Shown: positions 1 to 64,000 of the stretch, piece by piece
Numbering within the stretch: the stretch's first letter is position 1
Layout of the letters: the number at the start of each line of letters is the position of its first letter
NCBI RefSeq assembly: GCF_001486585.1
Contig: NZ_LN909044.1
Coordinates: forward strand, 62,001 to 126,000
Direction of reading: 5' to 3'
From: Paenibacillus senegalimassiliensis
Lineage (GTDB): Bacteria > Bacillota > Bacilli > Paenibacillales > Paenibacillaceae
DNA: 64,000 nt
Translations under genes and position numbers: made by a program
Notes under the pieces: generated by a model
The model's database searches: none
Seen by the model: the letters and a program-made list of their open reading frames with translations, nothing else
What the model was told of the DNA's origin: nothing

Positions 1-95
1 CCACTCAGCCCCCGGCCCAGGATTGTGCCCTGCTCATCGGTGACGACGGCCAAGGTTTTGCTCCCACCACCGTCTATTCCCAAATAGTAGTTCAA
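1..95 (-). CDS. BadF/BadG-type sugar kinase, N-terminal fragment
   Basis: Only the first ~31 residues lie in the window. A TTG start at 95 follows AGGAGAGGA by a normal distance, and the reading gives an N-terminal phosphate-binding loop YYLGIDGGGSKTLAVV, typical of the BadF/BadG/BcrA/BcrD ATPase family that includes N-acetylglucosamine kinase. It starts 12 bp after the stop of the solute-binding protein gene, so it is very probably the last known gene of that transporter operon and may phosphorylate the imported sugar. The sugar cannot be named from this fragment. The rest of the gene is beyond the left edge. Confidence 0.8.
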   Translation of the reverse strand, partial: MNYYLGIDGGGSKTLAVVTDEQGTILGRGLS

Positions 96-107
96 CGCCG
101 TCCTCTC

Positions 108-1748
108 CTATTTCAGCTTACTTAAGTTCTCCTGCCATCTTTCTGTCTTGTACTTCAACAATTTGGCATAACCCGCCTTCTGTGCATCCGCTTCTGCCTT
201 ATCGAACGTGGAAGCCACATCCGCCTCAGACTTCGCATTCATGACTGCCGACGCCAGAGCCTTGGTATAGATATCGAGTACACTTTGCGCCGCAATGCCT
301 TCTTCGCTGTCTCCCGCTGGATCCAGGTTCGTAAATTCTGTCGTATTGTATTGCGTCTTCCAGGTAATCTCCGACTGCCATCTCGATTCCCAGTTCTGCT
401 TCTCCGGCGGAAGAGTCGATTCAAATTTCATCTTCGAATTATCTACATACACGGTATTGCCCACCCATTGGAAGTTGACGGTGGCATTCATCAATTCATC
501 GCGGCCTTTCGTATCCGAAGTGAATTTCTCCGTAAATAAAGGAGCTTCTTCTTCATCCGCACCCTCCCAATACAACCCCTCCGGTCCCCACATGATGATT
601 CGTTGTCCTTCGGAACCAGTCATCCAATCCAGGAAGGCAAAGATCGCTTCCGGGTCCTTGGCCGAGCGGGTAATGACATTCACGTTCCAGCCCTGTTGCT
701 TGTAATCGCCGGGATAGATTTTGTTCTTATCCAGTCCAGCCTTATGAATAGGCCATACCATGATATAGCCAGCCTCCGGATCTTCTGCCGACAGCAACGC
801 ATTGCCAATAGCTCCAAACTCTGTCGGACTTGAGGCTACGTACATCGCTACCTGTCCATTCCTTACCTTCTGCTCAACCTGCTCCAGCTTCTGCGTGAAT
901 GCATCCTGTGAGATTAACCCTTCACGGTAGAGCTTATTGGCATATGCTATCCCTTCTCTGAACACCGGGTCGGTGAACAGCGAATTCAATTGATTCTCCG
1001 AAGGTACACCCTTCATTGCGGTGAAAGTAGCAGGATAATTCTCACCAAACGCCGTCGTCAATATTTCTATCCCAGCGCCTCCCTGCCCGACCTCCAAAGG
1101 CACAACATTCGGGTAGCTTGCCTTTACTTGCTTCAGATAAGCATACAAATCATCGGTTGTCTCCAAAGATGGAGCGCCAAGTTCATTGTAGATTTTCTTA
1201 TTGACCAGATACCCTGCATTGCCGTTAGGCTGCGTCGTATACCAGTTAGGGAACTGATACAGCTTGCCGTCGGGTGACCGGAGCATATCAAGCGTGGAGT
1301 CCCCGGCCCATTTTTTTAAATTCGGATATTTCTCCAAATAATCATCAAAGGGAACCAGCATGCCAGCAGAGCGCAACTTCTCCACATCCGCTCCCCGTTC
1401 CATCCAGATCACATCCGGCAGTTCTCCGGATACAATCATGGTGCTCAGCTTCTGCTTCGCGTTGCCGCCAGAACTGATGGGCTCCACGGTGACCTGCTTG
1501 TTCTCTTGAATCCATTTGGTGGACAAGTCTTCTCCCCAGTTGGGCATGGTGTACCAGTCATAGTGGCCATAGAAAGTGAATGTCAGCGGACCCGCTTCTC
1601 CCGTAGCTTCCCCTCCGCCTTGCGGAGCTCCTTCATTAGCCTTGTTGCCAGCCCCTCCGCTTGAGCAAGCGGTTAATGCCAACACGGCGGCCAGTATGGC
1701 GGTGAACATCAGCCTTTTTGTTGTTATCCAATGTTTCCAATGCTTCAT
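108..1748 (-). CDS. Extracellular solute-binding lipoprotein of a sugar ABC transporter
   Basis: 546 residues. The start has a basic N-terminus, a hydrophobic segment and a lipobox LTAC with the lipidated Cys at about 28, followed by a Gly/Glu-rich linker, so it should be anchored outside the membrane. Length and pattern (MWGPEG, long C-terminal part) fit the large family-1 sugar-binding proteins of Paenibacillus (LplA/YtcQ type). GGGGGAG lies just before the ATG. It is the third gene of a minus-strand operon behind two permeases and before a BadF-type kinase. No ATPase is encoded nearby; relatives of this class borrow the shared MsmX-type ATPase. Substrate unknown; the kinase neighbour hints at an amino sugar, which is inference. 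Confidence 0.88.
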   Translation of the reverse strand: MKHWKHWITTKRLMFTAILAAVLALTACSSGGAGNKANEGAPQGGGEATGEAGPLTFTFYGHYDWYTMPNWGEDLSTKWIQENKQVTVEPISSGGNAKQKLSTMIVSGELPDVIWMERGADVEKLRSAGMLVPFDDYLEKYPNLKKWAGDSTLDMLRSPDGKLYQFPNWYTTQPNGNAGYLVNKKIYNELGAPSLETTDDLYAYLKQVKASYPNVVPLEVGQGGAGIEILTTAFGENYPATFTAMKGVPSENQLNSLFTDPVFREGIAYANKLYREGLISQDAFTQKLEQVEQKVRNGQVAMYVASSPTEFGAIGNALLSAEDPEAGYIMVWPIHKAGLDKNKIYPGDYKQQGWNVNVITRSAKDPEAIFAFLDWMTGSEGQRIIMWGPEGLYWEGADEEEAPLFTEKFTSDTKGRDELMNATVNFQWVGNTVYVDNSKMKFESTLPPEKQNWESRWQSEITWKTQYNTTEFTNLDPAGDSEEGIAAQSVLDIYTKALASAVMNAKSEADVASTFDKAEADAQKAGYAKLLKYKTERWQENLSKLK

Positions 1749-1773
1749 CCAAGACTCCCCCTCATTTGCGGAA

Positions 1774-2667
1774 CTATTCCTTCAAAGACCCGATCATGAC
1801 ACCCTTCACAAAATACTTCTGCACAAACGGATATACGCACAAAATGGGTACTGTCGCGACCATCATCGTTGCCATGGACAATGATTTGGTGGTGACCGTC
1901 TTCATTCGGTTCAAATGGCTGGCAGCCGCCGAATCCATCTGTGACATCTGCTCCAGCATGATGTTTGAGTTCAATATCTGCTGCAATTTGGTTTGTATCG
2001 GCAGCAAATCAACGTTAGAGATATAGATACTAGGGGCGAACCAGTCATTCCAGTGATACACGGCGGTGAACAGGGCCAACGTCGCCAGCACCGGTCCAGA
2101 CAGCGGTAGGATAATTCGGAACAACACCCCCCAGTTGGAGCAACCATCAATGCGGGCGGACTCGTCGAGACCTGCGGGCATCCCCTTGAAGAACGTACGG
2201 AATATGATCATGTTCCACACACTGATCAGTCCTGGCACGACCATAACCCAAAATGTATCGATCAGTTGCAGTTCGCGAATCAGCAAGTACGTAGGAATAA
2301 GCCCACCGCTAAAGAACATAGTGACAATGCATACCACCATATAGAACTTGCGGCCAATCAACCAGGTCTTGGTCATCCCATAGGCAAAAATAGCCGTAGC
2401 CAAAATGGATAACAAGGTACCCACTACCGTTCTCAACACAGATACGGCAAAGCCGCCCAGCAGCCGGTCGTCCTTGAATACCACCGCATAGTTCTCCAGA
2501 GTAAACTCCCGCGGCCAGAAGGTAATGCCCCCTCGCATCGTGTCATTTCCACTATTGAAGGAGATTACAGCAGCGTTCCAGAAGGGATAAAAAGCGACAA
2601 ACCCCAGCACGAACAGCAGGATGTAAATGACCGCGGACAGCGTCTTGTCGCCCAGAGCCAGCTTCAT
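1774..2667 (-). CDS. Carbohydrate ABC transporter permease (LplC/YtcP type)
   Basis: 297 residues with six hydrophobic segments. The EAA loop that contacts the ATPase is seen as DESARIDGCSNWGVLFRIIL, and the C-terminus ends YPFVQKYFVKGVMIGSLKE, the usual ending of LplC/YtcP permeases. ATG at 2667 is preceded by GAGGGAAG. It lies between the other permease (52 bp upstream) and the binding-protein gene (25 bp downstream), forming one import complex in the cytoplasmic membrane. Confidence 0.9.
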   Translation of the reverse strand: MKLALGDKTLSAVIYILLFVLGFVAFYPFWNAAVISFNSGNDTMRGGITFWPREFTLENYAVVFKDDRLLGGFAVSVLRTVVGTLLSILATAIFAYGMTKTWLIGRKFYMVVCIVTMFFSGGLIPTYLLIRELQLIDTFWVMVVPGLISVWNMIIFRTFFKGMPAGLDESARIDGCSNWGVLFRIILPLSGPVLATLALFTAVYHWNDWFAPSIYISNVDLLPIQTKLQQILNSNIMLEQMSQMDSAAASHLNRMKTVTTKSLSMATMMVATVPILCVYPFVQKYFVKGVMIGSLKE

Positions 2668-2719
2668 TGCGTCTTCCCTCTCTTCCGATTGGCGTGCTTG
2701 TCAGAACAAACGGCGGTTA

Positions 2720-3655
2720 CTACCATAGGCTGTTCCCCGACCGACGGGCGGCATAGTTAGCCGCAGCCAGCAGCGCCACACTAAGCACTCCCTTAAACAA
2801 TCCGACAGCCGTAGCATAAGAATATCGGTTGTTCTGGATCCCTACGCGGTACACGTAAGTGTCGATGACATCCGCTACATCCCGTAGCACCGGATTGGCG
2901 CCCAGCAGCAAGATGTCCTCGAAGCCCGCATTCAGCAAATTACCAATGTTCAGGATGAGAAAAATGATGATGACCGGTAAGATGGAAGGTAGCGTAATGG
3001 AGAACATCTGCCGCAACCGGCTGGCTCCGTCCATGGCTCCCGCTTCATAAAGTTGGGGGTCCACTCCTGCAATGGCGGCCAGGTACACGATGGAGGAGAA
3101 CCCAATCTCCTTCCAAACTCCTGTCGTCACGAGAATGGTCCAGAAATACTCTGGAATAGACAAGAAATTGATAGGCTCGTCAATCAGGTTAAGCTGCTGC
3201 AATAAAATATTGAAGCTTCCATTATCCGTTGACAATAGCGAGGTAACAAACCCGGAAACGATCACCCACGAGATGAAATGTGGCAAATAGCTGATGGTCT
3301 GTATGGTCCGCTTGAACACCCGGTTATGCACTTCGTTCAGCATTAGGGCGAGCAGAATCGGGGCTGGAAATCCGATAAACAGTTTAAGCAAACTGATGAC
3401 CACCGTGTTACGGATAACACTCCAGAACTCAGGGGCATGAAAGAACATTTCGAAATGCTTGAAGCCCACCCACGGACTTGCCATGAAGCCCGTAAAAATG
3501 TTGTAATCCTGAAACGCCATCAACACCCCGTACATGGGGATATAGCTGAATACCAAGATGAACAACAGTGCCGGTACGACCATTAGTTGAACATCCCACT
3601 GTCTGAGAAAGTTCTCCGCCAAATTAGGTTTGCGGTCCCGGCCAAGCCGTTTCAA
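2720..3655 (-). CDS. Carbohydrate ABC transporter permease (LplB/YteP type)
   Basis: 311 residues, six membrane segments, EAA loop YEAGAMDGASRLRQMFSITL, and the LplB/YteP-type opening with VPALLFILVFSYIPMYGVL. First gene of the operon. The start is uncertain: the TTG at 3655 has no well-placed ribosome binding site, while the frame stays open upstream and a stretch AAAGGGGG lies near 3695-3705, so translation may begin about 10-15 codons earlier. Function is not affected: it pairs with the next permease to form the sugar channel. Confidence 0.87.
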   Translation of the reverse strand: MKRLGRDRKPNLAENFLRQWDVQLMVVPALLFILVFSYIPMYGVLMAFQDYNIFTGFMASPWVGFKHFEMFFHAPEFWSVIRNTVVISLLKLFIGFPAPILLALMLNEVHNRVFKRTIQTISYLPHFISWVIVSGFVTSLLSTDNGSFNILLQQLNLIDEPINFLSIPEYFWTILVTTGVWKEIGFSSIVYLAAIAGVDPQLYEAGAMDGASRLRQMFSITLPSILPVIIIFLILNIGNLLNAGFEDILLLGANPVLRDVADVIDTYVYRVGIQNNRYSYATAVGLFKGVLSVALLAAANYAARRSGNSLW

Positions 3656-3718
3656 ACCTTTTTTCTCTTTGTGTATACTGGGTTGCAGCAGCGTCGCCCC
3701 CTTTTTTTGAAGAAAAGA

Positions 3719-3745
3719 CCTTACGCATCTTTCTCTTGCGTAAGG
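3719..3745 (-). terminator. Hairpin between the AraC gene and the transporter operon
   Basis: Perfect 9-bp inverted repeat CCTTACGCA / TGCGTAAGG (3719-3727 with 3737-3745). Read on the minus strand it is followed by TCTTTTCTTC, so it can end transcription of the AraC gene before the permease genes. Because it lies only ~60 bp before the permease start, a promoter for the transporter would have to be either just below it or above it; in the second case the hairpin would act as a leader attenuator. Confidence 0.6.
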
Positions 3746-3917
3746 TTTTCTTCCATTTGAGACTATTTTATAAGCTTATCTAGCTACATTCTCCCGTTAA
3801 ATGTCTGAAAAGCAACGATATTTTACTGAAAACTTAAGAATTAACGTTAAATACGTATATATGAAACTTCCAATGTTATGTTTATGTTATTTTCATGGAA
3901 ATTAAAAGCGCTTTTCC

Positions 3918-4802
3918 TTATTTTGATGTTATATGAGTTCGAGCGTGCTTGGGAGACATATCAAAATGTTTGCGGAATAAGTGATTGAAGTTGGATAGAC
4001 TGCGGAAGCCGCACTCCATCGCAATGTCGCTAACCTTGTGCGGGGTAGTTTCCAGTAATCGAAGCGCATACTCCAGACGAAGCTGGATGAGGTATTCAAG
4101 GGGAGGACGACCCACAGCTCGGCGAAAAATATCGCTGAACCGGGAAGGACTAAGATAGGCAGACGCAGCTAACTCCTCCAGAGTCCAGGGATGAGCCAAC
4201 TTCTCCTCCATGGTATGGATGATCTGCCGCACCTTCTCCAACTGTATAGAACCGATTTCTGAACGGCTTTGATGTGCCACATTTGAACGAAAATAGCGAT
4301 TGACGCAGGACAGAAATTGCAGCAGCAGGGCATGCACCAGAGAAATGTAAGAACGTTGCCCCTGCTCATGCTCCTTCAACATAGTTTGCAGCAAAATACG
4401 CAGCTCACCGATGTACGGGGAATTTCGATCCAGCAGGTTCGTGAAATGAATCCCCATCTCTTTGAACGGAGCTAGAATCTCCGGATCATACCGTAGGCTC
4501 CCGGCGAACCAGGCGATGTCGAATTCAATAACCAGAATGACCAGATCACGCATCTCGTAAGCACAATGCAGGTCATTAGAATTAATCAGGAGAATGTCAC
4601 CCTCCTTGAATTCAAAGGTCTTCCCATTAATGATGTAGTAGCCACAACCGGAGGAAATATAGTTAATCTCCAGCACATCATGCCAATGCAGCTTTTGGTA
4701 TTGGGCATTCACCCCCACCGTTTCTGCAATATAAAGTGGATATCTCTTGTCCAACAATACTTTCTCCCTGGGGATAGCTCCCCCCGATCCGACCAGTTTC
4801 AT
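3918..4802 (-). CDS. AraC family transcriptional regulator
   Basis: 294 residues. The N-terminal half is a cupin-like sensor with the HWHDVLEINYI pattern; the C-terminal ~100 residues hold the two helix-turn-helix motifs (LEELAASAYLSPSRFSDIFR and VSDIAMECGFRSLSNFNHLF). ATG at 4802 follows AAAGGAGA at a slightly long distance. It lies directly upstream of, and on the same strand as, the permease-permease-binding protein-kinase operon, which is therefore its likely target. The inducer cannot be told from the sequence. Confidence 0.88.
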   Translation of the reverse strand: MKLVGSGGAIPREKVLLDKRYPLYIAETVGVNAQYQKLHWHDVLEINYISSGCGYYIINGKTFEFKEGDILLINSNDLHCAYEMRDLVILVIEFDIAWFAGSLRYDPEILAPFKEMGIHFTNLLDRNSPYIGELRILLQTMLKEHEQGQRSYISLVHALLLQFLSCVNRYFRSNVAHQSRSEIGSIQLEKVRQIIHTMEEKLAHPWTLEELAASAYLSPSRFSDIFRRAVGRPPLEYLIQLRLEYALRLLETTPHKVSDIAMECGFRSLSNFNHLFRKHFDMSPKHARTHITSK

Positions 4803-5040
4803 GATTCGCTTCTCTCCTTTGAGGCAAAGTGTCCAAGCTGCATCCGCAGGGTTAACTACTACTAATATACGTATAAATATACCATTAATGAGACTTACCG
4901 GATACTTGGTTCACGGATGCCGCTCCTTAGGGTGGAGGGGTGAGTATGGTGGGTAGAAGAGAATAATATCCGACACAGCTTACCCTTTTGCTCCTCAAAA
5001 GCACGATGCCGGGAGAACCCGTCCTCAAACCAACAAATAA

Positions 5041-5080
5041 CAGCCCCTTATCTACTTTTGACATGGATAAGAAGGCTGTT
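5041..5080. terminator. Possible terminator hairpin downstream of mutY
   Basis: ACAGCC..TTATC pairs with GATAAG..GGCTGT across a short loop. There is no good T-run on either side, so it is a weak terminator candidate; it lies ~270 bp below mutY, after the palindrome element. Confidence 0.35.
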
Positions 5081-5133
5081 GTTGTACGGGTTGGATGTAA
5101 TTATGATGGCTTATTCTTTCGTTCAGCTTATGA

Positions 5134-5322
5134 TTAGAAGGAAATCCTCCAGCTAAAATGCTGCACATACCTATATCTGCTGCTCTTATATGGAAATCCT
5201 CCAGCTAATTCTTCCGAATTACAGTGATTCGAGAGAAATCGCTTAAATTATAGGGACAATTTCCCTTTAATTCGAGTTTCAGGTCTGATATCAGCCAATT
5301 AGCATGACTATTTCCCGCTAAT
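5134..5322. repeat. Four-box palindrome element, copy 1
   Basis: Four imperfect palindromes of the form ATTAGNGGGAAATTTCCCNCTAAT at 5134-5156, 5186-5210, 5246-5272 and 5297-5322. Their centres are about 52, 63 and 51 nt apart. The DNA between boxes is AT-rich and not repeated. A second copy with the same spacing is at 8026-8215 and a single box at 34998-35021. It is non-coding; the function is unknown. Confidence 0.6.
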
Positions 5323-5347
5323 GCGTAAGTCATAAGGATCGACCTAG

Positions 5348-6424
5348 TTATTGAAAGTAACTGTTTAATATTTTCAAGAAAACATTAGGAAAAGCCAGCT
5401 TGTCCATGTCCTGCCGAGTAATCCAACGATATTCGGCCGTGCTGCCCGTGCTGCCAGTAACGCCAACGTCACCAGCATCACCAGCCGTCTCGTATCCGGC
5501 TGTGCTCTCGGCAACGGCAGCCATTTGAGCAAAGCCGCTGGTGCTAGCGCTGTTGAGCCGGGCCGCGTCCGGCACGCCGCGGCTCGTTGTACCTGGAACC
5601 TCCGCCGCAAACCGGAAGACGCGGAGGTTCCAATGGATGTGGCTGAACGTGTGCTCCGCGTTCATCATCGCCCCTTCCGGCCGGGCGATCACTCCCGCCC
5701 CGGCCAGCTCCGCGGCCAGGCGGTCCATCGCCGGGCCGGGCGGCTTCGCCTTGGTCTTGACCGGCAGGCGCTCCTCCGCGCCCTCAAGCCTGCCGGTGCA
5801 ACGGGCCATGACCGGGCAGATCAGGCATTGCGGAGATTTGGGCGTGCAAATCAGCGCGCCCAGTTCCATCAACGCCTGATTGAAGTCCGAGGCCCGCCCC
5901 TGCGGAATCAGCTCCGCGGCCAATTCTTCCATGAGGGTGCGCGTTCCCGTCTTCATGATATCCTCTTCAATCATGAAGTAACGCGATAGCACCCGCATGA
6001 CGTTGCCATCCACCGCCGGCTCCGGGCGGTTAAAGGCAATGCTCAGGATGGCCCCTGTCGTATAGGGGCCAACCCCCTTCAAGGCGGATACCTCCGCCTT
6101 GTTATCCGGCACGATGCCACCGTGCCGCTCTACAACCTGCGTAGCCGCCGCTTGCAGATTGCGGGCTCGCGAGTAATAGCCTAGCCCTTCCCAGCACTTG
6201 AGCACATCCTCCTCCGGCGCCTCCGATAAAGCGGTGACCGTCGGAAAGCGCTCGATGAAACGCTGGAAGTACGGAATCACCGTATCCACCCGCGTCTGCT
6301 GAAGCATAATCTCCGACACCCATATATAATAAGGATCGCGATGTCTGCGCCAAGGCAGATCCCGCTTCGCCCCTTCGTACCATATCAGCAATTCCGTACT
6401 AAAGAAAATCTTGCTCTCCTGCAT
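5348..6424 (-). CDS. mutY: A/G-specific adenine glycosylase with altered C-terminal domain
   Basis: 358 residues. Removes adenine opposite 8-oxoguanine in base excision repair. The catalytic core is complete: VSEIMLQQTRV with Glu at 38, helix-hairpin-helix LKGVGPYT near 115-122, VDGNVMRVLSR with Asp139, and the iron-sulfur Cys set at 193, 200, 203 and 209 (C-X6-C-X2-C-X5-C). The C-terminal part is odd. After LPVKTKAKPP only ~30 residues precede the conserved FSHIHW, where relatives have ~75, so the Nudix-like fold that reads 8-oxoG seems to have lost its core; this is followed by ~50 low-complexity Ala/Gly/Ser/Thr residues (279-330). ATG at 6424 has AAGGAG. It follows acpS by 12 bp. Confidence 0.9.
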   Translation of the reverse strand: MQESKIFFSTELLIWYEGAKRDLPWRRHRDPYYIWVSEIMLQQTRVDTVIPYFQRFIERFPTVTALSEAPEEDVLKCWEGLGYYSRARNLQAAATQVVERHGGIVPDNKAEVSALKGVGPYTTGAILSIAFNRPEPAVDGNVMRVLSRYFMIEEDIMKTGTRTLMEELAAELIPQGRASDFNQALMELGALICTPKSPQCLICPVMARCTGRLEGAEERLPVKTKAKPPGPAMDRLAAELAGAGVIARPEGAMMNAEHTFSHIHWNLRVFRFAAEVPGTTSRGVPDAARLNSASTSGFAQMAAVAESTAGYETAGDAGDVGVTGSTGSTAEYRWITRQDMDKLAFPNVFLKILNSYFQ

Positions 6425-6436
6425 CCTGCTCTCCTT

Positions 6437-6835
6437 CTATTCCACGCGTTCCACAACAGCAAAAGCCGAAGCCAACTGCCGTTCATGCGTAATACTAAGA
6501 TGTATGACACAGCGCCCAGTCCCCTGCTTGTCCAGAGCCAGGCGATCCCAGGCTGCTGCTGATAGCGTGACAGCAGGACGGCCAGCCCGATCTGGCATTA
6601 TCTCCATATCGCCAAAACCGAGAACACCTCCAATGCCACAGCCAAAAGCCTTACTAATCGCTTCCTTCGCCGCAAAGCGTCCTGCCAGAAATTCAGCCGG
6701 GCGAGCGGATTGTCCTGGTAGCTCCAGTTCGGCAGGTGTTAAGATCCGCCGGCGCAGACGTTCGCCTGCCGCTCCGTCCAGCATCCGCTGAATACGTTCA
6801 ATTTCCACTACATCATGTCCTACTCCAAGAATCAA
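6437..6835 (-). CDS. acpS: Holo-[acyl-carrier-protein] synthase
   Basis: 132 residues. Transfers the phosphopantetheine arm of CoA to acyl carrier protein. The family signature is plain: GVGHDVVEIERI with the metal ligand Asp8, and GRFAAKEAISKAFG (52-65) with Glu58. Length is normal. A TTG start at 6835 follows GAGGGG by seven bases. It is the first gene of a two-gene unit with mutY, an arrangement chosen only by spacing; no joint function is implied. Confidence 0.93.
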   Translation of the reverse strand: MILGVGHDVVEIERIQRMLDGAAGERLRRRILTPAELELPGQSARPAEFLAGRFAAKEAISKAFGCGIGGVLGFGDMEIMPDRAGRPAVTLSAAAWDRLALDKQGTGRCVIHLSITHERQLASAFAVVERVE

Positions 6836-7042
6836 GGCAAATCCCCTCTTCCTTCATTACCCAGCCGGGCTTCCACGCGGGCAAGCCACTGCCATTTCCC
6901 ATTGTAGCAGGGAACGGCCCACGACGCGAATCTGTGATATAAAGAGCAAGCATGATCAAGAAACTACCGTTATACTGGACTATACTAAACTTATAGTTAA
7001 CTTAAGCACTACCTCTTTTTGACCGGTCTGGAGGAAAGGTTC

Positions 7043-7945
7043 ATGAACCAAATCACCATTATTCAACAAAGTGTCGACTATATTGAAGAACGGCTAGGGG
7101 AAGAACTTACACTAGCCGGGGTGTCCAAGGCTGCGGGCTATTCTGAATACCATTTCCACCGCACCTTTCTGTATTTTGTAGGAGACACGATGACTTCCTA
7201 TGTCCGCAAGCGGCGACTCTCCAAGGCGGCTGAGCTGTTAACCACGTCCGAGTTAAAGGTACTGGACATCGCTTTGAGCTGTGGCTTCAGCTCCCACGAG
7301 GCCTTCACCCGAGCATTTCGCAAAATGTTCGGTATGTTACCAACAGAATGCCGTAAGCAAGGTCATTTGACCTGCATTGTTTCCAAAGCCAATTTACTGC
7401 GTAACATGAACAACCCAATAACCTATGATCGGAGAGATTATGACATGCAATATCGTGTCGAGTCATTGCCAGCCATGCACATTATGGGCTACTCCATGAA
7501 CACAACCACCGTTGAAGGACAGAACAACGCCCAGATCCCCGCCTTCTGGCAACAATACATCCAGGAACAATGGGGAAGAACTGTACCAGGCAAGACAAAT
7601 CCCAATGTTGAGTTAGGCGTATGCACTACATTAAATGAAGACGGCTCCTTCCTTTATATCATCGGCTTCGAGGTCAGTGAAACAACGCCCGTTCCCGAGG
7701 GATTGACCGAATACACCATTCCGGCGACCACATACGCCATCTTCACGACGCCCCCGGCTAGCCAGACCGAATTCGTCGCTTCCATTCAGCAAACCTGGGA
7801 CGATATCTTTACCGACTGGTTCCCTACATCAGGCTATGAACAAGTAGCTGCCCCTGATTTTGAGTGGTACGACGAACGGTGCTGGCCGAAGGAAGGCAAG
7901 CAAATCGACATCTATATTCCGGTTCAACCCGTAGCCAAATCATAA
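7043..7945 (+). CDS. AraC family regulator with GyrI-like effector domain
   Basis: 300 residues from the ATG at 7043, which has GGAGGAAAGG in front. Two helix-turn-helix motifs fill the first ~100 residues (LTLAGVSKAAGYSEYHFHRTF; VLDIALSCGFSSHEAFTRAF). The rest (YRVESLPAMHIMGYSMN ... to the end) matches the GyrI-like/SOUL small-molecule binding fold seen in Rob/BmrR-type regulators that sense drugs and other lipophilic compounds. It stands alone on the plus strand, divergent from acpS. Target genes are not apparent. Confidence 0.88.
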   Translation: MNQITIIQQSVDYIEERLGEELTLAGVSKAAGYSEYHFHRTFLYFVGDTMTSYVRKRRLSKAAELLTTSELKVLDIALSCGFSSHEAFTRAFRKMFGMLPTECRKQGHLTCIVSKANLLRNMNNPITYDRRDYDMQYRVESLPAMHIMGYSMNTTTVEGQNNAQIPAFWQQYIQEQWGRTVPGKTNPNVELGVCTTLNEDGSFLYIIGFEVSETTPVPEGLTEYTIPATTYAIFTTPPASQTEFVASIQQTWDDIFTDWFPTSGYEQVAAPDFEWYDERCWPKEGKQIDIYIPVQPVAKS

Positions 7946-8025
7946 TGGATACAGCTACCATCTCTATCTCTACAGACTAATCTGTTTGCGGAAGAGAGGC
8001 CATTCTCAACGTTCTGAATCTCTCT

Positions 8026-8215
8026 AATTAACGGGAAAATCTCCATATAAAAATCGCTTTGAGAGTAATAAAACATGATTATAGGGAATTCCTCCATATA
8101 ATTCGGACTAAAACGCTAAATATGGCCATAAAGTACGGATTTATAGGGAGGTTTTCCAGTTAAATCTCAAAATTCAGCCTTTTTCCGTAGATTAGCGGGA
8201 GAATTTCCCACTAGC
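8026..8215. repeat. Four-box palindrome element, copy 2
   Basis: Boxes at 8026-8050, 8078-8103, 8139-8165 and 8190-8215, for example TTAGCGGGAGAATTTCCC in the last. Centres are about 51, 62 and 51 nt apart, the same plan as copy 1 at 5134-5322, while the DNA between boxes has diverged almost completely. Lies between the 3' ends of two convergent genes. Confidence 0.6.
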
Positions 8216-8265
8216 TGTGCACTTGCATCCCATTTGCATCCCCCCAATGAGCGGTTACATCAATA

Positions 8266-8311
8266 AAAGCCAGTGTCAGGGAAGCATTGATAAGCTCCCT
8301 GCACTGGCTTT
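8266..8311 (-). terminator. Terminator of the transporter/GH2/GH43 operon
   Basis: Long hairpin AAAGCCAGTG.CAGGGA.GC paired with GC.TCCCTGCACTGGCTTT, followed on the minus strand by TTTTATT, 15 bp below the GH43 stop codon. Confidence 0.8.
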
Positions 8312-8325
8312 CTAAACTCTATGCC

Positions 8326-9651
8326 TTACTTCGGCTTGATGTCGAAGAAGTCTACTTCGCCATATCCATCTCCCTTGGAGAAGCGAATGGTATTCACGCC
8401 CGCCGTAAGATGAATGTTCGCCGTCGATAACCCCCAATTCTCCCAGCCCTTATGTGTAATATAGAATGGACTGGCGGGAGCGGAATTTACACTGAGCATC
8501 AAATGAGACCATGAAGCACCTGTCGTACCGTTGGCTGTTCGGGCCAGCAATACATATTCACCTGACACCGCAACCTCAATCTCGAACTGTACATAGCTTT
8601 CTGGCGTATCAATATGGCCTGCTTTTTGCCCGCCCGAACCGTTTGGACTTCCCGAGGCATACGCTACACCGGCAAACGTCCCCTGCTCTCCCTCATACCG
8701 AACACGAGAGCCTTCGCCCGAAGGCAAGACAATCGGCGCATTCGGATTAGCTGGCACCCCCAGGTTCGGCGTACCATCAGTATGCCAAGTGAATTTCTGC
8801 AATCGCACCTCACGATTCCAGCCTGCCCCTTGGTATTTAGCGACATGGTAGACAATCCAATCCTCGGTGCCATCAGGCGACTTCGTAAAGGAGTGATGGC
8901 CCGGTCCATACAATCCGTTGCCCGATTTGAAGATCGGCTGGCTATGCTTGTGCCATGAAGCCGGATCAAGCAGATTCGCCGAGATATTCGCTGTTAACAG
9001 CCCCAGGCAATAATCATCCGTCCAACTGCCGCTGGCGGAGTACACCAGATGGATCTGGCTCCCTCGCACGACAACCTGCGGCCCTTCATTAATGAGCGGA
9101 GAATGATTGGTCTCCCATGCAAGAGTAGGACGCGAGATTTCCACCCGTGCAGAATCAATGGTCCATGGATTGCTCATATGAGCGATATATAATTGCTGAC
9201 TGACGTTCACATTGCCTTCCCAGCCAGACCAGATAAAATACAATTGTCCATTCACCTGCAATACCGTACCATCGATAGCCCACTTATTGGTCGCATCGGT
9301 AATTTGCCCTTTGTCCTGCCATGTACCTTGCAGTGGATCGGCGTTGGTATTCTCCAATACATACATGCGGTGATTGGCATTGTCTCCGTCATCCTTGGCA
9401 TAATACGCATACCAGGCTCCGTTAACATAGTGAAGCTCAGGCGCCCATATATTATGCCCTCCAGTTGGAATGGCCCGGGTCTGACCGGCATCCAGATCAG
9501 TCAAGTGCCGGGATTTCCAAATCGTCACGTTATTGCCGGTGGTTTTGGTGAAATAGTAATACCCGTCCGTGTGCTTATACACCCATGGGTCGGCTCCATC
9601 CTGTAGCAGCACATTATAAAAGTTTACGACTCCCGTCCCGGCTATTGCCAT
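8326..9651 (-). CDS. GH43 glycosidase with C-terminal carbohydrate-binding module
   Basis: 441 residues. The five-bladed GH43 domain spans about 10-305 with the three acidic catalytic residues Asp21 (DGADPWVY), Asp127 (WAIDGTVLQV) and Glu189 (LINEGPQV). Residues ~316-441 form a CBM35/CBM6-like beta-sandwich (YEGEQG ... SGGQKAGHID ... VDFFDIKP). There is no signal peptide, so the enzyme acts on imported oligosaccharides; GH43 enzymes mostly cleave alpha-L-arabinofuranosyl or beta-xylosyl bonds, and arabinan-type chains are the best guess. Last gene of the operon, 26 bp after GH2. Start preceded by AAAGGCGGG. Confidence 0.88.
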   Translation of the reverse strand: MAIAGTGVVNFYNVLLQDGADPWVYKHTDGYYYFTKTTGNNVTIWKSRHLTDLDAGQTRAIPTGGHNIWAPELHYVNGAWYAYYAKDDGDNANHRMYVLENTNADPLQGTWQDKGQITDATNKWAIDGTVLQVNGQLYFIWSGWEGNVNVSQQLYIAHMSNPWTIDSARVEISRPTLAWETNHSPLINEGPQVVVRGSQIHLVYSASGSWTDDYCLGLLTANISANLLDPASWHKHSQPIFKSGNGLYGPGHHSFTKSPDGTEDWIVYHVAKYQGAGWNREVRLQKFTWHTDGTPNLGVPANPNAPIVLPSGEGSRVRYEGEQGTFAGVAYASGSPNGSGGQKAGHIDTPESYVQFEIEVAVSGEYVLLARTANGTTGASWSHLMLSVNSAPASPFYITHKGWENWGLSTANIHLTAGVNTIRFSKGDGYGEVDFFDIKPK

Positions 9652-9677
9652 TGTCGCAATCCCGCCTTTCGCGAATG

Positions 9678-11462
9678 TTATGCTCCGGTCATGATCTTGC
9701 GAATATCGTCAAGCGGCGCCTTCGGCACCCGGTCATACGTCAACAGGCCATTGATTTCCTGCTCCACATCCGTCAATTGGGTATAACAATACCCCTGAAT
9801 GATCGGGGAAGAGAACATCGGGTCCACCACAGCCTTAAGCTTGCGGAGATAGTCTTCTTCATTGTCCGCACCAGAGTATCCCCAGCCCTCCCAATCGCTC
9901 TTCTTGAAGGCAATGCCGCCAAACTCAGACACGAGGATCGGTTGACCTTGATAGGATGCGCCCCCTACAAAGATACGGCGGTTCGCTGGCATGGCCTGAA
10001 CTGCTGATTCCGCAGTTGCATAACGTTCCTCCAGCACTTCCTGGCGGCTCTCGTAATCGTGAATCGTGACCAGATCTGTAAGCATATGCTCCCACCCATC
10101 GTTATATACGACAGGACGGGTCAGGTCCAGCGATTTGGTCAAATGATACATCGCTAGCCCGTGCTGCTGCTGACGCTGATCAATCTGCACGTTCGGCACG
10201 CCCCAGCTCTCGTTCAGCGGCACCCAAACTACGATGCAAGGATGGCTGTAGTCCCGCTCCATAATCTCGATCCATTCCTTCGTAAAACGGCGAACATATT
10301 GCTCCGAATATTCATACGCATTCGCTGCCTCGCTCCAGACCAGCAAGCCCAGCTTGTCGCACCAGTACAGAAATCTCGGATCTTCCGACTTCTGATGTTT
10401 TCTCGCCCCATTGAAGCCCATTTCCTTGGTCAGTTCCACATCACGCTTGATATCCTCATCCGTAGGAGCCGTCAGCAGACCTTCCGGGAAGTACCCCTGA
10501 TCCAATACAAGCCGCTGATAATAAGGACGGTTGTTCAACGACCATTTGCCATTCTCAATCGACACCTTACGCATCCCAAAATAACTGGATACCTCGTCTA
10601 CACATTCCCCTGCGTGTACCAGACTGTATTCTATATCGTACAGGTTCGGATGCTCCGGGCTCCACAACCGTCCGTGTCCATGATCAGTAAAGTCATTCAA
10701 GCCGATGGTGCGAGTCTGCTCAGCACCCTTAACCACATATTCATCTTCGGCTACCATTTCTCCCTGGAACGAAATACGCACTCTTAATTTAACACCGGAA
10801 CCACCACCGATAGGCAGCCCTTCTATAAAAGTACGCAAGCGAATTTCATTACGGTCGATATCCGGAGTAACCATCACTTTGCCCAAATGAACGGCCGACA
10901 CCGGCTCCAGCCAGACGCTTTGCCAAATGCCCGTTGTCCGCGTATAGAAGATGCTGGCCGAATCCTCCAGCCAATATTGCTTGCCTCGTGGCAAGGTCAC
11001 ATCACGGCTGTAATCCTGTGCCCGCAATACAATTGTATTGCTTCCGACCTTCAGCAGCGGAGTAATATCCGCATGGAACGGAGTATGTCCGCCTTCATGG
11101 GTTGCCGCTAGTTGGCCATTCACCCACACCTTAGCCACATAATCGACCGCACCGAAATGTAGCACCGTTCGCTTGCCACTCCACTTCTCAGGTACCTCGA
11201 AGGTACGGCGATACCACACGATATCATGGAAGGAAGGATCCGCGATGCCGCTCAGCTTGCTTTGAAAGGTGAAGGGGACGGAAATTTTCTGCGCGAAGGG
11301 AGCGGAAGCTCCCTCCAAATACCAGCCTGCCTCTTCTCCTTCATCGGCATCATCAAATTGGAAGTCCCATTCCCCGTTCAGACACAACCAATCCTGACGC
11401 ACAAATTGAGGCCTCGGATATTCTGAACGCGGGATGGTCACATCATTAGCTTTCATCGTCAC
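9678..11462 (-). CDS. GH2 family glycosidase (short beta-galactosidase-like)
   Basis: About 594 residues. Contains the GH2 sugar-binding domain (LNGEWDFQFDD ... WYRRTFEVP), an immunoglobulin-like domain and a TIM barrel with the acid/base Glu in WVPLNESWGVP (about 418) and the nucleophile Glu in ILVSEFGG (about 513). It lacks the large C-terminal domains of LacZ and a signal peptide, so it is a cytoplasmic exo-enzyme. Three in-frame starts compete: TTG 11477, GTG 11462 and ATG 11456; GGAG at 11475-11472 favours the GTG. It lies behind two permease genes and before GH43. A paralogue with the same partner is at 16492-18252. Confidence 0.87.
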   Translation of the reverse strand: MTMKANDVTIPRSEYPRPQFVRQDWLCLNGEWDFQFDDADEGEEAGWYLEGASAPFAQKISVPFTFQSKLSGIADPSFHDIVWYRRTFEVPEKWSGKRTVLHFGAVDYVAKVWVNGQLAATHEGGHTPFHADITPLLKVGSNTIVLRAQDYSRDVTLPRGKQYWLEDSASIFYTRTTGIWQSVWLEPVSAVHLGKVMVTPDIDRNEIRLRTFIEGLPIGGGSGVKLRVRISFQGEMVAEDEYVVKGAEQTRTIGLNDFTDHGHGRLWSPEHPNLYDIEYSLVHAGECVDEVSSYFGMRKVSIENGKWSLNNRPYYQRLVLDQGYFPEGLLTAPTDEDIKRDVELTKEMGFNGARKHQKSEDPRFLYWCDKLGLLVWSEAANAYEYSEQYVRRFTKEWIEIMERDYSHPCIVVWVPLNESWGVPNVQIDQRQQQHGLAMYHLTKSLDLTRPVVYNDGWEHMLTDLVTIHDYESRQEVLEERYATAESAVQAMPANRRIFVGGASYQGQPILVSEFGGIAFKKSDWEGWGYSGADNEEDYLRKLKAVVDPMFSSPIIQGYCYTQLTDVEQEINGLLTYDRVPKAPLDDIRKIMTGA

Positions 11463-11507
11463 TGTTATCGACTCCAATGCTATGCTTTATTTGGGTTAGC
11501 GAAGCGT

Positions 11508-12434
11508 TTAACCTTTAATCGAACCAACGTATACACCCTTAACGAAGTATTTCTGCAGGAACGGATATACCATCAGGATCGGTACGGTAGATACGACAAT
11601 CGCACAATACTTGACCAGTTCCCGGAAAGCTGTCGAGCTCTCCGCACTGTTAATCACTACACCGCCCGCACTACCAATCGTCGTCGCGGTGGAATCATTG
11701 GCTACCAATATTTCCTTCATTAATAGCTGCAACGGAAATAGATGGCGATCTTTCAGCAGAACCATAGCGTTAAACCATGAGTTCCAGTTCCCTACGAGAT
11801 AGTAGAGGAAAATAACGGCCAAGGTCGCTTTGGATAACGGCAGAATAACGCGCAGCAAAATTTTGGCTTGGCTGGCTCCGTCAATGGTGGCCGCCTCTTC
11901 CAATTCAACCGGGAGCGCCTGAAATCCGGTTCTCAAAATAATGATATTCCATGTACTCAAGGCCGTAGGCAGAACCATGGACCACAGATTGTTGTACATA
12001 CCGATATCCTTCATCAGCAAGAACCAAGGTATCAACCCGCCGCCAAAGAACATGGTGACCGTAATCATAATCATGATGTAATTTTTAAAATACAAATCTC
12101 TCCGCGACAGCACGAATGCCCCCATGATGGTCATGGCCATGTTAACAAACGTGCCGAGGCCTACATAAATGATGGTATTGCGGTAACCAATGAGCAAGCT
12201 GGTATCTTTAAATACGAGTCTATACCCGTCCAGCGTAAAACCAAGCGGTTTGAACAGCGCCCCTTTATGAGCAATTAGCGCATTCGGATCACTGACTGAA
12301 GCAAATAAAATATGCAATAGCGGGTAGAAACAGACCAATGTAATTACGGTCAGCACCGTATAATTCAAATAGTCGAACGCCCGGTCTCCCCGCGGCTTCC
12401 GTCTTCTTCTGCTGATAACTCCCTGTCCTGTCAT
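11508..12434 (-). CDS. Carbohydrate ABC transporter permease (LplC/YtcP type)
   Basis: 308 residues from the ATG at 12434, which follows AAGAAGGAT; a longer in-frame reading to 12512 would overlap the upstream permease and has no ribosome binding site. Six membrane segments, EAA loop EEAATIDGASQAKILLRVIL, and the ending YPFLQKYFVKGVYVGSIKG. Works with the upstream permease and the lipoprotein encoded at 13541-15280. Confidence 0.9.
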   Translation of the reverse strand: MTGQGVISRRRRKPRGDRAFDYLNYTVLTVITLVCFYPLLHILFASVSDPNALIAHKGALFKPLGFTLDGYRLVFKDTSLLIGYRNTIIYVGLGTFVNMAMTIMGAFVLSRRDLYFKNYIMIMITVTMFFGGGLIPWFLLMKDIGMYNNLWSMVLPTALSTWNIIILRTGFQALPVELEEAATIDGASQAKILLRVILPLSKATLAVIFLYYLVGNWNSWFNAMVLLKDRHLFPLQLLMKEILVANDSTATTIGSAGGVVINSAESSTAFRELVKYCAIVVSTVPILMVYPFLQKYFVKGVYVGSIKG

Positions 12435-12450
12435 ATCGCATCCTTCTTTC

Positions 12451-13422
12451 TTACCATAAGCTAACCTCTGATGTCCGCTTGGCGATTTTGTTCGTCGCCC
12501 ACAGCAAGCCAAAGTTAATCACTGCACTAAATAGGCCAACGGCCGTGGAGAAGCTTAAGCTTGCTTCCCTCAAGCCTCGTCGATACACGTAGGAGGCAAT
12601 GACATCCGCTGTATCATAGGTCAATGGGTTATAGAGCAAGATGATCTTCTCATGCCCGGAGGCCATCAGGCCACCCACGGCAAAGATGAACAGAATGACA
12701 ATGATCGGTGCGATTTGCGGCAGCGTAATATACCACATTTTCTTGATTCGCCCAACCCCATCGATGTCCGCTGCTTCATACAACGCAGGGTCGATGGAGC
12801 TCATGGCAGCCAGGTAGATGATGCTATCCCAGCCTATATTTTGCCATATACCCGAGAAGGTATAGATCGGTCTAAAGAAATTGGAATACCCCAGAAGCGA
12901 GGTATATTCCTTGCCGGTAAAAAACTGAACGATTTGAGTAACGACCCCTTCGTCCGCCGTAAAGATATGAATAATACCACAAACAACGACGAGAGAAATA
13001 AAGTGAGGCATGTACGTAATCGTCTGAATGGACTTCTTGAACTTTCCGTCACGCACCTCATTAAGAAGTAGCGCCAAAACAATGGGTGCCGTAAACCCAA
13101 AGGCAAGGCCCCACACATTCAGCATCAACGTATTCTTCACAACCCGCCAGAAATAAGGACCTTGGAAGAAATCAACGAAATGCTTAAAGCCTACCCAATC
13201 ACTTTGTGCAAAACCAAGCAACGGTTTAAAATCTTTAAAGGCGATCATCACGCCCCACATCGGTCCGTAGCAAAAGATTAAATACCAGGCAATGACCGGT
13301 ATCGCCAACATATAGGCGAACCAATGCTTCTTGAAATCTTTCTTAATGACGCTTCCGATATTTCCTGTTTTCGTGGGCTTAATGGGAGGTTTTGCTTTCT
13401 CTAATCCCGGGGTTATTTCCAT
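12451..13422 (-). CDS. Carbohydrate ABC transporter permease (LplB/YteP type)
   Basis: 323 residues. The first ~28 are basic and polar, followed by the family opening FAYMLAIPVIAWYLIFCYGP and six membrane segments; EAA loop YEAADIDGVGRIKKMWYITL. ATG at 13422 follows AGGTGATAGG. It is separated from the binding-protein gene by ~120 bp that contain a stable hairpin, and its stop is only 16 bp from the next permease start. Confidence 0.9.
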   Translation of the reverse strand: MEITPGLEKAKPPIKPTKTGNIGSVIKKDFKKHWFAYMLAIPVIAWYLIFCYGPMWGVMIAFKDFKPLLGFAQSDWVGFKHFVDFFQGPYFWRVVKNTLMLNVWGLAFGFTAPIVLALLLNEVRDGKFKKSIQTITYMPHFISLVVVCGIIHIFTADEGVVTQIVQFFTGKEYTSLLGYSNFFRPIYTFSGIWQNIGWDSIIYLAAMSSIDPALYEAADIDGVGRIKKMWYITLPQIAPIIVILFIFAVGGLMASGHEKIILLYNPLTYDTADVIASYVYRRGLREASLSFSTAVGLFSAVINFGLLWATNKIAKRTSEVSLW

Positions 13423-13469
13423 GACCTATCACCTGCTCTTATGTCCCAGATTTGACGTCGGTACAGCTA

Positions 13470-13507
13470 ACGAGGGGGTACTGGCTTTGGCCGATGCATC
13501 CCCTCGT
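13470..13507 (-). other. Intercistronic hairpin between binding protein and permease genes
   Basis: 8-bp arms ACGAGGGG / CCCCTCGT with a GC-rich inner stem, no T-run. In ABC operons such a structure after the binding-protein gene commonly protects its mRNA or reduces read-through, giving more binding protein than permease. That role here is inference. Confidence 0.55.
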
Positions 13508-13540
13508 CACCCTACCTATTATTTAAATAATTGAACAACC

Positions 13541-15280
13541 TTATCTCTCGTTATAACGATCCAGTGCGGCCTGATGGATGCTAAGGAACTCATCCAGCCC
13601 CATCTTCTTGGCTTCTGTCAGGAATTTATCATAAGCATCCACCGGTAATTCACCCTTAATGATCTTGGCGAAATATTCTCCCCGAAGTGTGGATAACTGA
13701 TTACCTAATTCTGCTTCCCTGGAGGCTTCTTCCTTCGTAAAGGAGATCGGCGGCGGCGCCATGCTGGCATCCATATTCTCCGTCCAATACTCTCGAATAT
13801 CTCCTGAGTAGCTTCCCTCGGCCACAATTAACGGATTAGAGTTGTGCTCATCGCGAATGCTCGGCCAAGCATGACGCCGATATTTATTCAAGGCTACCGA
13901 AACAGGCTGACCATCCGGGTCTTTGTAAATGTAGCTGTCTGCCGGATAATATGGCATCCCGGCTTCGTCAATCAAATGTACCGTGCCATACTCGCCATAG
14001 TTAAGGATTTCCCAGCCCTTCTTGGAGAAGTTGAAGTCAAGCCAGGCCATGGCTGCCTCGACATTCTCAGCCTGAGTCGTGATGGCGGCTTCAATGCCCG
14101 CTCTCTTAAAATTCCGGTAAGTGGTACCGGACTTATCTCCTTCGTTCAGTATCGGGTTCAGCGCTCCAACGAAATCAATGTCATTTTGCTGCTTCCAATA
14201 GCTCCACATCGTATCCGGAGAGTCCATCATGACTGCAGTCTTGCTGGACACTGCCGAGGCCATTCTTTGGTTAAAGTCAGCCGTAGCCCAGTCGCGATTC
14301 AGCAGACCTTCCTTGTTCCATTGCTGCATCGTTGCCAAGTATTCCTTCGCTTTCGGCTGTGCAGGTCCCCAGGCTACCTTGCCATCTCCATCAAGGAAGG
14401 TCCAGTCCCACACACCGTAGGCGCCATTAAGAATCCCTGTAAAGATTTGACCGTAATTCGAGCCATAGTTCAAAGGCTCCGTAAACCCTACTTCTTTCGC
14501 CTTCGTCAAGAACGTATGCCATTCATCAATCGTATTCGGCACGTCCAGTCCTGTCTTGTCCAGCGCTTCTTGCTTAATCAGCATCCCGAACCACGTCCAC
14601 TCCGAATAAGGAGCGATGCCGTAGAAGCCCAGTAGCTTACCATTATCCGTAACGGTTGTCTTTCTACGCATTTCATCGGAGTTGCGCCATGCTGTATAAT
14701 TAGGTGCATGTTTGTCCATCAAATCTGTTAAATCTAGATAAGCGCCATCATTCACACCGGCTTCAAATCCTCCTGGGTAACGCCCCGGGCCAATGATGAT
14801 GTCTGGCAAGTCGCCGGAAGAGATCATCAGGGTAAAGGCATCCGCCTCTTGTCCGATCGGCGGGGTGATGAAATTTACTTTAATGCCTGTAAGCTTCTCT
14901 ACTTGCTTCTGAATGGCATGTTTGTTCATGTCGGGGATGTCGGAGTTGGCTGGCATCCATACCTCCAGCGTCACATCGCCTTCTACCGGATAGGCTGAGT
15001 AATCACTAGGGATAACTTCATCAAACGGATCACCCAGATAAGTATCATTCAAGGATAAGTTCACTTGATCGATTTGCTCCTGCGTTGGAGCCGTATTTCC
15101 ACGAATATCCTGACTTATATCAGCAAAATTATTTTCTTTTTTCGGGACGTTCTCCGTATTCTTCGATTCGTTCGAGGCCTTGTCAGCCTTGTTGTCACCG
15201 CCGCTGCACGCCGTCACCGTAACCATAACCAGGATCGCAACCAATAAGAGATGAAGAATGCGTTTTGAAGTGTTTTTCAT
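13541..15280 (-). CDS. Extracellular solute-binding lipoprotein (LplA type)
   Basis: 579 residues. The ATG at 15280 follows GGGAGGATTACT; an ATG nine codons upstream lacks a site. Signal peptide with lipobox VTAC (Cys at 25), then a charged linker and a large two-lobe binding domain typical of LplA-class proteins that bind oligosaccharides. First gene of the operon binding protein-permease-permease-GH2-GH43, driven by the promoter at 15396-15424. Likely ligand: oligosaccharides released from arabinan or a related plant polysaccharide, inferred from the GH43 partners. Confidence 0.9.
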   Translation of the reverse strand: MKNTSKRILHLLLVAILVMVTVTACSGGDNKADKASNESKNTENVPKKENNFADISQDIRGNTAPTQEQIDQVNLSLNDTYLGDPFDEVIPSDYSAYPVEGDVTLEVWMPANSDIPDMNKHAIQKQVEKLTGIKVNFITPPIGQEADAFTLMISSGDLPDIIIGPGRYPGGFEAGVNDGAYLDLTDLMDKHAPNYTAWRNSDEMRRKTTVTDNGKLLGFYGIAPYSEWTWFGMLIKQEALDKTGLDVPNTIDEWHTFLTKAKEVGFTEPLNYGSNYGQIFTGILNGAYGVWDWTFLDGDGKVAWGPAQPKAKEYLATMQQWNKEGLLNRDWATADFNQRMASAVSSKTAVMMDSPDTMWSYWKQQNDIDFVGALNPILNEGDKSGTTYRNFKRAGIEAAITTQAENVEAAMAWLDFNFSKKGWEILNYGEYGTVHLIDEAGMPYYPADSYIYKDPDGQPVSVALNKYRRHAWPSIRDEHNSNPLIVAEGSYSGDIREYWTENMDASMAPPPISFTKEEASREAELGNQLSTLRGEYFAKIIKGELPVDAYDKFLTEAKKMGLDEFLSIHQAALDRYNER

Positions 15281-15365
15281 AGTAATCCTCCCATGATCAA
15301 ATCTCATAAAGAAATGATATCCCCCTTCATTCAGATATAAGTCAGATACAAATTAATATTATGTT

Positions 15366-15385
15366 TTATTACAATTATTTTGTAT
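15366..15385. promoter_or_regulatory. Operator-like box below the binding-protein operon promoter
   Basis: 20-bp box TTATTACAATTATTTTGTAT containing TACAA-N5-TTGTA. It lies ~10 bp below the -10 box, the place where a repressor would block clearance. The same box with one change sits at 18286-18305, in the same position relative to the other glycosidase promoter. The local ArsR-type regulator is the natural candidate to bind it. Confidence 0.6.
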
Positions 15386-15395
15386 CTATATCGAA

Positions 15396-15424
15396 ATTAT
15401 AGGCCCTTCACCGCTCTATGTCAA
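15396..15424 (-). promoter_or_regulatory. Sigma-A promoter of the binding protein-permease-GH2-GH43 operon
   Basis: Perfect boxes on the minus strand: TTGACA (15424-15419), 17-nt spacer, TATAAT (15401-15396), ~115 bp before the ATG at 15280. Confidence 0.85.
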
Positions 15425-15432
15425 CGCTTTCA
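15419..15432. promoter_or_regulatory. cre site (CcpA) over the -35 box
   Basis: TGTCAACGCTTTCA matches the catabolite-responsive-element consensus TGWAANCGNTNWCA at 13 of 14 positions and covers the -35 box, the classical position for CcpA repression when a preferred sugar is present. Confidence 0.75.
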
Positions 15433-15442
15433 TAGTGATAAA

Positions 15443-15479
15443 AAATAATTTGATACATTTTTTTTGTATCAAATTATTT
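15443..15479. promoter_or_regulatory. 14-bp perfect inverted repeat between the two glycosidase operons
   Basis: Arms AAATAATTTGATAC and GTATCAAATTATTT around a 9-nt A/T loop. It lies 20 bp below the GH43 stop and 11 bp above the cre site. The stem has almost no G-C pairs, so it is a poor terminator; it may be a terminator of the upstream operon or a regulator site (TTGTATC half-sites). Confidence 0.55.
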
Positions 15480-15498
15480 GAATATCCACATTTCGTTC

Positions 15499-16467
15499 CT
15501 ATACCTCGCCGGAAGGACGATTTAGAGGTGTATCGAGTGCCATAGGCTTGGCGAAATCAGGCATCCCCTTATCCGTCCATCCAAAGCGCTGAACCCGCGT
15601 ACTACGTGGTCTTGACTCAGAACGTTTCTGATCGACCTCGGAGTAATCATAGGCATGGTAAACAATCCAGTCCTCTTGTCCGTCGGGAGATATAGTGAAG
15701 CTGTTATGTCCCGGAGCGTAGACCCCATGCTCAGGATACTGGGCAAACACTGGACCAGGATGCTTATCCCAGGCAGATGCGTCAAGCAAGTCCGCTGACT
15801 CTGAAATGGACGTCAGTCCCAGACAATAGTCGTCAGACCATGTGGCACTCGCCGAGAATATAAGGAAAATACGACCGAATCGCCGCAGAAAGGCTGGACC
15901 TTCATTGATCGCCATGCCGCCTTGCTTCTCCCAATCCGCCGTCGGCGCTGTAATCAGCACATTTGGACCGACCAAGGTCCAGGGATTCGCCATCCGGGCT
16001 GCATAGATGGCCGAGCCATAATCAGGGAAATGACCGTAACCGGAATAGAAGAAATAAAGCTCCCCCTTGTGCGGCAGCACCGTGCCATCCAAGCCGGGGT
16101 GCTCGGCATTCACCGCTCCCTTAAATATCCATTCATCCTGCATCGGGTCCGTGCCAGAGAGTTGCAACACACATACTCTACGCGTGTCGTCCCCTCCCCC
16201 GTCGTTCGCCGTATAATAGATATACTTAGTCCCATCTATCTCATGCAGCTCAGGAGCCCATAGATTATGTGAATAAGGTCCTGGCGACGAGGGCGCCCAT
16301 ATGACCTTGGGCTCCTCATCCGCCAATCCCGTAATGGTACGACTTCGCCGCAAGGCCAGGTGGCGACCCGCCGTCACCATCATGTAGTAGAATCCGTCGC
16401 TTTGCTTGACAATCCAGGGGTCTGGACCGTTATTCAGAAGCGGGTTGTGAAATATGGCCGCGCTCAT
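15499..16467 (-). CDS. GH43 family glycosidase
   Basis: 322 residues, a single five-bladed propeller with Asp16 (NGPDPWIVK), Asp127 (PGLDGTVLPH) and Glu189 (AINEGPAFL) as catalytic acids; no signal peptide and no binding module, unlike its paralogue at 8326-9651. ATG at 16467 has a perfect AAGGAGG. It starts 25 bp after the GH2 stop, so the two form one unit. Expected to remove alpha-L-arabinofuranosyl or related residues in the cytoplasm; exact substrate unknown. Confidence 0.88.
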   Translation of the reverse strand: MSAAIFHNPLLNNGPDPWIVKQSDGFYYMMVTAGRHLALRRSRTITGLADEEPKVIWAPSSPGPYSHNLWAPELHEIDGTKYIYYTANDGGGDDTRRVCVLQLSGTDPMQDEWIFKGAVNAEHPGLDGTVLPHKGELYFFYSGYGHFPDYGSAIYAARMANPWTLVGPNVLITAPTADWEKQGGMAINEGPAFLRRFGRIFLIFSASATWSDDYCLGLTSISESADLLDASAWDKHPGPVFAQYPEHGVYAPGHNSFTISPDGQEDWIVYHAYDYSEVDQKRSESRPRSTRVQRFGWTDKGMPDFAKPMALDTPLNRPSGEV

Positions 16468-16491
16468 ATCGTATCCTCCTTAAGCTCGCAT

Positions 16492-18252
16492 TTATTTAAG
16501 ATTAATCTCACGGATAGCCTCAAGCGAGACCTTCGGCTGGCGGTCTTCTGTCAGCAGGCCATTAGTTTCCTGTTGCACATCGGTAATTTGCGTATAACAA
16601 TAGCCTACAATATAATCCAAATCCTTGATTGCCTCATGCAGACCCCGGAATCGCTCCAGGAAAGCTTCCTCCGACGCTTCTTGCTTGCCGTAGCCCCAAC
16701 CGGCATCCGAGGTAAAAGCAATCCCTCCGAATTCACTGATCAGAACAGGCTGCCCTTTATAAGAATAACCGTCCGCAAAGGCATACTTGTGATGATTAAA
16801 GGTCCGCTCATTATTAACGATGACCTCTTTGTTCTTATATTGTTTGGTGAATTCTTCTCCAGTGCCGATATAGTCATGCAAAGTGAGAATATCCGACACC
16901 GTATGCTCCCAACCATCATTCGTAATAACAGGACGGTTTGGATCGAAGGCTTTAGTCATGTGATAAATAAATTCGGTAAATTTTTGCTGGTTCTTGTTCT
17001 TGAAGATTTGCGGGACGCCCCAGGACTCGTTGAACGGAACCCAGGTAATAATACTCGGATGATTGTATTGCTGACGAACCACTTCCATCCACTCGGTGGA
17101 GAATTTCTGCATAGCTGTATCGTTAAATTCATAGGTAGCTCCCATTTCAGACCAGACCAGAAGCCCCTTAACATCACACCAATAAAGGAAGCGTGCGTCT
17201 TCTACCTTCATATGTTTGCGAACGCCGTTATACCCCATCTCCATGGTTAAATCGATATCCTTAATCAAAGCTTCTTCGGACGGAGGAGTTAAATGAGTAT
17301 CCGGCCAATATCCCTGATCCAGCACCAGACGTTGGTACAGCGGACGGTTATTAAGCAGAATTCTCCCCTTCTCGATCGAAATTTTTCTCATCCCGAAGTA
17401 GGAATGCACCTGATCGACTCTTTCTTCTCCCTGGTAGACATTAAATTCCACGTCATAAAGGTTGGGGCTACCCGGTGCCCATAGGCTTAACTTCCAAGGT
17501 CCATTGGCTTCATGTATTAGATCAACGTCCATATCCAGCCAGGCACGGTCGATAACCAGACTTGTCTTCTTCACCTGACGCCCCTTGAGCCGAATAATCG
17601 TCTCCAAGCGTACTTCCTGATCATTCAATGGCCCGTTGACCTGAAATTGAAACTTCACCGAGGCATGATCAATGTCCGGGGTAACCTTCACTGATCCGAG
17701 ATGAACAGGATCGACGACCTCCATCCATACCGATTGCCATATCCCTGTCGTTTGCACGTAGAAGCATTCGAAATTCTGCTCCACCCAACGTTGCTTCCCC
17801 CTCGGCTGGGTGGCATCCATGCTGTCCTCAGCCTTCACCGTCAAGCGATTATCCGCGCCTGCCGTCACATAAGGAGTAATGTCAAATGAGAAAGCCGTGT
17901 AAGCTCCTTGATGGCTGCCTACGTAAACTCCGTTCACCCAAATCTTAGCGACATAATCGACTGCCTGAAAATTCAAGATCAATCGCTTGCCCTGAAGGTC
18001 CTCTGGAACCTCGAAGGAACGATTGTACCAAACATTCGAATGATGATCCTGTTGCCCGATACCACTGGCTGGAGTTTCATACGTGTAAGGAACGGTAATT
18101 TTCATATCACCGGAAAAATTATCCTGCCATTTCTCCAGCTCACCTTTGTTGCCGTCATCAAATTTGAAATCCCATTGCCCATTCAAATCGACCCAAGCCT
18201 TCCTAACAAACTGCGGCCTAGGATAGTCCTTGATATACACTTCTGTCGTCAT
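16492..18252 (-). CDS. GH2 family glycosidase (short beta-galactosidase-like)
   Basis: 586 residues from ATG 18252 (AAGGAG upstream, somewhat distant; an in-frame GTG at 18273 overlaps that site). Sugar-binding domain (LNGQWDFKFDD), immunoglobulin-like domain, TIM barrel with acid/base Glu in WVPFNESWGVP and nucleophile Glu in VLISEFGG. Closely related along its whole length to the GH2 at 9678-11462, with the same GH43 partner, so the pair is an ancient duplication. First gene of a two-gene operon under the promoter at 18315-18343. Confidence 0.88.
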   Translation of the reverse strand: MTTEVYIKDYPRPQFVRKAWVDLNGQWDFKFDDGNKGELEKWQDNFSGDMKITVPYTYETPASGIGQQDHHSNVWYNRSFEVPEDLQGKRLILNFQAVDYVAKIWVNGVYVGSHQGAYTAFSFDITPYVTAGADNRLTVKAEDSMDATQPRGKQRWVEQNFECFYVQTTGIWQSVWMEVVDPVHLGSVKVTPDIDHASVKFQFQVNGPLNDQEVRLETIIRLKGRQVKKTSLVIDRAWLDMDVDLIHEANGPWKLSLWAPGSPNLYDVEFNVYQGEERVDQVHSYFGMRKISIEKGRILLNNRPLYQRLVLDQGYWPDTHLTPPSEEALIKDIDLTMEMGYNGVRKHMKVEDARFLYWCDVKGLLVWSEMGATYEFNDTAMQKFSTEWMEVVRQQYNHPSIITWVPFNESWGVPQIFKNKNQQKFTEFIYHMTKAFDPNRPVITNDGWEHTVSDILTLHDYIGTGEEFTKQYKNKEVIVNNERTFNHHKYAFADGYSYKGQPVLISEFGGIAFTSDAGWGYGKQEASEEAFLERFRGLHEAIKDLDYIVGYCYTQITDVQQETNGLLTEDRQPKVSLEAIREINLK

Positions 18253-18285
18253 GTAGTCTCTTTTCTCCTTCACAAAATAATTAAT

Positions 18286-18305
18286 TTATTACAATTATTT
18301 CGTAT
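18286..18305. promoter_or_regulatory. Operator-like box below the GH2-GH43 promoter
   Basis: TTATTACAATTATTTCGTAT, 19 of 20 bases identical to the box at 15366-15385, ~10 bp below the -10 box. Confidence 0.6.
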
Positions 18306-18314
18306 TTAATTAAG

Positions 18315-18343
18315 ATACTACCCTCCGTCTATTTTATTGTCAA
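18315..18343 (-). promoter_or_regulatory. Sigma-A promoter of the GH2-GH43 operon
   Basis: TTGACA (18343-18338), 17-nt spacer, TAGTAT (18320-18315), ~60 bp before the ATG. Confidence 0.8.
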
Positions 18344-18351
18344 CGCTTTCT
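18338..18351. promoter_or_regulatory. cre site (CcpA) over the -35 box
   Basis: TGTCAACGCTTTCT, 12 of 14 positions of the cre consensus, covering the -35 exactly as in the sister promoter. Confidence 0.65.
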
Positions 18352-18381
18352 TTTATTATTATTGTTTCTTTACACAAAAAA

Positions 18382-18425
18382 GAAGCCCTCTTTTATCCAC
18401 CTGATCAGGGGATATGAGGGCTTCC
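18382..18425 (-). terminator. Terminator of the ArsR-type regulator gene
   Basis: GAAGCCCTC pairs with GAGGGCTTC; on the minus strand TTTTTT follows at once. It separates the regulator from the GH2-GH43 promoter. Confidence 0.85.
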
Positions 18426-18483
18426 TTCTATTTCCTCTTAAAAAATGTTGCAGCTTGAACCAACAGGCTTATTACCGCAGCCG

Positions 18484-19407
18484 TCAATCATACTCCAGAC
18501 GCATGATAATCCCTTGTGCGTAGTCGCCAAAACCCTTGCCGAATAAATTAAGTCCTCCCTGATGCTTGGCATCGGGCTTAAGGCCAATTCGAAACGTAAT
18601 GAACGGCTTGATGTCCAGACGCAGATCAAACAACGTGACATCCGAGCACTTCTCTTTGTCGATTGTGCTACGGTTCATATCAATGGACCACGTCTTGAGC
18701 AGTCCATGCTGCGTACTATTGTCATACCACCATGAAGGGTTCAGCTTGCCCCTGTGGTCCCCGAAATCGCCGGGAGATATCCATGAGCCGATCTCAATAT
18801 CATTAACCCATACGGTAATCTCCGAGGGCCAATCATTGTTGTAATTCGGCGCTTCAGAGCATAACTCTACGGAGAACTCCAATGAGCGAAGCCTTGCCCC
18901 TTCAGGGAATTTACGTGGGAAGCGATACTCGATCCAGCCCTTGCGAAGCCATATAAGCTCAGCACTCCGGCTGTCCGGATGATAGAAATTGTTCGGATCA
19001 TCCTCTTGAAGGATGATTCCGGCCCCGTTTGCCATCCCACAGGTCGGTACAATGTCAAAATCTATGAAATGGCCGATTGGCATTTCAACTTCCTGCACTT
19101 TGCCCCGATTGTGGTCGTAGGCGCTCGGATTCAAGATCATGTGCACATCGTCAAAGTTGCGGCTGCACACCTTCATCGCTCCACGAGTTGCCGGCTGAAG
19201 TTCGGTTACGATCAACTCGGCATCCTCAAGCACCTTGACATTATTGGCCGCTGTAGACACCGGAATATCAAGCTTCTCCGCGATTTCCAGCACATTCACA
19301 TTGGGCTTGGCCAACAACAACTTAATTATGCCGATTCTTGTATGCGTGCTCAGCGCATGCGCTACCTTGACCAAGCGGTCAGGATCATTAATAGACAGTT
19401 CCAGCAT
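18484..19407 (-). CDS. ArsR-type regulator with large C-terminal sensor-like domain
   Basis: 307 residues. The first ~80 form a winged helix-turn-helix (RIGIIKLLLAKPNVNVLEIA; VSTAANNVKVLEDAELI). The remaining ~200 residues are rich in beta-strand and Trp/Tyr and look like a beta-sandwich carbohydrate-binding fold rather than the metal sites of classical ArsR proteins; no Cys cluster for metal binding is seen. Proteins of this layout are found next to glycosidase genes in Paenibacillus. Here it lies just upstream of the GH2-GH43 operon, and the two boxes at 15366 and 18286 are its likely targets (inference). AGGTGG precedes the ATG. Its 5' region is invaded by MITE-like repeats. Confidence 0.82.
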   Translation of the reverse strand: MLELSINDPDRLVKVAHALSTHTRIGIIKLLLAKPNVNVLEIAEKLDIPVSTAANNVKVLEDAELIVTELQPATRGAMKVCSRNFDDVHMILNPSAYDHNRGKVQEVEMPIGHFIDFDIVPTCGMANGAGIILQEDDPNNFYHPDSRSAELIWLRKGWIEYRFPRKFPEGARLRSLEFSVELCSEAPNYNNDWPSEITVWVNDIEIGSWISPGDFGDHRGKLNPSWWYDNSTQHGLLKTWSIDMNRSTIDKEKCSDVTLFDLRLDIKPFITFRIGLKPDAKHQGGLNLFGKGFGDYAQGIIMRLEYD

Positions 19408-19433
19408 CTATTGTCCACCTACTTATCATCTTA

Positions 19434-19616
19434 TAGAGGATGTTCAAAAAGTCGTCTTCCCAGGACGAAGCAGTTCAAGGAGTGAATTCGACATCGAATC
19501 TTGAATTCAGCCGGGCCTTCCGTTGCTCACGTAGATCTGTCTACGCTCCGCTACTCAGTCCCTGGCTTCATCCAACCTTCTTGGTCCTGTTAACCCGATT
19601 TTTTGAACTCGCACTT
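19434..19616. mobile_element. MITE-like repeat, copy A (long form)
   Basis: Starts TAGAGGATGTTCAAAAAGTCG and ends CGATTTTTTGAACTCGCACTT; the ends are inverted repeats around GTTCAAAAAGTCG. ~180 bp, no coding capacity. Confidence 0.75.
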
Positions 19617-19618
19617 CA

Positions 19619-19664
19619 TAGAGGATGTTCAAAAAAGTCGTCTTCTCTTTTTGAACTCGCACTT
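19619..19664. mobile_element. MITE-like repeat, copy B (ends only)
   Basis: A 46-bp remnant consisting of the left and right ends joined, 2 bp from copy A. Confidence 0.7.
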
Positions 19665-19786
19665 ATTACAACAAAATGAGAATATAACTTGCATTGATTT
19701 ATTTTTCTTGTAACAAAACAAGTTTACCACAATTTTGTAAAGAGTAAAGAGGAGATCGTTCATAGGTGATGGACAATAGATGCTTT

Positions 19787-19904
19787 TAGAGGTTGTTCAA
19801 AAAGTCGTCTTCCCAGGACGGAGTTACGCAAGGAGACTATTCGACATCGAATCTTAAATTCAACCTTCTCGGTCCTATAAACCCGACTTTTTGAACTCGC
19901 ACTT
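19787..19904. mobile_element. MITE-like repeat, copy C
   Basis: 118 bp, perfect 13-bp terminal inverted repeats GTTCAAAAAGTCG / CGACTTTTTGAAC, inner part related to copy A but shorter. Ends 9 bp from the stop codon of the following ABC permease gene. Confidence 0.75.
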
Positions 19905-19912
19905 TTTCCTCT

Positions 19913-21106
19913 TTATTCGTAACGCAGTGATTCAATCGGATGCAGCTTGGACGCTTTATTGGCCGGGTACAGGCCGAAGAAGATTCCCACGGCTGCCGAG
20001 AAGCCAAAGGCCAGCATGATAGCTCCTACAGAGACGACAAACGGCAACCCGGAGATTAGTGAAAATACAAAAGCAGCTAATAGCCCTAACAGCGCACCCA
20101 GCGTTCCTCCGATAAACGAGAGTATAACGGCCTCAATCATAAATTGCAGCATAATCGTACCCGGCGTAGCCCCGATGGCTTTACGAATCCCGATCTCTCG
20201 GGTTCGTTCTGTTACGGAGACCAGCATAATGTTCATGACACCAATCCCCCCGACCAGCAAGGAAATCCCTGCAATAGAGCCGATGATTGTCTGCAGTATG
20301 GAGAAGGTACTGGCCACCATTTGCTCGGCCTCCTTGCCTGTTTGCGAAGCAAAGGAGTCGACCTCTAGCTTGTACTTCTCAGCCAGCCATTTCTTGACGT
20401 CTACCACGGTGTCATCAATTTTTTCGGGAGAAGCGGCCAATACCTCAATCATGCTGAACCGCTCATTATCTCCATTTTCTCCAGCAGGCATTGCTGTGAC
20501 CGGAGCAAAACCGCTGTATTGCTCCCCGCCCATGCCGCTCATAATGTTATCCTGCGGTTTGTATACGCCCACGATCCGGAAGACACCCCCTGACAGGGTA
20601 GCTTTGCGGCCGATGGCACCCTCAGCAGATCCATACAGCTTCTCGGCATATTTATTATCTACGATGATAACCTTCTGGCGGGCCCGCTCCTCCTGGGCGG
20701 TGAAGAAGCGCCCGGTGAGCATCTCAACTTTCTGCATCTTGTGCAAATCTGCGGTTGTCCCCGTTATGGTTACGTTAAGTGTATCCTTCTTATACTTACC
20801 GCTCATCCCATACGTGGTTGAAGAAGAGACATAACGTACTCCGGGTAACTTGCGGATATCAGCAAGGTCGCGCATTCGGAAGTCCACCAGCGTATCGCCC
20901 TCCGAATAATTCTGATAGACAACGAAATAGCCATCATTATAATTCGATACCATGGAAATGATGGAGGACTGTCCTGCCTGCCCAATGGAGACGACCGTCA
21001 CCACCGCAGCCACGCCGAACACGATACCAATCATGGTCAGGAAGGAGCGCAGCTTGTTCATCCTCAGGTTGTCCAGGGCAACAAGAATACTTTCCCATAT
21101 ACTCAT
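19913..21106 (-). CDS. yknZ: MacB/FtsX-type ABC permease (YknZ-like)
   Basis: 397 residues. N-terminal membrane segment (MIGIVFGVAAVVTVVSIGQ), a ~230-residue extracytoplasmic MacB-type domain, then three membrane segments with TERTREIGIRKAIGATPGTI between them, the FtsX/MacB layout. Its start overlaps the ATPase gene by 4 bp. Together with the adaptor protein, ATPase and Yip1-type protein upstream it forms a YknWXYZ-like complex; in Bacillus subtilis that system protects against the SdpC toxin. Confidence 0.88.
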   Translation of the reverse strand: MSIWESILVALDNLRMNKLRSFLTMIGIVFGVAAVVTVVSIGQAGQSSIISMVSNYNDGYFVVYQNYSEGDTLVDFRMRDLADIRKLPGVRYVSSSTTYGMSGKYKKDTLNVTITGTTADLHKMQKVEMLTGRFFTAQEERARQKVIIVDNKYAEKLYGSAEGAIGRKATLSGGVFRIVGVYKPQDNIMSGMGGEQYSGFAPVTAMPAGENGDNERFSMIEVLAASPEKIDDTVVDVKKWLAEKYKLEVDSFASQTGKEAEQMVASTFSILQTIIGSIAGISLLVGGIGVMNIMLVSVTERTREIGIRKAIGATPGTIMLQFMIEAVILSFIGGTLGALLGLLAAFVFSLISGLPFVVSVGAIMLAFGFSAAVGIFFGLYPANKASKLHPIESLRYE

Positions 21107-21792
21107 GAGCGTTCACTTCCTTTGCGTTTGTCGCTCAGTATTCTGCCATCCCCAAACGTAATAACGCGATCGGCATGCTCCGCAATATCTGGCTCATGGG
21201 TAACAAGTACAATCGTTGTTCCTTCTTCATGAATCTGCTTGAATAAGGCCATGATCTCATAGGAAGACTTGGTATCCAGGTTCCCTGTCGGTTCGTCTGC
21301 CAGTAGCAATGGAGCGTTCATGGTTAATGCCCGCGCTATGGCGACCCGCTGCTTCTGCCCCCCGGACAACTCGGTTGGACGATGCTTAACTCGTTCAGCC
21401 AAGCCAACCTTGTCCAGCAAATCAAGGGCTCGCTCGTTACGTTTCTCGCGGGAGAGGCCTGCATACATCATGGGAAGCGTCACATTTTGCAGAACTGTCT
21501 GCCGCCCCAATAAGTTAAAGCTTTGGAAGACGAAGCCAATCTTGCGGTTGCGCACCTTGGCGAGTTCTTCTTCACTTAACGTCTGCACAGGCTCCCCATC
21601 CAGTTCGTAGCTGCCATCACTAGGCACATCCAGACAACCGATAATATTCATCAGCGTCGATTTGCCGGAGCCGGACGATCCCATAATCGCGACGAACTCC
21701 CCACTTTCGATGTGTAGGTCCAAAGGCATTAGGGCCTGCACCTCTAGTGGTCCGTTCTTATACACCTTAGTAATACCATGCAGCGTAATCAT
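21103..21792 (-). CDS. yknY: ABC transporter ATP-binding protein (YknY/MacB-LolD type)
   Basis: 229 residues with Walker A GSSGSGKSTLMN, signature LSGGQKQRVAIARAL, Walker B LLLADEPTGNLD and the H-loop VTHEPDIAEHADR. The LolD/MacB-type ATPase drives conformational change of the partner permease rather than substrate passage through it. Start and stop overlap both neighbours by 4 bp, so translation is coupled. Confidence 0.92.
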   Translation of the reverse strand: MITLHGITKVYKNGPLEVQALMPLDLHIESGEFVAIMGSSGSGKSTLMNIIGCLDVPSDGSYELDGEPVQTLSEEELAKVRNRKIGFVFQSFNLLGRQTVLQNVTLPMMYAGLSREKRNERALDLLDKVGLAERVKHRPTELSGGQKQRVAIARALTMNAPLLLADEPTGNLDTKSSYEIMALFKQIHEEGTTIVLVTHEPDIAEHADRVITFGDGRILSDKRKGSERS

Positions 21793-22859
21793 TTCGTCTC
21801 CACCTTGGCTCCGTCGTGCAGAGTATCGGCCCCCTCGGTAACAATAACATCGCCACTCACCGCTCCGGTAACCAATTCAATCTGATCTTCACTTTCTTTG
21901 CCAATGGTCACCTCAACCCGGGTTGCAATGCCTTCTTCCACCTTATAGACATAAGCCTTCTCTCCGTCATACTGGACGGCGTTGATGGGTACCAGCAACC
22001 GCTCTTTATCCGGGATCTCCATTTCAACCGTCACATTATAACCAGCTCGCAGTTCCGGAGACACCTTGTCCAATGTAACGGTCATCTCTACCGAAGTATC
22101 CTTGGAGGTCTGATCTGCCAGGCCAGCCGTTCGCGAGAGATAAGTGACTTTCCCCTCATATTCTCCTTCAAAGGCTTCTCCCGTCACCACCGCCTGCATC
22201 CCTTCGGATACTTTGCCTGCATCAAGCTCGTTAAGATAGGCTGTCACTTTGTAGCTACTCACATCAGCAATGGTAGCAAGCGCGGTTCCTTCGGCAAGCA
22301 TTTGGCCCGCCTCGGCTGCAAGCGCGGTAATCACACCATCCGCCGGGACCAGCACGCTGGAGTTAGCCAATTGCTTGTTCAAGGACTGAATCGTCAGTTC
22401 ACTGCTGCGAATACGCAAATCAAAGGAGGTCAGATCGAGTTCTTCCATTTCCTGATCCGGATTCTCACCCACCGCCTGCTTGAAGCTTTCGAAATGCTGC
22501 TTCTTGGCAGCCAGACGCTCAGCCTGAGTCAACTGAAGGTTAATCTGCTCCTTATCCAGTTGCTCCTTCACCTGGTCCATCTCAAGGGACAACAACTGTT
22601 GCCCCTTCTTCACTGTGTCACCCAGCTTGACCTCGACCGCTTGCACCACACCGCTGGCCGGTGAGTAGACCGAGTTAGTCTCGCCCGCCTCCAGCTTGCC
22701 GTTGGTATACACCTGCTCAACGATAGAGCCTTCTGTTACTTCAGCAGTACTTACTTTAGCTGTTCCGTTCGTATTCAGCAGATTTACCAGCACAAGGACG
22801 ATTACAACCAGTCCGATTACAACGCCCCAGAACCATTTTTTCTTAAACAAGTCCATCAC
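21789..22859 (-). CDS. yknX: Periplasmic-adaptor (HlyD/RND MFP) family protein (YknX-like)
   Basis: 356 residues. One N-terminal membrane anchor, then a biotinyl-lipoyl-like half motif (GVVQAVEVKLGDTVKKGQQL), a coiled-coil hairpin (about 105-175), the second half (SVLVPADGVITALAAEAGQM) and beta-barrel domains. This is the adaptor of the YknWXYZ-type complex, shown to be extracytoplasmic in relatives. A GTG at 22859 or ATG at 22856 may start it; no strong ribosome binding site is seen. Confidence 0.88.
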   Translation of the reverse strand: MMDLFKKKWFWGVVIGLVVIVLVLVNLLNTNGTAKVSTAEVTEGSIVEQVYTNGKLEAGETNSVYSPASGVVQAVEVKLGDTVKKGQQLLSLEMDQVKEQLDKEQINLQLTQAERLAAKKQHFESFKQAVGENPDQEMEELDLTSFDLRIRSSELTIQSLNKQLANSSVLVPADGVITALAAEAGQMLAEGTALATIADVSSYKVTAYLNELDAGKVSEGMQAVVTGEAFEGEYEGKVTYLSRTAGLADQTSKDTSVEMTVTLDKVSPELRAGYNVTVEMEIPDKERLLVPINAVQYDGEKAYVYKVEEGIATRVEVTIGKESEDQIELVTGAVSGDVIVTEGADTLHDGAKVETK

Positions 22860-22916
22860 CTATCCCGTATCTAAAGAATGTATAAGGAGCAAAGCAAAAA
22901 TTACTGTATCCAAGCA

Positions 22917-23552
22917 TCAAAGCATAAGAATCGAAACGACCGACAGAAGCAGCCAAGCTATAACAATCCAGGTCCCTACCGTTTTGCGCGACCGCTTCAT
23001 CATGACCGACGCACCGACAACATACAAGAACAAGCTCCACAAGCTGAATGGATTAATGATCGACAGCCAATGATACAGAGCGCTGGATTTATCCGAGATG
23101 AACGCACCCAGACTAAGCGATACCTCTGTCATTGACTGTGCACCCGCCGCGCGAGCCACAACGCTGGCAATGATGCTGCCCACTACTCCCGGCATTGCCG
23201 AAAGAGCCGCCACGGATACGAATTGCATATACTTGCCTTCTCCGCGAACGACCAGATTAAGCAACATCAGCAGCAGCCCCGTGATGAACGCCAGAATAAC
23301 TGGCACAATGATAGCCATCACATAGGCAGTAGTCTTGGCTGTGGCCATCACAGTTTCCTGCAATGAAGTATCAATTTGCTGACTTTGCAGCGACCGCATA
23401 ATTTCCCTATCCAGAATGGATGATTGAATAAAGATAACAGCACCCGACAAAACCACTATTGCAATCAAGGCGTAAAGCCAGGTAAGCTTGCTCTCCCTTA
23501 CCCGTTTGAACGTCTCCTCCGGAGAAACAAAAACCGTAAATACATTTTTCAA
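22917..23552 (-). CDS. yknW: Yip1 domain membrane protein (YknW-like)
   Basis: 211 residues. A short cytoplasmic N-terminus (VFVSPEETFKRVRESKLTW) and five or so hydrophobic segments, the Yip1 pattern. First gene of the four-gene unit in the order W-X-Y-Z, as in Bacillus, where YknW is needed for assembly of the YknXYZ transporter. Preceded by GGGGAGGGAAC. Confidence 0.82.
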   Translation of the reverse strand: MKNVFTVFVSPEETFKRVRESKLTWLYALIAIVVLSGAVIFIQSSILDREIMRSLQSQQIDTSLQETVMATAKTTAYVMAIIVPVILAFITGLLLMLLNLVVRGEGKYMQFVSVAALSAMPGVVGSIIASVVARAAGAQSMTEVSLSLGAFISDKSSALYHWLSIINPFSLWSLFLYVVGASVMMKRSRKTVGTWIVIAWLLLSVVSILML

Positions 23553-23599
23553 AACTGTTCCCTCCCCACCAAAGTAAAACCCGCTTCTTACTAGTTCAT

Positions 23600-23628
23600 A
23601 CCATACATGTTACACAATTCACAATCAA
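23600..23628 (-). promoter_or_regulatory. Probable sigma-A promoter of the yknWXYZ-like operon
   Basis: TTGATT (23628-23623), 17-nt spacer, TATGGT (23605-23600), ~50 bp before the first ATG. No sigma-W type sequence was noticed. Confidence 0.5.
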
Positions 23629-23713
23629 ACGCTATGTAGTCAGTCATGTATTTATACGAATAAGACGCTCGAAAGATTCAGTCAATAGCTATTAAGCACC
23701 ATAAAATAAAAAA

Positions 23714-23746
23714 ACGCGGCAGTCAGGTGTCCCTTTCTGCTCGCGT
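23714..23746 (-). terminator. Terminator of nadE
   Basis: ACGCGGCAG pairs with CTGC(T)CGCGT (one bulge), followed on the minus strand by TTTTTTTATTTTAT. Confidence 0.75.
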
Positions 23747-23776
23747 ATATATGTTGCAAATGATAGCATTTCGCCT

Positions 23777-24586
23777 TTAAATCCCGGGAATGGGGTTGCG
23801 TTTATGCTCAGTACGCAGGTAGAAAGCCTCCAGGCGCTCCTTGACGGTCGGATCGATCTCCTTGCCTTCGAGATAATCACTGTTATCGTCATAGCTGATG
23901 CCCAGTTCCTTCTCGTCGGTCTGCCCTTCCCACAAACCGGCGGATGGAGCCTTGTCCAGAATGCTTTGGGGTACGCCCAGATAAGCAGCAAGCTGCCGAA
24001 TCTGACGCTTGTTCAATGAACTGAGCGGAGTAATATCAACCGCCCCGTCGCCCCACTTCGTATAGAAGCCCGTAATTGCCTCAGAGGCGTGATCCGTGCC
24101 GACCACAATCAGATTAAATTCGAAAGCCAGCGCATACTGCATAACCATCCGCGTCCGCGCCTTGACATTACCCTTACCTTGGTGGCTGATGTGACGGGGC
24201 TTGCCGATATTCTTGAAGTTATGCTCCACTTCCAGGGCAATCTCATCAACAGCCTCTTCAATATTGGTCTCTACTGTATGCTCCAGATGAAAGGCCTTGG
24301 CTACCTCATAGCTATGCTCGATATCCTCTTGTTGGCCATAAGGCTGAAATACCCCAAGTGTCATATAAGATTGGCCTGTCTCTGAGGTCAACTCATCTGT
24401 AGCCTGCTTGCATAATGCAGCAGCCACCGCACTATCAATGCCACCGCTAATCGCGATGAGCAAACCAGTCGTGCGGGAGGATTTAACGTACTCTTTCAGA
24501 AAATCGACCCGTTTGCGTACTTCCTCCTCCACATCAATGACAGGCTTCACACCCAAGCGTTCAATAATCTCCTGCTGTAAACTCAT
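23777..24586 (-). CDS. nadE: NH3-dependent NAD(+) synthetase
   Basis: 269 residues, the short ammonia-using form without a glutaminase domain. Converts nicotinic acid adenine dinucleotide, ATP and ammonia to NAD. P-loop SGGIDSA (47-53) for ATP pyrophosphate, GTDHASEAITGFYTKWGDGA for NaAD binding, and the C-terminal KRNPIPGI close to the usual ending. Stands between a terminator on each side, so it is probably transcribed alone. Confidence 0.95.
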   Translation of the reverse strand: MSLQQEIIERLGVKPVIDVEEEVRKRVDFLKEYVKSSRTTGLLIAISGGIDSAVAAALCKQATDELTSETGQSYMTLGVFQPYGQQEDIEHSYEVAKAFHLEHTVETNIEEAVDEIALEVEHNFKNIGKPRHISHQGKGNVKARTRMVMQYALAFEFNLIVVGTDHASEAITGFYTKWGDGAVDITPLSSLNKRQIRQLAAYLGVPQSILDKAPSAGLWEGQTDEKELGISYDDNSDYLEGKEIDPTVKERLEAFYLRTEHKRNPIPGI

Positions 24587-24639
24587 CTCTCTTCAGCCCC
24601 TCCAAATTTCTATTTAATGAAGATACAAGAAATTAAAAA

Positions 24640-24683
24640 AGCGCCCCGAACGTACCGGTAAAATACCGTTACTTCGGGGCGCT
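24640..24683 (-). terminator. Terminator of the bacilliredoxin gene
   Basis: AGCGCCCCGAA pairs perfectly with TTCGGGGCGCT, with a further ACCGGTA/TACCGTT inner stem; the minus strand continues TTTTTTAATTTC. Confidence 0.88.
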
Positions 24684-24719
24684 AGCCTTATACCTGCGCT
24701 CACCGCTCCAATCGCTGCC

Positions 24720-25154
24720 TTATCGGCAGAAGCGATCAAATGCCCCGGTAAGGTCGGCAGCAATCTCCTCGGCCGAGCGGTCTTCAATTTGGTGGCGCTC
24801 GATGAAATGAACTAATTCTCCATCCTTCATCAAGGCAATGGATGGGGATGAAGGAGGATAAGGTGCAAAATATTCACGGGCCTTGGCCGTCGCTTCCTTG
24901 TCCTGTCCGGCAAATACAGTGAACAGATGGTCCGGCGTCAAATCATGCGCCAGCGCCTGCGCAACACCCGGACGGCATTGGCCTGCTGCACATCCGCAGA
25001 CCGAATTCACAACAATCAATGCCGTTCCTTGCGATGCAGGCACCTTCTCCTCTACATCTTCTGGCGTACGCAATTCCTGAATACCCAATACCGTTAACTC
25101 ATCTCTCATCGGTTGAACCATATCACGCATATATTGGTCAAATGACATCGACAT
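24720..25154 (-). CDS. BrxA/BrxB family bacilliredoxin
   Basis: 144 residues with the thioredoxin-like fold and the CGC active site in VNSVCGCAAGQCRP (Cys53, Cys55). The family reverses bacillithiol mixed disulfides on proteins after oxidative stress. Length matches YphP/YqiW. Single gene, with its own terminator just below. Confidence 0.93.
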   Translation of the reverse strand: MSMSFDQYMRDMVQPMRDELTVLGIQELRTPEDVEEKVPASQGTALIVVNSVCGCAAGQCRPGVAQALAHDLTPDHLFTVFAGQDKEATAKAREYFAPYPPSSPSIALMKDGELVHFIERHQIEDRSAEEIAADLTGAFDRFCR

Positions 25155-25240
25155 TTTTCAAATCACTCCTTAGGAATACTTAAATTTAATTATACATTTC
25201 TAGCAACGGATAGCAACACTGCCACCCATGTTGTAAGCTC

Positions 25241-26950
25241 TTAATTGGGAGCCGCAGAGAACGGGAGAAATACGGTGACCGTCGTCCCCTGTCCCTCTTG
25301 GGAATCCACACTTAACGTTCCTCCGTGACGCTCCGCAATACTTAAGCACAGGTTGAGGCCCAGCCCCGTTCCCTTCGCCTTCGTCGTAAAGAATGGCTCG
25401 AACAGCTTGTCCCGCTGCTCAGAGGGAATGCCCGGACCCGTATCTCTGACCATCAGGACAACACCTGTGGCCGTAGTAGTTGCCGCAAGCGTAAGTTCCC
25501 CCTTATCCTCCATGGCCTCCATCGCATTACGTGCCAAATTCAGAATGAGTTGCTTGATTTCCTTAGGATTCAGTATCAATGCTGGCAGCGAATCGTCCAG
25601 CTTGACCTCGATGGTCTGCCCGCGCAAGTTGGCATCAGCCCACAGCAACGGCGTCAGTTCCTTAACAATGTCCTCCAGATGGCATGTCTCGCTGACGATT
25701 GGCCTATTCTGAGCCAGGGATAGAAAATCACTAATAATGCTGTTAGCCCGGTCCAGTTCCTCCATGACAATGCGGTAATAATGATCCAGCGTAGGTGGAC
25801 TCTTCTCCCGCATTAATTGCAGGAATCCCCGGACAACAGCCATCGGATTGCGTATCTCATGGGTAATGCCTGCGGCCATCTGCCCCACCAGGCTAAGCCG
25901 CTCGGCATGGTTAAGCTCCATACGCAGCATCTCAAGCTCCGTGATATCCTGAATGATCGCCACAGCACCAAGCACTTCATCGGAATGACTCTTATAGCGT
26001 GTTGAGATGCTGGTAAAATAAATATGATCATTACTCTTCAACAACTCCGTGGTCTTGGCATTTCCCGTTAGCGCGGCATCAACCCGAGCGGCAAGCGATT
26101 CAATAGGCCCCCCTGCAAGAACATCGTTAAGGCTGCGAAGCAATAGATCCTCGCGCCTCACATGCTCGTCCTCCTTACGCTGAGTACGGTATAATTGTAG
26201 AAATGTCTCATTTATCGCTATAATAGAAGCTTGCTGATCGAGCAATACCATACTGAGAGGCGCCGCATCCATCATCTGCTGGAGCTTCTCCGCTTCACGG
26301 AAATATTCACGCGATAGCCGGGCAACTTGCCCGCGCAGCCTAGCTTTGTCCAGTGCGTTCTCGATCATATGCACAAATACACTGCCAGCCACCAATGAGA
26401 CTAAAATACCGGTAGATAACGCCATAAGGAAATGAGTTTGAGGTAGAATCAGAGGGGTACCTGTCAGAAAGGGCGAGACATTTATCAATAGTTCTCCAGC
26501 CATGAAGAATAACGACAGAATGATGACCTTACCCTGCCTTCCCTGTCTTCTGAAGAAGCGTGAGGACAGCAGCACGAAGGGGTATAGCAGTAAGCTTGTC
26601 TCATATATAAATCCGGTGGGTGTATGACCCAAGCCCAATAGTAAATAAAGCAAAGGTTGCAGGAGAGTCATGATGAGTCCGGCACTGAGTCGGCCATACA
26701 GCATCAGGGCAAACAAGGGAAGTATGGCAAAATTCAGCGGAACATCGTCCCATAAGCGGGTAGCAAAGATATTGCATAACACGATGCTCAGCGTGCAGAT
26801 CAGTGTTAGTCCGGTAACGAAAGAAGCACCCTCGGCAACATCGGTACGCCGCCAAGCGAATGAGCCTCTATTTTCAGATATTAATGGAAACAAAAATGCA
26901 GGCAGGCCGGCGAGCAGCAATTGAAGCACCATTTCTTTTACAACATCCAT
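25241..26950 (-). CDS. Orphan sensor histidine kinase with LytS-like membrane domain and PAS
   Basis: 569 residues from ATG 26950, which follows GGGGAGGGAGAAC. Six hydrophobic segments in the first ~205 residues resemble the 5TMR-LYT sensor domain; then a PAS domain (MDAAPLSMVLLDQQASIIAI), the HisKA helix with the phosphoacceptor in THEIRNPMAVVRGFLQ, and HATPase motifs (NLARNAMEAM, DTGPGIP, KGTGLGLNLCLS). No response regulator is next to it. Kinases of this build often feed the Spo0 phosphorelay in sporeformers, which fits the Spo0E-like genes in the window but is inference. Confidence 0.9.
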   Translation of the reverse strand: MDVVKEMVLQLLLAGLPAFLFPLISENRGSFAWRRTDVAEGASFVTGLTLICTLSIVLCNIFATRLWDDVPLNFAILPLFALMLYGRLSAGLIMTLLQPLLYLLLGLGHTPTGFIYETSLLLYPFVLLSSRFFRRQGRQGKVIILSLFFMAGELLINVSPFLTGTPLILPQTHFLMALSTGILVSLVAGSVFVHMIENALDKARLRGQVARLSREYFREAEKLQQMMDAAPLSMVLLDQQASIIAINETFLQLYRTQRKEDEHVRREDLLLRSLNDVLAGGPIESLAARVDAALTGNAKTTELLKSNDHIYFTSISTRYKSHSDEVLGAVAIIQDITELEMLRMELNHAERLSLVGQMAAGITHEIRNPMAVVRGFLQLMREKSPPTLDHYYRIVMEELDRANSIISDFLSLAQNRPIVSETCHLEDIVKELTPLLWADANLRGQTIEVKLDDSLPALILNPKEIKQLILNLARNAMEAMEDKGELTLAATTTATGVVLMVRDTGPGIPSEQRDKLFEPFFTTKAKGTGLGLNLCLSIAERHGGTLSVDSQEGQGTTVTVFLPFSAAPN

Positions 26951-27070
26951 GTTCTCCCTCCCCGGACGGAAGAATGCCATTCTTGCTTCGATTAAATCAC
27001 AGGGCTTGACGTTTTACAATGACGCATCTGCTCAAATAAGCATATTAGTACAAACAAAGGAGAGAAAAGT

Positions 27071-28339
27071 ATGAAAAAGGTTGACGTCATCGTCATCGGA
27101 GGGGGGCCCTCCGGTCTCATGGCTGCCATCGCCGCCGCAGAGCAAGGCGCAGAGGTTGCGCTCCTGGACAAGGGGAATAAGCTAGGGCGAAAGCTGGGAA
27201 TTTCCGGCGGCGGCCGCTGCAACGTAACCAATGTCAAAGAAATCGATGAGTTAATTACCTACATTCCCGGGGGAGGACGATTCTTGTATAGCGCCTTCTC
27301 TTTATTCAGCAACCGGGATATTATCGCTTTCTTTGAAGGGCTGGGCATCGCTTTGAAGGAGGAAGACAACGGGAGAATGTTCCCCGTATCTGATAAGGCC
27401 AAATCTGTGGTTGATGCCTTGATTGGCAAAGCTCGTTCCCTGGGTGTCCACCTGCTGGTCCATCATCCCGTCAAGGAAATCCGCTACGGCGAGGGCAGAA
27501 CCTTGGGCGTTACCCTCGAAGGCGGAAAAATTATGGATGCCCGGGCCATCGTTGTCGCTACAGGAGGGAAATCGGTCCCGCATACGGGCTCCACTGGCGA
27601 TGGCTATCCTTGGGCCCAGCAGGCTGGCCACACCATCACCGATCTGTATCCCACCGAAGTACCAATCGTATCCCGCGAACCGTTCATTCAGAGCCGAGAG
27701 TTACAAGGCCTATCCCTCCGCAATGTCCGCTTGTCTGTATTGAATGCTAAGGGCAAGATCGTGGTGAGCCACCTTGGCGATATGCTGTTCACTCATTTCG
27801 GCTTATCCGGACCTATTGCCTTGCGCTGCAGCGGCTTTATTCGGAGCGTGAAGCAGAAGAACGGTGGACAAGATGTCACCATGATGCTTGACCTGTTCCC
27901 GGATCTTAGCACGGATGAATTGGAGCAACAATTACGGAACCTGGCGGCAGATGAGCCAAAGAAGGCTCTTAAGAATGTGTTGAAAGGGACCTTGCCCGAG
28001 CGCCTGCTTCCCCTGCTGTTCGCCCGAGCGGTACTTCCCGCAGAAACAACCTTCGAGCAATTGCCCAAGGGACCGTGGCAAGCCTTTGTTGCGGAGCTGA
28101 AGGCCTTTAGCATTCAGGTATCCGGTACCCGGTCCTTCGAAGAAGCCTTCGTCACCGGAGGCGGCGTACATCTTAAGGAAATCGATCCCCGGACCATGGG
28201 CTCCAAGCTGGTGGAAGGTCTCTACTTCTGTGGAGAGGTTCTCGATATTCACGGTTACACGGGCGGATATAACATTACCGCAGCCTTCACCACCGGTTAT
28301 ACAGCAGGACATCATGCGGGACAAGAGGCTCAGAGTTAA
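27071..28339 (+). CDS. BaiN/HI0933-type FAD-dependent oxidoreductase
   Basis: 422 residues. Dinucleotide fold at the N-terminus (VIVIGGGPSGLMAAIAAAEQ), the family motif GRKLGISGGGRCNVTN, a middle beta domain, and the C-terminal FAD motif GLYFCGEVLDIHGYTGGYN. ATG at 27071 follows AAAGGAGA. The family holds BaiN (a 3-dehydro-bile-acid reductase) but most members have no known substrate, so only the cofactor can be assigned. Divergent from the sensor kinase. Confidence 0.9.
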   Translation: MKKVDVIVIGGGPSGLMAAIAAAEQGAEVALLDKGNKLGRKLGISGGGRCNVTNVKEIDELITYIPGGGRFLYSAFSLFSNRDIIAFFEGLGIALKEEDNGRMFPVSDKAKSVVDALIGKARSLGVHLLVHHPVKEIRYGEGRTLGVTLEGGKIMDARAIVVATGGKSVPHTGSTGDGYPWAQQAGHTITDLYPTEVPIVSREPFIQSRELQGLSLRNVRLSVLNAKGKIVVSHLGDMLFTHFGLSGPIALRCSGFIRSVKQKNGGQDVTMMLDLFPDLSTDELEQQLRNLAADEPKKALKNVLKGTLPERLLPLLFARAVLPAETTFEQLPKGPWQAFVAELKAFSIQVSGTRSFEEAFVTGGGVHLKEIDPRTMGSKLVEGLYFCGEVLDIHGYTGGYNITAAFTTGYTAGHHAGQEAQS

Positions 28340-28347
28340 AGGCCTCT

Positions 28348-29610
28348 TTAGCGTGTGCGTTCAAATGCCATTCCCACGCTTCCGTACACATGACCAAGCC
28401 ACCAGGCGATAAGCACTCCCGCTGGGACGCTTCCAAGCAAGCCCCATAGCGGGGGAACCAGCTTGACCGCGAACGCAGCCGTAAACAGGATCGCAGCCGG
28501 AAGCAGCAAGAGCATCATGGCGGTAGCGGCACTTCGATACTCTGCTGTATCCGTTAGCGGGACAAGCTTCATCCACTCCGAGTGGAAGAAGGCCCGCCGG
28601 TGCCCTCCCAACCAAAACAACATGAGCAATAGCAGCGCTACATATACGATAAGATGGACGGGAGAAGGTATGAGTAAAATGGCCCCCACCCCTATGAGCG
28701 TAAATTGAATATATTGCTTCCGTTCTGTTCCGCGAAAAAAAGCTTTAGTGAGTGCTTCCGCAATGCGGGCCTCCGGTAGACGAGAACGGGTCAATCTGCG
28801 CATACGAAGGAATAGCCAAGGCTTTTGCACCCCGGTACGGGGGGCTTTGGGGCGCTCCACCACGGAGGATAGCAACAAAGAAACAAGCCTCGTCTTCTCG
28901 CGCTCCTCCTCGCGCACTTCTTCCGCGAATCTCCCTCGCAACTGGAACCGAAACCAGGCGAGACAGACCGCCAGCACGCCAAGCAGCGTTATAGCGGGCC
29001 AGACGCTACCGCCATTGCCAAGGATTTCAAGCGTCATGGATACACCCAAACCGGCAGCCAGCATCGAATAGCCTAAAGCGCGAAGCAACACTTGTCGCCA
29101 GCCGCGCGTCAATATCCCAAGCAATTGGGCCAGCAGCATATGCACACATTTGCCGACCAGAAGCAAAACATAAAGCAGCCCCATATCTATCAAGCTCATC
29201 CCGAAGACACGAACAAGCACCGGGCTGAGCAAAACACAGAAGGCCAGCAGTAATAAAGCCTGCCCAGCTATAGAAACAACGAGTCCCCGCAGCATCACGC
29301 CCCTGATCCACTTCGGCCGCTGCCGAAGAAATAATACGTCCGCCCTTTCAATATAGAACGAAATTCCCCCTGTACCATACATAAAGAGAATGAGAGCTGC
29401 CGTGATATAGGAATAGGGTAGCCCGGCAAGCCAATTTGGCAGTTCATCCTGCCACAAGCCGTAATAGGCCCGTCCCCCCAGCAATAGAGCGGGAACACCG
29501 ATATAGAGCATGACGATTCCATCAAAGGTAAAGCGCAAAATATCTCGCTTCTCCCGCAGGCGATCCTTCCACCGTCGCACAAACAAACGACTTATCGTAA
29601 GAGCCTTCAT
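28348..29610 (-). CDS. ecsB: ABC transporter permease EcsB
   Basis: 420 residues, about eight to ten hydrophobic segments with a long cytoplasmic loop (about 225-295), the EcsB family layout. Overlaps the stop of ecsA by 4 bp. EcsAB in Bacillus and Staphylococcus influences protein secretion and processing; the exported substrate is linked to peptides from membrane proteolysis in some relatives. No ecsC follows; the next gene is convergent. Confidence 0.82.
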   Translation of the reverse strand: MKALTISRLFVRRWKDRLREKRDILRFTFDGIVMLYIGVPALLLGGRAYYGLWQDELPNWLAGLPYSYITAALILFMYGTGGISFYIERADVLFLRQRPKWIRGVMLRGLVVSIAGQALLLLAFCVLLSPVLVRVFGMSLIDMGLLYVLLLVGKCVHMLLAQLLGILTRGWRQVLLRALGYSMLAAGLGVSMTLEILGNGGSVWPAITLLGVLAVCLAWFRFQLRGRFAEEVREEEREKTRLVSLLLSSVVERPKAPRTGVQKPWLFLRMRRLTRSRLPEARIAEALTKAFFRGTERKQYIQFTLIGVGAILLIPSPVHLIVYVALLLLMLFWLGGHRRAFFHSEWMKLVPLTDTAEYRSAATAMMLLLLPAAILFTAAFAVKLVPPLWGLLGSVPAGVLIAWWLGHVYGSVGMAFERTR

Positions 29611-30311
29611 GTCAATACGTCAAAACAATCAAACAAAGTAGCGTCCGGCAAATTAGCGGTTGCCCTAATGTCCTCAAGTGTCCCCTTCGCCTTAATATGA
29701 CCACTGGAAATGAGAACAAAATCATCACAAATTCGCTCCGCTGTATCAAGGACATGCGTTGACATGAGCACCCCTGCACCGCGCTGCCTCTCTTCCTCCA
29801 GCAAGCCAAGAAAATCCTTCGTCGCCCTTGGATCAAGCCCGATAAAGGGCTCGTCGACAATATATATATTGGGCCGGCTTAGAAAGCCGATCATCAGCAT
29901 CATTTTTTGCTGCATTCCCTTGGAGAAGCTTCCCGGCAGCAAATCTCTGGCCTCCGTCATCCGGAACTTGTCCAGCAGTGCCCCGGCCTCCTCTTCGAAC
30001 ACCGGCTCCTCCATCCCGTATATCGCTGCCGCCAGCCCCAAATGCTCCCACAACGTCAGGCTGTCATAAAATACTGGCTGCTCGGGAATATAAGCATAAT
30101 GCTCCTGTCCTCCGTGGAACTCCACTGACATCTCCGCAAAGGGAAGCAGATTAAGAATCGCTTTCAGCGTTGTACTCTTCCCGGCTCCATTGGGACCGAT
30201 CAGCCCCGTCAATACCCCCGGTCGGACGCTGAACGACACTTGCTCAATGGCAGGATGACCCGGTTCATAGCCCGCTTCATCGATTTGTACTTCCAGCCAC
30301 GCCTGCTCCAT
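29607..30311 (-). CDS. ecsA: ABC transporter ATP-binding protein EcsA
   Basis: 234 residues with Walker A GPNGAGKSTTLK, a signature variant LPGSFSKGMQQKMMLMIGFL, Walker B IYIVDEPFIGLDP and H-loop MSTHVLDTAERICD. The SKGMQQK signature instead of LSGGQ is typical of EcsA and related ABC-2 ATPases. A MITE-like fragment lies 37 bp upstream of its start, inside its promoter region. Confidence 0.87.
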   Translation of the reverse strand: MEQAWLEVQIDEAGYEPGHPAIEQVSFSVRPGVLTGLIGPNGAGKSTTLKAILNLLPFAEMSVEFHGGQEHYAYIPEQPVFYDSLTLWEHLGLAAAIYGMEEPVFEEEAGALLDKFRMTEARDLLPGSFSKGMQQKMMLMIGFLSRPNIYIVDEPFIGLDPRATKDFLGLLEEERQRGAGVLMSTHVLDTAERICDDFVLISSGHIKAKGTLEDIRATANLPDATLFDCFDVLT

Positions 30312-30347
30312 GTTTCATCTCTCCGTCTCTGCTTGTTTTTTCAATTA

Positions 30348-30430
30348 TAGAGGATTTTCAAAAAGTCGTCTTCCCAGAACGAAGCTGTTTGAGGAGTGAA
30401 TTCGACATCGAATCTTGAATTCAGCCCGGA
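30348..30430. mobile_element. MITE-like repeat, copy D (right end missing)
   Basis: Starts TAGAGGATTTTCAAAAAGTCG and follows copy A closely (e.g. GAATTCGACATCGAATCTTG) until TCAGCCCGG, where the match stops. It lies between divergent ecsA and the MarR gene. Confidence 0.7.
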
Positions 30431-30586
30431 CAGTTTGCTACTCCCTTAAAAAATTAGCAAAATATTTACATTAAAAAACTGCAAATTGTGATAAATTATA
30501 TTTTTTTTAATTGTCCGGTGCATTAAGATTACACTAATTCCAACCAAGTTCAAATATTCACAAGTAAAATATAAGGCGGGATGCAC

Positions 30587-31054
30587 ATGTTAAAAACCGA
30601 AGAACGCGGGACGGATTTATCCCTGCATTTGTACAGAGTCTTTGCCAAATCGTTCAAGAGCGTTAACGAGCACGCGGTTACGGGAAGTAAAATACAAGGC
30701 TTTAATCCTACTGCATTTGCGGTACTGGAGGTTCTTTACTACAAGGGCTCTCAGCCGATTCAGCAAATTGGGGCCAAGCTGCTGTTGCAAAGCGGCAATG
30801 TCACCTATGTCATCGATAAGCTGGAAGCCGCCGGTCTCCTGCACCGTACCCCTTGCCCGCGTGACCGCCGCGTCATCTATGCGGAGTTGACCCCACAAGG
30901 ACAGGAACTGATGGACCAGCTCTATCCGGAATTTTCCGATCGCATCGATCATGCCTTAAGTGGCCTGAACGATGAAGAGAAGCAAACGATGATTGAGCTA
31001 TTGAAGAAGATGGGACGCGAAGCTGAGAAGCTGGCCCCGCTCCTGCGGAAATAA
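30587..31054 (+). CDS. MarR family transcriptional regulator
   Basis: 155 residues. Winged helix-turn-helix IQQIGAKLLLQSGNVTYVIDK followed by the wing RDRRVIYAELTPQG, typical of MarR/OhrR regulators. The ATG at 30587 fits GGCGGG at 30575-30580 better than the ATG six bases earlier. One Cys (PCPRDRR) lies in the wing, not at the OhrR sensor position. No obvious target next to it; the MFS exporter ~600 bp away on the other strand is possible. Confidence 0.88.
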   Translation: MLKTEERGTDLSLHLYRVFAKSFKSVNEHAVTGSKIQGFNPTAFAVLEVLYYKGSQPIQQIGAKLLLQSGNVTYVIDKLEAAGLLHRTPCPRDRRVIYAELTPQGQELMDQLYPEFSDRIDHALSGLNDEEKQTMIELLKKMGREAEKLAPLLRK

Positions 31055-31057
31055 ACG

Positions 31058-31102
31058 GAGGCTGTTCTCCCTTCACTCTAGAGTGATTGGGGGAACAGCC
31101 TC
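31058..31102. terminator. Bidirectional hairpin between MarR and a hypothetical gene
   Basis: GAGGCTGTTC..CCC pairs with GGG..GAACAGCCTC. It separates two convergent genes and can serve both, although neither side has a clean T-run. Confidence 0.65.
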
Positions 31103-31123
31103 TGTTCGTTGAATGGGCCTCGT

Positions 31124-31465
31124 CTACGGATTGGTTAACGATGCCAATGCTTGCGCACATTCATGAATATGCCGGACATAGTCTCCGGTCAGTTCTTGAA
31201 TCTCCGTGCTGCTCTCCGCAACGGTGCGGCCCTCCCGCTCCACATCCACCAACTCGACGCGAACCTCACGTGGGTCCATGTAGGAGCACTGAAAATCAAA
31301 AGAATAGAATTGACGACCCGCTGCATTGATATGAATTCGCAAGCTATCCGGATCGGCAAGATCGGCCTGTACCTGCGCAGAATCTCCGGGGTTCAAATAC
31401 TCCGGAAGCTGGGTCTGCCAGGCATTGACCAACGTGGTTTGATCTCTGTTGAGTTCTCTGCTCAT
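31124..31465 (-). CDS. Hypothetical protein, 113 residues
   Basis: Not recognised. A soluble, acidic protein with an alternating beta pattern in the middle (SLRIHINAAGRQFYSFDFQC, EVRVELVDVEREG) and a helical end; no signal peptide or membrane segment. The start has GGGGGAGG directly upstream, so it is translated. It lies between the MarR terminator and a MITE-like copy, so it is probably a single gene. Confidence 0.7.
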   Translation of the reverse strand: MSRELNRDQTTLVNAWQTQLPEYLNPGDSAQVQADLADPDSLRIHINAAGRQFYSFDFQCSYMDPREVRVELVDVEREGRTVAESSTEIQELTGDYVRHIHECAQALASLTNP

Positions 31466-31484
31466 GCTGCACCTCCCCCTTTCT

Positions 31485-31626
31485 TAAGAGGTCGTTCAAA
31501 AAGTCGTCTCCCTGATCACGAAGTAACTCGAGAAGTGAAATTCGACTTTTTGATCTCCCATTTTAAGTTGTGGAGGTGCTGCTTATTTTATACCTCGTTA
31601 GAGCTTCGGTTATTTGAACACGCACT
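31485..31626. mobile_element. MITE-like repeat, copy E (diverged)
   Basis: Left end AAGAGGTCGTTCAAAAAGTCG, right end TTATTTGAACACGCACT; the middle is unrelated to the other copies except for a short ATTCGACTTTTTGA. Its right end overlaps the stop codon of the MFS gene. Confidence 0.65.
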
Positions 31627-33148
31627 ATAAGTCGCGTTGCGCAATATCTCCGGATGCACGGTTCTGCTCCTCACCTGGCGTCCGATTTCTCAGACCGAAT
31701 ACGCTGATCACGCCTACAACAGCAATGACCGCCATGACGATGAATAGGGTATGCAGGCTCTCTCCAAGCACATGCTTGAGTTCACTCCACAGCTCCGGGG
31801 GGAGCAGATGGACCTTCTCGGGAGAGAGCAACTGATCGATATCATTCTGAGAAATCGGCGTTCCGTTGAACGTTTTGCCTACGGTTTGCGCAGCTATATG
31901 AAGATTAATCAGCGTTCCGAAGGCGGTCACCCCGATCGTCTGGCCCATAGACTTGACGAACGAATTGAGTGCCGTAGAGGCACCACGCAGACTGTAACCC
32001 ACCGAAGACTGAGCAATGATTGTGAAGACGGTAAACGAAAAGCCAAAGCCAATACCATACAAAGCATTGCATCCAAGCATGATCCACAGCGGCGTACTCT
32101 CGCTCATTAAGGAAAGGCCCGTAGCACCAAGCCCAATGATAATCATGCCGATGAGTGACGTATAGCGAGAACCGCGAGAAATCAGCCAACGGCTGCCGAG
32201 TACCGATCCCAGCATCCAGCCGATAGACATCGGCGCCAGAATCAGACCGGAGATCGTCGCGTTCTGTCCAAGTACGCCTTGAATCCAAAGCGGCAAATAC
32301 GAAGTTAGGCCTATGAGCAGTGCACTGGCTAGCAGGCTCGCCAGGTTCGAGAACGCTATATCGCGTATGCGGAATAGCTTAAGCGGAACAAGTGGCTCCG
32401 CCGCCCGCTTCTCTACGAAGAAGAACAGGACCAGGCAGACCACCGCTCCGCCTAGCAACGACAGCATGGCTGGCGAAGACCAGGCAAGCTGCTGTCCACC
32501 CGTAGCCAGCCCAATCAATAAGGCCGATATTCCGACTGTAAAGGTGATTGCCCCCGCGTAATCGATGCGCGCCTTCCGCTTCTCGATTTCTTCATGCAGA
32601 TAACGAATAATAAAGATCAGAGAGAGTAGTCCAAACGGAATATTGAAATAGAACACCCAGCGCCAATTGAGCGAGTCGACAACATATCCCCCAAGCAGCG
32701 GTCCAATCAACGACGAAATGCCCCAAACGGAGCTGAGCCAGCCCTGAATTTTGGAGCGTTCTTCAATCGAATAAATATCCCCTATAATCGTAAACGTTAC
32801 CGGAATAAGACCTCCGGCACCAATACCCTGCAACGCGCGAAAGGCGATGAGTTGCCCCATGCCATGCGCCGTTCCGGACAAGATCGACCCTGCCAGAAAT
32901 AACAGGGAGCTGATTACGAATACCGGCTTTCTGCCGAACAAATCGCTAATCTTGCCAAAAACAGGCGTAGTGACGGCCATAGCGAGTAAATAGGCGGTAA
33001 ATACCCAGCCCAGCAAGTGAGCCCCGCCCAAATCCCCCACGATGCGCGGACCAGCCGGGCCAATCACCGTACCTTCAATCGCGGCCAGAAATGTGGACAA
33101 GAGCAGTCCAATAAGTATGTAATTGCGTCTGAGCGTAACCTTCGCCAT
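31625..33148 (-). CDS. MFS multidrug exporter, DHA2 (EmrB/QacA) family
   Basis: About 507 residues and 14 membrane segments. Motif A between segments 2 and 3 is GKISDLFGRKPVFVIS, and motif C-like Gly/Pro pattern follows (SLIGPLLGGYVVD). Drug:proton antiporters of this family export lipophilic cations and dyes. ATG 33148 is preferred; an ATG pair at 33181 has no ribosome binding site. The last codons RDL and the TAG run into the end of MITE-like copy E, so the C-terminus may have been reset by the insertion. Confidence 0.88.
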   Translation of the reverse strand: MAKVTLRRNYILIGLLLSTFLAAIEGTVIGPAGPRIVGDLGGAHLLGWVFTAYLLAMAVTTPVFGKISDLFGRKPVFVISSLLFLAGSILSGTAHGMGQLIAFRALQGIGAGGLIPVTFTIIGDIYSIEERSKIQGWLSSVWGISSLIGPLLGGYVVDSLNWRWVFYFNIPFGLLSLIFIIRYLHEEIEKRKARIDYAGAITFTVGISALLIGLATGGQQLAWSSPAMLSLLGGAVVCLVLFFFVEKRAAEPLVPLKLFRIRDIAFSNLASLLASALLIGLTSYLPLWIQGVLGQNATISGLILAPMSIGWMLGSVLGSRWLISRGSRYTSLIGMIIIGLGATGLSLMSESTPLWIMLGCNALYGIGFGFSFTVFTIIAQSSVGYSLRGASTALNSFVKSMGQTIGVTAFGTLINLHIAAQTVGKTFNGTPISQNDIDQLLSPEKVHLLPPELWSELKHVLGESLHTLFIVMAVIAVVGVISVFGLRNRTPGEEQNRASGDIAQRDL

Positions 33149-33298
33149 AACCAAACCTGACTTCCTTTCTTCTTCCATCACGTGTCAATGATTCCATAAG
33201 CCTCAATTATAGAGGAACGTGTGGAAAAAAGAAAGATGAAAGGTAGGCAGTTAGCAGCCCAAGCAAGCCCGTCCCAACGCTCTATGACAGCCTCTCTC

Positions 33299-33868
33299 CT
33301 ACGCTTCTGCCGAATAGTATTCCTGCTTGAGCAAAGCGCACATCAGCAGGTCAACAAAGCCGTTACCCACTTGTTGATATTCACGCAACAGACCTTCTTC
33401 TGTGAAACCGAAGGCTTGCAGCAGCTTGCGCGATTCCTTGTTACGGGGGTCCACCAAAGCCTCAATCCGATTCAGCCCCATCGTCTCGTAGCCGTAGGCG
33501 AGCAGCATACGGAGTGCCTCCGACATATAGCCGTGCCCCCAATATTCAAGCCCCAAATCATAGCCAATCTCACCGCGATAGGCACCAGATAGCTCCCAGA
33601 CATTAAAGCCGCAACTACCGATCAGCTTGCGATCCTCCTTCAATTCAATGCCAAAGCGCAGCGCATCCTCGCTTTCGGCCAAGCCGTTAAGCAAGCTGAT
33701 CATCTCCCATGCCTCCTGTACGGAAGCAAAGGCTGGAACGTTCATATACTTCGTAACCACCGGATCGCTCCAATACTGGAACATGATCTCTGCATCCCTG
33801 CGCCCCATACGGCGCAGCCGAATTCGTTCTCCTTCCAACGCGGGAATATCTCCGCCGCATTTGTACAC
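33299..33868 (-). CDS. GNAT family N-acetyltransferase (RimJ/RimL type)
   Basis: 189 residues. Typical order: ERIRLRRMGRRDAEIMFQYW, GSCGFNVWE, GEIGYDLGLEYWGHGYMSEA with the acetyl-CoA loop, and ALVDPRNKESRKLLQAFGF. Acts in the cytoplasm, acetylating an amine of a protein or small molecule; the acceptor is not predictable. GTG start at 33868 behind GGGAGGA. Confidence 0.88.
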   Translation of the reverse strand: MYKCGGDIPALEGERIRLRRMGRRDAEIMFQYWSDPVVTKYMNVPAFASVQEAWEMISLLNGLAESEDALRFGIELKEDRKLIGSCGFNVWELSGAYRGEIGYDLGLEYWGHGYMSEALRMLLAYGYETMGLNRIEALVDPRNKESRKLLQAFGFTEEGLLREYQQVGNGFVDLLMCALLKQEYYSAEA

Positions 33869-33927
33869 GTCTGCATCCTCCCTTGTCTCATCAAGCCAGC
33901 ATGATTCTAGCTAATCATACTTGGGCC

Positions 33928-34149
33928 TTACGAGTCAAAGGAAGAGACCTGCTTGCCGAGCATTTGACTTTGGGCCAGTACGATATAACGGTCCAGACGT
34001 TGGCTTAATTCCAGCACAGTCCCGCTGCTAAAATTGTCCTGCGTGGCCGCATTCATCAGTTCCAACCGCAAATGCTCAATAGTCGCTTTCAAATCATTGC
34101 TTACTTTTCTATTATTAAGGCGTACGCCCTTTGAGGATTCAGCTACCAT
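33928..34149 (-). CDS. Spo0E-family aspartyl-phosphate phosphatase-like protein
   Basis: 73 residues. Helical hairpin with IEHLRLELMNAAT ... VLELSQRLDRYIVLAQ, the spacing of the Spo0E family. The usual SQ..LD signature is present as LSQRLD. These proteins remove phosphate from Spo0A and so delay sporulation; others act on unrelated regulators. AAAAGG precedes the ATG. It is flanked by unrelated genes. Confidence 0.75.
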   Translation of the reverse strand: MVAESSKGVRLNNRKVSNDLKATIEHLRLELMNAATQDNFSSGTVLELSQRLDRYIVLAQSQMLGKQVSSFDS

Positions 34150-34216
34150 AAGATCACCTTTTCTTTAATCTTGACCCTATTTTACCTCATGATGCCAAAA
34201 AACATATTTTGCAAAT

Positions 34217-34246
34217 TTGATAAAATTTAGCACACTTTATTATAAT
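34217..34246 (+). promoter_or_regulatory. Promoter of the methionine sulfoxide reductase gene
   Basis: TTGATA (34217-34222), 18-nt spacer, TATAAT (34241-34246), 60 bp before the ATG. Confidence 0.7.
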
Positions 34247-34305
34247 GAAATGAGATTAGTCTCGCCTCGCTGCTATAGCAAAGGGCGATCAAGGAGGATA
34301 TAAAC

Positions 34306-34797
34306 ATGTTTCAGGCAGACACATACTCAGGCTCCCGTGAAGAGCAGCAACAGGCGGCTTTAGCGCAGCTAGAAGCGTTAATCGCGGGAGAGAGCAGCAT
34401 GGTGGCCAATTTGGCTAATGCTGCTGCATTACTTAATTTCTATTTAACAGATATTAATTGGGTTGGCTTCTATTTATATGACGGCAAGGAGCTTGTTCTT
34501 GGTCCGTTCCAAGGCTTGCCAGCATGCATACGCATTCCTCTGGGTAAGGGTGTTTGTGGAACGAGTGCGGAGCGCCGGGAAACACTACGCATCGAGGATG
34601 TTCACGCCTTCCCGGGACATATCGCCTGTGATGCGGCCTCCAATAGCGAGATTGTCATACCACTGGTTAAGGACGATCATCTGTTAGGTGTTCTGGACAT
34701 AGACAGCCCGCTCAAGGGACGGTTTGATGCGGAAGATCAAGCCTTCCTGGAACGGTTTGTTTCTATATTAAATGCGGAGCTCTCTGTACCCGTATAA
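34306..34797 (+). CDS. msrC: Free methionine-R-sulfoxide reductase (GAF fold)
   Basis: 163 residues, one GAF domain. Reduces free methionine-R-sulfoxide. All three conserved Cys are present: Cys74 (LPACIRIP), Cys84 (GKGVCGT) and Cys108 (HIACDA), which separates the enzyme from ordinary GAF sensors. Perfect AAGGAGG before the ATG and a terminator directly behind, so a single-gene unit. Confidence 0.93.
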   Translation: MFQADTYSGSREEQQQAALAQLEALIAGESSMVANLANAAALLNFYLTDINWVGFYLYDGKELVLGPFQGLPACIRIPLGKGVCGTSAERRETLRIEDVHAFPGHIACDAASNSEIVIPLVKDDHLLGVLDIDSPLKGRFDAEDQAFLERFVSILNAELSVPV

Positions 34798-35168
34798 CCA
34801 ACAGCTAGCAAAGTTTTCCGATTTGGCAGCGGCCTGCGTTTTGTGCCGTTGCCTTTTCTTATGTTAGGCAGCTACTTCATTACGCTTCTACTCCAATTCC
34901 CGCCCCCTGGGCTTCTCTCTCTTTATTCTTCTCCATCAATCAGGCCAAAAAGGTCGCAAGCTCTTGATAATGACCAGAAACCTTACATAAACCTGGATTT
35001 ACGTGGAAATTCCTGCTAATTGAGTGAATTGAATTATTTTCTTCTTGCGTTCATTTCATGTATTATATTAGGAGCGTCAAAAATGTAAAGCTAGTGTAAA
35101 CGTGCAAAGCAGTTCATTGCTGCCTGTACGTCATAGCGAACCATTTTGCGGAAAGGAAGGAACACGCC
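34798..35168. other. Intergenic stretch with terminator and one palindrome box
   Basis: 371 bp. The msrC terminator is at 34825-34857. A single box like those of the four-box elements (GTGGAAATTCCTGCTAATT) lies at 34998-35021. The last ~100 bp should hold the promoter of the following gene, but no clear pair was found. No coding frame seen. Confidence 0.55.
34825..34857 (+). terminator. Terminator of msrC
   Basis: GGCAGCGGC pairs with GCCGTTGCC (one G-U pair), then TTTT. Confidence 0.8.
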
Positions 35169-37043
35169 GTGCTACAACTAAATCGCATTCGGCTCGCAAA
35201 CATCAAGCCGTTTGTTTTTTTCTCCGCTATTATGATCTTGAAAATTTATCTCGTTTGGATTGCTATCTTTGATGGGGTTCCTCCGTGGGGGCCACTGCTC
35301 AAGGAAATTCCGTTCGTCTGGGTGCTGTTCTGCCTGATTGAATGGTTCGCCTCCAAGCGAAAAATCGGGCTCTACCTGACGGTGAACCTGATCGTTACTG
35401 CCGTGTTCTTTGCGGCCATCATGTATCATAAATACTATGGAGTTATGGTAACCTATCATGCTCTGGAGCAGGTCAATCAGGTTACGGCTGTGAAGAACAG
35501 CGTATTCTCGTTGTTGGCCCCTTACTATTTGCTCATTTTCCTGGATATCGTTGTTATTGGCTTCTGGCTGTTCCGTAAGAAGGGCGCGGAGAAGCTCAAA
35601 AATTTATTTAATTTAAAGAAAGCCAGCACCGGGGTGATTGCTGTCATCTTTGGCATCTCGCTTCTGGTCTGCATATTTAATATTTGGCCTAACCGGGCCA
35701 GCATGAACGAGATTAAGAAGGCGGAGCAAATGGGTATTCTCAACTATGAGACCTATACGATCTTCTCCAGCAGCAAGAAGGAAGATTTGGTCGATGCCAA
35801 GGAGATTACTCAAGCGAAAGTCAATCAATTAAAGGGCATTACGGCTCCAGATGAACCGAATTATTTTGGCGTTGCCGAAGGCAAGAACCTGATTATTATA
35901 CAATTGGAGTCGTTCCAGAACTTCCTGATTGATCTGAAGGTAGATGGCAAGGAGGTTACGCCTAACCTGAATCGTCTGGCGAAAGAAAACATCTACTTCA
36001 AGCATTTCTATCAGATGGTGGGGCAAGGAAATACGTCTGACGCCGAATTTGTAGTTAATACGTCATTCTATATTCCGTATAATGAAGCCGCTACGCAGAA
36101 CTATCCTAGCAAGGACTTGCCGAGCCTGCCGAAATTACTACGTGAGCAAGGCTACGATACAGCAACCTTCCATACCAATGTGGTCGAATTCTGGAACCGT
36201 GCGGAGCTCTACGATGCGATTGGCTTCGATAAGTATTATGATCAACCATTTTTCGGAACCGAAGATACTGTATTCTTCGGCCCATCCGATGAGGTGCTGT
36301 ATAAGAAGACAGCGGAAGTATTGGACAAAACTCAGCAAAGTGGCCAGCCATTCTACTCTCATGTTATTTCCATGACCGCACATCATCCGTACACGACACC
36401 GCCGGAGAAGGATAAGATTGTATTGCCAGAGCAATACCAGGACAATATGGTGGGAGACTACCTCCGGGCTCAAAGCTATGCGGATTATGCACTTGGGGAA
36501 TTTGTAGAGGACTTGCAGCAGAAGGGCCTTTGGGACAATAGCGTCATCGTTATTTATGGTGACCACCTTGGCTTGCCTATGTACTCGCTGGATAAGCAAG
36601 GCTTGGCGCTGATGCAGGAGATTTACGGACGGGAATATACGTACAAGGATATGATCAATATCCCACTGATTTTGCACATTCCCGGAGAAGCCCCAGCGGT
36701 GAAGGACAATGTGGGCGGTCAGGTCGATATTTTGCCGACAGTGGCAAATTTACTAGGCATTAATCTCGACCAGCAGTTGCACTTTGGAGAGGACCTGTTG
36801 AACCAAACAGGATATAACCTGCTACCGCAGCGTTATTACCTGCCTTCCGGCTCTTTCCTGAATGATGAGGCCTTGTTCATACCGGGCGCCGGATACAATG
36901 ACGGTACAGAGCATCCACTGGCCACAGATACTCCGCAGCAGTCGTTAACAACCGAAGGCGAGTTTAATCGGGCGCTTGAATTGCTCCGGCTGTCGGACAG
37001 TTATGTACAGCAATTACCAGATCGGGAGATGCCCGAAGAATAA
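35169..37043 (+). CDS. ltaS: LTA synthase family sulfatase-like membrane protein
   Basis: 624 residues. Five membrane segments in the first ~175 residues, then an extracellular sulfatase-type domain. The metal/catalytic residues of LtaS are visible: Glu247 (IIIQLESFQNF), the nucleophile Thr289 (GQGNTSDAEF), and Asp465-His466 (IYGDHLG). Such enzymes move glycerol phosphate from phosphatidylglycerol to the growing lipoteichoic acid. Whether this is the main synthase or a primase/stress form (YvgJ/YfnI type) cannot be told. GTG start behind AAAGGAAGG. Confidence 0.88.
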   Translation: MLQLNRIRLANIKPFVFFSAIMILKIYLVWIAIFDGVPPWGPLLKEIPFVWVLFCLIEWFASKRKIGLYLTVNLIVTAVFFAAIMYHKYYGVMVTYHALEQVNQVTAVKNSVFSLLAPYYLLIFLDIVVIGFWLFRKKGAEKLKNLFNLKKASTGVIAVIFGISLLVCIFNIWPNRASMNEIKKAEQMGILNYETYTIFSSSKKEDLVDAKEITQAKVNQLKGITAPDEPNYFGVAEGKNLIIIQLESFQNFLIDLKVDGKEVTPNLNRLAKENIYFKHFYQMVGQGNTSDAEFVVNTSFYIPYNEAATQNYPSKDLPSLPKLLREQGYDTATFHTNVVEFWNRAELYDAIGFDKYYDQPFFGTEDTVFFGPSDEVLYKKTAEVLDKTQQSGQPFYSHVISMTAHHPYTTPPEKDKIVLPEQYQDNMVGDYLRAQSYADYALGEFVEDLQQKGLWDNSVIVIYGDHLGLPMYSLDKQGLALMQEIYGREYTYKDMINIPLILHIPGEAPAVKDNVGGQVDILPTVANLLGINLDQQLHFGEDLLNQTGYNLLPQRYYLPSGSFLNDEALFIPGAGYNDGTEHPLATDTPQQSLTTEGEFNRALELLRLSDSYVQQLPDREMPEE

Positions 37044-37060
37044 CTGAACAGGATATTAAG

Positions 37061-37106
37061 AAAGCCGCGGGCTACTTCCCATTATTGGGAAATAACCTGT
37101 GGCTTT
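37061..37106. terminator. Bidirectional terminator between ltaS-like and MATE genes
   Basis: 20-bp stem AAAGCC...TTCCC / GGGAA...GGCTTT with several G-U pairs around a TTATT-type loop; T-run on the plus side and AAAG on the other. Confidence 0.8.
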
Positions 37107-37120
37107 TTGCTATGAGAAGA

Positions 37121-38542
37121 TTACAAGGGGCTAGCCAGCCCCTTCACTCCAGGCTGCAATACCGTCTCTTGTTCAGCAGCCTGCTCACGAAGAAGTTCAT
37201 CTTCCTTCATTAATAAATATTTGCGGCCCTTCCAGCGGAAATAGGACAATATTCCGCGAATATATTCATCGGCAATCATGCTGGCATAAATGGCGATGAT
37301 GCCCCAGCCCAGTGAAATACCGAACAGGTAGGAGCCACCGGTTGCTACGATAGACATGAAGATTAGGGAAATATTCATGGTATACCGCGTATCGCCAACG
37401 GCATTCAGCGAGTTGCCGATCGCCATATTAATCATTTTGCCGGGCTGCAGCAGTAGATTCAGCCAGAGCAAGGAAGCGCACAAGGCCAATATCTCTGTAT
37501 CCTGAGTGAATACCCCGAGCAGCTTAGGCCCGAACAAGACAAGGATGAAGGCATTAACGATTACCAGGGGCAAGCCGAGAATCAACACACGGAATACAGC
37601 CCGGTACGCCTCCTTCGTCTTGCCTGCGCCGTATAGATGGGCAATCTGAATTTGGGCAGCCATCGCCAGGGAGAAGCCTAACATAAAGCAAAACGATTCC
37701 AGCGTATTCATATAGGTTCGCGCCGCAAGCTCGGTGGAGCCCAAGACGGCGAGGAACGAGAAGATCGCCAATTGCGAGAATACCCAGCTTGCCGAATTGA
37801 CCCCGAGCGGCCAACCAATCACCAGCACTTCCTTGAACAAGCCACGGTCGAATATGGCCATATCCTTAAAGACAATCTTTCGCCGGAACGTGCCGACAAA
37901 GATGAATAGCAGGACAATTGTAGCCAATAGACGACTGACAACTGTCGAGATAGCGACTCCGGTCAGGCCCCATTGCGGGAAGCCAAAGGCCCCGAAGATA
38001 AAGCCGTAGTTCAAAATAATATGAATGACGTTCATCGCGACTGCGGTATACATCGGCCCCTTCGTATTCCCCGTATTACGGATGGCCGTACCGAGCATGG
38101 AGATCATGGCCGTCAGAATCATTCCTCCGCCAACGATGGATATATATATTCTCGCCAGAGGCAGCAGTTCCGCCGGAAGTTGTAATATCGTTGCGATAGG
38201 CCCAGGTATGGCAACCAACAGAACACTGAGGAAGATACCGATTCCGGCCGTCACTTTAAAAGCAATAATGGCTACTGTGCGGGCAGCCTCTTCTTGCCCC
38301 GAGCCAATTTTTTGCGCGATAACAATCCCCGCGCCGCTCGCCACCGTGGCAAACAACGTGGTTAAGGCATTAAAGAGCTGATTCGAGAAGCCAACGACCG
38401 CCACCGCGTTATCGGAAATGCGGCTGACCATCAGCGTGTCGACAGTACCTAATAAAATTTGCAGAAACAACTCGATGAATATGGGCCAGGCGAGCAGCCA
38501 TAAGGAGAATTTATCCTTTTCGGCGCTCTTATTCTTTTTCAA
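37121..38542 (-). CDS. MATE family efflux transporter
   Basis: 473 residues with 12 hydrophobic segments in two similar halves, opening with WPIFIELFLQILLGTVDTLMVSRISDNAVAV, the MATE signature region. Expels cationic drugs or metabolites using a sodium or proton gradient. TTG start at 38542 with AGGAGG eight bases upstream. Divergent from an AraC regulator 148 bp away that may control it. Confidence 0.9.
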   Translation of the reverse strand: MKKNKSAEKDKFSLWLLAWPIFIELFLQILLGTVDTLMVSRISDNAVAVVGFSNQLFNALTTLFATVASGAGIVIAQKIGSGQEEAARTVAIIAFKVTAGIGIFLSVLLVAIPGPIATILQLPAELLPLARIYISIVGGGMILTAMISMLGTAIRNTGNTKGPMYTAVAMNVIHIILNYGFIFGAFGFPQWGLTGVAISTVVSRLLATIVLLFIFVGTFRRKIVFKDMAIFDRGLFKEVLVIGWPLGVNSASWVFSQLAIFSFLAVLGSTELAARTYMNTLESFCFMLGFSLAMAAQIQIAHLYGAGKTKEAYRAVFRVLILGLPLVIVNAFILVLFGPKLLGVFTQDTEILALCASLLWLNLLLQPGKMINMAIGNSLNAVGDTRYTMNISLIFMSIVATGGSYLFGISLGWGIIAIYASMIADEYIRGILSYFRWKGRKYLLMKEDELLREQAAEQETVLQPGVKGLASPL

Positions 38543-38690
38543 TATTACAACCTCCTGTAGAACGAGAAGCCTTACGAATTCTCTATCTTCTTGTTAGCAT
38601 GAAACACATTATAGATGTTATACTAAGCTCAATGTATCAATGAATCAACCCAATCTTTCATTATTCCAACCTAAGAAAGGATGCCCGAAG

Positions 38691-39605
38691 ATGCCTTCCG
38701 TTATCGAATTTGTAGCTCCTCCCTTGCCCCACTACATTGTAAGCGGTTCATCAATTATTCCTGCTGGCGGCAAGCACCCCAGTCGGCAACATATCGGCGC
38801 ATTTGATCTATTGGTTGTCGTATACGGTTGTCTATACATTGGTGAAGAAGGACGTGAATATGAGGTTCAAGCAGGCCATTCCCTGATTCTCCGTCCGGAT
38901 TGCTATCATTATGCCATTACCGGCTGTACGGAGAATACACTGCATCATTGGCTGCATTTTCAGCTCTTGGGGGAATGGAGAGTTATCGAAGAGAATGAGG
39001 AAGGGGAACGGGGAGCCCTGGTGGTTGAGCCTGACCTTCAAAGCCATTTATCTCCGCCTGCATTCACGGCAACTCCGTATACAGTTCCACTGCGGCAATT
39101 CACCAAGCTGGCACAGCCCCAGAAGGTATTCGGCTGGCTGGATGAGCTGGTGGAAATGAATCAAAGTCTACATATGGATGGCATACGCTTGCGGCAACAA
39201 GCTCTCTTCCAGAACATCATTGTGGAGCTATCCTCCTCTGCTGCCGATACCACTCTATCTCCAACATCAGCCTGTGCAGAGAAAGCGGCCTCCTATCTGC
39301 GTGAGCATTATCAAGAGCCGTTCTCTGCCCGAAAATTAGGGGAGAGTATTAACTTTCACCCGGTATATATTGCCCGCTGCATGCAAAAGGTGTTCGGTTG
39401 CTCTCCCGCCGTCTACTTGATGCGCCTGCGCATTCAGCAAGCCAAGCTGCTGTTGCTGCAAACCGATTTGGCTGTGGAACGGATCGCTGAGCAAGTAGGC
39501 TTCAGTCAGGCTGCCTACTTCACGGCTTGCTTCACCCGGCTGGAAGGCCTGTCCCCGCGCAAGTATCGACAACGCTTCACACGAAGAAAGGAGTCTCGCT
39601 CTTAA
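38691..39605 (+). CDS. AraC family transcriptional regulator
   Basis: 304 residues from ATG 38691 (AAGAAAGGA upstream; the ATG at 38640 has none). N-terminal cupin-type arm with the RPDCYHYAITGC pattern; C-terminal helix-turn-helix pair (ARKLGESINFHPVYIARCM; VERIAEQVGFSQAAYFTACF). Divergent from the MATE exporter gene, the most likely target. Effector unknown. Confidence 0.87.
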   Translation: MPSVIEFVAPPLPHYIVSGSSIIPAGGKHPSRQHIGAFDLLVVVYGCLYIGEEGREYEVQAGHSLILRPDCYHYAITGCTENTLHHWLHFQLLGEWRVIEENEEGERGALVVEPDLQSHLSPPAFTATPYTVPLRQFTKLAQPQKVFGWLDELVEMNQSLHMDGIRLRQQALFQNIIVELSSSAADTTLSPTSACAEKAASYLREHYQEPFSARKLGESINFHPVYIARCMQKVFGCSPAVYLMRLRIQQAKLLLLQTDLAVERIAEQVGFSQAAYFTACFTRLEGLSPRKYRQRFTRRKESRS

Positions 39606-39637
39606 GCTCTCTGCTCCACCTGAACATACAAAAAGAA

Positions 39638-39667
39638 CCTCCAACCCACGCCATGCGTGATTGGAGG
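39638..39667 (-). terminator. Terminator of the PepSY gene cluster
   Basis: CCTCCAA...CACGC pairs with GCGTGATTGGAGG, and the minus strand continues TTCTTTTTG. Lies 8 bp below the stop codon. Confidence 0.8.
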
Positions 39668-39674
39668 CCTAAAC

Positions 39675-40295
39675 TTAATCTCTGTCGTCGTCATCGTCGT
39701 CATCATAATCATCGTCATGGTCATCATCGTAGTCGTCATCATCGTCGTAATCAATATCCAGCACCTTGCCAGTAGAAGCCGATATCTCTACCTCGGCATA
39801 ACCGGAGGCGGTTCTCAGCGTAACCTCATATTCTTTATCGCCATCATCCCAGTCCGTCTCCACGCGAATCACTTCGCCCTTCACTGCCTGCTGTGCCAAT
39901 TTGCCCGCTTGCTCCTTGGTAATTGACTTGTTGGTCGCTGTTGCAGGCTTTGAGGCTGTGCCTTTATCATTTCCAATTACGGGTGTAGCTGCCCATTTAC
40001 GATCATCGTCATCATCGTCTTCTACCTTAAGGACCTTTCCGGACACAGCCTCTACATGAACATCCACTTCACGCCCGCTATCTTGCCGATCAATCTCTAC
40101 CTCATAGTAGACCACACTGCGCTTACGCTCCAAGTCGATGTCTGTCACCTTGCCCGGCGCTTCCTTCAGTGCAATCTGCTTCGCCTTCTCCTTGCCAATG
40201 TAGGCGGTCGCAGCCTCGGCAGCAACAACAGCACTCGTGCCCGCTAACGCTACCACCAGTCCAACGCCAAGCATCCATGATTTCTTGTTCTTCAT
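39675..40295 (-). CDS. PepSY domain protein with poly-Asp tail
   Basis: 206 residues. Signal peptide or N-terminal anchor (WMLGVGLVVALAGTSAVVA), then two PepSY repeats (IGKEKAKQIALKEAPGKVTD; ITKEQAGKLAQQAVKGEVIR), each followed by YEVEI/YEVTL and a GKVL strand. The end is an unbroken Asp/Tyr/His tail of ~25 residues. PepSY proteins bind or inhibit proteases or sense envelope cues; the acidic tail may bind calcium (inference). Last gene behind the two-component pair and a second PepSY gene. The tail is encoded by GAT/GAC trinucleotide repeats. Confidence 0.85.
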   Translation of the reverse strand: MKNKKSWMLGVGLVVALAGTSAVVAAEAATAYIGKEKAKQIALKEAPGKVTDIDLERKRSVVYYEVEIDRQDSGREVDVHVEAVSGKVLKVEDDDDDDRKWAATPVIGNDKGTASKPATATNKSITKEQAGKLAQQAVKGEVIRVETDWDDGDKEYEVTLRTASGYAEVEISASTGKVLDIDYDDDDDYDDDHDDDYDDDDDDDRD

Positions 40296-40425
40296 CCGAA
40301 TTCATCTCCTTCAGTTCTTCTTGTTCGTTCTCTTCGGTGACCGGTTATCTTCGGTACGCTTACTACATTACCGGGGCATTCTAAGAGAAGCATTACAAGA
40401 AGATTAGAATTTGATGATAAAAAGC

Positions 40426-41109
40426 TTACTCGGAATCATCGTCATCGTCATCGTCATCATCGTCGGTATCATCATCGTCCCAGGTTACGGAGATTACCTT
40501 GCCGGAAGCAGCATTTAACTGTACTTCCGCCTCACGGCCGTCCCCAGTCTCGATCTCAATCAAATAATACCGCGTTCCACCTTCGTCTTCGATGTCGATA
40601 TCCTTCACCTGGCCTGACACTTTCTTCAAGGCCAGGCTAGTCGCCTCCTTCTCCGAGATGAATCCGTCCGTGCGAGGAGGAGATGTCCCCTCACCCTGCG
40701 TGCCTTCCCCTCCAGGCGGCTTGTTATCAGGCTGAGTCGCAGGCGGTGCCGTTCCAGGCTCTTCCGTGGCAGGTTCACCCTCAGGATCAGAGGGACCCGC
40801 AGACAGGTCATCCTGAGCATATTCCTCCAGCCGCCGAATCTCCGCAATATCCCCGTTGTCCCGTTTTACAATCAATTCGTACAAGCCCTGTCCCGTTTTC
40901 AGAAAAACCACAACGTCAGACCCTTGCAGACGACTATCCACAATACTCCCTTCGTAGGTGTTCAGCACTCTTCGCTCGACTTCGGCAAGTGTGAGCTTGG
41001 GACCGCTATCTGCTCTATATACCATCCATACCACGATGAAGGTTAACAGCAACCCTCCAGCCAGAACGAGAGCCGCTAGCCGTCTACTCTTCCAAGTGAA
41101 TCTGTGCAT
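40426..41109 (-). CDS. Membrane-anchored PepSY protein with poly-Asp tail
   Basis: 227 residues. One N-terminal membrane segment (LAALVLAGGLLLTFIVVWMV), a first degenerate PepSY unit (LTLAEVERRVLNTYEGSIVD), a Pro/Gly/Glu/Thr linker (about 100-148), a clear PepSY unit (ISEKEATSLALKKVSGQVKD), and a C-terminal run of Asp. The layout resembles the neighbour but is not a simple duplicate. 31 bp below the histidine kinase gene, so in the same operon and probably part of the same envelope response. Confidence 0.85.
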   Translation of the reverse strand: MHRFTWKSRRLAALVLAGGLLLTFIVVWMVYRADSGPKLTLAEVERRVLNTYEGSIVDSRLQGSDVVVFLKTGQGLYELIVKRDNGDIAEIRRLEEYAQDDLSAGPSDPEGEPATEEPGTAPPATQPDNKPPGGEGTQGEGTSPPRTDGFISEKEATSLALKKVSGQVKDIDIEDEGGTRYYLIEIETGDGREAEVQLNAASGKVISVTWDDDDTDDDDDDDDDDSE

Positions 41110-41140
41110 GCTTCTCTCCTCCTGTCTGTCAGGGTTATAG

Positions 41141-42577
41141 TCAAGCCAAATCCTCCTGCTTGGAGCCCGTCAGCCAGATCGTGGCCGTAGTTCCTGTTCC
41201 GAGACCACTCTCCAGCTCAAGCCGAGCTCCCATCGCTTCGCACAGTTCCTTCCCAAGCGACAGGCCGAGTCCCGTTCCACCGGCCCCCTCTTGCTGCCTG
41301 CTGCGTGCTTTATCTACCCGGTAAAACCGTTCAAATACATGGGGAAGATCCTCTGGTGGAATTCCCTCCCCCCTATCCTTAACCGCAAGAAATGCGGCTC
41401 CTTGCCATTTCCCTACCACAAGATCAACGTCACCTTGACTGTATTTACGAGCATTATCCAGCAGGATAAACAGAACCTGCTTCAGCATATCCTCGTCTGC
41501 CCAAGCCATTATTTCCTGAGACTCCACGTTGGTATTGCCTTCGCCCTGGACTGTTCCCCCTTTTGACTCAGGCTCCAATGGGGTGATCACCGTAACATTG
41601 CGATCGTGTACCTGAGAGAACATGGTGGAGACCTGCTTAGCAAACGCAAGCAAATCGATTTCGTGCATATCTGCCTTCCATTCCCGCTTGGAGGTCGCCA
41701 AGAGCAGCAGTTGCTCCGTCATCGTCTTCATCCGCACGGCCTCCGAATGAATCGCCTCTACAGATTCCTCCAGTAAATCCGGTCGTTCTGCTCCCCGCCG
41801 CTTTAAGAGACTGGCATAGCTCTCAATGATCGTCAGTGGAGTCTTCAACTCATGAGAAGCATTAGAGACGAATTGCTCCTGACGGACAAAGCTGTCCTCC
41901 AGCAGCCCAATCATTTCGTTGAAAGTATCGCCCATCTCGGCCAGCTCATCCCGGGATTTGCCGGTCTGCTTCAGCCGGGCAAATTCCCCGCTACGAATAA
42001 TGCGACGCATGGTACTTGTCATGCTCGTAATCGGCCGCATCACAAGACGGCCCAAAATGCCGCTGGAAATAACTACAGGGACAAGCACTGCCGCCGACAC
42101 ACTGATTAGCACCAGGCGCAAAATACGCAGGAGCTCCGTCAGCTCTACCAGACTGGACATCATCTGGACATTGGCCACCGATCCGCTTGGGCCAATCACC
42201 GGAAGCGATACGAAGCCGTAGCGTTCCCCGTTAATCGTCACTTGCTCCAGCCTGCGTTCGCTATAGAAGACTTGCGCCTCTCGTCCCAACTCCAGTTGAT
42301 TGCCGGAAGCAACCAAGGCGCTGCCCTCGCCAGTGGGCTCCACCCAGCGGAGTGTTCCGTCCAGCGGTACATAAGCCCGCAATAACCCATTTAGCGCCGT
42401 GCGTCCTTCCGCTGTACGTAGTACGTCGGCCGCCTGCTGACTTTCGGCCAATAGCTGGCTCATCTCCCGGTCCATCATCAGTCGGTGAAACACCGTATAC
42501 ACAGTCACATTCGCCGCCAGCAGCAAGATGGCAAACAACACCGATGAGTATAAATGAATCTTGCTCCCCAGCTTCAT
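41141..42577 (-). CDS. HAMP-containing sensor histidine kinase
   Basis: 478 residues. Two membrane segments (about 9-31 and 155-178) enclose an extracytoplasmic sensor; a HAMP linker (RPITSMTSTMRRIIRSGEFA), HisKA with the phosphoacceptor in SNASHELKTPLTIIESY, and HATPase motifs (LDNARKYSQG, DRGEGIPPEDL, GTGLGLSLGKEL). Overlaps the response-regulator gene by 4 bp. Cognate pair for the following PepSY genes. Confidence 0.93.
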   Translation of the reverse strand: MKLGSKIHLYSSVLFAILLLAANVTVYTVFHRLMMDREMSQLLAESQQAADVLRTAEGRTALNGLLRAYVPLDGTLRWVEPTGEGSALVASGNQLELGREAQVFYSERRLEQVTINGERYGFVSLPVIGPSGSVANVQMMSSLVELTELLRILRLVLISVSAAVLVPVVISSGILGRLVMRPITSMTSTMRRIIRSGEFARLKQTGKSRDELAEMGDTFNEMIGLLEDSFVRQEQFVSNASHELKTPLTIIESYASLLKRRGAERPDLLEESVEAIHSEAVRMKTMTEQLLLLATSKREWKADMHEIDLLAFAKQVSTMFSQVHDRNVTVITPLEPESKGGTVQGEGNTNVESQEIMAWADEDMLKQVLFILLDNARKYSQGDVDLVVGKWQGAAFLAVKDRGEGIPPEDLPHVFERFYRVDKARSRQQEGAGGTGLGLSLGKELCEAMGARLELESGLGTGTTATIWLTGSKQEDLA

Positions 42578-43287
42578 GTGGCATCCCGGAGCACATACCC
42601 TACGCCCCTTACAGTATGAATTAATTCAGGGGCAAAGCCTTCATCCACCTTCTTGCGAACATAGCGGATATATACGTCCACCACATTGGTGTTGCCTGTG
42701 TATTCAAACCCCCACACCTGGTTAAGCAACTGCTCCCTGCCCAGAACAAGTCGCTTATGACGAAGGAGCATAGCGAGCAGATCGAATTCCCGCTGGGTTA
42801 GCGCAATCTCCTGTCCCGCCCGCTCTACCTGCCGGGTAGCCTCATTAAGACGCAGATCGGCAGCGCTTAGCCACTCATCGGGATCGGGCTCTCCCGCTGT
42901 CTCGGCACCGTTAGTAGTTGGCGTCTTGCGCAGGAGCACGCGAATGCGGGCTAACAGTTCTTCCATGTCAAAAGGCTTCGTCACATAGTCGTTAGCCCCT
43001 AGATCAAGTCCGGTGACCTTGTCAGTGACCGAGCCTTTGGCCGTCAGCATCATAACCGGTGTCTCGGCATCAACCGCACGGATTCGCTGCAATAAGTCAA
43101 TGCCACTGATTCCGGGCAGCATGACGTCCAGCAGAATCAGTGCGATTCCACCCGCCTTGTACGCAGCCCATCCCTCAACGCCGTCCGGGGCCAGGCTAAC
43201 GGCATAGCCCTCGCTTTCCAGTTCAATTTGCAGAAGCCGGGCAATCTTGCGTTCGTCCTCCACAACCAGTATAGTAATCTCGCTCAA
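42574..43287 (-). CDS. OmpR family response regulator
   Basis: 237 residues. Receiver with acidic pocket EDE, phospho-Asp in LILLDVMLPGISG, Thr in MLTAKG and Lys in VTKPFD; C-terminal winged helix (LTQREFDLLAMLLRHKRLVLG; VVDVYIRYVRKKVD). First gene of the four-gene unit regulator-kinase-PepSY-PepSY. Confidence 0.93.
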   Translation of the reverse strand: MSEITILVVEDERKIARLLQIELESEGYAVSLAPDGVEGWAAYKAGGIALILLDVMLPGISGIDLLQRIRAVDAETPVMMLTAKGSVTDKVTGLDLGANDYVTKPFDMEELLARIRVLLRKTPTTNGAETAGEPDPDEWLSAADLRLNEATRQVERAGQEIALTQREFDLLAMLLRHKRLVLGREQLLNQVWGFEYTGNTNVVDVYIRYVRKKVDEGFAPELIHTVRGVGYVLRDAT

Positions 43288-43325
43288 CCTGTTCTCACCT
43301 CCGCCAAAGAAGTTTTCTGCTTCAA

Positions 43326-44381
43326 CTATCTATGGTTCTTTCGCTCACAAGTACGGAGTAACGTATCCGAGATCTCCTCAATAAAATCCTTCATCTCCAA
43401 TTGACTCAGCCAGGCTTCCGGAATGACCGCCATTCCGTCCCGCGCCCCCAGCAAGTTACCGCAGATGGCCCCGGTCGAATCGCTATCTCCGTTATGGTTC
43501 ACGGACACGGCCAAGGCCTGCGTAAATTCCTCTTCCCGTAAGGCGGAGTATAACGCAATCGCGAGCGCTTCCTCGGCAATCCAGCCTTCGCCCAGACGGG
43601 TGATGGCTTCTTCTATAGCCAGGCTGCTGCCCGCCAGCTCCAACGCGTGCTCCATGGCCTTCAATGTTTCTTCACTCTGCTTCCATTTGGCCAGCTCTTG
43701 CATGGCGGAGCTTGCGCTCCTCTCCATCGTGTTACCGTTCAACAATTCGGCAATCATTAGTGCCAAGGCTCCAGCCGCCAGGTACCCGGTAGGATGCCCA
43801 TGCGTCAGCGCCGCTACTTCACATCCTGTACGAAACGCATATTCGGGATCATTATACAAAAACAATCCCACCGGCGCTACCCGCATCACTCCGCCACAGC
43901 CCTTGCTATCGTTAAGCGGTTGCTCCATCGTGCCTACCTTACCGCTTTCCAGAGCCGACAGGCAGGTGAGTCCCGGCGCCCGGCGAGCGTGCAGTTCTTC
44001 CACATCCAGAATCCAGCGTCTTCCCGCGTCTCCCAAGCCCCTCTCAGGACGCAGCCATTGTTCATGATCCAAGCGTCCTGTTTGTGTATACAGCCATCTT
44101 AAGTAGGCCGGGTATACCCCGCTGCCCACAAAGGAACCGATTCCCCGTTCACTGCAACGTTCATAACCCCGTACAATCCCGTCTGCCGTAAACAACGTCA
44201 TTTGCGTGTCGTCCGACACCAGGGCTTTCTTCGTATATTTGTCCAAAGCGAACCTTGTAATTCCCTCTGGTCCGTAACGCTCTCTAATTTGCTCCAGGCT
44301 CATAAACTCCACAGGATAACCCAAAGCGTCTCCGGTGGCCCCGCCCAGTAGGCAGGCTTTGAATCTTTCCTCGTTCTCCAT
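43326..44381 (-). CDS. ADP-ribosylglycohydrolase family protein
   Basis: 351 residues from ATG 44381 (GGGAGG nine bases upstream). All-helical fold with the two metal-binding motifs of the family: DDTQMTLFTADG near the N-terminus and NHNGDSDSTGAICGNLLGA near the C-terminus, plus GGATGDALGYPVEF at the start. The family hydrolyses ADP-ribose from arginine, O-acetyl-ADP-ribose or related compounds; the true substrate is unknown here. Confidence 0.9.
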   Translation of the reverse strand: MENEERFKACLLGGATGDALGYPVEFMSLEQIRERYGPEGITRFALDKYTKKALVSDDTQMTLFTADGIVRGYERCSERGIGSFVGSGVYPAYLRWLYTQTGRLDHEQWLRPERGLGDAGRRWILDVEELHARRAPGLTCLSALESGKVGTMEQPLNDSKGCGGVMRVAPVGLFLYNDPEYAFRTGCEVAALTHGHPTGYLAAGALALMIAELLNGNTMERSASSAMQELAKWKQSEETLKAMEHALELAGSSLAIEEAITRLGEGWIAEEALAIALYSALREEEFTQALAVSVNHNGDSDSTGAICGNLLGARDGMAVIPEAWLSQLEMKDFIEEISDTLLRTCERKNHR

Positions 44382-44425
44382 CCTGCATTCCCTCCCGCTT
44401 AAATTAAGCTTCATTATACACAAAA

Positions 44426-44499
44426 AACGTCAACCCGCTCCAGAAATGACGTAAAAATGAGGCCCGGGACCTTATTTACGCACTTCAGGGGTTGACGTT
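44426..44499 (-). terminator. Terminator of the TraB/GumN gene
   Basis: AACGTCAACCC pairs with GGGTTGACGTT around a long arm; on the minus strand TTTTGTG follows. Confidence 0.7.
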
Positions 44500-44519
44500 C
44501 TAATTGAACAGACTCTTTC

Positions 44520-45740
44520 TTATTTGCGAACTACAGTGTAGCCTTTCTCCTCCAGCAGCTTTACCACACCATGATCACCCAGGTAATGGCCTGCACCCAC
44601 CACAATGAAATACTCTTCATTTTGGCCGTTCTTCAGGTATCCAGCGATCTTATCAGCCATCCCGATATTGCGGTCTACGAGCATAGCCTTATAATATTCC
44701 TCGTCTTCAGCCATGCTATTGGTCATCTCCAGCAGGTCCTCATCACTACCCGTCTTCCACATCTCGGCCATTTGATCTACGCTATCGTCCAGCACATCAT
44801 AATTATCCAACACGGCCTTGAGATTCTTCTCTTGCAGTTCCTTGGAGAAGTCATTGAACATACTAAGTTGGGATTCATAGGATTCGAGTTCAATAACCGG
44901 TATATTCCGTTCCATCGCTTTCTGAACAAAATACAAATCTACTCCCGCAGAAGCTTCATATCCCGACTGCATCCATTTCAGACTGCTGATTGTGGTCTCC
45001 GCTACCCAAGGCTTAAAGGCATCCAGCGAGTTAGCCTCCGCCCCGGCCTGCTCCAAGATCTCCCCCAGCTTGGCGTAGGTCTCACCGGAAATATGATCCT
45101 TCAACGTGGTTCCATCCTGATAGGTACCCAAATCCGTAATCAGCTTCTGATTAGCTTCATCAGCCGCCTTGCTGACATCAATCTCTACGCCAAGATAATC
45201 CGCCTCAGCAAAAGCTTCCTCATACTCTTCACGCAAAGGATAGAAGCTGTCATCGGCAATATGCATGGAGCCTACCAGATATACCGTATTGCCATTGCTC
45301 TCGACCTCCCATAGGAAGCCCCGTCCACCTGACTGGACGGTATCAGGCGCCTTCTTGGACAGCAGGAAGACGGTACGCGTAGCCGCATCCCAATGCACAT
45401 CATAGCCTGCTGCCTGGCCCACTATACGAATTGGCGCATAGGTTACACCATCAACCTGTACGAGCTTGCTCTTGAGCGTGATAGTCTGACCGTCAATCAC
45501 CGCAGTAATCGTATCATCCGCAGCTTCCGTCAAGGTTCCATCTAAGGCTTCAAGTGTAGCTTGTAACGGAACGAGGGCCGTGCCTTGTTCAACGATTGGT
45601 GTATGGGCATCATAGTCCAGCAAAGCCTGGTCAACCTTGACCGCCGCGTCCTGCGGAGCAGCCATAGCCGGTACCGCAGTAACCAGTAAGCTTGCCGATA
45701 ATGTTAAAGACAGTAACAACCTCTTCCAATGCTTCATCAA
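44520..45740 (-). CDS. TraB/GumN family protein with copper-amine-oxidase-like N-terminal domain
   Basis: 406 residues. Signal peptide (LLLSLTLSASLLVTAVPAMA), then a stalk domain of the copper amine oxidase N-terminal type (about 35-125: LDYDAHTPIVEQGTALVPLQ; YAPIRIVGQAAGYDVHWD), and from ~140 a TraB/GumN domain with the GSMHIAD motif and the closing GAGHYLGDHG. Relatives of the second domain include TIKI metalloproteases that use such Gly-X-X-His motifs. Secreted or wall-associated. It begins 27 bp below the ABC permease gene and may be co-transcribed with it. Confidence 0.87.
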   Translation of the reverse strand: MMKHWKRLLLSLTLSASLLVTAVPAMAAPQDAAVKVDQALLDYDAHTPIVEQGTALVPLQATLEALDGTLTEAADDTITAVIDGQTITLKSKLVQVDGVTYAPIRIVGQAAGYDVHWDAATRTVFLLSKKAPDTVQSGGRGFLWEVESNGNTVYLVGSMHIADDSFYPLREEYEEAFAEADYLGVEIDVSKAADEANQKLITDLGTYQDGTTLKDHISGETYAKLGEILEQAGAEANSLDAFKPWVAETTISSLKWMQSGYEASAGVDLYFVQKAMERNIPVIELESYESQLSMFNDFSKELQEKNLKAVLDNYDVLDDSVDQMAEMWKTGSDEDLLEMTNSMAEDEEYYKAMLVDRNIGMADKIAGYLKNGQNEEYFIVVGAGHYLGDHGVVKLLEEKGYTVVRK

Positions 45741-45767
45741 AATAATCCTCTCCCTGCTCTGTATTTT

Positions 45768-47051
45768 TTATATTTTGTAAGCCTTCATCGCCTTGCGCAG
45801 TTCCTTGAAGGTTGGACGCTTGCCATACAGCAAGACGCCTGTGCGATAAATCTTCGCGGATAACCATCCAAAGACGAAAATGGCGATAACTAACACTACC
45901 AACGATATGACAATCTCCCAGATCGGCGGTGAGCCGATACCTACCCGCACGATCATTGATACCGGCGAGACGAATGGGATGTAGGAACTCACCTTCATCA
46001 AGAGCGAATTCGGTGTACTAAGGCTGAAGATACCGATATAGAAGGCGGCCAGGGATAGCATGGTGATGGGCATAACCGCCTGCCCCAGCTCCTCTGTACG
46101 GCTCACCAGTGAGCCGATTGCTGCAAACAGCGTCGCATACAAAAAGTAACCAAGTACATAGAAGATTAACCCCAGAACGAGCACTTCGACGCGAATGTCG
46201 GATACATTCAGGTTAAAGTCAGCCAAGACCGACCGATTGTAAGGCAACGAGATGTTCAGTGCAATGACCCCGGCGAAGATACCGATTTGCAGCAGTCCGA
46301 TATAGAACATGCCAATGATCTTCCCGAACATCTGGGCCAGTGGAGACACGCTCGTAATGAGGATTTCCATAATCCGCGAACTCTTTTCCGCAGTAACCTC
46401 AGCCGAGATCATATTCCCGGTCATCATAATCGTCATGAAGAACAGAATAATCAGCACGTAGACTAGTACGTAATTGAATACCCCGGCTTTTTCCCCCTCC
46501 GCTTGCGCTGTACCGGTAGAGACCTGAGCTACACCAAGCTGTACAGGAGCATTCAAGGCCGCGATCTGCTCCTCGCTGAGCATCCCCTTGGTCAAGTATT
46601 CAGCCTTGACGTTTTGCAGAGCGGCTTGCAGCGTCATTTGCAGGCCCGGGCTAATTGTGCCGGACTCCGAGGTATAGGTGACCGCCGGGAAGCTTCCTTC
46701 GGCGCTTTGGCCAAACATAAGGTAGCCATCAATCTCCTCGGATTGGACCGCCTGACGCAGTACCGCCTCATCCGCATTCTCGTAAGGAACAAGCTTGTAA
46801 TCTTCCGTAGGCTGTTTCTCTATATAGGCTTCCAGCGATTTGGCCAGCTCGGCTTGTTCGTTATAAACGACACCAATCTGCTGCTGCGACGGCTCAGCGC
46901 CGCCGGTAAAACGGTCGATAAAGTACGGCACATGAAGACCTACAGATACCAGTAGGGCCAGCACCAGTGTAGTGATTACGAAGGACTTCGTTTTCACCTT
47001 ATTCATGAATGTAAAGGCAATCACCGTGCGCATTTTATTCATTAGATTCAC
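45768..47051 (-). CDS. ABC-2 type permease (NatB/YhaP-like)
   Basis: 427 residues. N-terminal membrane segment, an extracellular domain of ~150 residues, then five or six membrane segments with MTGNMISAEVTAEKSSRIMEILITSVSPLAQMFGKI-type sequence around 215-250, the NatB/YhaP pattern. Overlaps the end of the ATPase gene by 17 bp. With it, exports sodium ions or an unknown compound. Confidence 0.87.
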   Translation of the reverse strand: MNLMNKMRTVIAFTFMNKVKTKSFVITTLVLALLVSVGLHVPYFIDRFTGGAEPSQQQIGVVYNEQAELAKSLEAYIEKQPTEDYKLVPYENADEAVLRQAVQSEEIDGYLMFGQSAEGSFPAVTYTSESGTISPGLQMTLQAALQNVKAEYLTKGMLSEEQIAALNAPVQLGVAQVSTGTAQAEGEKAGVFNYVLVYVLIILFFMTIMMTGNMISAEVTAEKSSRIMEILITSVSPLAQMFGKIIGMFYIGLLQIGIFAGVIALNISLPYNRSVLADFNLNVSDIRVEVLVLGLIFYVLGYFLYATLFAAIGSLVSRTEELGQAVMPITMLSLAAFYIGIFSLSTPNSLLMKVSSYIPFVSPVSMIVRVGIGSPPIWEIVISLVVLVIAIFVFGWLSAKIYRTGVLLYGKRPTFKELRKAMKAYKI

Positions 47052-47940
47052 CTACCTCTTTGATAAAGATTTGATTCAGAGTGGGCTCCTTGACTTCGAA
47101 ATGCTCAACAACACTAAGTTCCATCGCCTTGCGTAAAATTTGCTGTGCGACCGCTTCTTGAGTTATACGAATCACATAACCCCGGTCGCTACGATCCACC
47201 CGCTGAACGCCCGGAATTTCTTGTAGCCCTATGACCTCTCCAGCCGTATGCAATATAACCTCTTCACGAGGGTAACGCTTCTTAATATCCTTGAGATTAC
47301 CTTGCAATACCGTTTGTGAACGGTGCAGAATCGTAATGTTCCGGCACAATTCCTCCACATGCTCCATCCGGTGCGTAGAGAACAAGATGCTCGTTCCCTG
47401 ATCTCGCAGTTCCTTGACCGTGGCCTTCAGCAACTCCACATTCACCGGGTCAAGCCCACTAAATGCTTCATCCATGATAACCAGCTTCGGCTTGTGAACG
47501 ATGGCGGCAATAAAGCCCATTTTCTGCTGATTCCCCTTGGACAGCTCCTCAATTCGCTGATCGTAATATTCCGGCACATCGAATCGGTCCAGCCAATATT
47601 TCAGATTCTTATCAGCCTCTGCCGCATTCATTCCGCGCAGACGGGCCAGATAGATAATCTGATCGCTCACCTTCACCTTAGGGTATAGCCCCCGTTCCTC
47701 GGGTAAGTATCCCATCAAGGATTGAAGCTCCTTGCTGTACGGATTGCCATGGTACGTTATATGTCCACCGTCCGGATAGATCAAGCCGAGCACCATGCGC
47801 ATTGTTGTCGTTTTACCTGCGCCATTGGCCCCCAGTAGACCGTAAATTTCCCCTTCTTCGACCTGAAGTGAAATCGGACTTACCGCCGTCTTGTCTCCAA
47901 ATTGCTTCATGACCTGATTCAACACTAATGGATGTGTCAT
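47035..47940 (-). CDS. ABC transporter ATP-binding protein (NatA/YhaQ-like)
   Basis: 301 residues. Walker A GANGAGKTTTMR, signature LSKGNQQKMGFIAAI, Walker B LVIMDEAFSGLDP, H-loop FSTHRMEHVEEL, and a C-terminal regulatory extension of ~80 residues as in NatA. Partner of the permease that follows. The third ATPase-related gene of a five-gene unit headed by a membrane protein and a GntR regulator. Confidence 0.9.
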   Translation of the reverse strand: MTHPLVLNQVMKQFGDKTAVSPISLQVEEGEIYGLLGANGAGKTTTMRMVLGLIYPDGGHITYHGNPYSKELQSLMGYLPEERGLYPKVKVSDQIIYLARLRGMNAAEADKNLKYWLDRFDVPEYYDQRIEELSKGNQQKMGFIAAIVHKPKLVIMDEAFSGLDPVNVELLKATVKELRDQGTSILFSTHRMEHVEELCRNITILHRSQTVLQGNLKDIKKRYPREEVILHTAGEVIGLQEIPGVQRVDRSDRGYVIRITQEAVAQQILRKAMELSVVEHFEVKEPTLNQIFIKEVGESNE

Positions 47941-47976
47941 GCTCTCTCTCCCTTCCTGTTCCCTGATTGATTAACC

Positions 47977-48906
47977 TCATGAATAAGTTGCTGCTTCTCC
48001 AGCAAGTCCAGCAGGCGGATAACCTTGCATCCACAGTTCCAATATTTCTTCCAGTTCCAGACTTCGGGTTTGCAATACCTGAACTCCGTTATTCTCAAGC
48101 ACTTGCTCCAGTTCATCAAGATGAGGTTCCTGCACAACCAGCTTGCTAAGGGAAGGTCCTTCCTCCCGAATGACCACAACCCCTGGCAACCCCTTCATCC
48201 CCACTCCGGCGCTACGAACCCATACCTCTCGCCAACTGTCAAAAAGCTGATCCTTCTCTATCATTCCCAGTGCCTGCCCTTGATGAACAAGTACGATGTA
48301 ATCCGCCAAACGTTTCACTTCATCTATGACATGCGTGGCCAGCAGGATGGTTACATCCTCTTCTTCCAAGCAATCTTGAAGTAAATCAATCAATTTCTTC
48401 CAGGCAAAGGGGTCAAGACCCGATGATGGTTCATCCAGCAACAGTAGCTTGGGCTTGGTCGCCAGAGTAGCCGCAATCTCAAATTTGCGTCGCTCTCCCT
48501 TGGACATTCGACTTAAGCGCTCATGATAAGGCACTTCGAACCGATGCAGTAACTCTTGAAGCCGCTCCTCATCCCAGGCCGGATACCAACGCGAACGAAA
48601 TCGTGCCGCTTCCTCAGCGGTCATCAAGCTCTCTTCGCTCTCAGGTACTTCCCCTACATATCCAAGTTGCTGATGTACTTCCAGTGGCAGTTCACCAGCA
48701 TAGGCCTCTCCAAACCAGCAGATGTCTCCTTCATCAGGCTGGAGGGTTCGCTGAATCATTTTCAGCATCGTACTCTTTCCCGATCCATTAGATCCTACCA
48801 ACGCAACGACGTATCCCTGCGGAATTTGCAGGTGAATAGGGCCGATCTTCTTTCTTCGGCGGCGTTTCACGACGCCCCGCAGCTCCACAGCCAGGCTTTG
48901 TTCCAT
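47977..48906 (-). CDS. ABC transporter ATP-binding protein (YtrB-like)
   Basis: 309 residues. Walker A GSNGSGKSTMLK, signature MSKGERRKFEIAATL, Walker B LLLDEPSSGLDPFAWKK, H-loop LATHVIDEVKRL. It probably works with the membrane protein encoded at 49362-50087, with the GntR gene between them, as in ytr-type operons. In Bacillus subtilis the ytr operon responds to cell-wall antibiotics. Confidence 0.87.
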   Translation of the reverse strand: MEQSLAVELRGVVKRRRRKKIGPIHLQIPQGYVVALVGSNGSGKSTMLKMIQRTLQPDEGDICWFGEAYAGELPLEVHQQLGYVGEVPESEESLMTAEEAARFRSRWYPAWDEERLQELLHRFEVPYHERLSRMSKGERRKFEIAATLATKPKLLLLDEPSSGLDPFAWKKLIDLLQDCLEEEDVTILLATHVIDEVKRLADYIVLVHQGQALGMIEKDQLFDSWREVWVRSAGVGMKGLPGVVVIREEGPSLSKLVVQEPHLDELEQVLENNGVQVLQTRSLELEEILELWMQGYPPAGLAGEAATYS

Positions 48907-48929
48907 AAATCTTCCCCTCCTTATCGCTC

Positions 48930-49331
48930 TTACGTTGCTTTATATCTTTGCTCCATAATTTGCATAAATAAACGAATTAGCTCTTCTTCATCATAATTCA
49001 GTGATTTGGCAGCATCTATTGCGGCCTCAAGTGCCTTCAATACAACGGCCTCCCGGTATTCATCACGTTCCTGCGAACTAACCTTGGCTACGAAGGTTCC
49101 TGTACCCTGCTTCGTACGAAGCAGGCCTTCGTTCTCCAGATCCTGATAGACTCGACGAACCGTAATGACGCTGCACTTCAATCCACTTGCAAATTCCCTA
49201 ATCGAAGGCAACAACGTTCCTTCTTCAATCTGCCCGCTGACGATTAGCGATTTAAGCTGCGATTCGATTTGATGATATAGCGGCTCAGCGCTATTCTCAT
49301 TAATCTGTATGGGAATCCACACTTTACTCAC
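48930..49331 (-). CDS. GntR family regulator, YtrA subfamily
   Basis: 133 residues: a winged helix (IREFASGLKCSVITVRRVYQ; LENEGLLRTKQGTGTFVAKV) and only a short C-terminal dimerisation tail of ~45 residues, the YtrA subfamily build, which needs no classical effector domain. GTG start at 49331 with AAAGG upstream. Likely autoregulator of its own operon through the GTGTGTATA palindrome at 50142-50172. Confidence 0.9.
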   Translation of the reverse strand: MSKVWIPIQINENSAEPLYHQIESQLKSLIVSGQIEEGTLLPSIREFASGLKCSVITVRRVYQDLENEGLLRTKQGTGTFVAKVSSQERDEYREAVVLKALEAAIDAAKSLNYDEEELIRLFMQIMEQRYKAT

Positions 49332-49361
49332 CCCCGCCTTTGCACGATGGCCTGTTCCTCA

Positions 49362-50087
49362 TTATGCCAAATCCCTCATCCCCATTTTCCGCCTTGTGAT
49401 CATGCTTAGAAGAGAAAGTCCAATGCCTCCAACAAGCAACGTTCCCCACAGGAGCGGTGATAATAGGCCATACCGCAGGGAGAAGTCCAATGTGATTTCC
49501 AAGAGATTAATTCTCCACACATTCAAGATAACAACCACCAAGGCCAACACGAGCATGATGAGCAGCGTAACCCAGAAATAGACTTTGCCGCTGGTAAGAA
49601 ATTCATAATAAATGAACATCCCGTTGATCAGCAATCCACAGCCTAGCCAAGTCAACGCAAAAGCCACCATCGTATCCGCTGCCAACAGGGAATCACCCAT
49701 CATGCGTATAAATCCATAACATGCCGTATAAAGAAACAGATTGTTTATGAACATGGCTACAGCCAGTTGGGTCAGTCTCCCCCACATAATCGTATTCAGC
49801 GGAATCGCCAATGTCCGGTAGTATCGAAGCATTTGTGTATAGGAATCTTCCTTAATGTAATTGAAGTTCCTGCGGGAGAAGAAGAGCCCCGTCATAGGGA
49901 CAACCGTCAGCATCAGATAATTACCTAGAGGAGCCCACTTGAACTGGGTTCCTTGCGCAGAATCAATTATCGTACCCATGATTACCCCGAGATAGATCAT
50001 AAAAATGACATTCGCAATTACGTAAAACCGGTCGTGACGGAGTTCCCTCTCCACGATAGCCCATATGTCCTTCCATGGATTCAACAT
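49362..50087 (-). CDS. ABC-type membrane protein heading the GntR/ABC operon
   Basis: 241 residues from ATG 50087 (AAGGTGG upstream). Six hydrophobic segments and a short cytoplasmic N-terminus (WKDIWAIVERELRHDRFYV); ABC-2 type permease-like, no further match recognised. First gene of the operon, 30 bp before the GntR gene. Probably the membrane partner of the ATPase at 47977-48906. Confidence 0.78.
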   Translation of the reverse strand: MLNPWKDIWAIVERELRHDRFYVIANVIFMIYLGVIMGTIIDSAQGTQFKWAPLGNYLMLTVVPMTGLFFSRRNFNYIKEDSYTQMLRYYRTLAIPLNTIMWGRLTQLAVAMFINNLFLYTACYGFIRMMGDSLLAADTMVAFALTWLGCGLLINGMFIYYEFLTSGKVYFWVTLLIMLVLALVVVILNVWRINLLEITLDFSLRYGLLSPLLWGTLLVGGIGLSLLSMITRRKMGMRDLA

Positions 50088-50141
50088 GCATCCACCTTCC
50101 CTCATTTCTTTGTAGTAATCACAGTATGTGATTTCTCAAAG

Positions 50142-50172
50142 GTGTGTATACTGTATATATCTTTATACACAC
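50142..50172. promoter_or_regulatory. Palindromic operator, YtrA type
   Basis: GTGTGTATA - 13 nt - TATACACAC, a perfect 9-bp inverted repeat overlapping the -10 box and start region of the operon. YtrA-subfamily regulators bind palindromes with GTGTA/TACAC ends, and such a regulator is the second gene of the operon. Confidence 0.75.
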
Positions 50173-50200
50173 TATACACTGTGCTTTGTTATGCAGTCAA
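50171..50200 (-). promoter_or_regulatory. Promoter of the GntR/ABC operon
   Basis: TTGACT (50200-50195), 18-nt spacer, TATAGT (50176-50171). Confidence 0.75.
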
Positions 50201-50226
50201 GTAACGTCCTGATTATGATCAAAAAT

Positions 50227-50269
50227 AAAAATAGCGATGCGAAGGAACACTCCCTCGTATCGCTATTTT
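50227..50269 (-). terminator. Terminator of the DUF420 gene
   Basis: AAAATAGCGATGCGA pairs with TCGTATCGCTATTTT (one G-U pair); the minus strand continues TTATTTTT. Confidence 0.82.
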
Positions 50270-50287
50270 CATGACTTCATAAATTTA

Positions 50288-50752
50288 TTACATGCCGAGA
50301 ATAACTTCCCAGACCGGCTTCGTATGACCGCCCGGATAGAGCAGATACAACAGCACATATACCGCCACGCCGGTGATTGCCGTCAGGAACCAGATGACTG
50401 AGGTAACCTTGCCCCATTTCCGGTGCTTCGCATATTTCGCCTTGAAGCCGAGTATCAGTGTGGTAATGCCGAAGACTGCTGCTACTGTTGCCAAGATAAT
50501 GTGGAAGATCAGGAAGGTCTGATAATAGCCCTTCAAGCTGTCGGGTCCTCCCCACGAGGTGTTGCCGATAAACACAGTACGGGACATATAAATGATGAAG
50601 AACAGCAACGCAGCAATAGCCGCCGCGATCATCGTCTTCTTGTGGGCTTCCCGCTTGCCCTTAATAATTTGCCACCATCCGATAGCTACCAGCACGGCAC
50701 TGATGACGATAAAAGAAGTGCTGATGGTCGGGAACAACATATATAGATCCAA
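50288..50752 (-). CDS. ctaM: DUF420 membrane protein (CtaM-like oxidase assembly factor)
   Basis: 154 residues, four membrane segments with His residues near their ends (EAHKKTMIA, LIFHIILAT, KHRKWGKV) as in DUF420. Members such as CtaM are needed for maturation of heme-copper oxidases in Firmicutes, which fits the position next to ctaG and the oxidase genes. TTG start at 50752 behind GGAGGAAG. Confidence 0.8.
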   Translation of the reverse strand: MDLYMLFPTISTSFIVISAVLVAIGWWQIIKGKREAHKKTMIAAAIAALLFFIIYMSRTVFIGNTSWGGPDSLKGYYQTFLIFHIILATVAAVFGITTLILGFKAKYAKHRKWGKVTSVIWFLTAITGVAVYVLLYLLYPGGHTKPVWEVILGM

Positions 50753-50989
50753 GTTTCTTCCTCCTAAACGGTGAGTTTATATATTTATATCAGTTAAACA
50801 AATGATTTACGCAAAGAAGCAGACGAGAAAATGTTCTTACGATCGCTGTTGCTCATGGATTTCTCTTATCTAGTAGGATCTTATGCAGTTGAAATCCCCT
50901 CACAAAGGCGAGCGCTCCGCTTCTTCAGAATCATTTTTCTCGCTTGCTTATTCAGCTATTCTTTAGTTCAACTAATATAATCTAAAGCC

Positions 50990-51895
50990 TCAAAGCATAG
51001 ATCGAGGCGGTATTTCTTCTTCCGCAGACTCCCGGTTCTCCTGCTTGTACCACTGAACGAAGACGTAAGCCAGCATGGAAGCGAAGATGATCTCCTGAAT
51101 GAACTTCATCAGGATGCCCCCTACCTGCTGGTCAATATCGGGCGCCAGATAGCCAAAGAATTCCGGGCCTCCGAACTGGCTAAGCAGCATAGAAGGATCG
51201 CCGGACACGCAATATCCCATCGCTTGGGACCAGATTGCAGGATCGCTGTATGTTGCGTACAAGGGCCCCTTAGCAAAGATAATCAAACCACAGGCCGGCG
51301 TCAAGAGGACCATATTGAGAAAAATAAAGCCCAACTTCTTCAATCCCTGCACTCCGGCCTTCTCCGGCAACGGAGACGCCAGCGTCCACCACATCAGCAC
51401 CGCCGCCACAAACAAGACGATATAATACAGACGATGTACCCCGAAATGGAGCATGACATAGTCATGCACGACGGGAAGGTGATAGAAGGAGAACAGTCCA
51501 TTGAACACCACCGCAGCGACTACCGGATGAACCATGAACCGCAGCTTTCTCAGCGGAGTCGCACTTAGCAGGTCCACAACCCGTTTCCATATCCAGGACG
51601 GAAGTCCGAACATAAGCAGCGGAGGAGCGACCAGATAAGACAAAGCCATACTGATCATATGGAAGCTGAACATGATATGTCCGAGCAGCTCTATAGGACC
51701 TCCTTGAGCCAGGTAGAGCAAGAACAAGCCCAGAATAAATAAAACTTTCCGAAAGGCCGGTGTCGGCTCGCCCGAACCCCATCTTTCCGATCCCGGACCA
51801 ATCAGTACAATGTACCCTCCGAGCAATAGCAAAATGACAGCCAGAAATCCCGGACTCCATACATCGGCAAAATTAAAATATTCCAATCCCAGCAC
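50990..51895 (-). CDS. ctaG: Cytochrome c oxidase assembly factor CtaG (caa3 type)
   Basis: 301 residues, seven membrane segments. The conserved region LGHIMFSFHMISMALSYLVAPPLL carries the His residues of the family; CtaG is required for forming active caa3 oxidase in Bacillus, probably in CuB delivery. GTG start at 51895 follows GGAAGGGAGGG; longer readings have no site. Lies below the oxidase operon, behind a strong terminator. Confidence 0.9.
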   Translation of the reverse strand: MLGLEYFNFADVWSPGFLAVILLLLGGYIVLIGPGSERWGSGEPTPAFRKVLFILGLFLLYLAQGGPIELLGHIMFSFHMISMALSYLVAPPLLMFGLPSWIWKRVVDLLSATPLRKLRFMVHPVVAAVVFNGLFSFYHLPVVHDYVMLHFGVHRLYYIVLFVAAVLMWWTLASPLPEKAGVQGLKKLGFIFLNMVLLTPACGLIIFAKGPLYATYSDPAIWSQAMGYCVSGDPSMLLSQFGGPEFFGYLAPDIDQQVGGILMKFIQEIIFASMLAYVFVQWYKQENRESAEEEIPPRSML

Positions 51896-51963
51896 GTCAA
51901 TCCCTCCCTTCCTGCCGATGTGAGTTCTGTCCAAATTGTGAACAAGCCCCTAATAACAGACAA

Positions 51964-52030
51964 AAACGGTGACAGCATCCCTGTAGAAGGAGGTTCAACA
52001 AGAACCCACCTTTGAGGGATGGTACCGTTT
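51964..52030 (-). terminator. Long terminator hairpin of the ctaCDEF operon
   Basis: Nested arms AAACGGT / ACCGTTT, CATCCCT / AGGGATG and AAGGAGGTT / AACCCACCTT form one long stem; the minus strand then reads TTTTTGTC. It stands between ctaF and ctaG. Confidence 0.8.
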
Positions 52031-52069
52031 CTGCAAAAAGAATTTCCGCCTGAAATTATATTACCACAT

Positions 52070-52393
52070 CTACCACCACATCCAATACAATGCGGCAATA
52101 ATGGCCAAGAAAGCAACGAAGAAGCCGCCAGCCATAAAGATAATCGGAATCATATGCCCCTTATCCTTCATGTGCATCCAGTAACCGAGTTGGACCAACA
52201 CTTGCAATACAGCCATCACCAACAGCAATATTACGGTAAAGGCCACATTCACCTCTCCGGCGGCCACTGCTGCAAATGCAATCAGCGTCAGAACGATGGA
52301 GAATATAAAAGCGATGACATGCTTCTCCGGCCCTTCATGTCGCTGACGCCGCTTCACCACCGGAGCCCGGCCTTCCGATTCCTGATTGACCAT
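52070..52393 (-). CDS. ctaF: Cytochrome c oxidase subunit IV
   Basis: 107 residues, three membrane segments, with VQLGYWMHMKDKGH typical of CtaF/CyoD. A basic, polar N-terminus of ~28 residues precedes the first segment. Last gene of ctaCDEF, 3 bp after ctaE. Small stabilising subunit of the terminal oxidase. Confidence 0.92.
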   Translation of the reverse strand: MVNQESEGRAPVVKRRQRHEGPEKHVIAFIFSIVLTLIAFAAVAAGEVNVAFTVILLLVMAVLQVLVQLGYWMHMKDKGHMIPIIFMAGGFFVAFLAIIAALYWMWW

Positions 52394-52396
52394 ATG

Positions 52397-53023
52397 CTAA
52401 ACCACCCTTCCGAGCAGATAAACGACCGTAAAGATGAACACCCACACCACGTCGATAAAGTGCCAGTACATCGCGGCCACATAAATCTTTGGTGCAGTAA
52501 CTACGGTGAGCCCTTTCTTCATCAATTGCCCAATCAGCAGCGCAATCCAAGCGATCCCGAACAGTACGTGCGCTCCGTGAAATCCCACCAGCGTGTAGAA
52601 AGCCGAACTGAAAGCGCTGGTCGTCATGCCATACCCTTTGTGTATTACATATTCGGCAAATTCGTAAATTTCCATCCCCAGGAAGCCTAACCCCAGCACA
52701 ACTGTCGCGCTCAGCCAAACAGCCAGCTTCTTCTTATCTCCCCGGTGCATTGCCTGAATCGCAAATACGCTCATCAAACTGCTGACTAAGAGAATAACCG
52801 TCATTGCCGCTGTCAGCGGCAAATGGAACAACTCCTTGGCAGATGGACCATCTGCGACTTGATTCCGCAGGGTCAGGAAGGTCGCAAACAAAGTGCCGAA
52901 CAGCACGGCCTCACCGCCAAGGAACAACCAGAAGGCCAATATTTTATTGCGCCCTTCCAGCGTTGCCTTCTCCGGCTCGGGCGGAAGCGTCTCCGCTGTG
53001 TTTAGCGTATGTGGCGTCGTCAT
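52397..53023 (-). CDS. ctaE: Cytochrome c oxidase subunit III
   Basis: 208 residues, five membrane segments, with the motifs FWLFLGGEAVLFGTLFATF and YTLVGFHGAHVLFGIAW, and WHFIDVVWVFIFTVVYL at the end. Part of the membrane core of the oxidase. Start overlaps the end of ctaD by 4 bp. Confidence 0.95.
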   Translation of the reverse strand: MTTPHTLNTAETLPPEPEKATLEGRNKILAFWLFLGGEAVLFGTLFATFLTLRNQVADGPSAKELFHLPLTAAMTVILLVSSLMSVFAIQAMHRGDKKKLAVWLSATVVLGLGFLGMEIYEFAEYVIHKGYGMTTSAFSSAFYTLVGFHGAHVLFGIAWIALLIGQLMKKGLTVVTAPKIYVAAMYWHFIDVVWVFIFTVVYLLGRVV

Positions 53024-54909
53024 GCTTTGACCTCCTTCCCGTTCAGTTCCTCCGGCTCAATATGCCAGCCCGGGTCATCGTTCAAGGAACGAAGCAACAT
53101 CGAAACGAACGTAATTCCAAGCCCGATGCCAACAATAATATATTTGTTGAAGAGGAAATTAATTAGACCATTGCCAAAATCATCATTCGTGAACATAAAA
53201 CCCAAGCCCGCTATGAATAACCCTACGGACATCATGAACGGTAAAATGGTTGGTGATGGCATATGAATCGGTCCCACCGGCTCCGCAGGTGTCATCTCGC
53301 GGTTACCAGCCATCTTCTCTTTCCAGAAAGCATCGATACCACGCACCAGCGGGATCTGCTTGAAGTTATATTCTTCCGGCGGCGATGGAATGGCCCATTC
53401 CAATGTACGGCCATCTTCCCAGGCATCCGCAGCAGCATTCTGTGGCCGCTTGGCCGTGATAGCCACATTGACCAGGAATATAATCACGCCAACGCCCATC
53501 AGAAATGCACCAATGGTACTGACCAGGTTCATTAGGTCAAATCCCTGATTGGGCAAATACGTAAATACGCGGCGCTGCATCCCGATCAGACCCAGGAAAT
53601 GCTGAATGAAGAACGTCAAATGGAAACCGATAATAAAGGTCCAGAACTCCCATTTTCCCAACCTCTCGTCCAGGACACGGCCAAACATCTTCGGCCACCA
53701 GTAATGCAAACCGGCAAACAAGCCTAGCACCAAGCCCCCGACAATAACGTAGTGAAAGTGTGCCACTACAAAATAAGTATCATGGTATTGGTAATCAGCA
53801 GGCGCCGAAGCCAACATCACGCCGGTTACCCCGCCCATAACGAAGGTCGGAATAAACCCGGAAGCGAACAAGTTAGCTGTGGTAAAACGAATCTGGCCAC
53901 CCCACATTGTAAACAGCCAGTTGAAAATTTTGATCCCTGTTGGTACAGCGATCAGCATCGTAGCAATGGAGAACAAGGCGTTCGCAACCGGTCCCATACC
54001 GGTGGTGAACATATGATGCGCCCAGACCATGAAGCCAAGAAACGCAATCAGAATCGTAGCAAACACCATCGAGCTATACCCGAACAAACGCTTACGGGAG
54101 AAGGTACTAACCACTTCGGAAATCATACCAAAGGCCGGCAAGATCAGGATATAAACCTCGGGGTGCCCGAATATCCAGAAGATATGCTGCCACAGCACCG
54201 GGTTCCCGCCGTTCGCTACGTTAAAGAAATTGGCGTCCAGTATCCGGTCAAATGTCAGCAGAACCAGGCCGACGGTAATGGCAGGGAAGGCGAACAAGAT
54301 CATGGCAGATGTTACGAAGGTGGTCCAGGTGAACATCGGCATCCGCATGAACGACATGCCTGGAGCCCGCATCGTAATAATCGTTGCCAAGAAGTTAATC
54401 CCGCCAATCAGTGTACCCAAGCCCGCAATTTGCAGACCAATCGTATAGAAGTCAACCCCGTGCGTCTTACTGTATTCCGTGGTTGATAGCGGAGTATAGG
54501 CGGTCCAGCCTGCATCCGGTGCTCCGCCCATAATCCAGCTCAGGTTCAGCAGTAACCCCCCGAACAGAAATGTCCAGAACCCCAGGGAATTCAGGAAAGG
54601 AAAGGCTACATCACGCGCCCCGATCTGGAGCGGAATAACGGCATTCATCAGTGCAAAAATAATGGGCATGACACCCAGGAAAATCATCGTAGTTCCGTGC
54701 ATCGTAATCAGTTCGTTAAATTGCTGCGCGGTTACAAAATCATTCATTGGCTTGGCAAGCTGAATACGGATTAATAAAGCCTCAATCCCGCCGATGCCAA
54801 AGAAGAAGCCGCCAGCCAGCAAATACAAAACGGCGATTTTCTTATGGTCGACTGTCGTCAACCAATCCATCAACCCCTTGTGCCGCTTGACAGTGTGAGC
54901 ATGAGCCAA
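53020..54909 (-). CDS. ctaD: Cytochrome c oxidase subunit I
   Basis: 629 residues from a TTG at 54909 with a perfect AAAGGAGGT seven bases upstream; in-frame ATGs farther up overlap the ctaC-side repeat and are unlikely. Fourteen or so membrane segments. Copper B and haem ligands are visible in WQHIFWIFGHPEVYILILPAFG, VWAHHMFTTG and HDTYFVVAHFHYV. Catalyses oxygen reduction to water and pumps protons. A C-terminal extension with two more hydrophobic stretches is normal for the caa3 type. Confidence 0.95.
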   Translation of the reverse strand: MAHAHTVKRHKGLMDWLTTVDHKKIAVLYLLAGGFFFGIGGIEALLIRIQLAKPMNDFVTAQQFNELITMHGTTMIFLGVMPIIFALMNAVIPLQIGARDVAFPFLNSLGFWTFLFGGLLLNLSWIMGGAPDAGWTAYTPLSTTEYSKTHGVDFYTIGLQIAGLGTLIGGINFLATIITMRAPGMSFMRMPMFTWTTFVTSAMILFAFPAITVGLVLLTFDRILDANFFNVANGGNPVLWQHIFWIFGHPEVYILILPAFGMISEVVSTFSRKRLFGYSSMVFATILIAFLGFMVWAHHMFTTGMGPVANALFSIATMLIAVPTGIKIFNWLFTMWGGQIRFTTANLFASGFIPTFVMGGVTGVMLASAPADYQYHDTYFVVAHFHYVIVGGLVLGLFAGLHYWWPKMFGRVLDERLGKWEFWTFIIGFHLTFFIQHFLGLIGMQRRVFTYLPNQGFDLMNLVSTIGAFLMGVGVIIFLVNVAITAKRPQNAAADAWEDGRTLEWAIPSPPEEYNFKQIPLVRGIDAFWKEKMAGNREMTPAEPVGPIHMPSPTILPFMMSVGLFIAGLGFMFTNDDFGNGLINFLFNKYIIVGIGLGITFVSMLLRSLNDDPGWHIEPEELNGKEVKA

Positions 54910-54945
54910 GGTTTGTACCTCCTTTAAATTCCTATCCATCCGGTT

Positions 54946-54979
54946 CATCCTTGGAAGACGATTTTTTGAACTACCTCTA
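54946..54979 (-). mobile_element. MITE-like remnant between ctaC and ctaD
   Basis: Minus-strand reading TAGAGGTAGTTCAAAAAATC followed by GTCTTCCAAGGA matches the left end of copies A and C. Its first three bases are the TAG stop of ctaC. Right half absent. Confidence 0.65.
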
Positions 54980-56035
54980 GTAGGATAAGGTGCTGTTCGC
55001 CAGATACTCGGCGATGGCCTCAATCTCGGCATCAGTCAGCCCCAGGTCCTCCTTCGGACTTGGCATCTTGTTGCCCGGCTTCACCTTCTGCGGGTCAGTC
55101 AGCCACTCAACCAGGTTGTCCTTAACCGGCTTTCCGTTGATTGGATTGCCTGAAGCCTCGGCGTTATGTAGAATACTCGCCACCGTCTCCCGATTACCGA
55201 TCCCCGTCAGGTTAGGTCCAAGCGGTCCCCCCTGATCACCCACTGCGTGGCAGCTCAAGCACTGCGCCTTGAACACTTCTGCCAGCGCCGGGTCTTCAAT
55301 CGTCTGTACCGGAGCTTTCATCGATTCAATCCAGCGGTCGAAAGATTCCTGGCTTACAGCCTTAACCTTGAACTCCATGAAGGCATGGGAGGTTCCGCAC
55401 AATTCGGCACATTTGCCCAGGAATACCCCTTCATTGTCCGCCTCCAGCCAAGCCTTATTGATCGTTCCATCCGTGTTGGTATCCGTCTTGCCCCCCAGTG
55501 AAGGAACCCAGAACGAGTGCAGCACATCGGCCGTCTTCAGTTCAAGGGCAATCTTCTTCCCTGTTGGAATAATCAAATCCTGAGCCGTTGTTATCCCGTA
55601 TTCCGGGTAAGTGAATTCCCACCAATACAAATGCGAGGTGACTTTCACCTTGACCGCATTGGCATCCTTGGAATAATCCTCCCCAAAGGCAAACACCTTC
55701 TGTACCGTGGCTACCGCCAAAATCAGAACCAGTACCAGCGGAATCGCGGTCCAGAGGATCTCCAGCTTATGGCTGCCTTCAACCTGCTTGGGAATTTCCG
55801 TCTCCTCAGGCTTACGGCGGAATTTGATCCACACATAGGCAGCGATACCGAACACCACGAGCATTACGGCTACCATAATGGTAATCGACAACGTAATCAG
55901 CCCAAGTTGGCCTTGCGCCACAGGCCCTTGCGGCCTTAGCACGGACAGGTCTTCACGGCCACATGCGGACAGGATGAGCGACAGCATGGCAAACAAAGGC
56001 AATAGCCGCCTTACAGCCTTCCACGATTTCATCAT
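54977..56035 (-). CDS. ctaC: Cytochrome c oxidase subunit II with fused cytochrome c domain
   Basis: 352 residues. Lipoprotein signal with lipobox LSAC (Cys25), two membrane segments (about 47-72 and 93-116), the CuA domain with His173, Cys209, Glu211, Cys213, His217 and Met220 (CAELCGTSHAFM), and a C-terminal cytochrome c domain with haem motif CLSCH (259-263) and Met324. This makes the enzyme a caa3 oxidase. First gene of ctaCDEF. The stop codon coincides with the end of a repeat remnant. Confidence 0.95.
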   Translation of the reverse strand: MMKSWKAVRRLLPLFAMLSLILSACGREDLSVLRPQGPVAQGQLGLITLSITIMVAVMLVVFGIAAYVWIKFRRKPEETEIPKQVEGSHKLEILWTAIPLVLVLILAVATVQKVFAFGEDYSKDANAVKVKVTSHLYWWEFTYPEYGITTAQDLIIPTGKKIALELKTADVLHSFWVPSLGGKTDTNTDGTINKAWLEADNEGVFLGKCAELCGTSHAFMEFKVKAVSQESFDRWIESMKAPVQTIEDPALAEVFKAQCLSCHAVGDQGGPLGPNLTGIGNRETVASILHNAEASGNPINGKPVKDNLVEWLTDPQKVKPGNKMPSPKEDLGLTDAEIEAIAEYLANSTLSY

Positions 56036-56384
56036 TGATCTACCCCACTTCTTACGTTTTCTTCCGTTTCATTTCATCATTTCTGCACATACCCTTAAAA
56101 ATTGCGATTAATACCATGAAAAGCATGTTTATGTCAATTATAATGATCACCTATTAAATATATGATTGAACCCCTTTTTTGTCAATGATTCAACATCCGT
56201 TTCCAGTCTATTGGAAAACACACAAACCCTTGCTACGAAAGGGTTTGTTAACGGTTTCTATTTTTTACCCCATCCTTGAAAGGGCTCTCACAAATAGACC
56301 AGTAAAGGGCGTTTTTCCAAGTTACAGATTTCGCAATTTTTTGACATTTTTCTAAACTTTTCGACATTAAGACAAAAAAAGAGG
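56036..56384. other. Stretch between the cta promoter and the IS element
   Basis: 349 bp. Holds the cta promoter, an AT-rich run, a 10-bp hairpin ACAAACCCTT / AAGGGTTTGT (56222-56248) of unclear role, and the T-run half of the former map terminator at its right end. No coding frame with a ribosome binding site. Confidence 0.55.
56108..56137 (-). promoter_or_regulatory. Promoter of the ctaCDEF operon
   Basis: TTGACA (56137-56132), 18-nt spacer, TATTAA (56113-56108), ~75 bp before the ctaC start. Confidence 0.65.
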
Positions 56385-56396
56385 GGTTGCCCCCTC
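56385..56396. repeat. 12-bp target duplication, left copy
   Basis: GGTTGCCCCCTC directly outside the left inverted repeat; identical to 58039-58050. Confidence 0.9.
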
Positions 56397-56555
56397 AATG
56401 TCATTAAGTTAAGGAATGAGCCCAGAATCAAGAAAAAGAGCAGGTTATCGAAAAGATAGCCCGCTCTTTTTTTTGCGCCGACAACAAGGAAAAAGGCTTG
56501 ACAAGTGGTCTGAAATGTGTGGCGAAGCCCCTTGAAAAACGAGGAGGTTTTGTCA

Positions 56556-57872
56556 TTGAAAACATATGCGGACACGCTTAAAAAAACGCTGACCTCCCTG
56601 ATACAAGAGATGTCAGCGGCACCCGAACCTTATGTTAAACATCCCGGTAAGGACTTTACCCGAACGAAAAAGCTACCGTTTGAAACGGTGATGCAGCTCC
56701 TGATTTCCATGGGCGGCAACAGCCTGTACAAGGAACTTTTGGAATTGCAGGGCTATGACGTGAACACGGCGACCACTTCTGCTTTTGTTCAGCAGCGAAA
56801 TAAGATTCTTCCGTCTGCGGTGGAGGGCTTGTTTCACAAATTTACGCAATCGTACATGGATATCAAGGACTACCGCGGCTATCGATTACTGGCCATTGAC
56901 GGCTCAGATTTACATATTGCCACGGATCCTTTAGACACGAATACCTACTTTCAAAGCCAGCCGGACACGAAGGGCTATAACCTTCTTCATTTGAACGCAG
57001 CTTATGACTTGTGCAACCGACTTTACGTGGATGCGATTGTTCAGCCGCGAAGGTTATGTCATGAAGGGAAGGCACTAGCCGACATGGTGGACCGTTCCTC
57101 TATCCAAGGAAAAACCATGGTTATTGCGGATCGGGGTTATGAAAGTTACAACAATTTCGCACATATTGAACGCAAAGGGTGGAACTATGTCATACGAGTA
57201 AGGGATTCTAGCGGCATGGTTAGAAGCTTGCCGTTGCCTACAGATGGAGAGTTTGATCTCCCGGTTCACCTGACACTCACCAAAAAACAAACCAACGAGA
57301 TCAAGGCTCATCCCGAGATATACCGATTCGTCCCTGCTACTTCTACATTTGACTTTTTAGATCTGCGTGAGCACTTGTTTTACCCGATTTCCTTTCGGGT
57401 GCTTCGCCTCCACCTGCCTAACGGCGAATACGAAACGGTCATGACGAATCTTTCTGACGCTGACTTTCCGCCAGAGGAGATCAAATCTATCTATAATATG
57501 CGATGGGGCATTGAGACCTCGTTCAGGGCATTGAAATATACCGTCGGTTTGACGAACTTTCACGCGAAGAAACGGGAGTTCATCCTCCAAGAGATTTTCG
57601 CAAGAATGATCATGTACAACTTTGCTGAAATGATGACCTCGCACGTCTTCATTTCCCAAATGGATAAGCGGCACCCCTACCAAGTCAACTTCACGGTGGC
57701 CGTTTACGTTTGTAGACAATTTCTGCGCTCAAGAGATGATGATCCCCCGCCCGATGTTGAAGCACTGATTCGCAAGAACCTTTTGCCGATTCGGTCCCAT
57801 CGCCCCGGGCAGACGAATACGCGCAAAGTCCGCTCGCAATCAGTCGTTAGCTTCGTTTATAGAGTAGCATAA
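56556..57872 (+). CDS. IS4 family transposase
   Basis: 438 residues from a TTG at 56556 with AGGAGG eight bases upstream. DDE triad: Asp115 (LLAIDGSDLHI), Asp192 (MVIADRGYESYNN) and Glu320 in the IS4 motif YNMRWGIETSFRALK. No frameshift or stop, so it should be active. The rare start codon keeps expression low, as is usual for transposases. Confidence 0.93.
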   Translation: MKTYADTLKKTLTSLIQEMSAAPEPYVKHPGKDFTRTKKLPFETVMQLLISMGGNSLYKELLELQGYDVNTATTSAFVQQRNKILPSAVEGLFHKFTQSYMDIKDYRGYRLLAIDGSDLHIATDPLDTNTYFQSQPDTKGYNLLHLNAAYDLCNRLYVDAIVQPRRLCHEGKALADMVDRSSIQGKTMVIADRGYESYNNFAHIERKGWNYVIRVRDSSGMVRSLPLPTDGEFDLPVHLTLTKKQTNEIKAHPEIYRFVPATSTFDFLDLREHLFYPISFRVLRLHLPNGEYETVMTNLSDADFPPEEIKSIYNMRWGIETSFRALKYTVGLTNFHAKKREFILQEIFARMIMYNFAEMMTSHVFISQMDKRHPYQVNFTVAVYVCRQFLRSRDDDPPPDVEALIRKNLLPIRSHRPGQTNTRKVRSQSVVSFVYRVA

Positions 57873-57894
57873 TTCAATAGGGATGAACATTTTT

Positions 57895-57917
57895 AAAGCG
57901 GACATTCCATCCGCTTT
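57895..57917 (+). terminator. Terminator of the transposase gene
   Basis: AAAGCGGA pairs with TCCGCTTT. A second hairpin AAACAAACG / CGTTTGTTT (about 57951-57990) follows inside the IS. Confidence 0.7.
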
Positions 57918-58038
57918 GTTTGCTGTACGCATTTCCAATTGTCTGCATAAAAAAACAAACGACACAGGATTTTCCTTATGCCGTTTGTTTCCCCATCACC
58001 AATTATCATTTTGTCTCTAGGCTTAACTTAATGACATT

Positions 58039-58050
58039 GGTTGCCCCCTC
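58039..58050. repeat. 12-bp target duplication, right copy
   Basis: GGTTGCCCCCTC, one base from the stop codon of map. Confidence 0.9.
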
Positions 58051-58051
58051 T

Positions 58052-58807
58052 CTACTCTCCGCCAGACAGCACTACCGGTCCATCCTCCGTGATGGCCAGC
58101 GTGTGCTCATAATGCGCACCCAGGCTTCCATCCGCTGTTCGAATGGTCCAACCATCATTCTCCCATAAGACAGCCCCGGTCTCGCCACCGGTAAATATCG
58201 GCTCAATGGTGATCACCATACCTGGCTGCAAGGTAATCCCTGTATGAGGTCGGCCGAAATTTGGCACATCCGGCGCTTCATGCATGACTCGGCCAATACC
58301 ATGCCCAATCAAAGACTTCACGATGCCGATTCTGGATGCCTTGGCTACTCGCTGGACCGCATAACCGATGTCACCGAGCTTATGCCCCGGCATAGCCTGA
58401 GCAATACCTGCCAGCAGGGCCTGCTCTGTTACCGTCAGCAGGTTCTCTGCCGCCTCGCTAACCTCGCCGATCCGATACGACCAACCCGAATCCGCCAGCC
58501 AGCCCTTCCTGTTCACCACGATATCGATCGTTACGATATCTCCCGCTTCCAGCTTACGCGTCCCGGGAAAACCGTGGCACACCACATCGTTGACCGAAGC
58601 ACAGGTCGCGTAGGGGAACCCGTGATACCCCTTCTGCTCCGGAATCGCCCCGCGTTTAGCCAGGAATGATTCCACAAATGCATCAATCTCCATCGTTGTG
58701 ATTCCCGGTCCAATCAGCTTCGCAATGCCTTGGTGGCATTCCGCAAGAATGATACCCGCATCGCGAATTCGAGCAATCTCATCTTTTGTTTTTAAACGTA
58801 CCTTCAC
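58052..58807 (-). CDS. map: Methionine aminopeptidase, type I
   Basis: About 251 residues from GTG 58807 (GGAAGGGAG upstream); an ATG at 58828 is also possible. Removes the N-terminal methionine of new proteins. The pita-bread fold metal ligands appear in order: Asp in VTIDIVVNRKG and the following Asp (WLADSGW), His in GHGIGRVMHEAPDVPN, Glu in MVITIEPIF and Glu in LWENDGWT. It is not in the usual ribosomal-protein operon, so it may be a second copy. Its terminator is split by the IS. Confidence 0.9.
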   Translation of the reverse strand: MKVRLKTKDEIARIRDAGIILAECHQGIAKLIGPGITTMEIDAFVESFLAKRGAIPEQKGYHGFPYATCASVNDVVCHGFPGTRKLEAGDIVTIDIVVNRKGWLADSGWSYRIGEVSEAAENLLTVTEQALLAGIAQAMPGHKLGDIGYAVQRVAKASRIGIVKSLIGHGIGRVMHEAPDVPNFGRPHTGITLQPGMVITIEPIFTGGETGAVLWENDGWTIRTADGSLGAHYEHTLAITEDGPVVLSGGE

Positions 58808-58879
58808 GTTCCATTGTCTCCCTTCCATGCTCCACTTCCGTCTCTGCTCATTCAAGACAGCTTGGCTTAGACAAAAAAA

Positions 58880-58911
58880 CGTCCCGGACGCATCACTTAC
58901 GCGCCGGAACG
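58880..58911 (-). terminator. Terminator of the 62-residue gene
   Basis: CGTCCCGGACGC pairs with GCGCCGGAACG (with mismatches), followed on the minus strand by TTTTTTTG. Confidence 0.75.
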
Positions 58912-58935
58912 ATCATATACTTGCCTTTAAATCGA

Positions 58936-59124
58936 TCAAGAAACGGAAGAATTCATCTTTCCCATCTCATGCTCTACTAGGTTAGTCAATTCCTCCTCAT
59001 AGCCGCCCATAATACGATATTTACGAACATATTCTTTCACGAACTTCTTCGGATCTTTAGGTTTAAAGATTCGGGTCATTTCCCGTAAACTTTCTTTAAC
59101 TTCATCATGACCTTTCGTTGCCAT
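58936..59124 (-). CDS. Small hypothetical protein, 62 residues
   Basis: Not recognised. Highly charged, helical, no membrane segment (SLREMTRIFKPKDPKKFVKE). GGGAGGGAAAGAG before the ATG and a terminator 25 bp after the stop mark it as a real, separately transcribed gene. Confidence 0.7.
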   Translation of the reverse strand: MATKGHDEVKESLREMTRIFKPKDPKKFVKEYVRKYRIMGGYEEELTNLVEHEMGKMNSSVS

Positions 59125-59491
59125 AACTCTTTCCCTCCCAGAACGTTTAAGGTAAATGCTCCGATTTCGTGACGCCGAAAAGTGTTTGGTGAGATTCTTG
59201 AAGTCGTGCCGGCTATTCAGTTGTGGAAAAACCTCCTACTGCCTATTGTATCATATTCAGAAACAGGTTTCAGCTTTCTTCCAAACATACATTTTTGCAA
59301 GCGTTTTTTTCATTGTACGCAATTTCTTCCCAGAAAATGCAGAAACTCCGCAAGCCCAATGCTTACGGAGTTCATGCCAAACCCTGATCTTACCTGCTTG
59401 CTGCCGATCGCGGCCAAGCGGTTCTTTCAAGTGAAGGCTCGTCATATAGTGGGTGATGAAGACATCCTTTTCTCAGAAAGAAGGTTGGCCC
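59125..59491. other. Intergenic stretch between divergent small genes
   Basis: 367 bp between the 62-residue gene and the DUF4870-like gene. A hairpin AACTCCG..AAGC / GCTT..CGGAGTT lies at 59344-59372 without a T-run. No further gene or known RNA recognised. Confidence 0.5.
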
Positions 59492-59830
59492 ATGTCCCCA
59501 TTCAAATCATCTACTGGTCTATACGAGAACGTCGCAGGTTTCTTATGCTACCTGTTCGCCTTTGTTGGTGGCGTCGTCTTTCTCGTGCTGGAGAAGCGCA
59601 GTCGGTTCGTCCTGTTCCATGCGCTGCAATCGGTCATGCTGTTCGGCGGACTGATGCTGGCGCATGCCCTGTCCGGCTTCTTGCCCGTGATTGGCGTGGC
59701 CGTCAGCATGCTGCTCTCCCTGCTGGGTGTCACCCTTTGGGTTGTGCTCATGCTGGCAACTTTGCAAGGCAAGTGGCTAAAGCTGCCTTGGATTGGCGAA
59801 CTGGCTGAGAAGCAGCTTCACCGGATGTAG
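59492..59830 (+). CDS. DUF4870-type small membrane protein
   Basis: 112 residues from ATG 59492 (AGAAGG upstream). Three hydrophobic segments with the family pattern GFLCYLFAFVGGVVFLVLEKRS and FVLFHALQSVMLFG, seen in DUF4870 (Tic20-like) proteins. Function unknown. Convergent with pbuX. Confidence 0.8.
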   Translation: MSPFKSSTGLYENVAGFLCYLFAFVGGVVFLVLEKRSRFVLFHALQSVMLFGGLMLAHALSGFLPVIGVAVSMLLSLLGVTLWVVLMLATLQGKWLKLPWIGELAEKQLHRM

Positions 59831-59872
59831 CCGGAGCCGGCGAATGGACCTAAGGTCTGCGGGGCTCCTAGC

Positions 59873-61216
59873 TTAATTGCCGGCTTGTCCCGGTTCCGCC
59901 TTGACCGATTTGTTGCCCTTCAGCCCGTTAAACAGCAAATTCATGACAATGGCGGTAAAGCTACCAGCCACAATACCGTTATCGACCAGAATGCGCAGCC
60001 CCGCCGGCAGACGGTCGAAGATTTCCGGCAAGACGGTGACGCCCAGCCCCATCCCTACGGAGCAAGCGATGATCAGCAGATTTTCATGCCGATTCAAATC
60101 CACTTGATCGCCCAGCATACGAATACCCGAGGACAAGACAAGCCCGAACAAAGCGATCATGGCTCCCCCCAGCACGGATGTGGGTACGAGTTGCGTCAAT
60201 GCGGCAATCTTCGGCACAAAGCCGATCAGCACCAGGAGTCCCCCGGCAACAAAGATAACGTCACGGGTTTTGACCCGGCTCATTTGCACCAGACCCACGT
60301 TCTGTGAATAAGTCGTATACGGGAAGGAATTGAAAATCCCGCCCAGAATAATAGCCAAGCCTTCCGCACGATAGCCGCGCGTCAAGTCCTTGGAGGTAAT
60401 GTCTTTACCCACGATTTTGCCCAGTGCCATGAATACGCCTGTGGATTCCGCTACGCTGACAATCGCCACAAGGATCATCGTCAGAATTGCGGAAGCATGG
60501 AACGTTGGCTTGCCGAAGTAGAACGGCTGTACCGCGTGGAACCAGCTTGCTTCCTTCAGCGGTGTCAGGTCTACTTGTCCGGCAAAAGCAGCGACGAGCG
60601 TACCTGCAAGCAATCCAAGCAGTACAGAGATAGAGCGCAGGAACCCTGTGGCAAAGCGGTTCATAAGTATGATGAACAGCAGTACCCCAAAGCCTAACGC
60701 CAGGTTAAACGGGCTACCGAACTCAGGATTCACTCCTGGATTGCCACCGCCCAAATCGGAGATGGCTACCGGAATCAAGGTAACACCAATAATCGTGACG
60801 ACTGATCCGGTAACGACCGGTGGAAATAACGCAATTAATTTGCCGAACAAATTGGCAAACAGAAGTACAAATAGACCCGAAGCAATGATCGCCCCATAAA
60901 TAGCAGATACCCCCGCCCCATCCTCTAATCCGATAGCAATCATTGGCGATACCGCCTGGAACGCACAGCCCAGCATGACCGGAAGTCCGATGCCGAAGAA
61001 GCGGTTGCCCCAAACCTGCAGCAAGGTAGCAACACCGCAAGCCAGCAAGTCAATGGCAATCAGATACGTCATTTGCTGATGGGTGAAGTCCAGCGCGCCC
61101 CCCACAATCAGCGGCACAATCACAGCCCCGGCATACATAGCCAGGACATGCTGCAAACCTAGCGACAACGTCTTGATTGGATGACGGTGTCTTTGAAATA
61201 CTCTCTCTTGTTCCAT
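59873..61216 (-). CDS. pbuX: Xanthine/purine permease, NCS2 family
   Basis: 447 residues, 14 hydrophobic segments. Family motifs: LGLQHVLAMYAGAVIVPLIV near the start, and TYSQNVGLVQMSRVKTR in the signature loop. Takes up xanthine with protons. It follows xpt by ~53 bp, reproducing the xpt-pbuX operon known from Bacillus, so it is controlled by the upstream guanine riboswitch. Confidence 0.92.
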   Translation of the reverse strand: MEQERVFQRHRHPIKTLSLGLQHVLAMYAGAVIVPLIVGGALDFTHQQMTYLIAIDLLACGVATLLQVWGNRFFGIGLPVMLGCAFQAVSPMIAIGLEDGAGVSAIYGAIIASGLFVLLFANLFGKLIALFPPVVTGSVVTIIGVTLIPVAISDLGGGNPGVNPEFGSPFNLALGFGVLLFIILMNRFATGFLRSISVLLGLLAGTLVAAFAGQVDLTPLKEASWFHAVQPFYFGKPTFHASAILTMILVAIVSVAESTGVFMALGKIVGKDITSKDLTRGYRAEGLAIILGGIFNSFPYTTYSQNVGLVQMSRVKTRDVIFVAGGLLVLIGFVPKIAALTQLVPTSVLGGAMIALFGLVLSSGIRMLGDQVDLNRHENLLIIACSVGMGLGVTVLPEIFDRLPAGLRILVDNGIVAGSFTAIVMNLLFNGLKGNKSVKAEPGQAGN

Positions 61217-61269
61217 GTGAATCCAGTTCCTCCCCGGTGTATCGGTAATTTATATTTATAGTGTTACGC

Positions 61270-61949
<680 letters not shown>

Positions 61950-62035
61950 GTGCAGACAGAAACCCTATTCGTCGCTTGGGACAACCGAAACAACAGACGT
62001 TACACGCCTACCGGTCCCCCAGCCAATCCATAGCG

Positions 62036-62106
62036 TTTCCCGTAGTCCGATCATTCCGGTGATCAGGTAGAGACATGCAAGCCCATTCTTGCACTTATAC
62101 GAGAAA
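62036..62106 (-). promoter_or_regulatory. Guanine-class purine riboswitch aptamer
   Basis: Minus-strand RNA: P1 TTTCTCGTA / TACGGGAAA; P2 TGCAAG / CTTGCA with its loop; J2/3 TGTCTCTACC; P3 CTGATCA / TGATCGG; J3/1 ACTAC. The conserved TATAA before P2 and the C in J3/1 (ACTAC rather than ATTAT) mark the guanine class. Controls xpt-pbuX by premature termination at 61918-61949. Confidence 0.92.
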
Positions 62107-62235
62107 ATGAATTTAACTTCGCACACAATGTTAGAAGTATAACGCAAATGTACGCGGGAATGGAAGAGGGATTTGGTGGGCGCGGGAAAAGTTCTTAAAA
62201 AGTTTTTCGTTTTTGTGTCCGCCCCAAAGCGACAT

Positions 62236-62541
62236 CTATAAAGGTCTGGAATTCCGCGGTAGCAAATGGTTAAGCAGGGACTTCAGCTCCCCATCCTCTT
62301 TGTAAGTGGTCTCGCCCGTATCCAGGTGGCGCACACGGATTTCTTCATAGTCTGCGCTGGCCTGCGTCGGCTTGAAGATTAGGTTCTCCCGGTCTTCTAA
62401 CCGTAGATGGTAGCCCATGTCTTCAAACATTTGCAGAAGATCGCTCTCGTCCGGTAGCTTCCCTGGGTCAATGAAGATTAATCCCCTCAGCTCCTTCGTG
62501 CCATCTTTATGTACAACATCGAAGTGTACGATGCATTCCAT
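62236..62541 (-). CDS. Hypothetical protein, 101 residues
   Basis: Not recognised. From ATG 62541 (GGGAG and GAGG upstream). Soluble, mixed alpha/beta, acidic (DESDLLQMFEDMGYHLRLED), with no cysteine cluster or signal. A longer frame to 62604 has no ribosome binding site. Separate from neighbours. Confidence 0.7.
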   Translation of the reverse strand: MECIVHFDVVHKDGTKELRGLIFIDPGKLPDESDLLQMFEDMGYHLRLEDRENLIFKPTQASADYEEIRVRHLDTGETTYKEDGELKSLLNHLLPRNSRPL

Positions 62542-62605
62542 ATGCCTCACGCTCCCGAAATGATAGTTGCGGCATTTAGCTTCCCCTGCCGGCTTCATAA
62601 GCATA

Positions 62606-62634
62606 CAGCCGCCGGAGCAGAACCCCGGCGGCTG
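62606..62634. terminator. GC-rich hairpin upstream of the 101-residue gene
   Basis: CAGCCGCCGG pairs with CCGGCGGCTG. No T-run follows on the minus strand, so it could equally be a leader structure; it lies between the zinc-ribbon gene and this gene. Confidence 0.4.
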
Positions 62635-62761
62635 CGTACTTACTATATATTACGGACATCCCCGCCGCTTGGGCGGTTCATTTTATTACAACACCGTGAA
62701 CTTTTCCATTTACGAGCACAAGCCAGCTAAGTGCTCATGAATTGGAATAGCCCCCGTTAGG

Positions 62762-63598
62762 CTAGATTTGCTCTGAGCCGCAATGCGGGCACCATTTGGT
62801 TCCCTTGACCAGAATCGAGCCGCAAATTTGACATTTGACCGTGGCGACCCGAGTCTGTGGCGGCTCCTGCACAGGTTCCTCCGTCTGCACCGCTGCTTCC
62901 GCCGTTTCGGTCCATTTACGAATTCGAAGATCCAGATCATCCTGACGTTTGCGCTCCCGCTCCAGGTCACGCTGTAAACGCTCTTCCTCTTCGGGATCAA
63001 ATTCAGGCTGTGCCGGTTCAAACTCCCGCTGGGGTGCACGATATTCGATCTGATCCTCCTGCAAGGTCGCCGCCAGCAGCTTCTCCAGCTTGCCATCCAC
63101 CTTGGGCTCGCTTGTCTGAGATTCGCTAGGGACAAAGACGTCCTCTTCTAGCAGCGCATTTACACCCGGAGCTGCTATTGCATCGATTGATGTCTCCTTG
63201 ACAGGCGCCTCCGTGTATTCCTCCTTGGCTGCCGCTGGCTTCACCTTTAACAGCTTATGACCACAATACTGACAGAACATGGCCTCCTCCGCCACGCTAC
63301 GTCCGCAAGCGCCGCACAGACGTTCATTCTTCAATTCAGCCACCTTGAGGCGAATCTCGTCCCGCTCCTCCGTCAACAGATCACAGGTCTTGGCGAGATC
63401 CAACATTTCCTTATCCGCTTCGGACATGTCCTTCTTCCGGTAAGCATCATAGAAGACCTCACCCATTTTTTGAAAATATAACCCAAGCTCTCGTTCGATA
63501 TTTGAAATTTGCGTATTTAGCTTCCCGATCTCCACGACATTTTGCGCACGATCGGTCACCTTTCCCGCTCCATCTTTCAGTCGTTGTAAAATATTCAT
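62762..63598 (-). CDS. Zinc-ribbon protein with N-terminal coiled coil
   Basis: 278 residues. Residues 1-90 form a long helical coiled coil (VVEIGKLNTQISNIERELGL). A first zinc ribbon CGACGRSV...FCQYCG lies at about 95-115, an acidic/Glu-rich middle with Arg/Glu coil (LQRDLERERKRQDDLD) follows, and a second ribbon CQICGS...WCPHCG ends the protein. Soluble; role unknown. GGGGAGGAG precedes the ATG. Confidence 0.85.
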   Translation of the reverse strand: MNILQRLKDGAGKVTDRAQNVVEIGKLNTQISNIERELGLYFQKMGEVFYDAYRKKDMSEADKEMLDLAKTCDLLTEERDEIRLKVAELKNERLCGACGRSVAEEAMFCQYCGHKLLKVKPAAAKEEYTEAPVKETSIDAIAAPGVNALLEEDVFVPSESQTSEPKVDGKLEKLLAATLQEDQIEYRAPQREFEPAQPEFDPEEEERLQRDLERERKRQDDLDLRIRKWTETAEAAVQTEEPVQEPPQTRVATVKCQICGSILVKGTKWCPHCGSEQI

Positions 63599-63786
63599 GA
63601 GATGACTCCTCCCCGCGAAATATTCATTATCATACCAGATTTCACGCCGCTATGAAAACCGACTTCCGACTCAGGACGCGGCTTCCACGCTTTGGAAAGA
63701 AAATGGTTGTCAATTCCATAAATGATTCATGGCATGAATAGGTAGTTGAATAAGGGGCTTTTTCCCAGAGTCGACTCCTTCAAATT

Positions 63787-63954
63787 TTAGTTTTCCTTCG
63801 AATCCTTACCATCCTTTGACTGCTCTGAATAATAAGTATTGAGCAATTGGTCCAGTTCTTTAGATTTTTTTAGTACCTGAGAAGCGGAAATCCCGTACTT
63901 TTGAGCCAATTTATGCATCTCCAGACGCTTCTTCTCGATCGGCGATTTCTTCAT
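63787..63954 (-). CDS. Short Spo0E-family protein, 55 residues
   Basis: ATG at 63954 preceded by GAGAGGAGAAAG; the reading begins MKKSPIEKKRLEMHKLAQKY and continues through VLKKSKELDQLLNTYY to a TAA at 63787-63789. The helix-turn-helix hairpin with (S)KELDQLLNTYY matches the Spo0E family of aspartyl-phosphate phosphatases (SQ.LD signature, here SKELD). It may modulate the sporulation phosphorelay. Independent of the zinc-ribbon gene, ~190 bp away. Confidence 0.75.
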   Translation of the reverse strand: MKKSPIEKKRLEMHKLAQKYGISASQVLKKSKELDQLLNTYYSEQSKDGKDSKEN

Positions 63955-64000
63955 GCTGTGTCTTTCTCCTCTCTTTCTCCCTCCTTATATTAGTATAGGT

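Follow-up and report, generated by a model that had tools for sequence, protein, structure and literature searches.

An IS4-subgroup insertion sequence next to map in Paenibacillus senegalimassiliensis and its apparent preference for terminator hairpins

The target of Escherichia coli IS4 has the form AAA-N20-TTT, and an insertion of this element in the pheST attenuator was reportedly described by Mayaux in 1984. IS231A, which like the element presented below belongs to the IS4 family and has a GC-rich symmetric target, follows the rule GGG(N5)CCC. Terminators near the ends of insertion sequences (IS) shield the transposase from outside transcription.

The IS4 subgroup of the IS4 family was described by De Palmenaer et al. 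(2008, PMC2266710). Its members share with our element a DDE transposase with a YREK motif, a target site duplication (TSD) of 10-13 bp and ends of the form -AATR--------WTW; the word 'terminator' is absent from the main text of that paper, and the reading of the target arms as bidirectional terminators is that of the present analysis. ISRm22 and other ISs target REP elements (Tobes and Pareja 2006, PMC1525189, a table of which also includes IS4, at 3/11, for a Shigella flexneri genome). ISRm22 is an IS4-family member which, like ours, is inserted in palindromic DNA, in its case palindromic repeats, but ISRm22 and similar elements go to REP sequences and not to terminators. Bacterial class C group II introns are directed to intrinsic terminators (PMC3522654, citing Robart 2007), as our element appears to be; they are, however, retroelements which insert downstream of the hairpin, whereas ours is a DNA transposon found in its centre. 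A link between IS4-type elements and terminators was not found in the open-access literature searched, and subscription papers may contain one. What appears to be new is the location of IS4-type elements at bidirectional terminators; arm specificity in the IS4 family, REP targeting and the group II introns are already in print.

The element and its empty site

The window, i.e. the whole stretch of 64,000 nucleotides that was analysed, contains an element (Table 1) whose limits are given by a second copy in the same genome, 100% identical over exactly the same bases, by perfect terminal inverted repeats (TIR) and by the TSD. Its single gene product gives a match to Pfam DDE_Tnp_1 and, above cut-off, to the NCBIfam model for IS4 family transposases NF033592. 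The putative catalytic triad, deduced from motifs, is D128, D205 and E333 (spacing 77 and 128), and the YREK motif, YNMRWGIETSFRALK, is at residue 326; both agree with the family definition of PMC2266710, D(60-110)D(100-150)E plus Y(2)R(3)E(6)K, as do the single-ORF transposase and a TSD of about one helix turn (10 bp). By comparison of the end signature with Table 1 of the same paper, CAATGTCATTAAGTTAA was found to carry the -AATR--------WTW---- pattern of the IS4 subgroup (TSD 10-13) and to start with CAA, not with the CAT of the IS231 subgroup. Judged by its sequence, the element is an IS4-subgroup insertion sequence.

Table 1. Features of the element and of its surroundings (positions in the window)
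Feature	Position	Strand	Details
Cytochrome c oxidase subunit II gene	54977..56035	-	next gene seen along map transcription; Pfam COX2, COX2_TM, Cytochrom_C
Remnant of map terminator, left junction	56374..56396	-	6-bp stem and T-tract
Left copy of target duplication	56386..56395	.	10 bp, GTTGCCCCCT
IS4-family insertion sequence	56396..58039	+	1644 bp; 100% identical second copy, TIRs, TSD
Left terminal inverted repeat	56396..56412	+	17 bp, CAATGTCATTAAGTTAA
Left subterminal terminator-like hairpin and T-tract	56429..56475	+	-26.3 kcal/mol, z -8.2
Transposase gene	56517..57872	+	451 aa, DDE and YREK motif; single ORF of the IS
Right subterminal terminator-like hairpin, then T-tract	57949..57992	-	-23 kcal/mol, z -6.2
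Right terminal inverted repeat	58023..58039	-	same 17-mer, perfect match to left end
Right copy of target duplication	58040..58049	.	10 bp, GTTGCCCCCT
Remnant at the map-side junction	58040..58051	-	first arm, loop, one C of second arm
map, type I methionyl aminopeptidase	58052..58855	-	its terminator is the target

Removal of the IS and of one target copy rebuilds, on the minus strand and directly after the map stop codon, the sequence TAG-AGAGGGG-GCAA-CCCCTCT-TTTTTT, whose folding energy is -16 kcal/mol (z -3.0; 1/200 shuffles equally good). That this hairpin is more than a product of chance follows from the targets of the relatives, which show the same (see below). The empty site is, we conclude, an intrinsic terminator directly 3' of map.

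The reconstruction confirms what an earlier note on this DNA had proposed, namely that the joined flanks form a map terminator hairpin with a GCAA loop on the minus strand, but it modifies several details. The first arm begins immediately after TAG and not one base later; six T, and not seven, lie beyond the 7-bp stem, the count of seven holding only with the arm's last base; and the duplication, put at 12 bp, is of 10 bp, as in relatives whose ends are unambiguous, the 12-bp direct repeat also taking in the outermost base of either IS end (C and G). The note also had one arm left on each side. Instead, because of the target duplication, the left junction retains a whole 6-bp stem followed by a T-tract (minus strand 56396-56381, GAGGGG-GCAA-CCCCTC-TTTTTTT). 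The map-side junction forms no stable hairpin, its fold being no better than those of shuffles (z -0.36).

Targets of the close relatives

The two IS copies of the genome are identical. The second reaches a contig edge and has one flank, so that there is one testable target in the genome itself; a pattern search there for a guessed hairpin at the other flank of the second copy gave no exact match. Two sources were used for relatives: named genome contigs, with 66 loci (59 under a Paenibacillus title), and exact matches to the TIR in the host family (80/394 genomes, 116 regions read). From these came 224 unique flanks, and 57 distinct empty sites could be reconstructed: 46 for group A, the close group of the window IS (45 of them from other genomes), 6 for group B and 5 for group C. 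When proteins were searched across the class, 5/398 genomes, our own included, had matches, and one locus matched among viral contigs. Sixteen of the 46 are pairs of contig edges joined solely by an identical 10-bp TSD; a possibly false pair (L052 with L023) was counted as a miss, and L010 with L005, a cross-contig pair that shares its TSD but comes from different genomes, was discarded as false.

Some copies have unusual surroundings. In L010 (2279-4242), about 100 bp of the left end and 99 bp of the right end of another copy enclose a full-length IS without matching TSD; the arrangement is nested or resembles that of a MITE. A near-identical IS right end, together with terminator and upstream flank, recurs in L084, L087, L093, L102, L157, L161 and L162, that is, in six genomes from three genera of the host family; it is perhaps a fossil end carried by another mobile module, or an end kept for its terminator.

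A hairpin with a score of at least 7 was present on the duplication in 40 of the 46 group A sites, versus 6.0% of about 20,000 random flank positions; since the score counts G-T pairs it depends slightly on the strand, and 40/46, for the transposase orientation, becomes 41/46 for the sites as stored. At a score of at least 10, the values were 33/46 and 0.64% of the same number of positions. The hairpin axis was within 1 bp of the duplication centre in 39/46 sites, so that the window's own site, which is 2 bp off, is not a typical one. Strong hairpins centred to within 1 bp were found in 32/46 sites against 0.8% of 15,000 control positions (up to 120 bp 3' of an ORF and not within any ORF; P = 2.5e-57), i.e. 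most copies are centred on intrinsic terminators beyond the 3' intergenic chance level. A hairpin accompanied by a tract of 4 A or T characterized 35/46 sites versus 0.6%; the hairpin of score 7 was absent from 6/46 sites and the combination of hairpin and tract from 11/46. Among the 23 sites with long flanks, 21 had a stop codon at most 150 bp upstream and 22 were outside ORFs of at least 120 aa. Selection after insertion contributes to all these values, the sites having been drawn from databases.

The suggestion that the IS may seek terminator stems as a safe landing place, to be checked on the targets of other copies, has thus been followed up on 46 distinct sites. Stem seeking is borne out for the close group, and safety fits with the position of the sites near stop codons and outside ORFs and with the terminators which the IS brings along. 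There is thus strong support for the view that, in most cases, the window IS and its close relatives insert at the centre of the hairpin of a (predicted) transcription terminator.

The logo (201 flanks, including 111 unpaired unique flanks used there only and one likely chance match, L074; group B and C loci excluded) begins with A (-20 to -17) and a G-rich arm, followed by C (-9/-8), four free positions and G (-3/-2). It pools left and right IS ends, and the target is symmetric because the pooled pattern recurs on both sides of the empty sites. The resulting order is A-tract, GC arm, CC...GG apex, mirror arm and T-tract, as in a bidirectional terminator. At distances of 3 to 8 from the centre, mirror positions paired more often than expected from column composition, and in the 35 strongest hairpins the axis was at -0.07 bp from the TSD centre (sd 0.66), the tract edges having an sd of 2.6-2.7 bp. 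Tracts on both sides were commoner among targeted hairpins (19/30) than among terminator-like hairpins from 800 kb of the own genome (19/142), and so was the CC..GG apex (50% of 36 versus 12% of 142), the insertions coming from many genomes and the comparison terminators from one. The target is therefore a symmetric, sequence-biased subset of terminators.

A linear consensus alone was tried and rejected: scores of at least 14 were reached at 14 places in 862 kb of the own genome, 9 of them hairpins, and by 37 insertions, 35 of them hairpins (P = 0.0125), numbers which are small and a comparison which is circular in that logo and score were trained on the same insertions. A first consensus scan, of 340 kb of flanks, went in the same direction with few matches.

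Targets of the more distant relatives

The transposase of E. coli IS4, from the same family, is 22% identical to that of the window. The sample was not random: 18 loci were fetched of 2739 matching records, 17 from two 'spread' lists of rows without insG annotation, which avoids K-12 repeats, plus the K-12 place. After merging of loci with the same target (L287/L297, L288/L289/L290 and L293/L299) 14 distinct targets were left; L289 has no exact TSD and scores 4.4 on its own. Nine of them are hairpins (score of at least 7, versus 6.2% of 4000 local positions), all hit at offset 0.0 despite TSD lengths that range between 11 and 14 bp. They are next to glgP, bamD, a cold-shock gene, pdxK-crr, tRNA-Pro, mdh, mug-rpoD and aroA, or correspond to an inverted repeat of which one occurrence is on a plasmid and one on a chromosome. 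Most of the five other targets (the K-12 place, a 2Fe-2S gene, yicI, azuC and ygeA) keep, as read by eye, the A-tract, the T-tract or both. IS4 is like the window IS in its centred hairpins and A/T-tract flanks and, as judged by eye, also has terminator-like hairpins close to its ends; it differs by the divergence of its transposase, its variable TSD and the 5/14 targets without hairpin.

Group B (72-74% identical) has all of its six sites inside the palindrome AGGWGCANTANTGCWCCT, which, with at most 1 mismatch, was found at 75 and 84 places in two group B genomes (G201 and G240) and, under the same tolerance, nowhere in our own genome. This palindrome is often in arrays with a 51-bp spacing (group B loci L158 and L164-L168). 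In group C (46% identical), four of the five sites, all from one genome, are 10 bp inside the apparent end of an IS3-type element; at the three sites examined there was at least one adjacent gene each, HTH_Tnp_1 at two and an rve transposase at two. The fifth, from another genome, resembles the opposite end of IS3-type elements by sequence likeness alone. One IS has thus landed in another, at the same place of four apparent IS3-type ends (L176-L179 with L304-L309), and the ends L191 and L192 belong with this observation.

IS1675, from Lactococcus and Enterococcus plasmids, has a transposase 43% identical to ours, the same 17-bp end in its Lactococcus copies and an exact 10-bp TSD in 6/10 copies fetched. 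It differs by its target, GTATAC in 9/10 copies, several of the plasmid sites sharing flanks and not being independent. On one Lactococcus plasmid (L229), two IS1675 copies stand head to tail with a 10-bp GTATAC target between them, close to a gene whose annotation is that of an Fst-family type I toxin.

Probable exchange of terminators and recognition of the target

The left subterminal hairpin faces transcripts entering from the left and folds on the minus strand too. The right one, not listed by a simple consensus terminator scan, is where map transcripts arrive about 60-100 bases past the stop codon. Groups A, B and C contribute 28, 5 and 3 distinct complete copies, and an inward-facing terminator-like hairpin was present at the right end in all 36 and at the left end in 33/36 (28/28 and 27/28 in group A). 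Having such structures near both ends, the IS probably replaces the host terminator that it breaks, in either orientation, an anatomy which hints at how an element might move and leave its host unharmed. The left terminator, in the window and in relatives, has a longer stem and a wider tract spacing than most targets, features which might protect it from self-insertion.

The reading that we favour, with a probability of about 0.85 for the whole, is that this symmetric-target IS of the IS4 subgroup lands on terminator dyads, that termination is exchanged and that double-stranded DNA is read by a transposase dimer. The transposase would pick a two-fold symmetric target defined by an A-tract and a T-tract about 20 bp apart, GC arms, and CC/GG near the edges of the duplicated 10 bp. 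Bidirectional intrinsic terminators supply such sites, and the IS therefore lands on the hairpin dyad just 3' of genes, as the statistics of the collected sites show. The host hairpin is broken by the insertion, and the IS hairpins, ~30 to 90 bp inside both ends, would probably stop transcripts; termination would be exchanged rather than lost, as far as the anatomy goes. Double-stranded reading by a dimer is the most likely mode of recognition, because apex bases and tracts are preferred, most of the non-hairpin IS4 sites keep tracts and the group C targets are not palindromic.

The same symmetry could be perceived as DNA shape, i.e. as an extruded cruciform or a single-stranded hairpin. This is a possibility to which pairing in excess of column composition, a TSD centre that is bound more closely to the hairpin axis than to the tracts and, at insertion-trained scores of 14 or more, the surplus of hairpins among insertions all lend some weight. 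We nevertheless consider it less likely than double-stranded reading: most of the five non-hairpin IS4 targets keep an A-tract, a T-tract or both (by eye), group C targets are not palindromic, and the targeted hairpins are a subset of terminators defined by sequence.

It is also conceivable that targeting is coupled to transcription, the transposase being drawn by paused or terminating RNA polymerase or by local supercoiling. The location of the sites at terminators is what this would give, but group B and C targets are unlike terminators. Moreover, at the 45 sites with known IS orientation, tracts of 4 were on both sides in 20 cases, on the transposase-3' side only in 11, on the 5' side only in 7 and on neither in 7; there is thus no strict orientation, and we regard such a coupling as improbable.

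Near-random insertion, followed by a selection leaving copies only in harmless places 3' of genes, is very improbable. It agrees with the 21/23 long-flank sites close to a stop codon, where insertion is tolerated, but harmlessness leaves the centring to within 1 bp unexplained: the 32/46 versus 0.8% of positions in the same kind of intergenic DNA rules it out as sole cause, and related subgroups target other specific sequences. Least probable of all is the IS231-like rule GGG(N5)CCC, which the earlier note had recognized in the window's own site: that site can be so read, but the motif was found in 0/46 sites within the duplication, 2/46 at ±1 bp and 4/46 at ±2 or 3 bp, and the polarity, being mostly the opposite one (C at position 2 and G at position 9 in 26/46, G/C in 9/46), is not that of IS231A.

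To return to the favoured reading, recognition of symmetric double-stranded DNA at terminator dyads, we lean towards extending it to the IS4 subgroup with its E. coli founder included: these elements would read terminator symmetry, insert at the dyad and make a transcriptionally neutral exchange of terminator for terminator, sister groups having been re-aimed to a species-specific palindromic repeat, to GTATAC or to IS3-type ends. If the favoured reading is true, there is a rule of sequence and symmetry for the landing sites of an IS lineage, which would explain how such elements spread with little harm, and target recognition becomes testable (double-stranded symmetry versus hairpin extrusion). 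IS4-type copies would then be both disruptions and replacements of terminators, and may change read-through between neighbouring genes.
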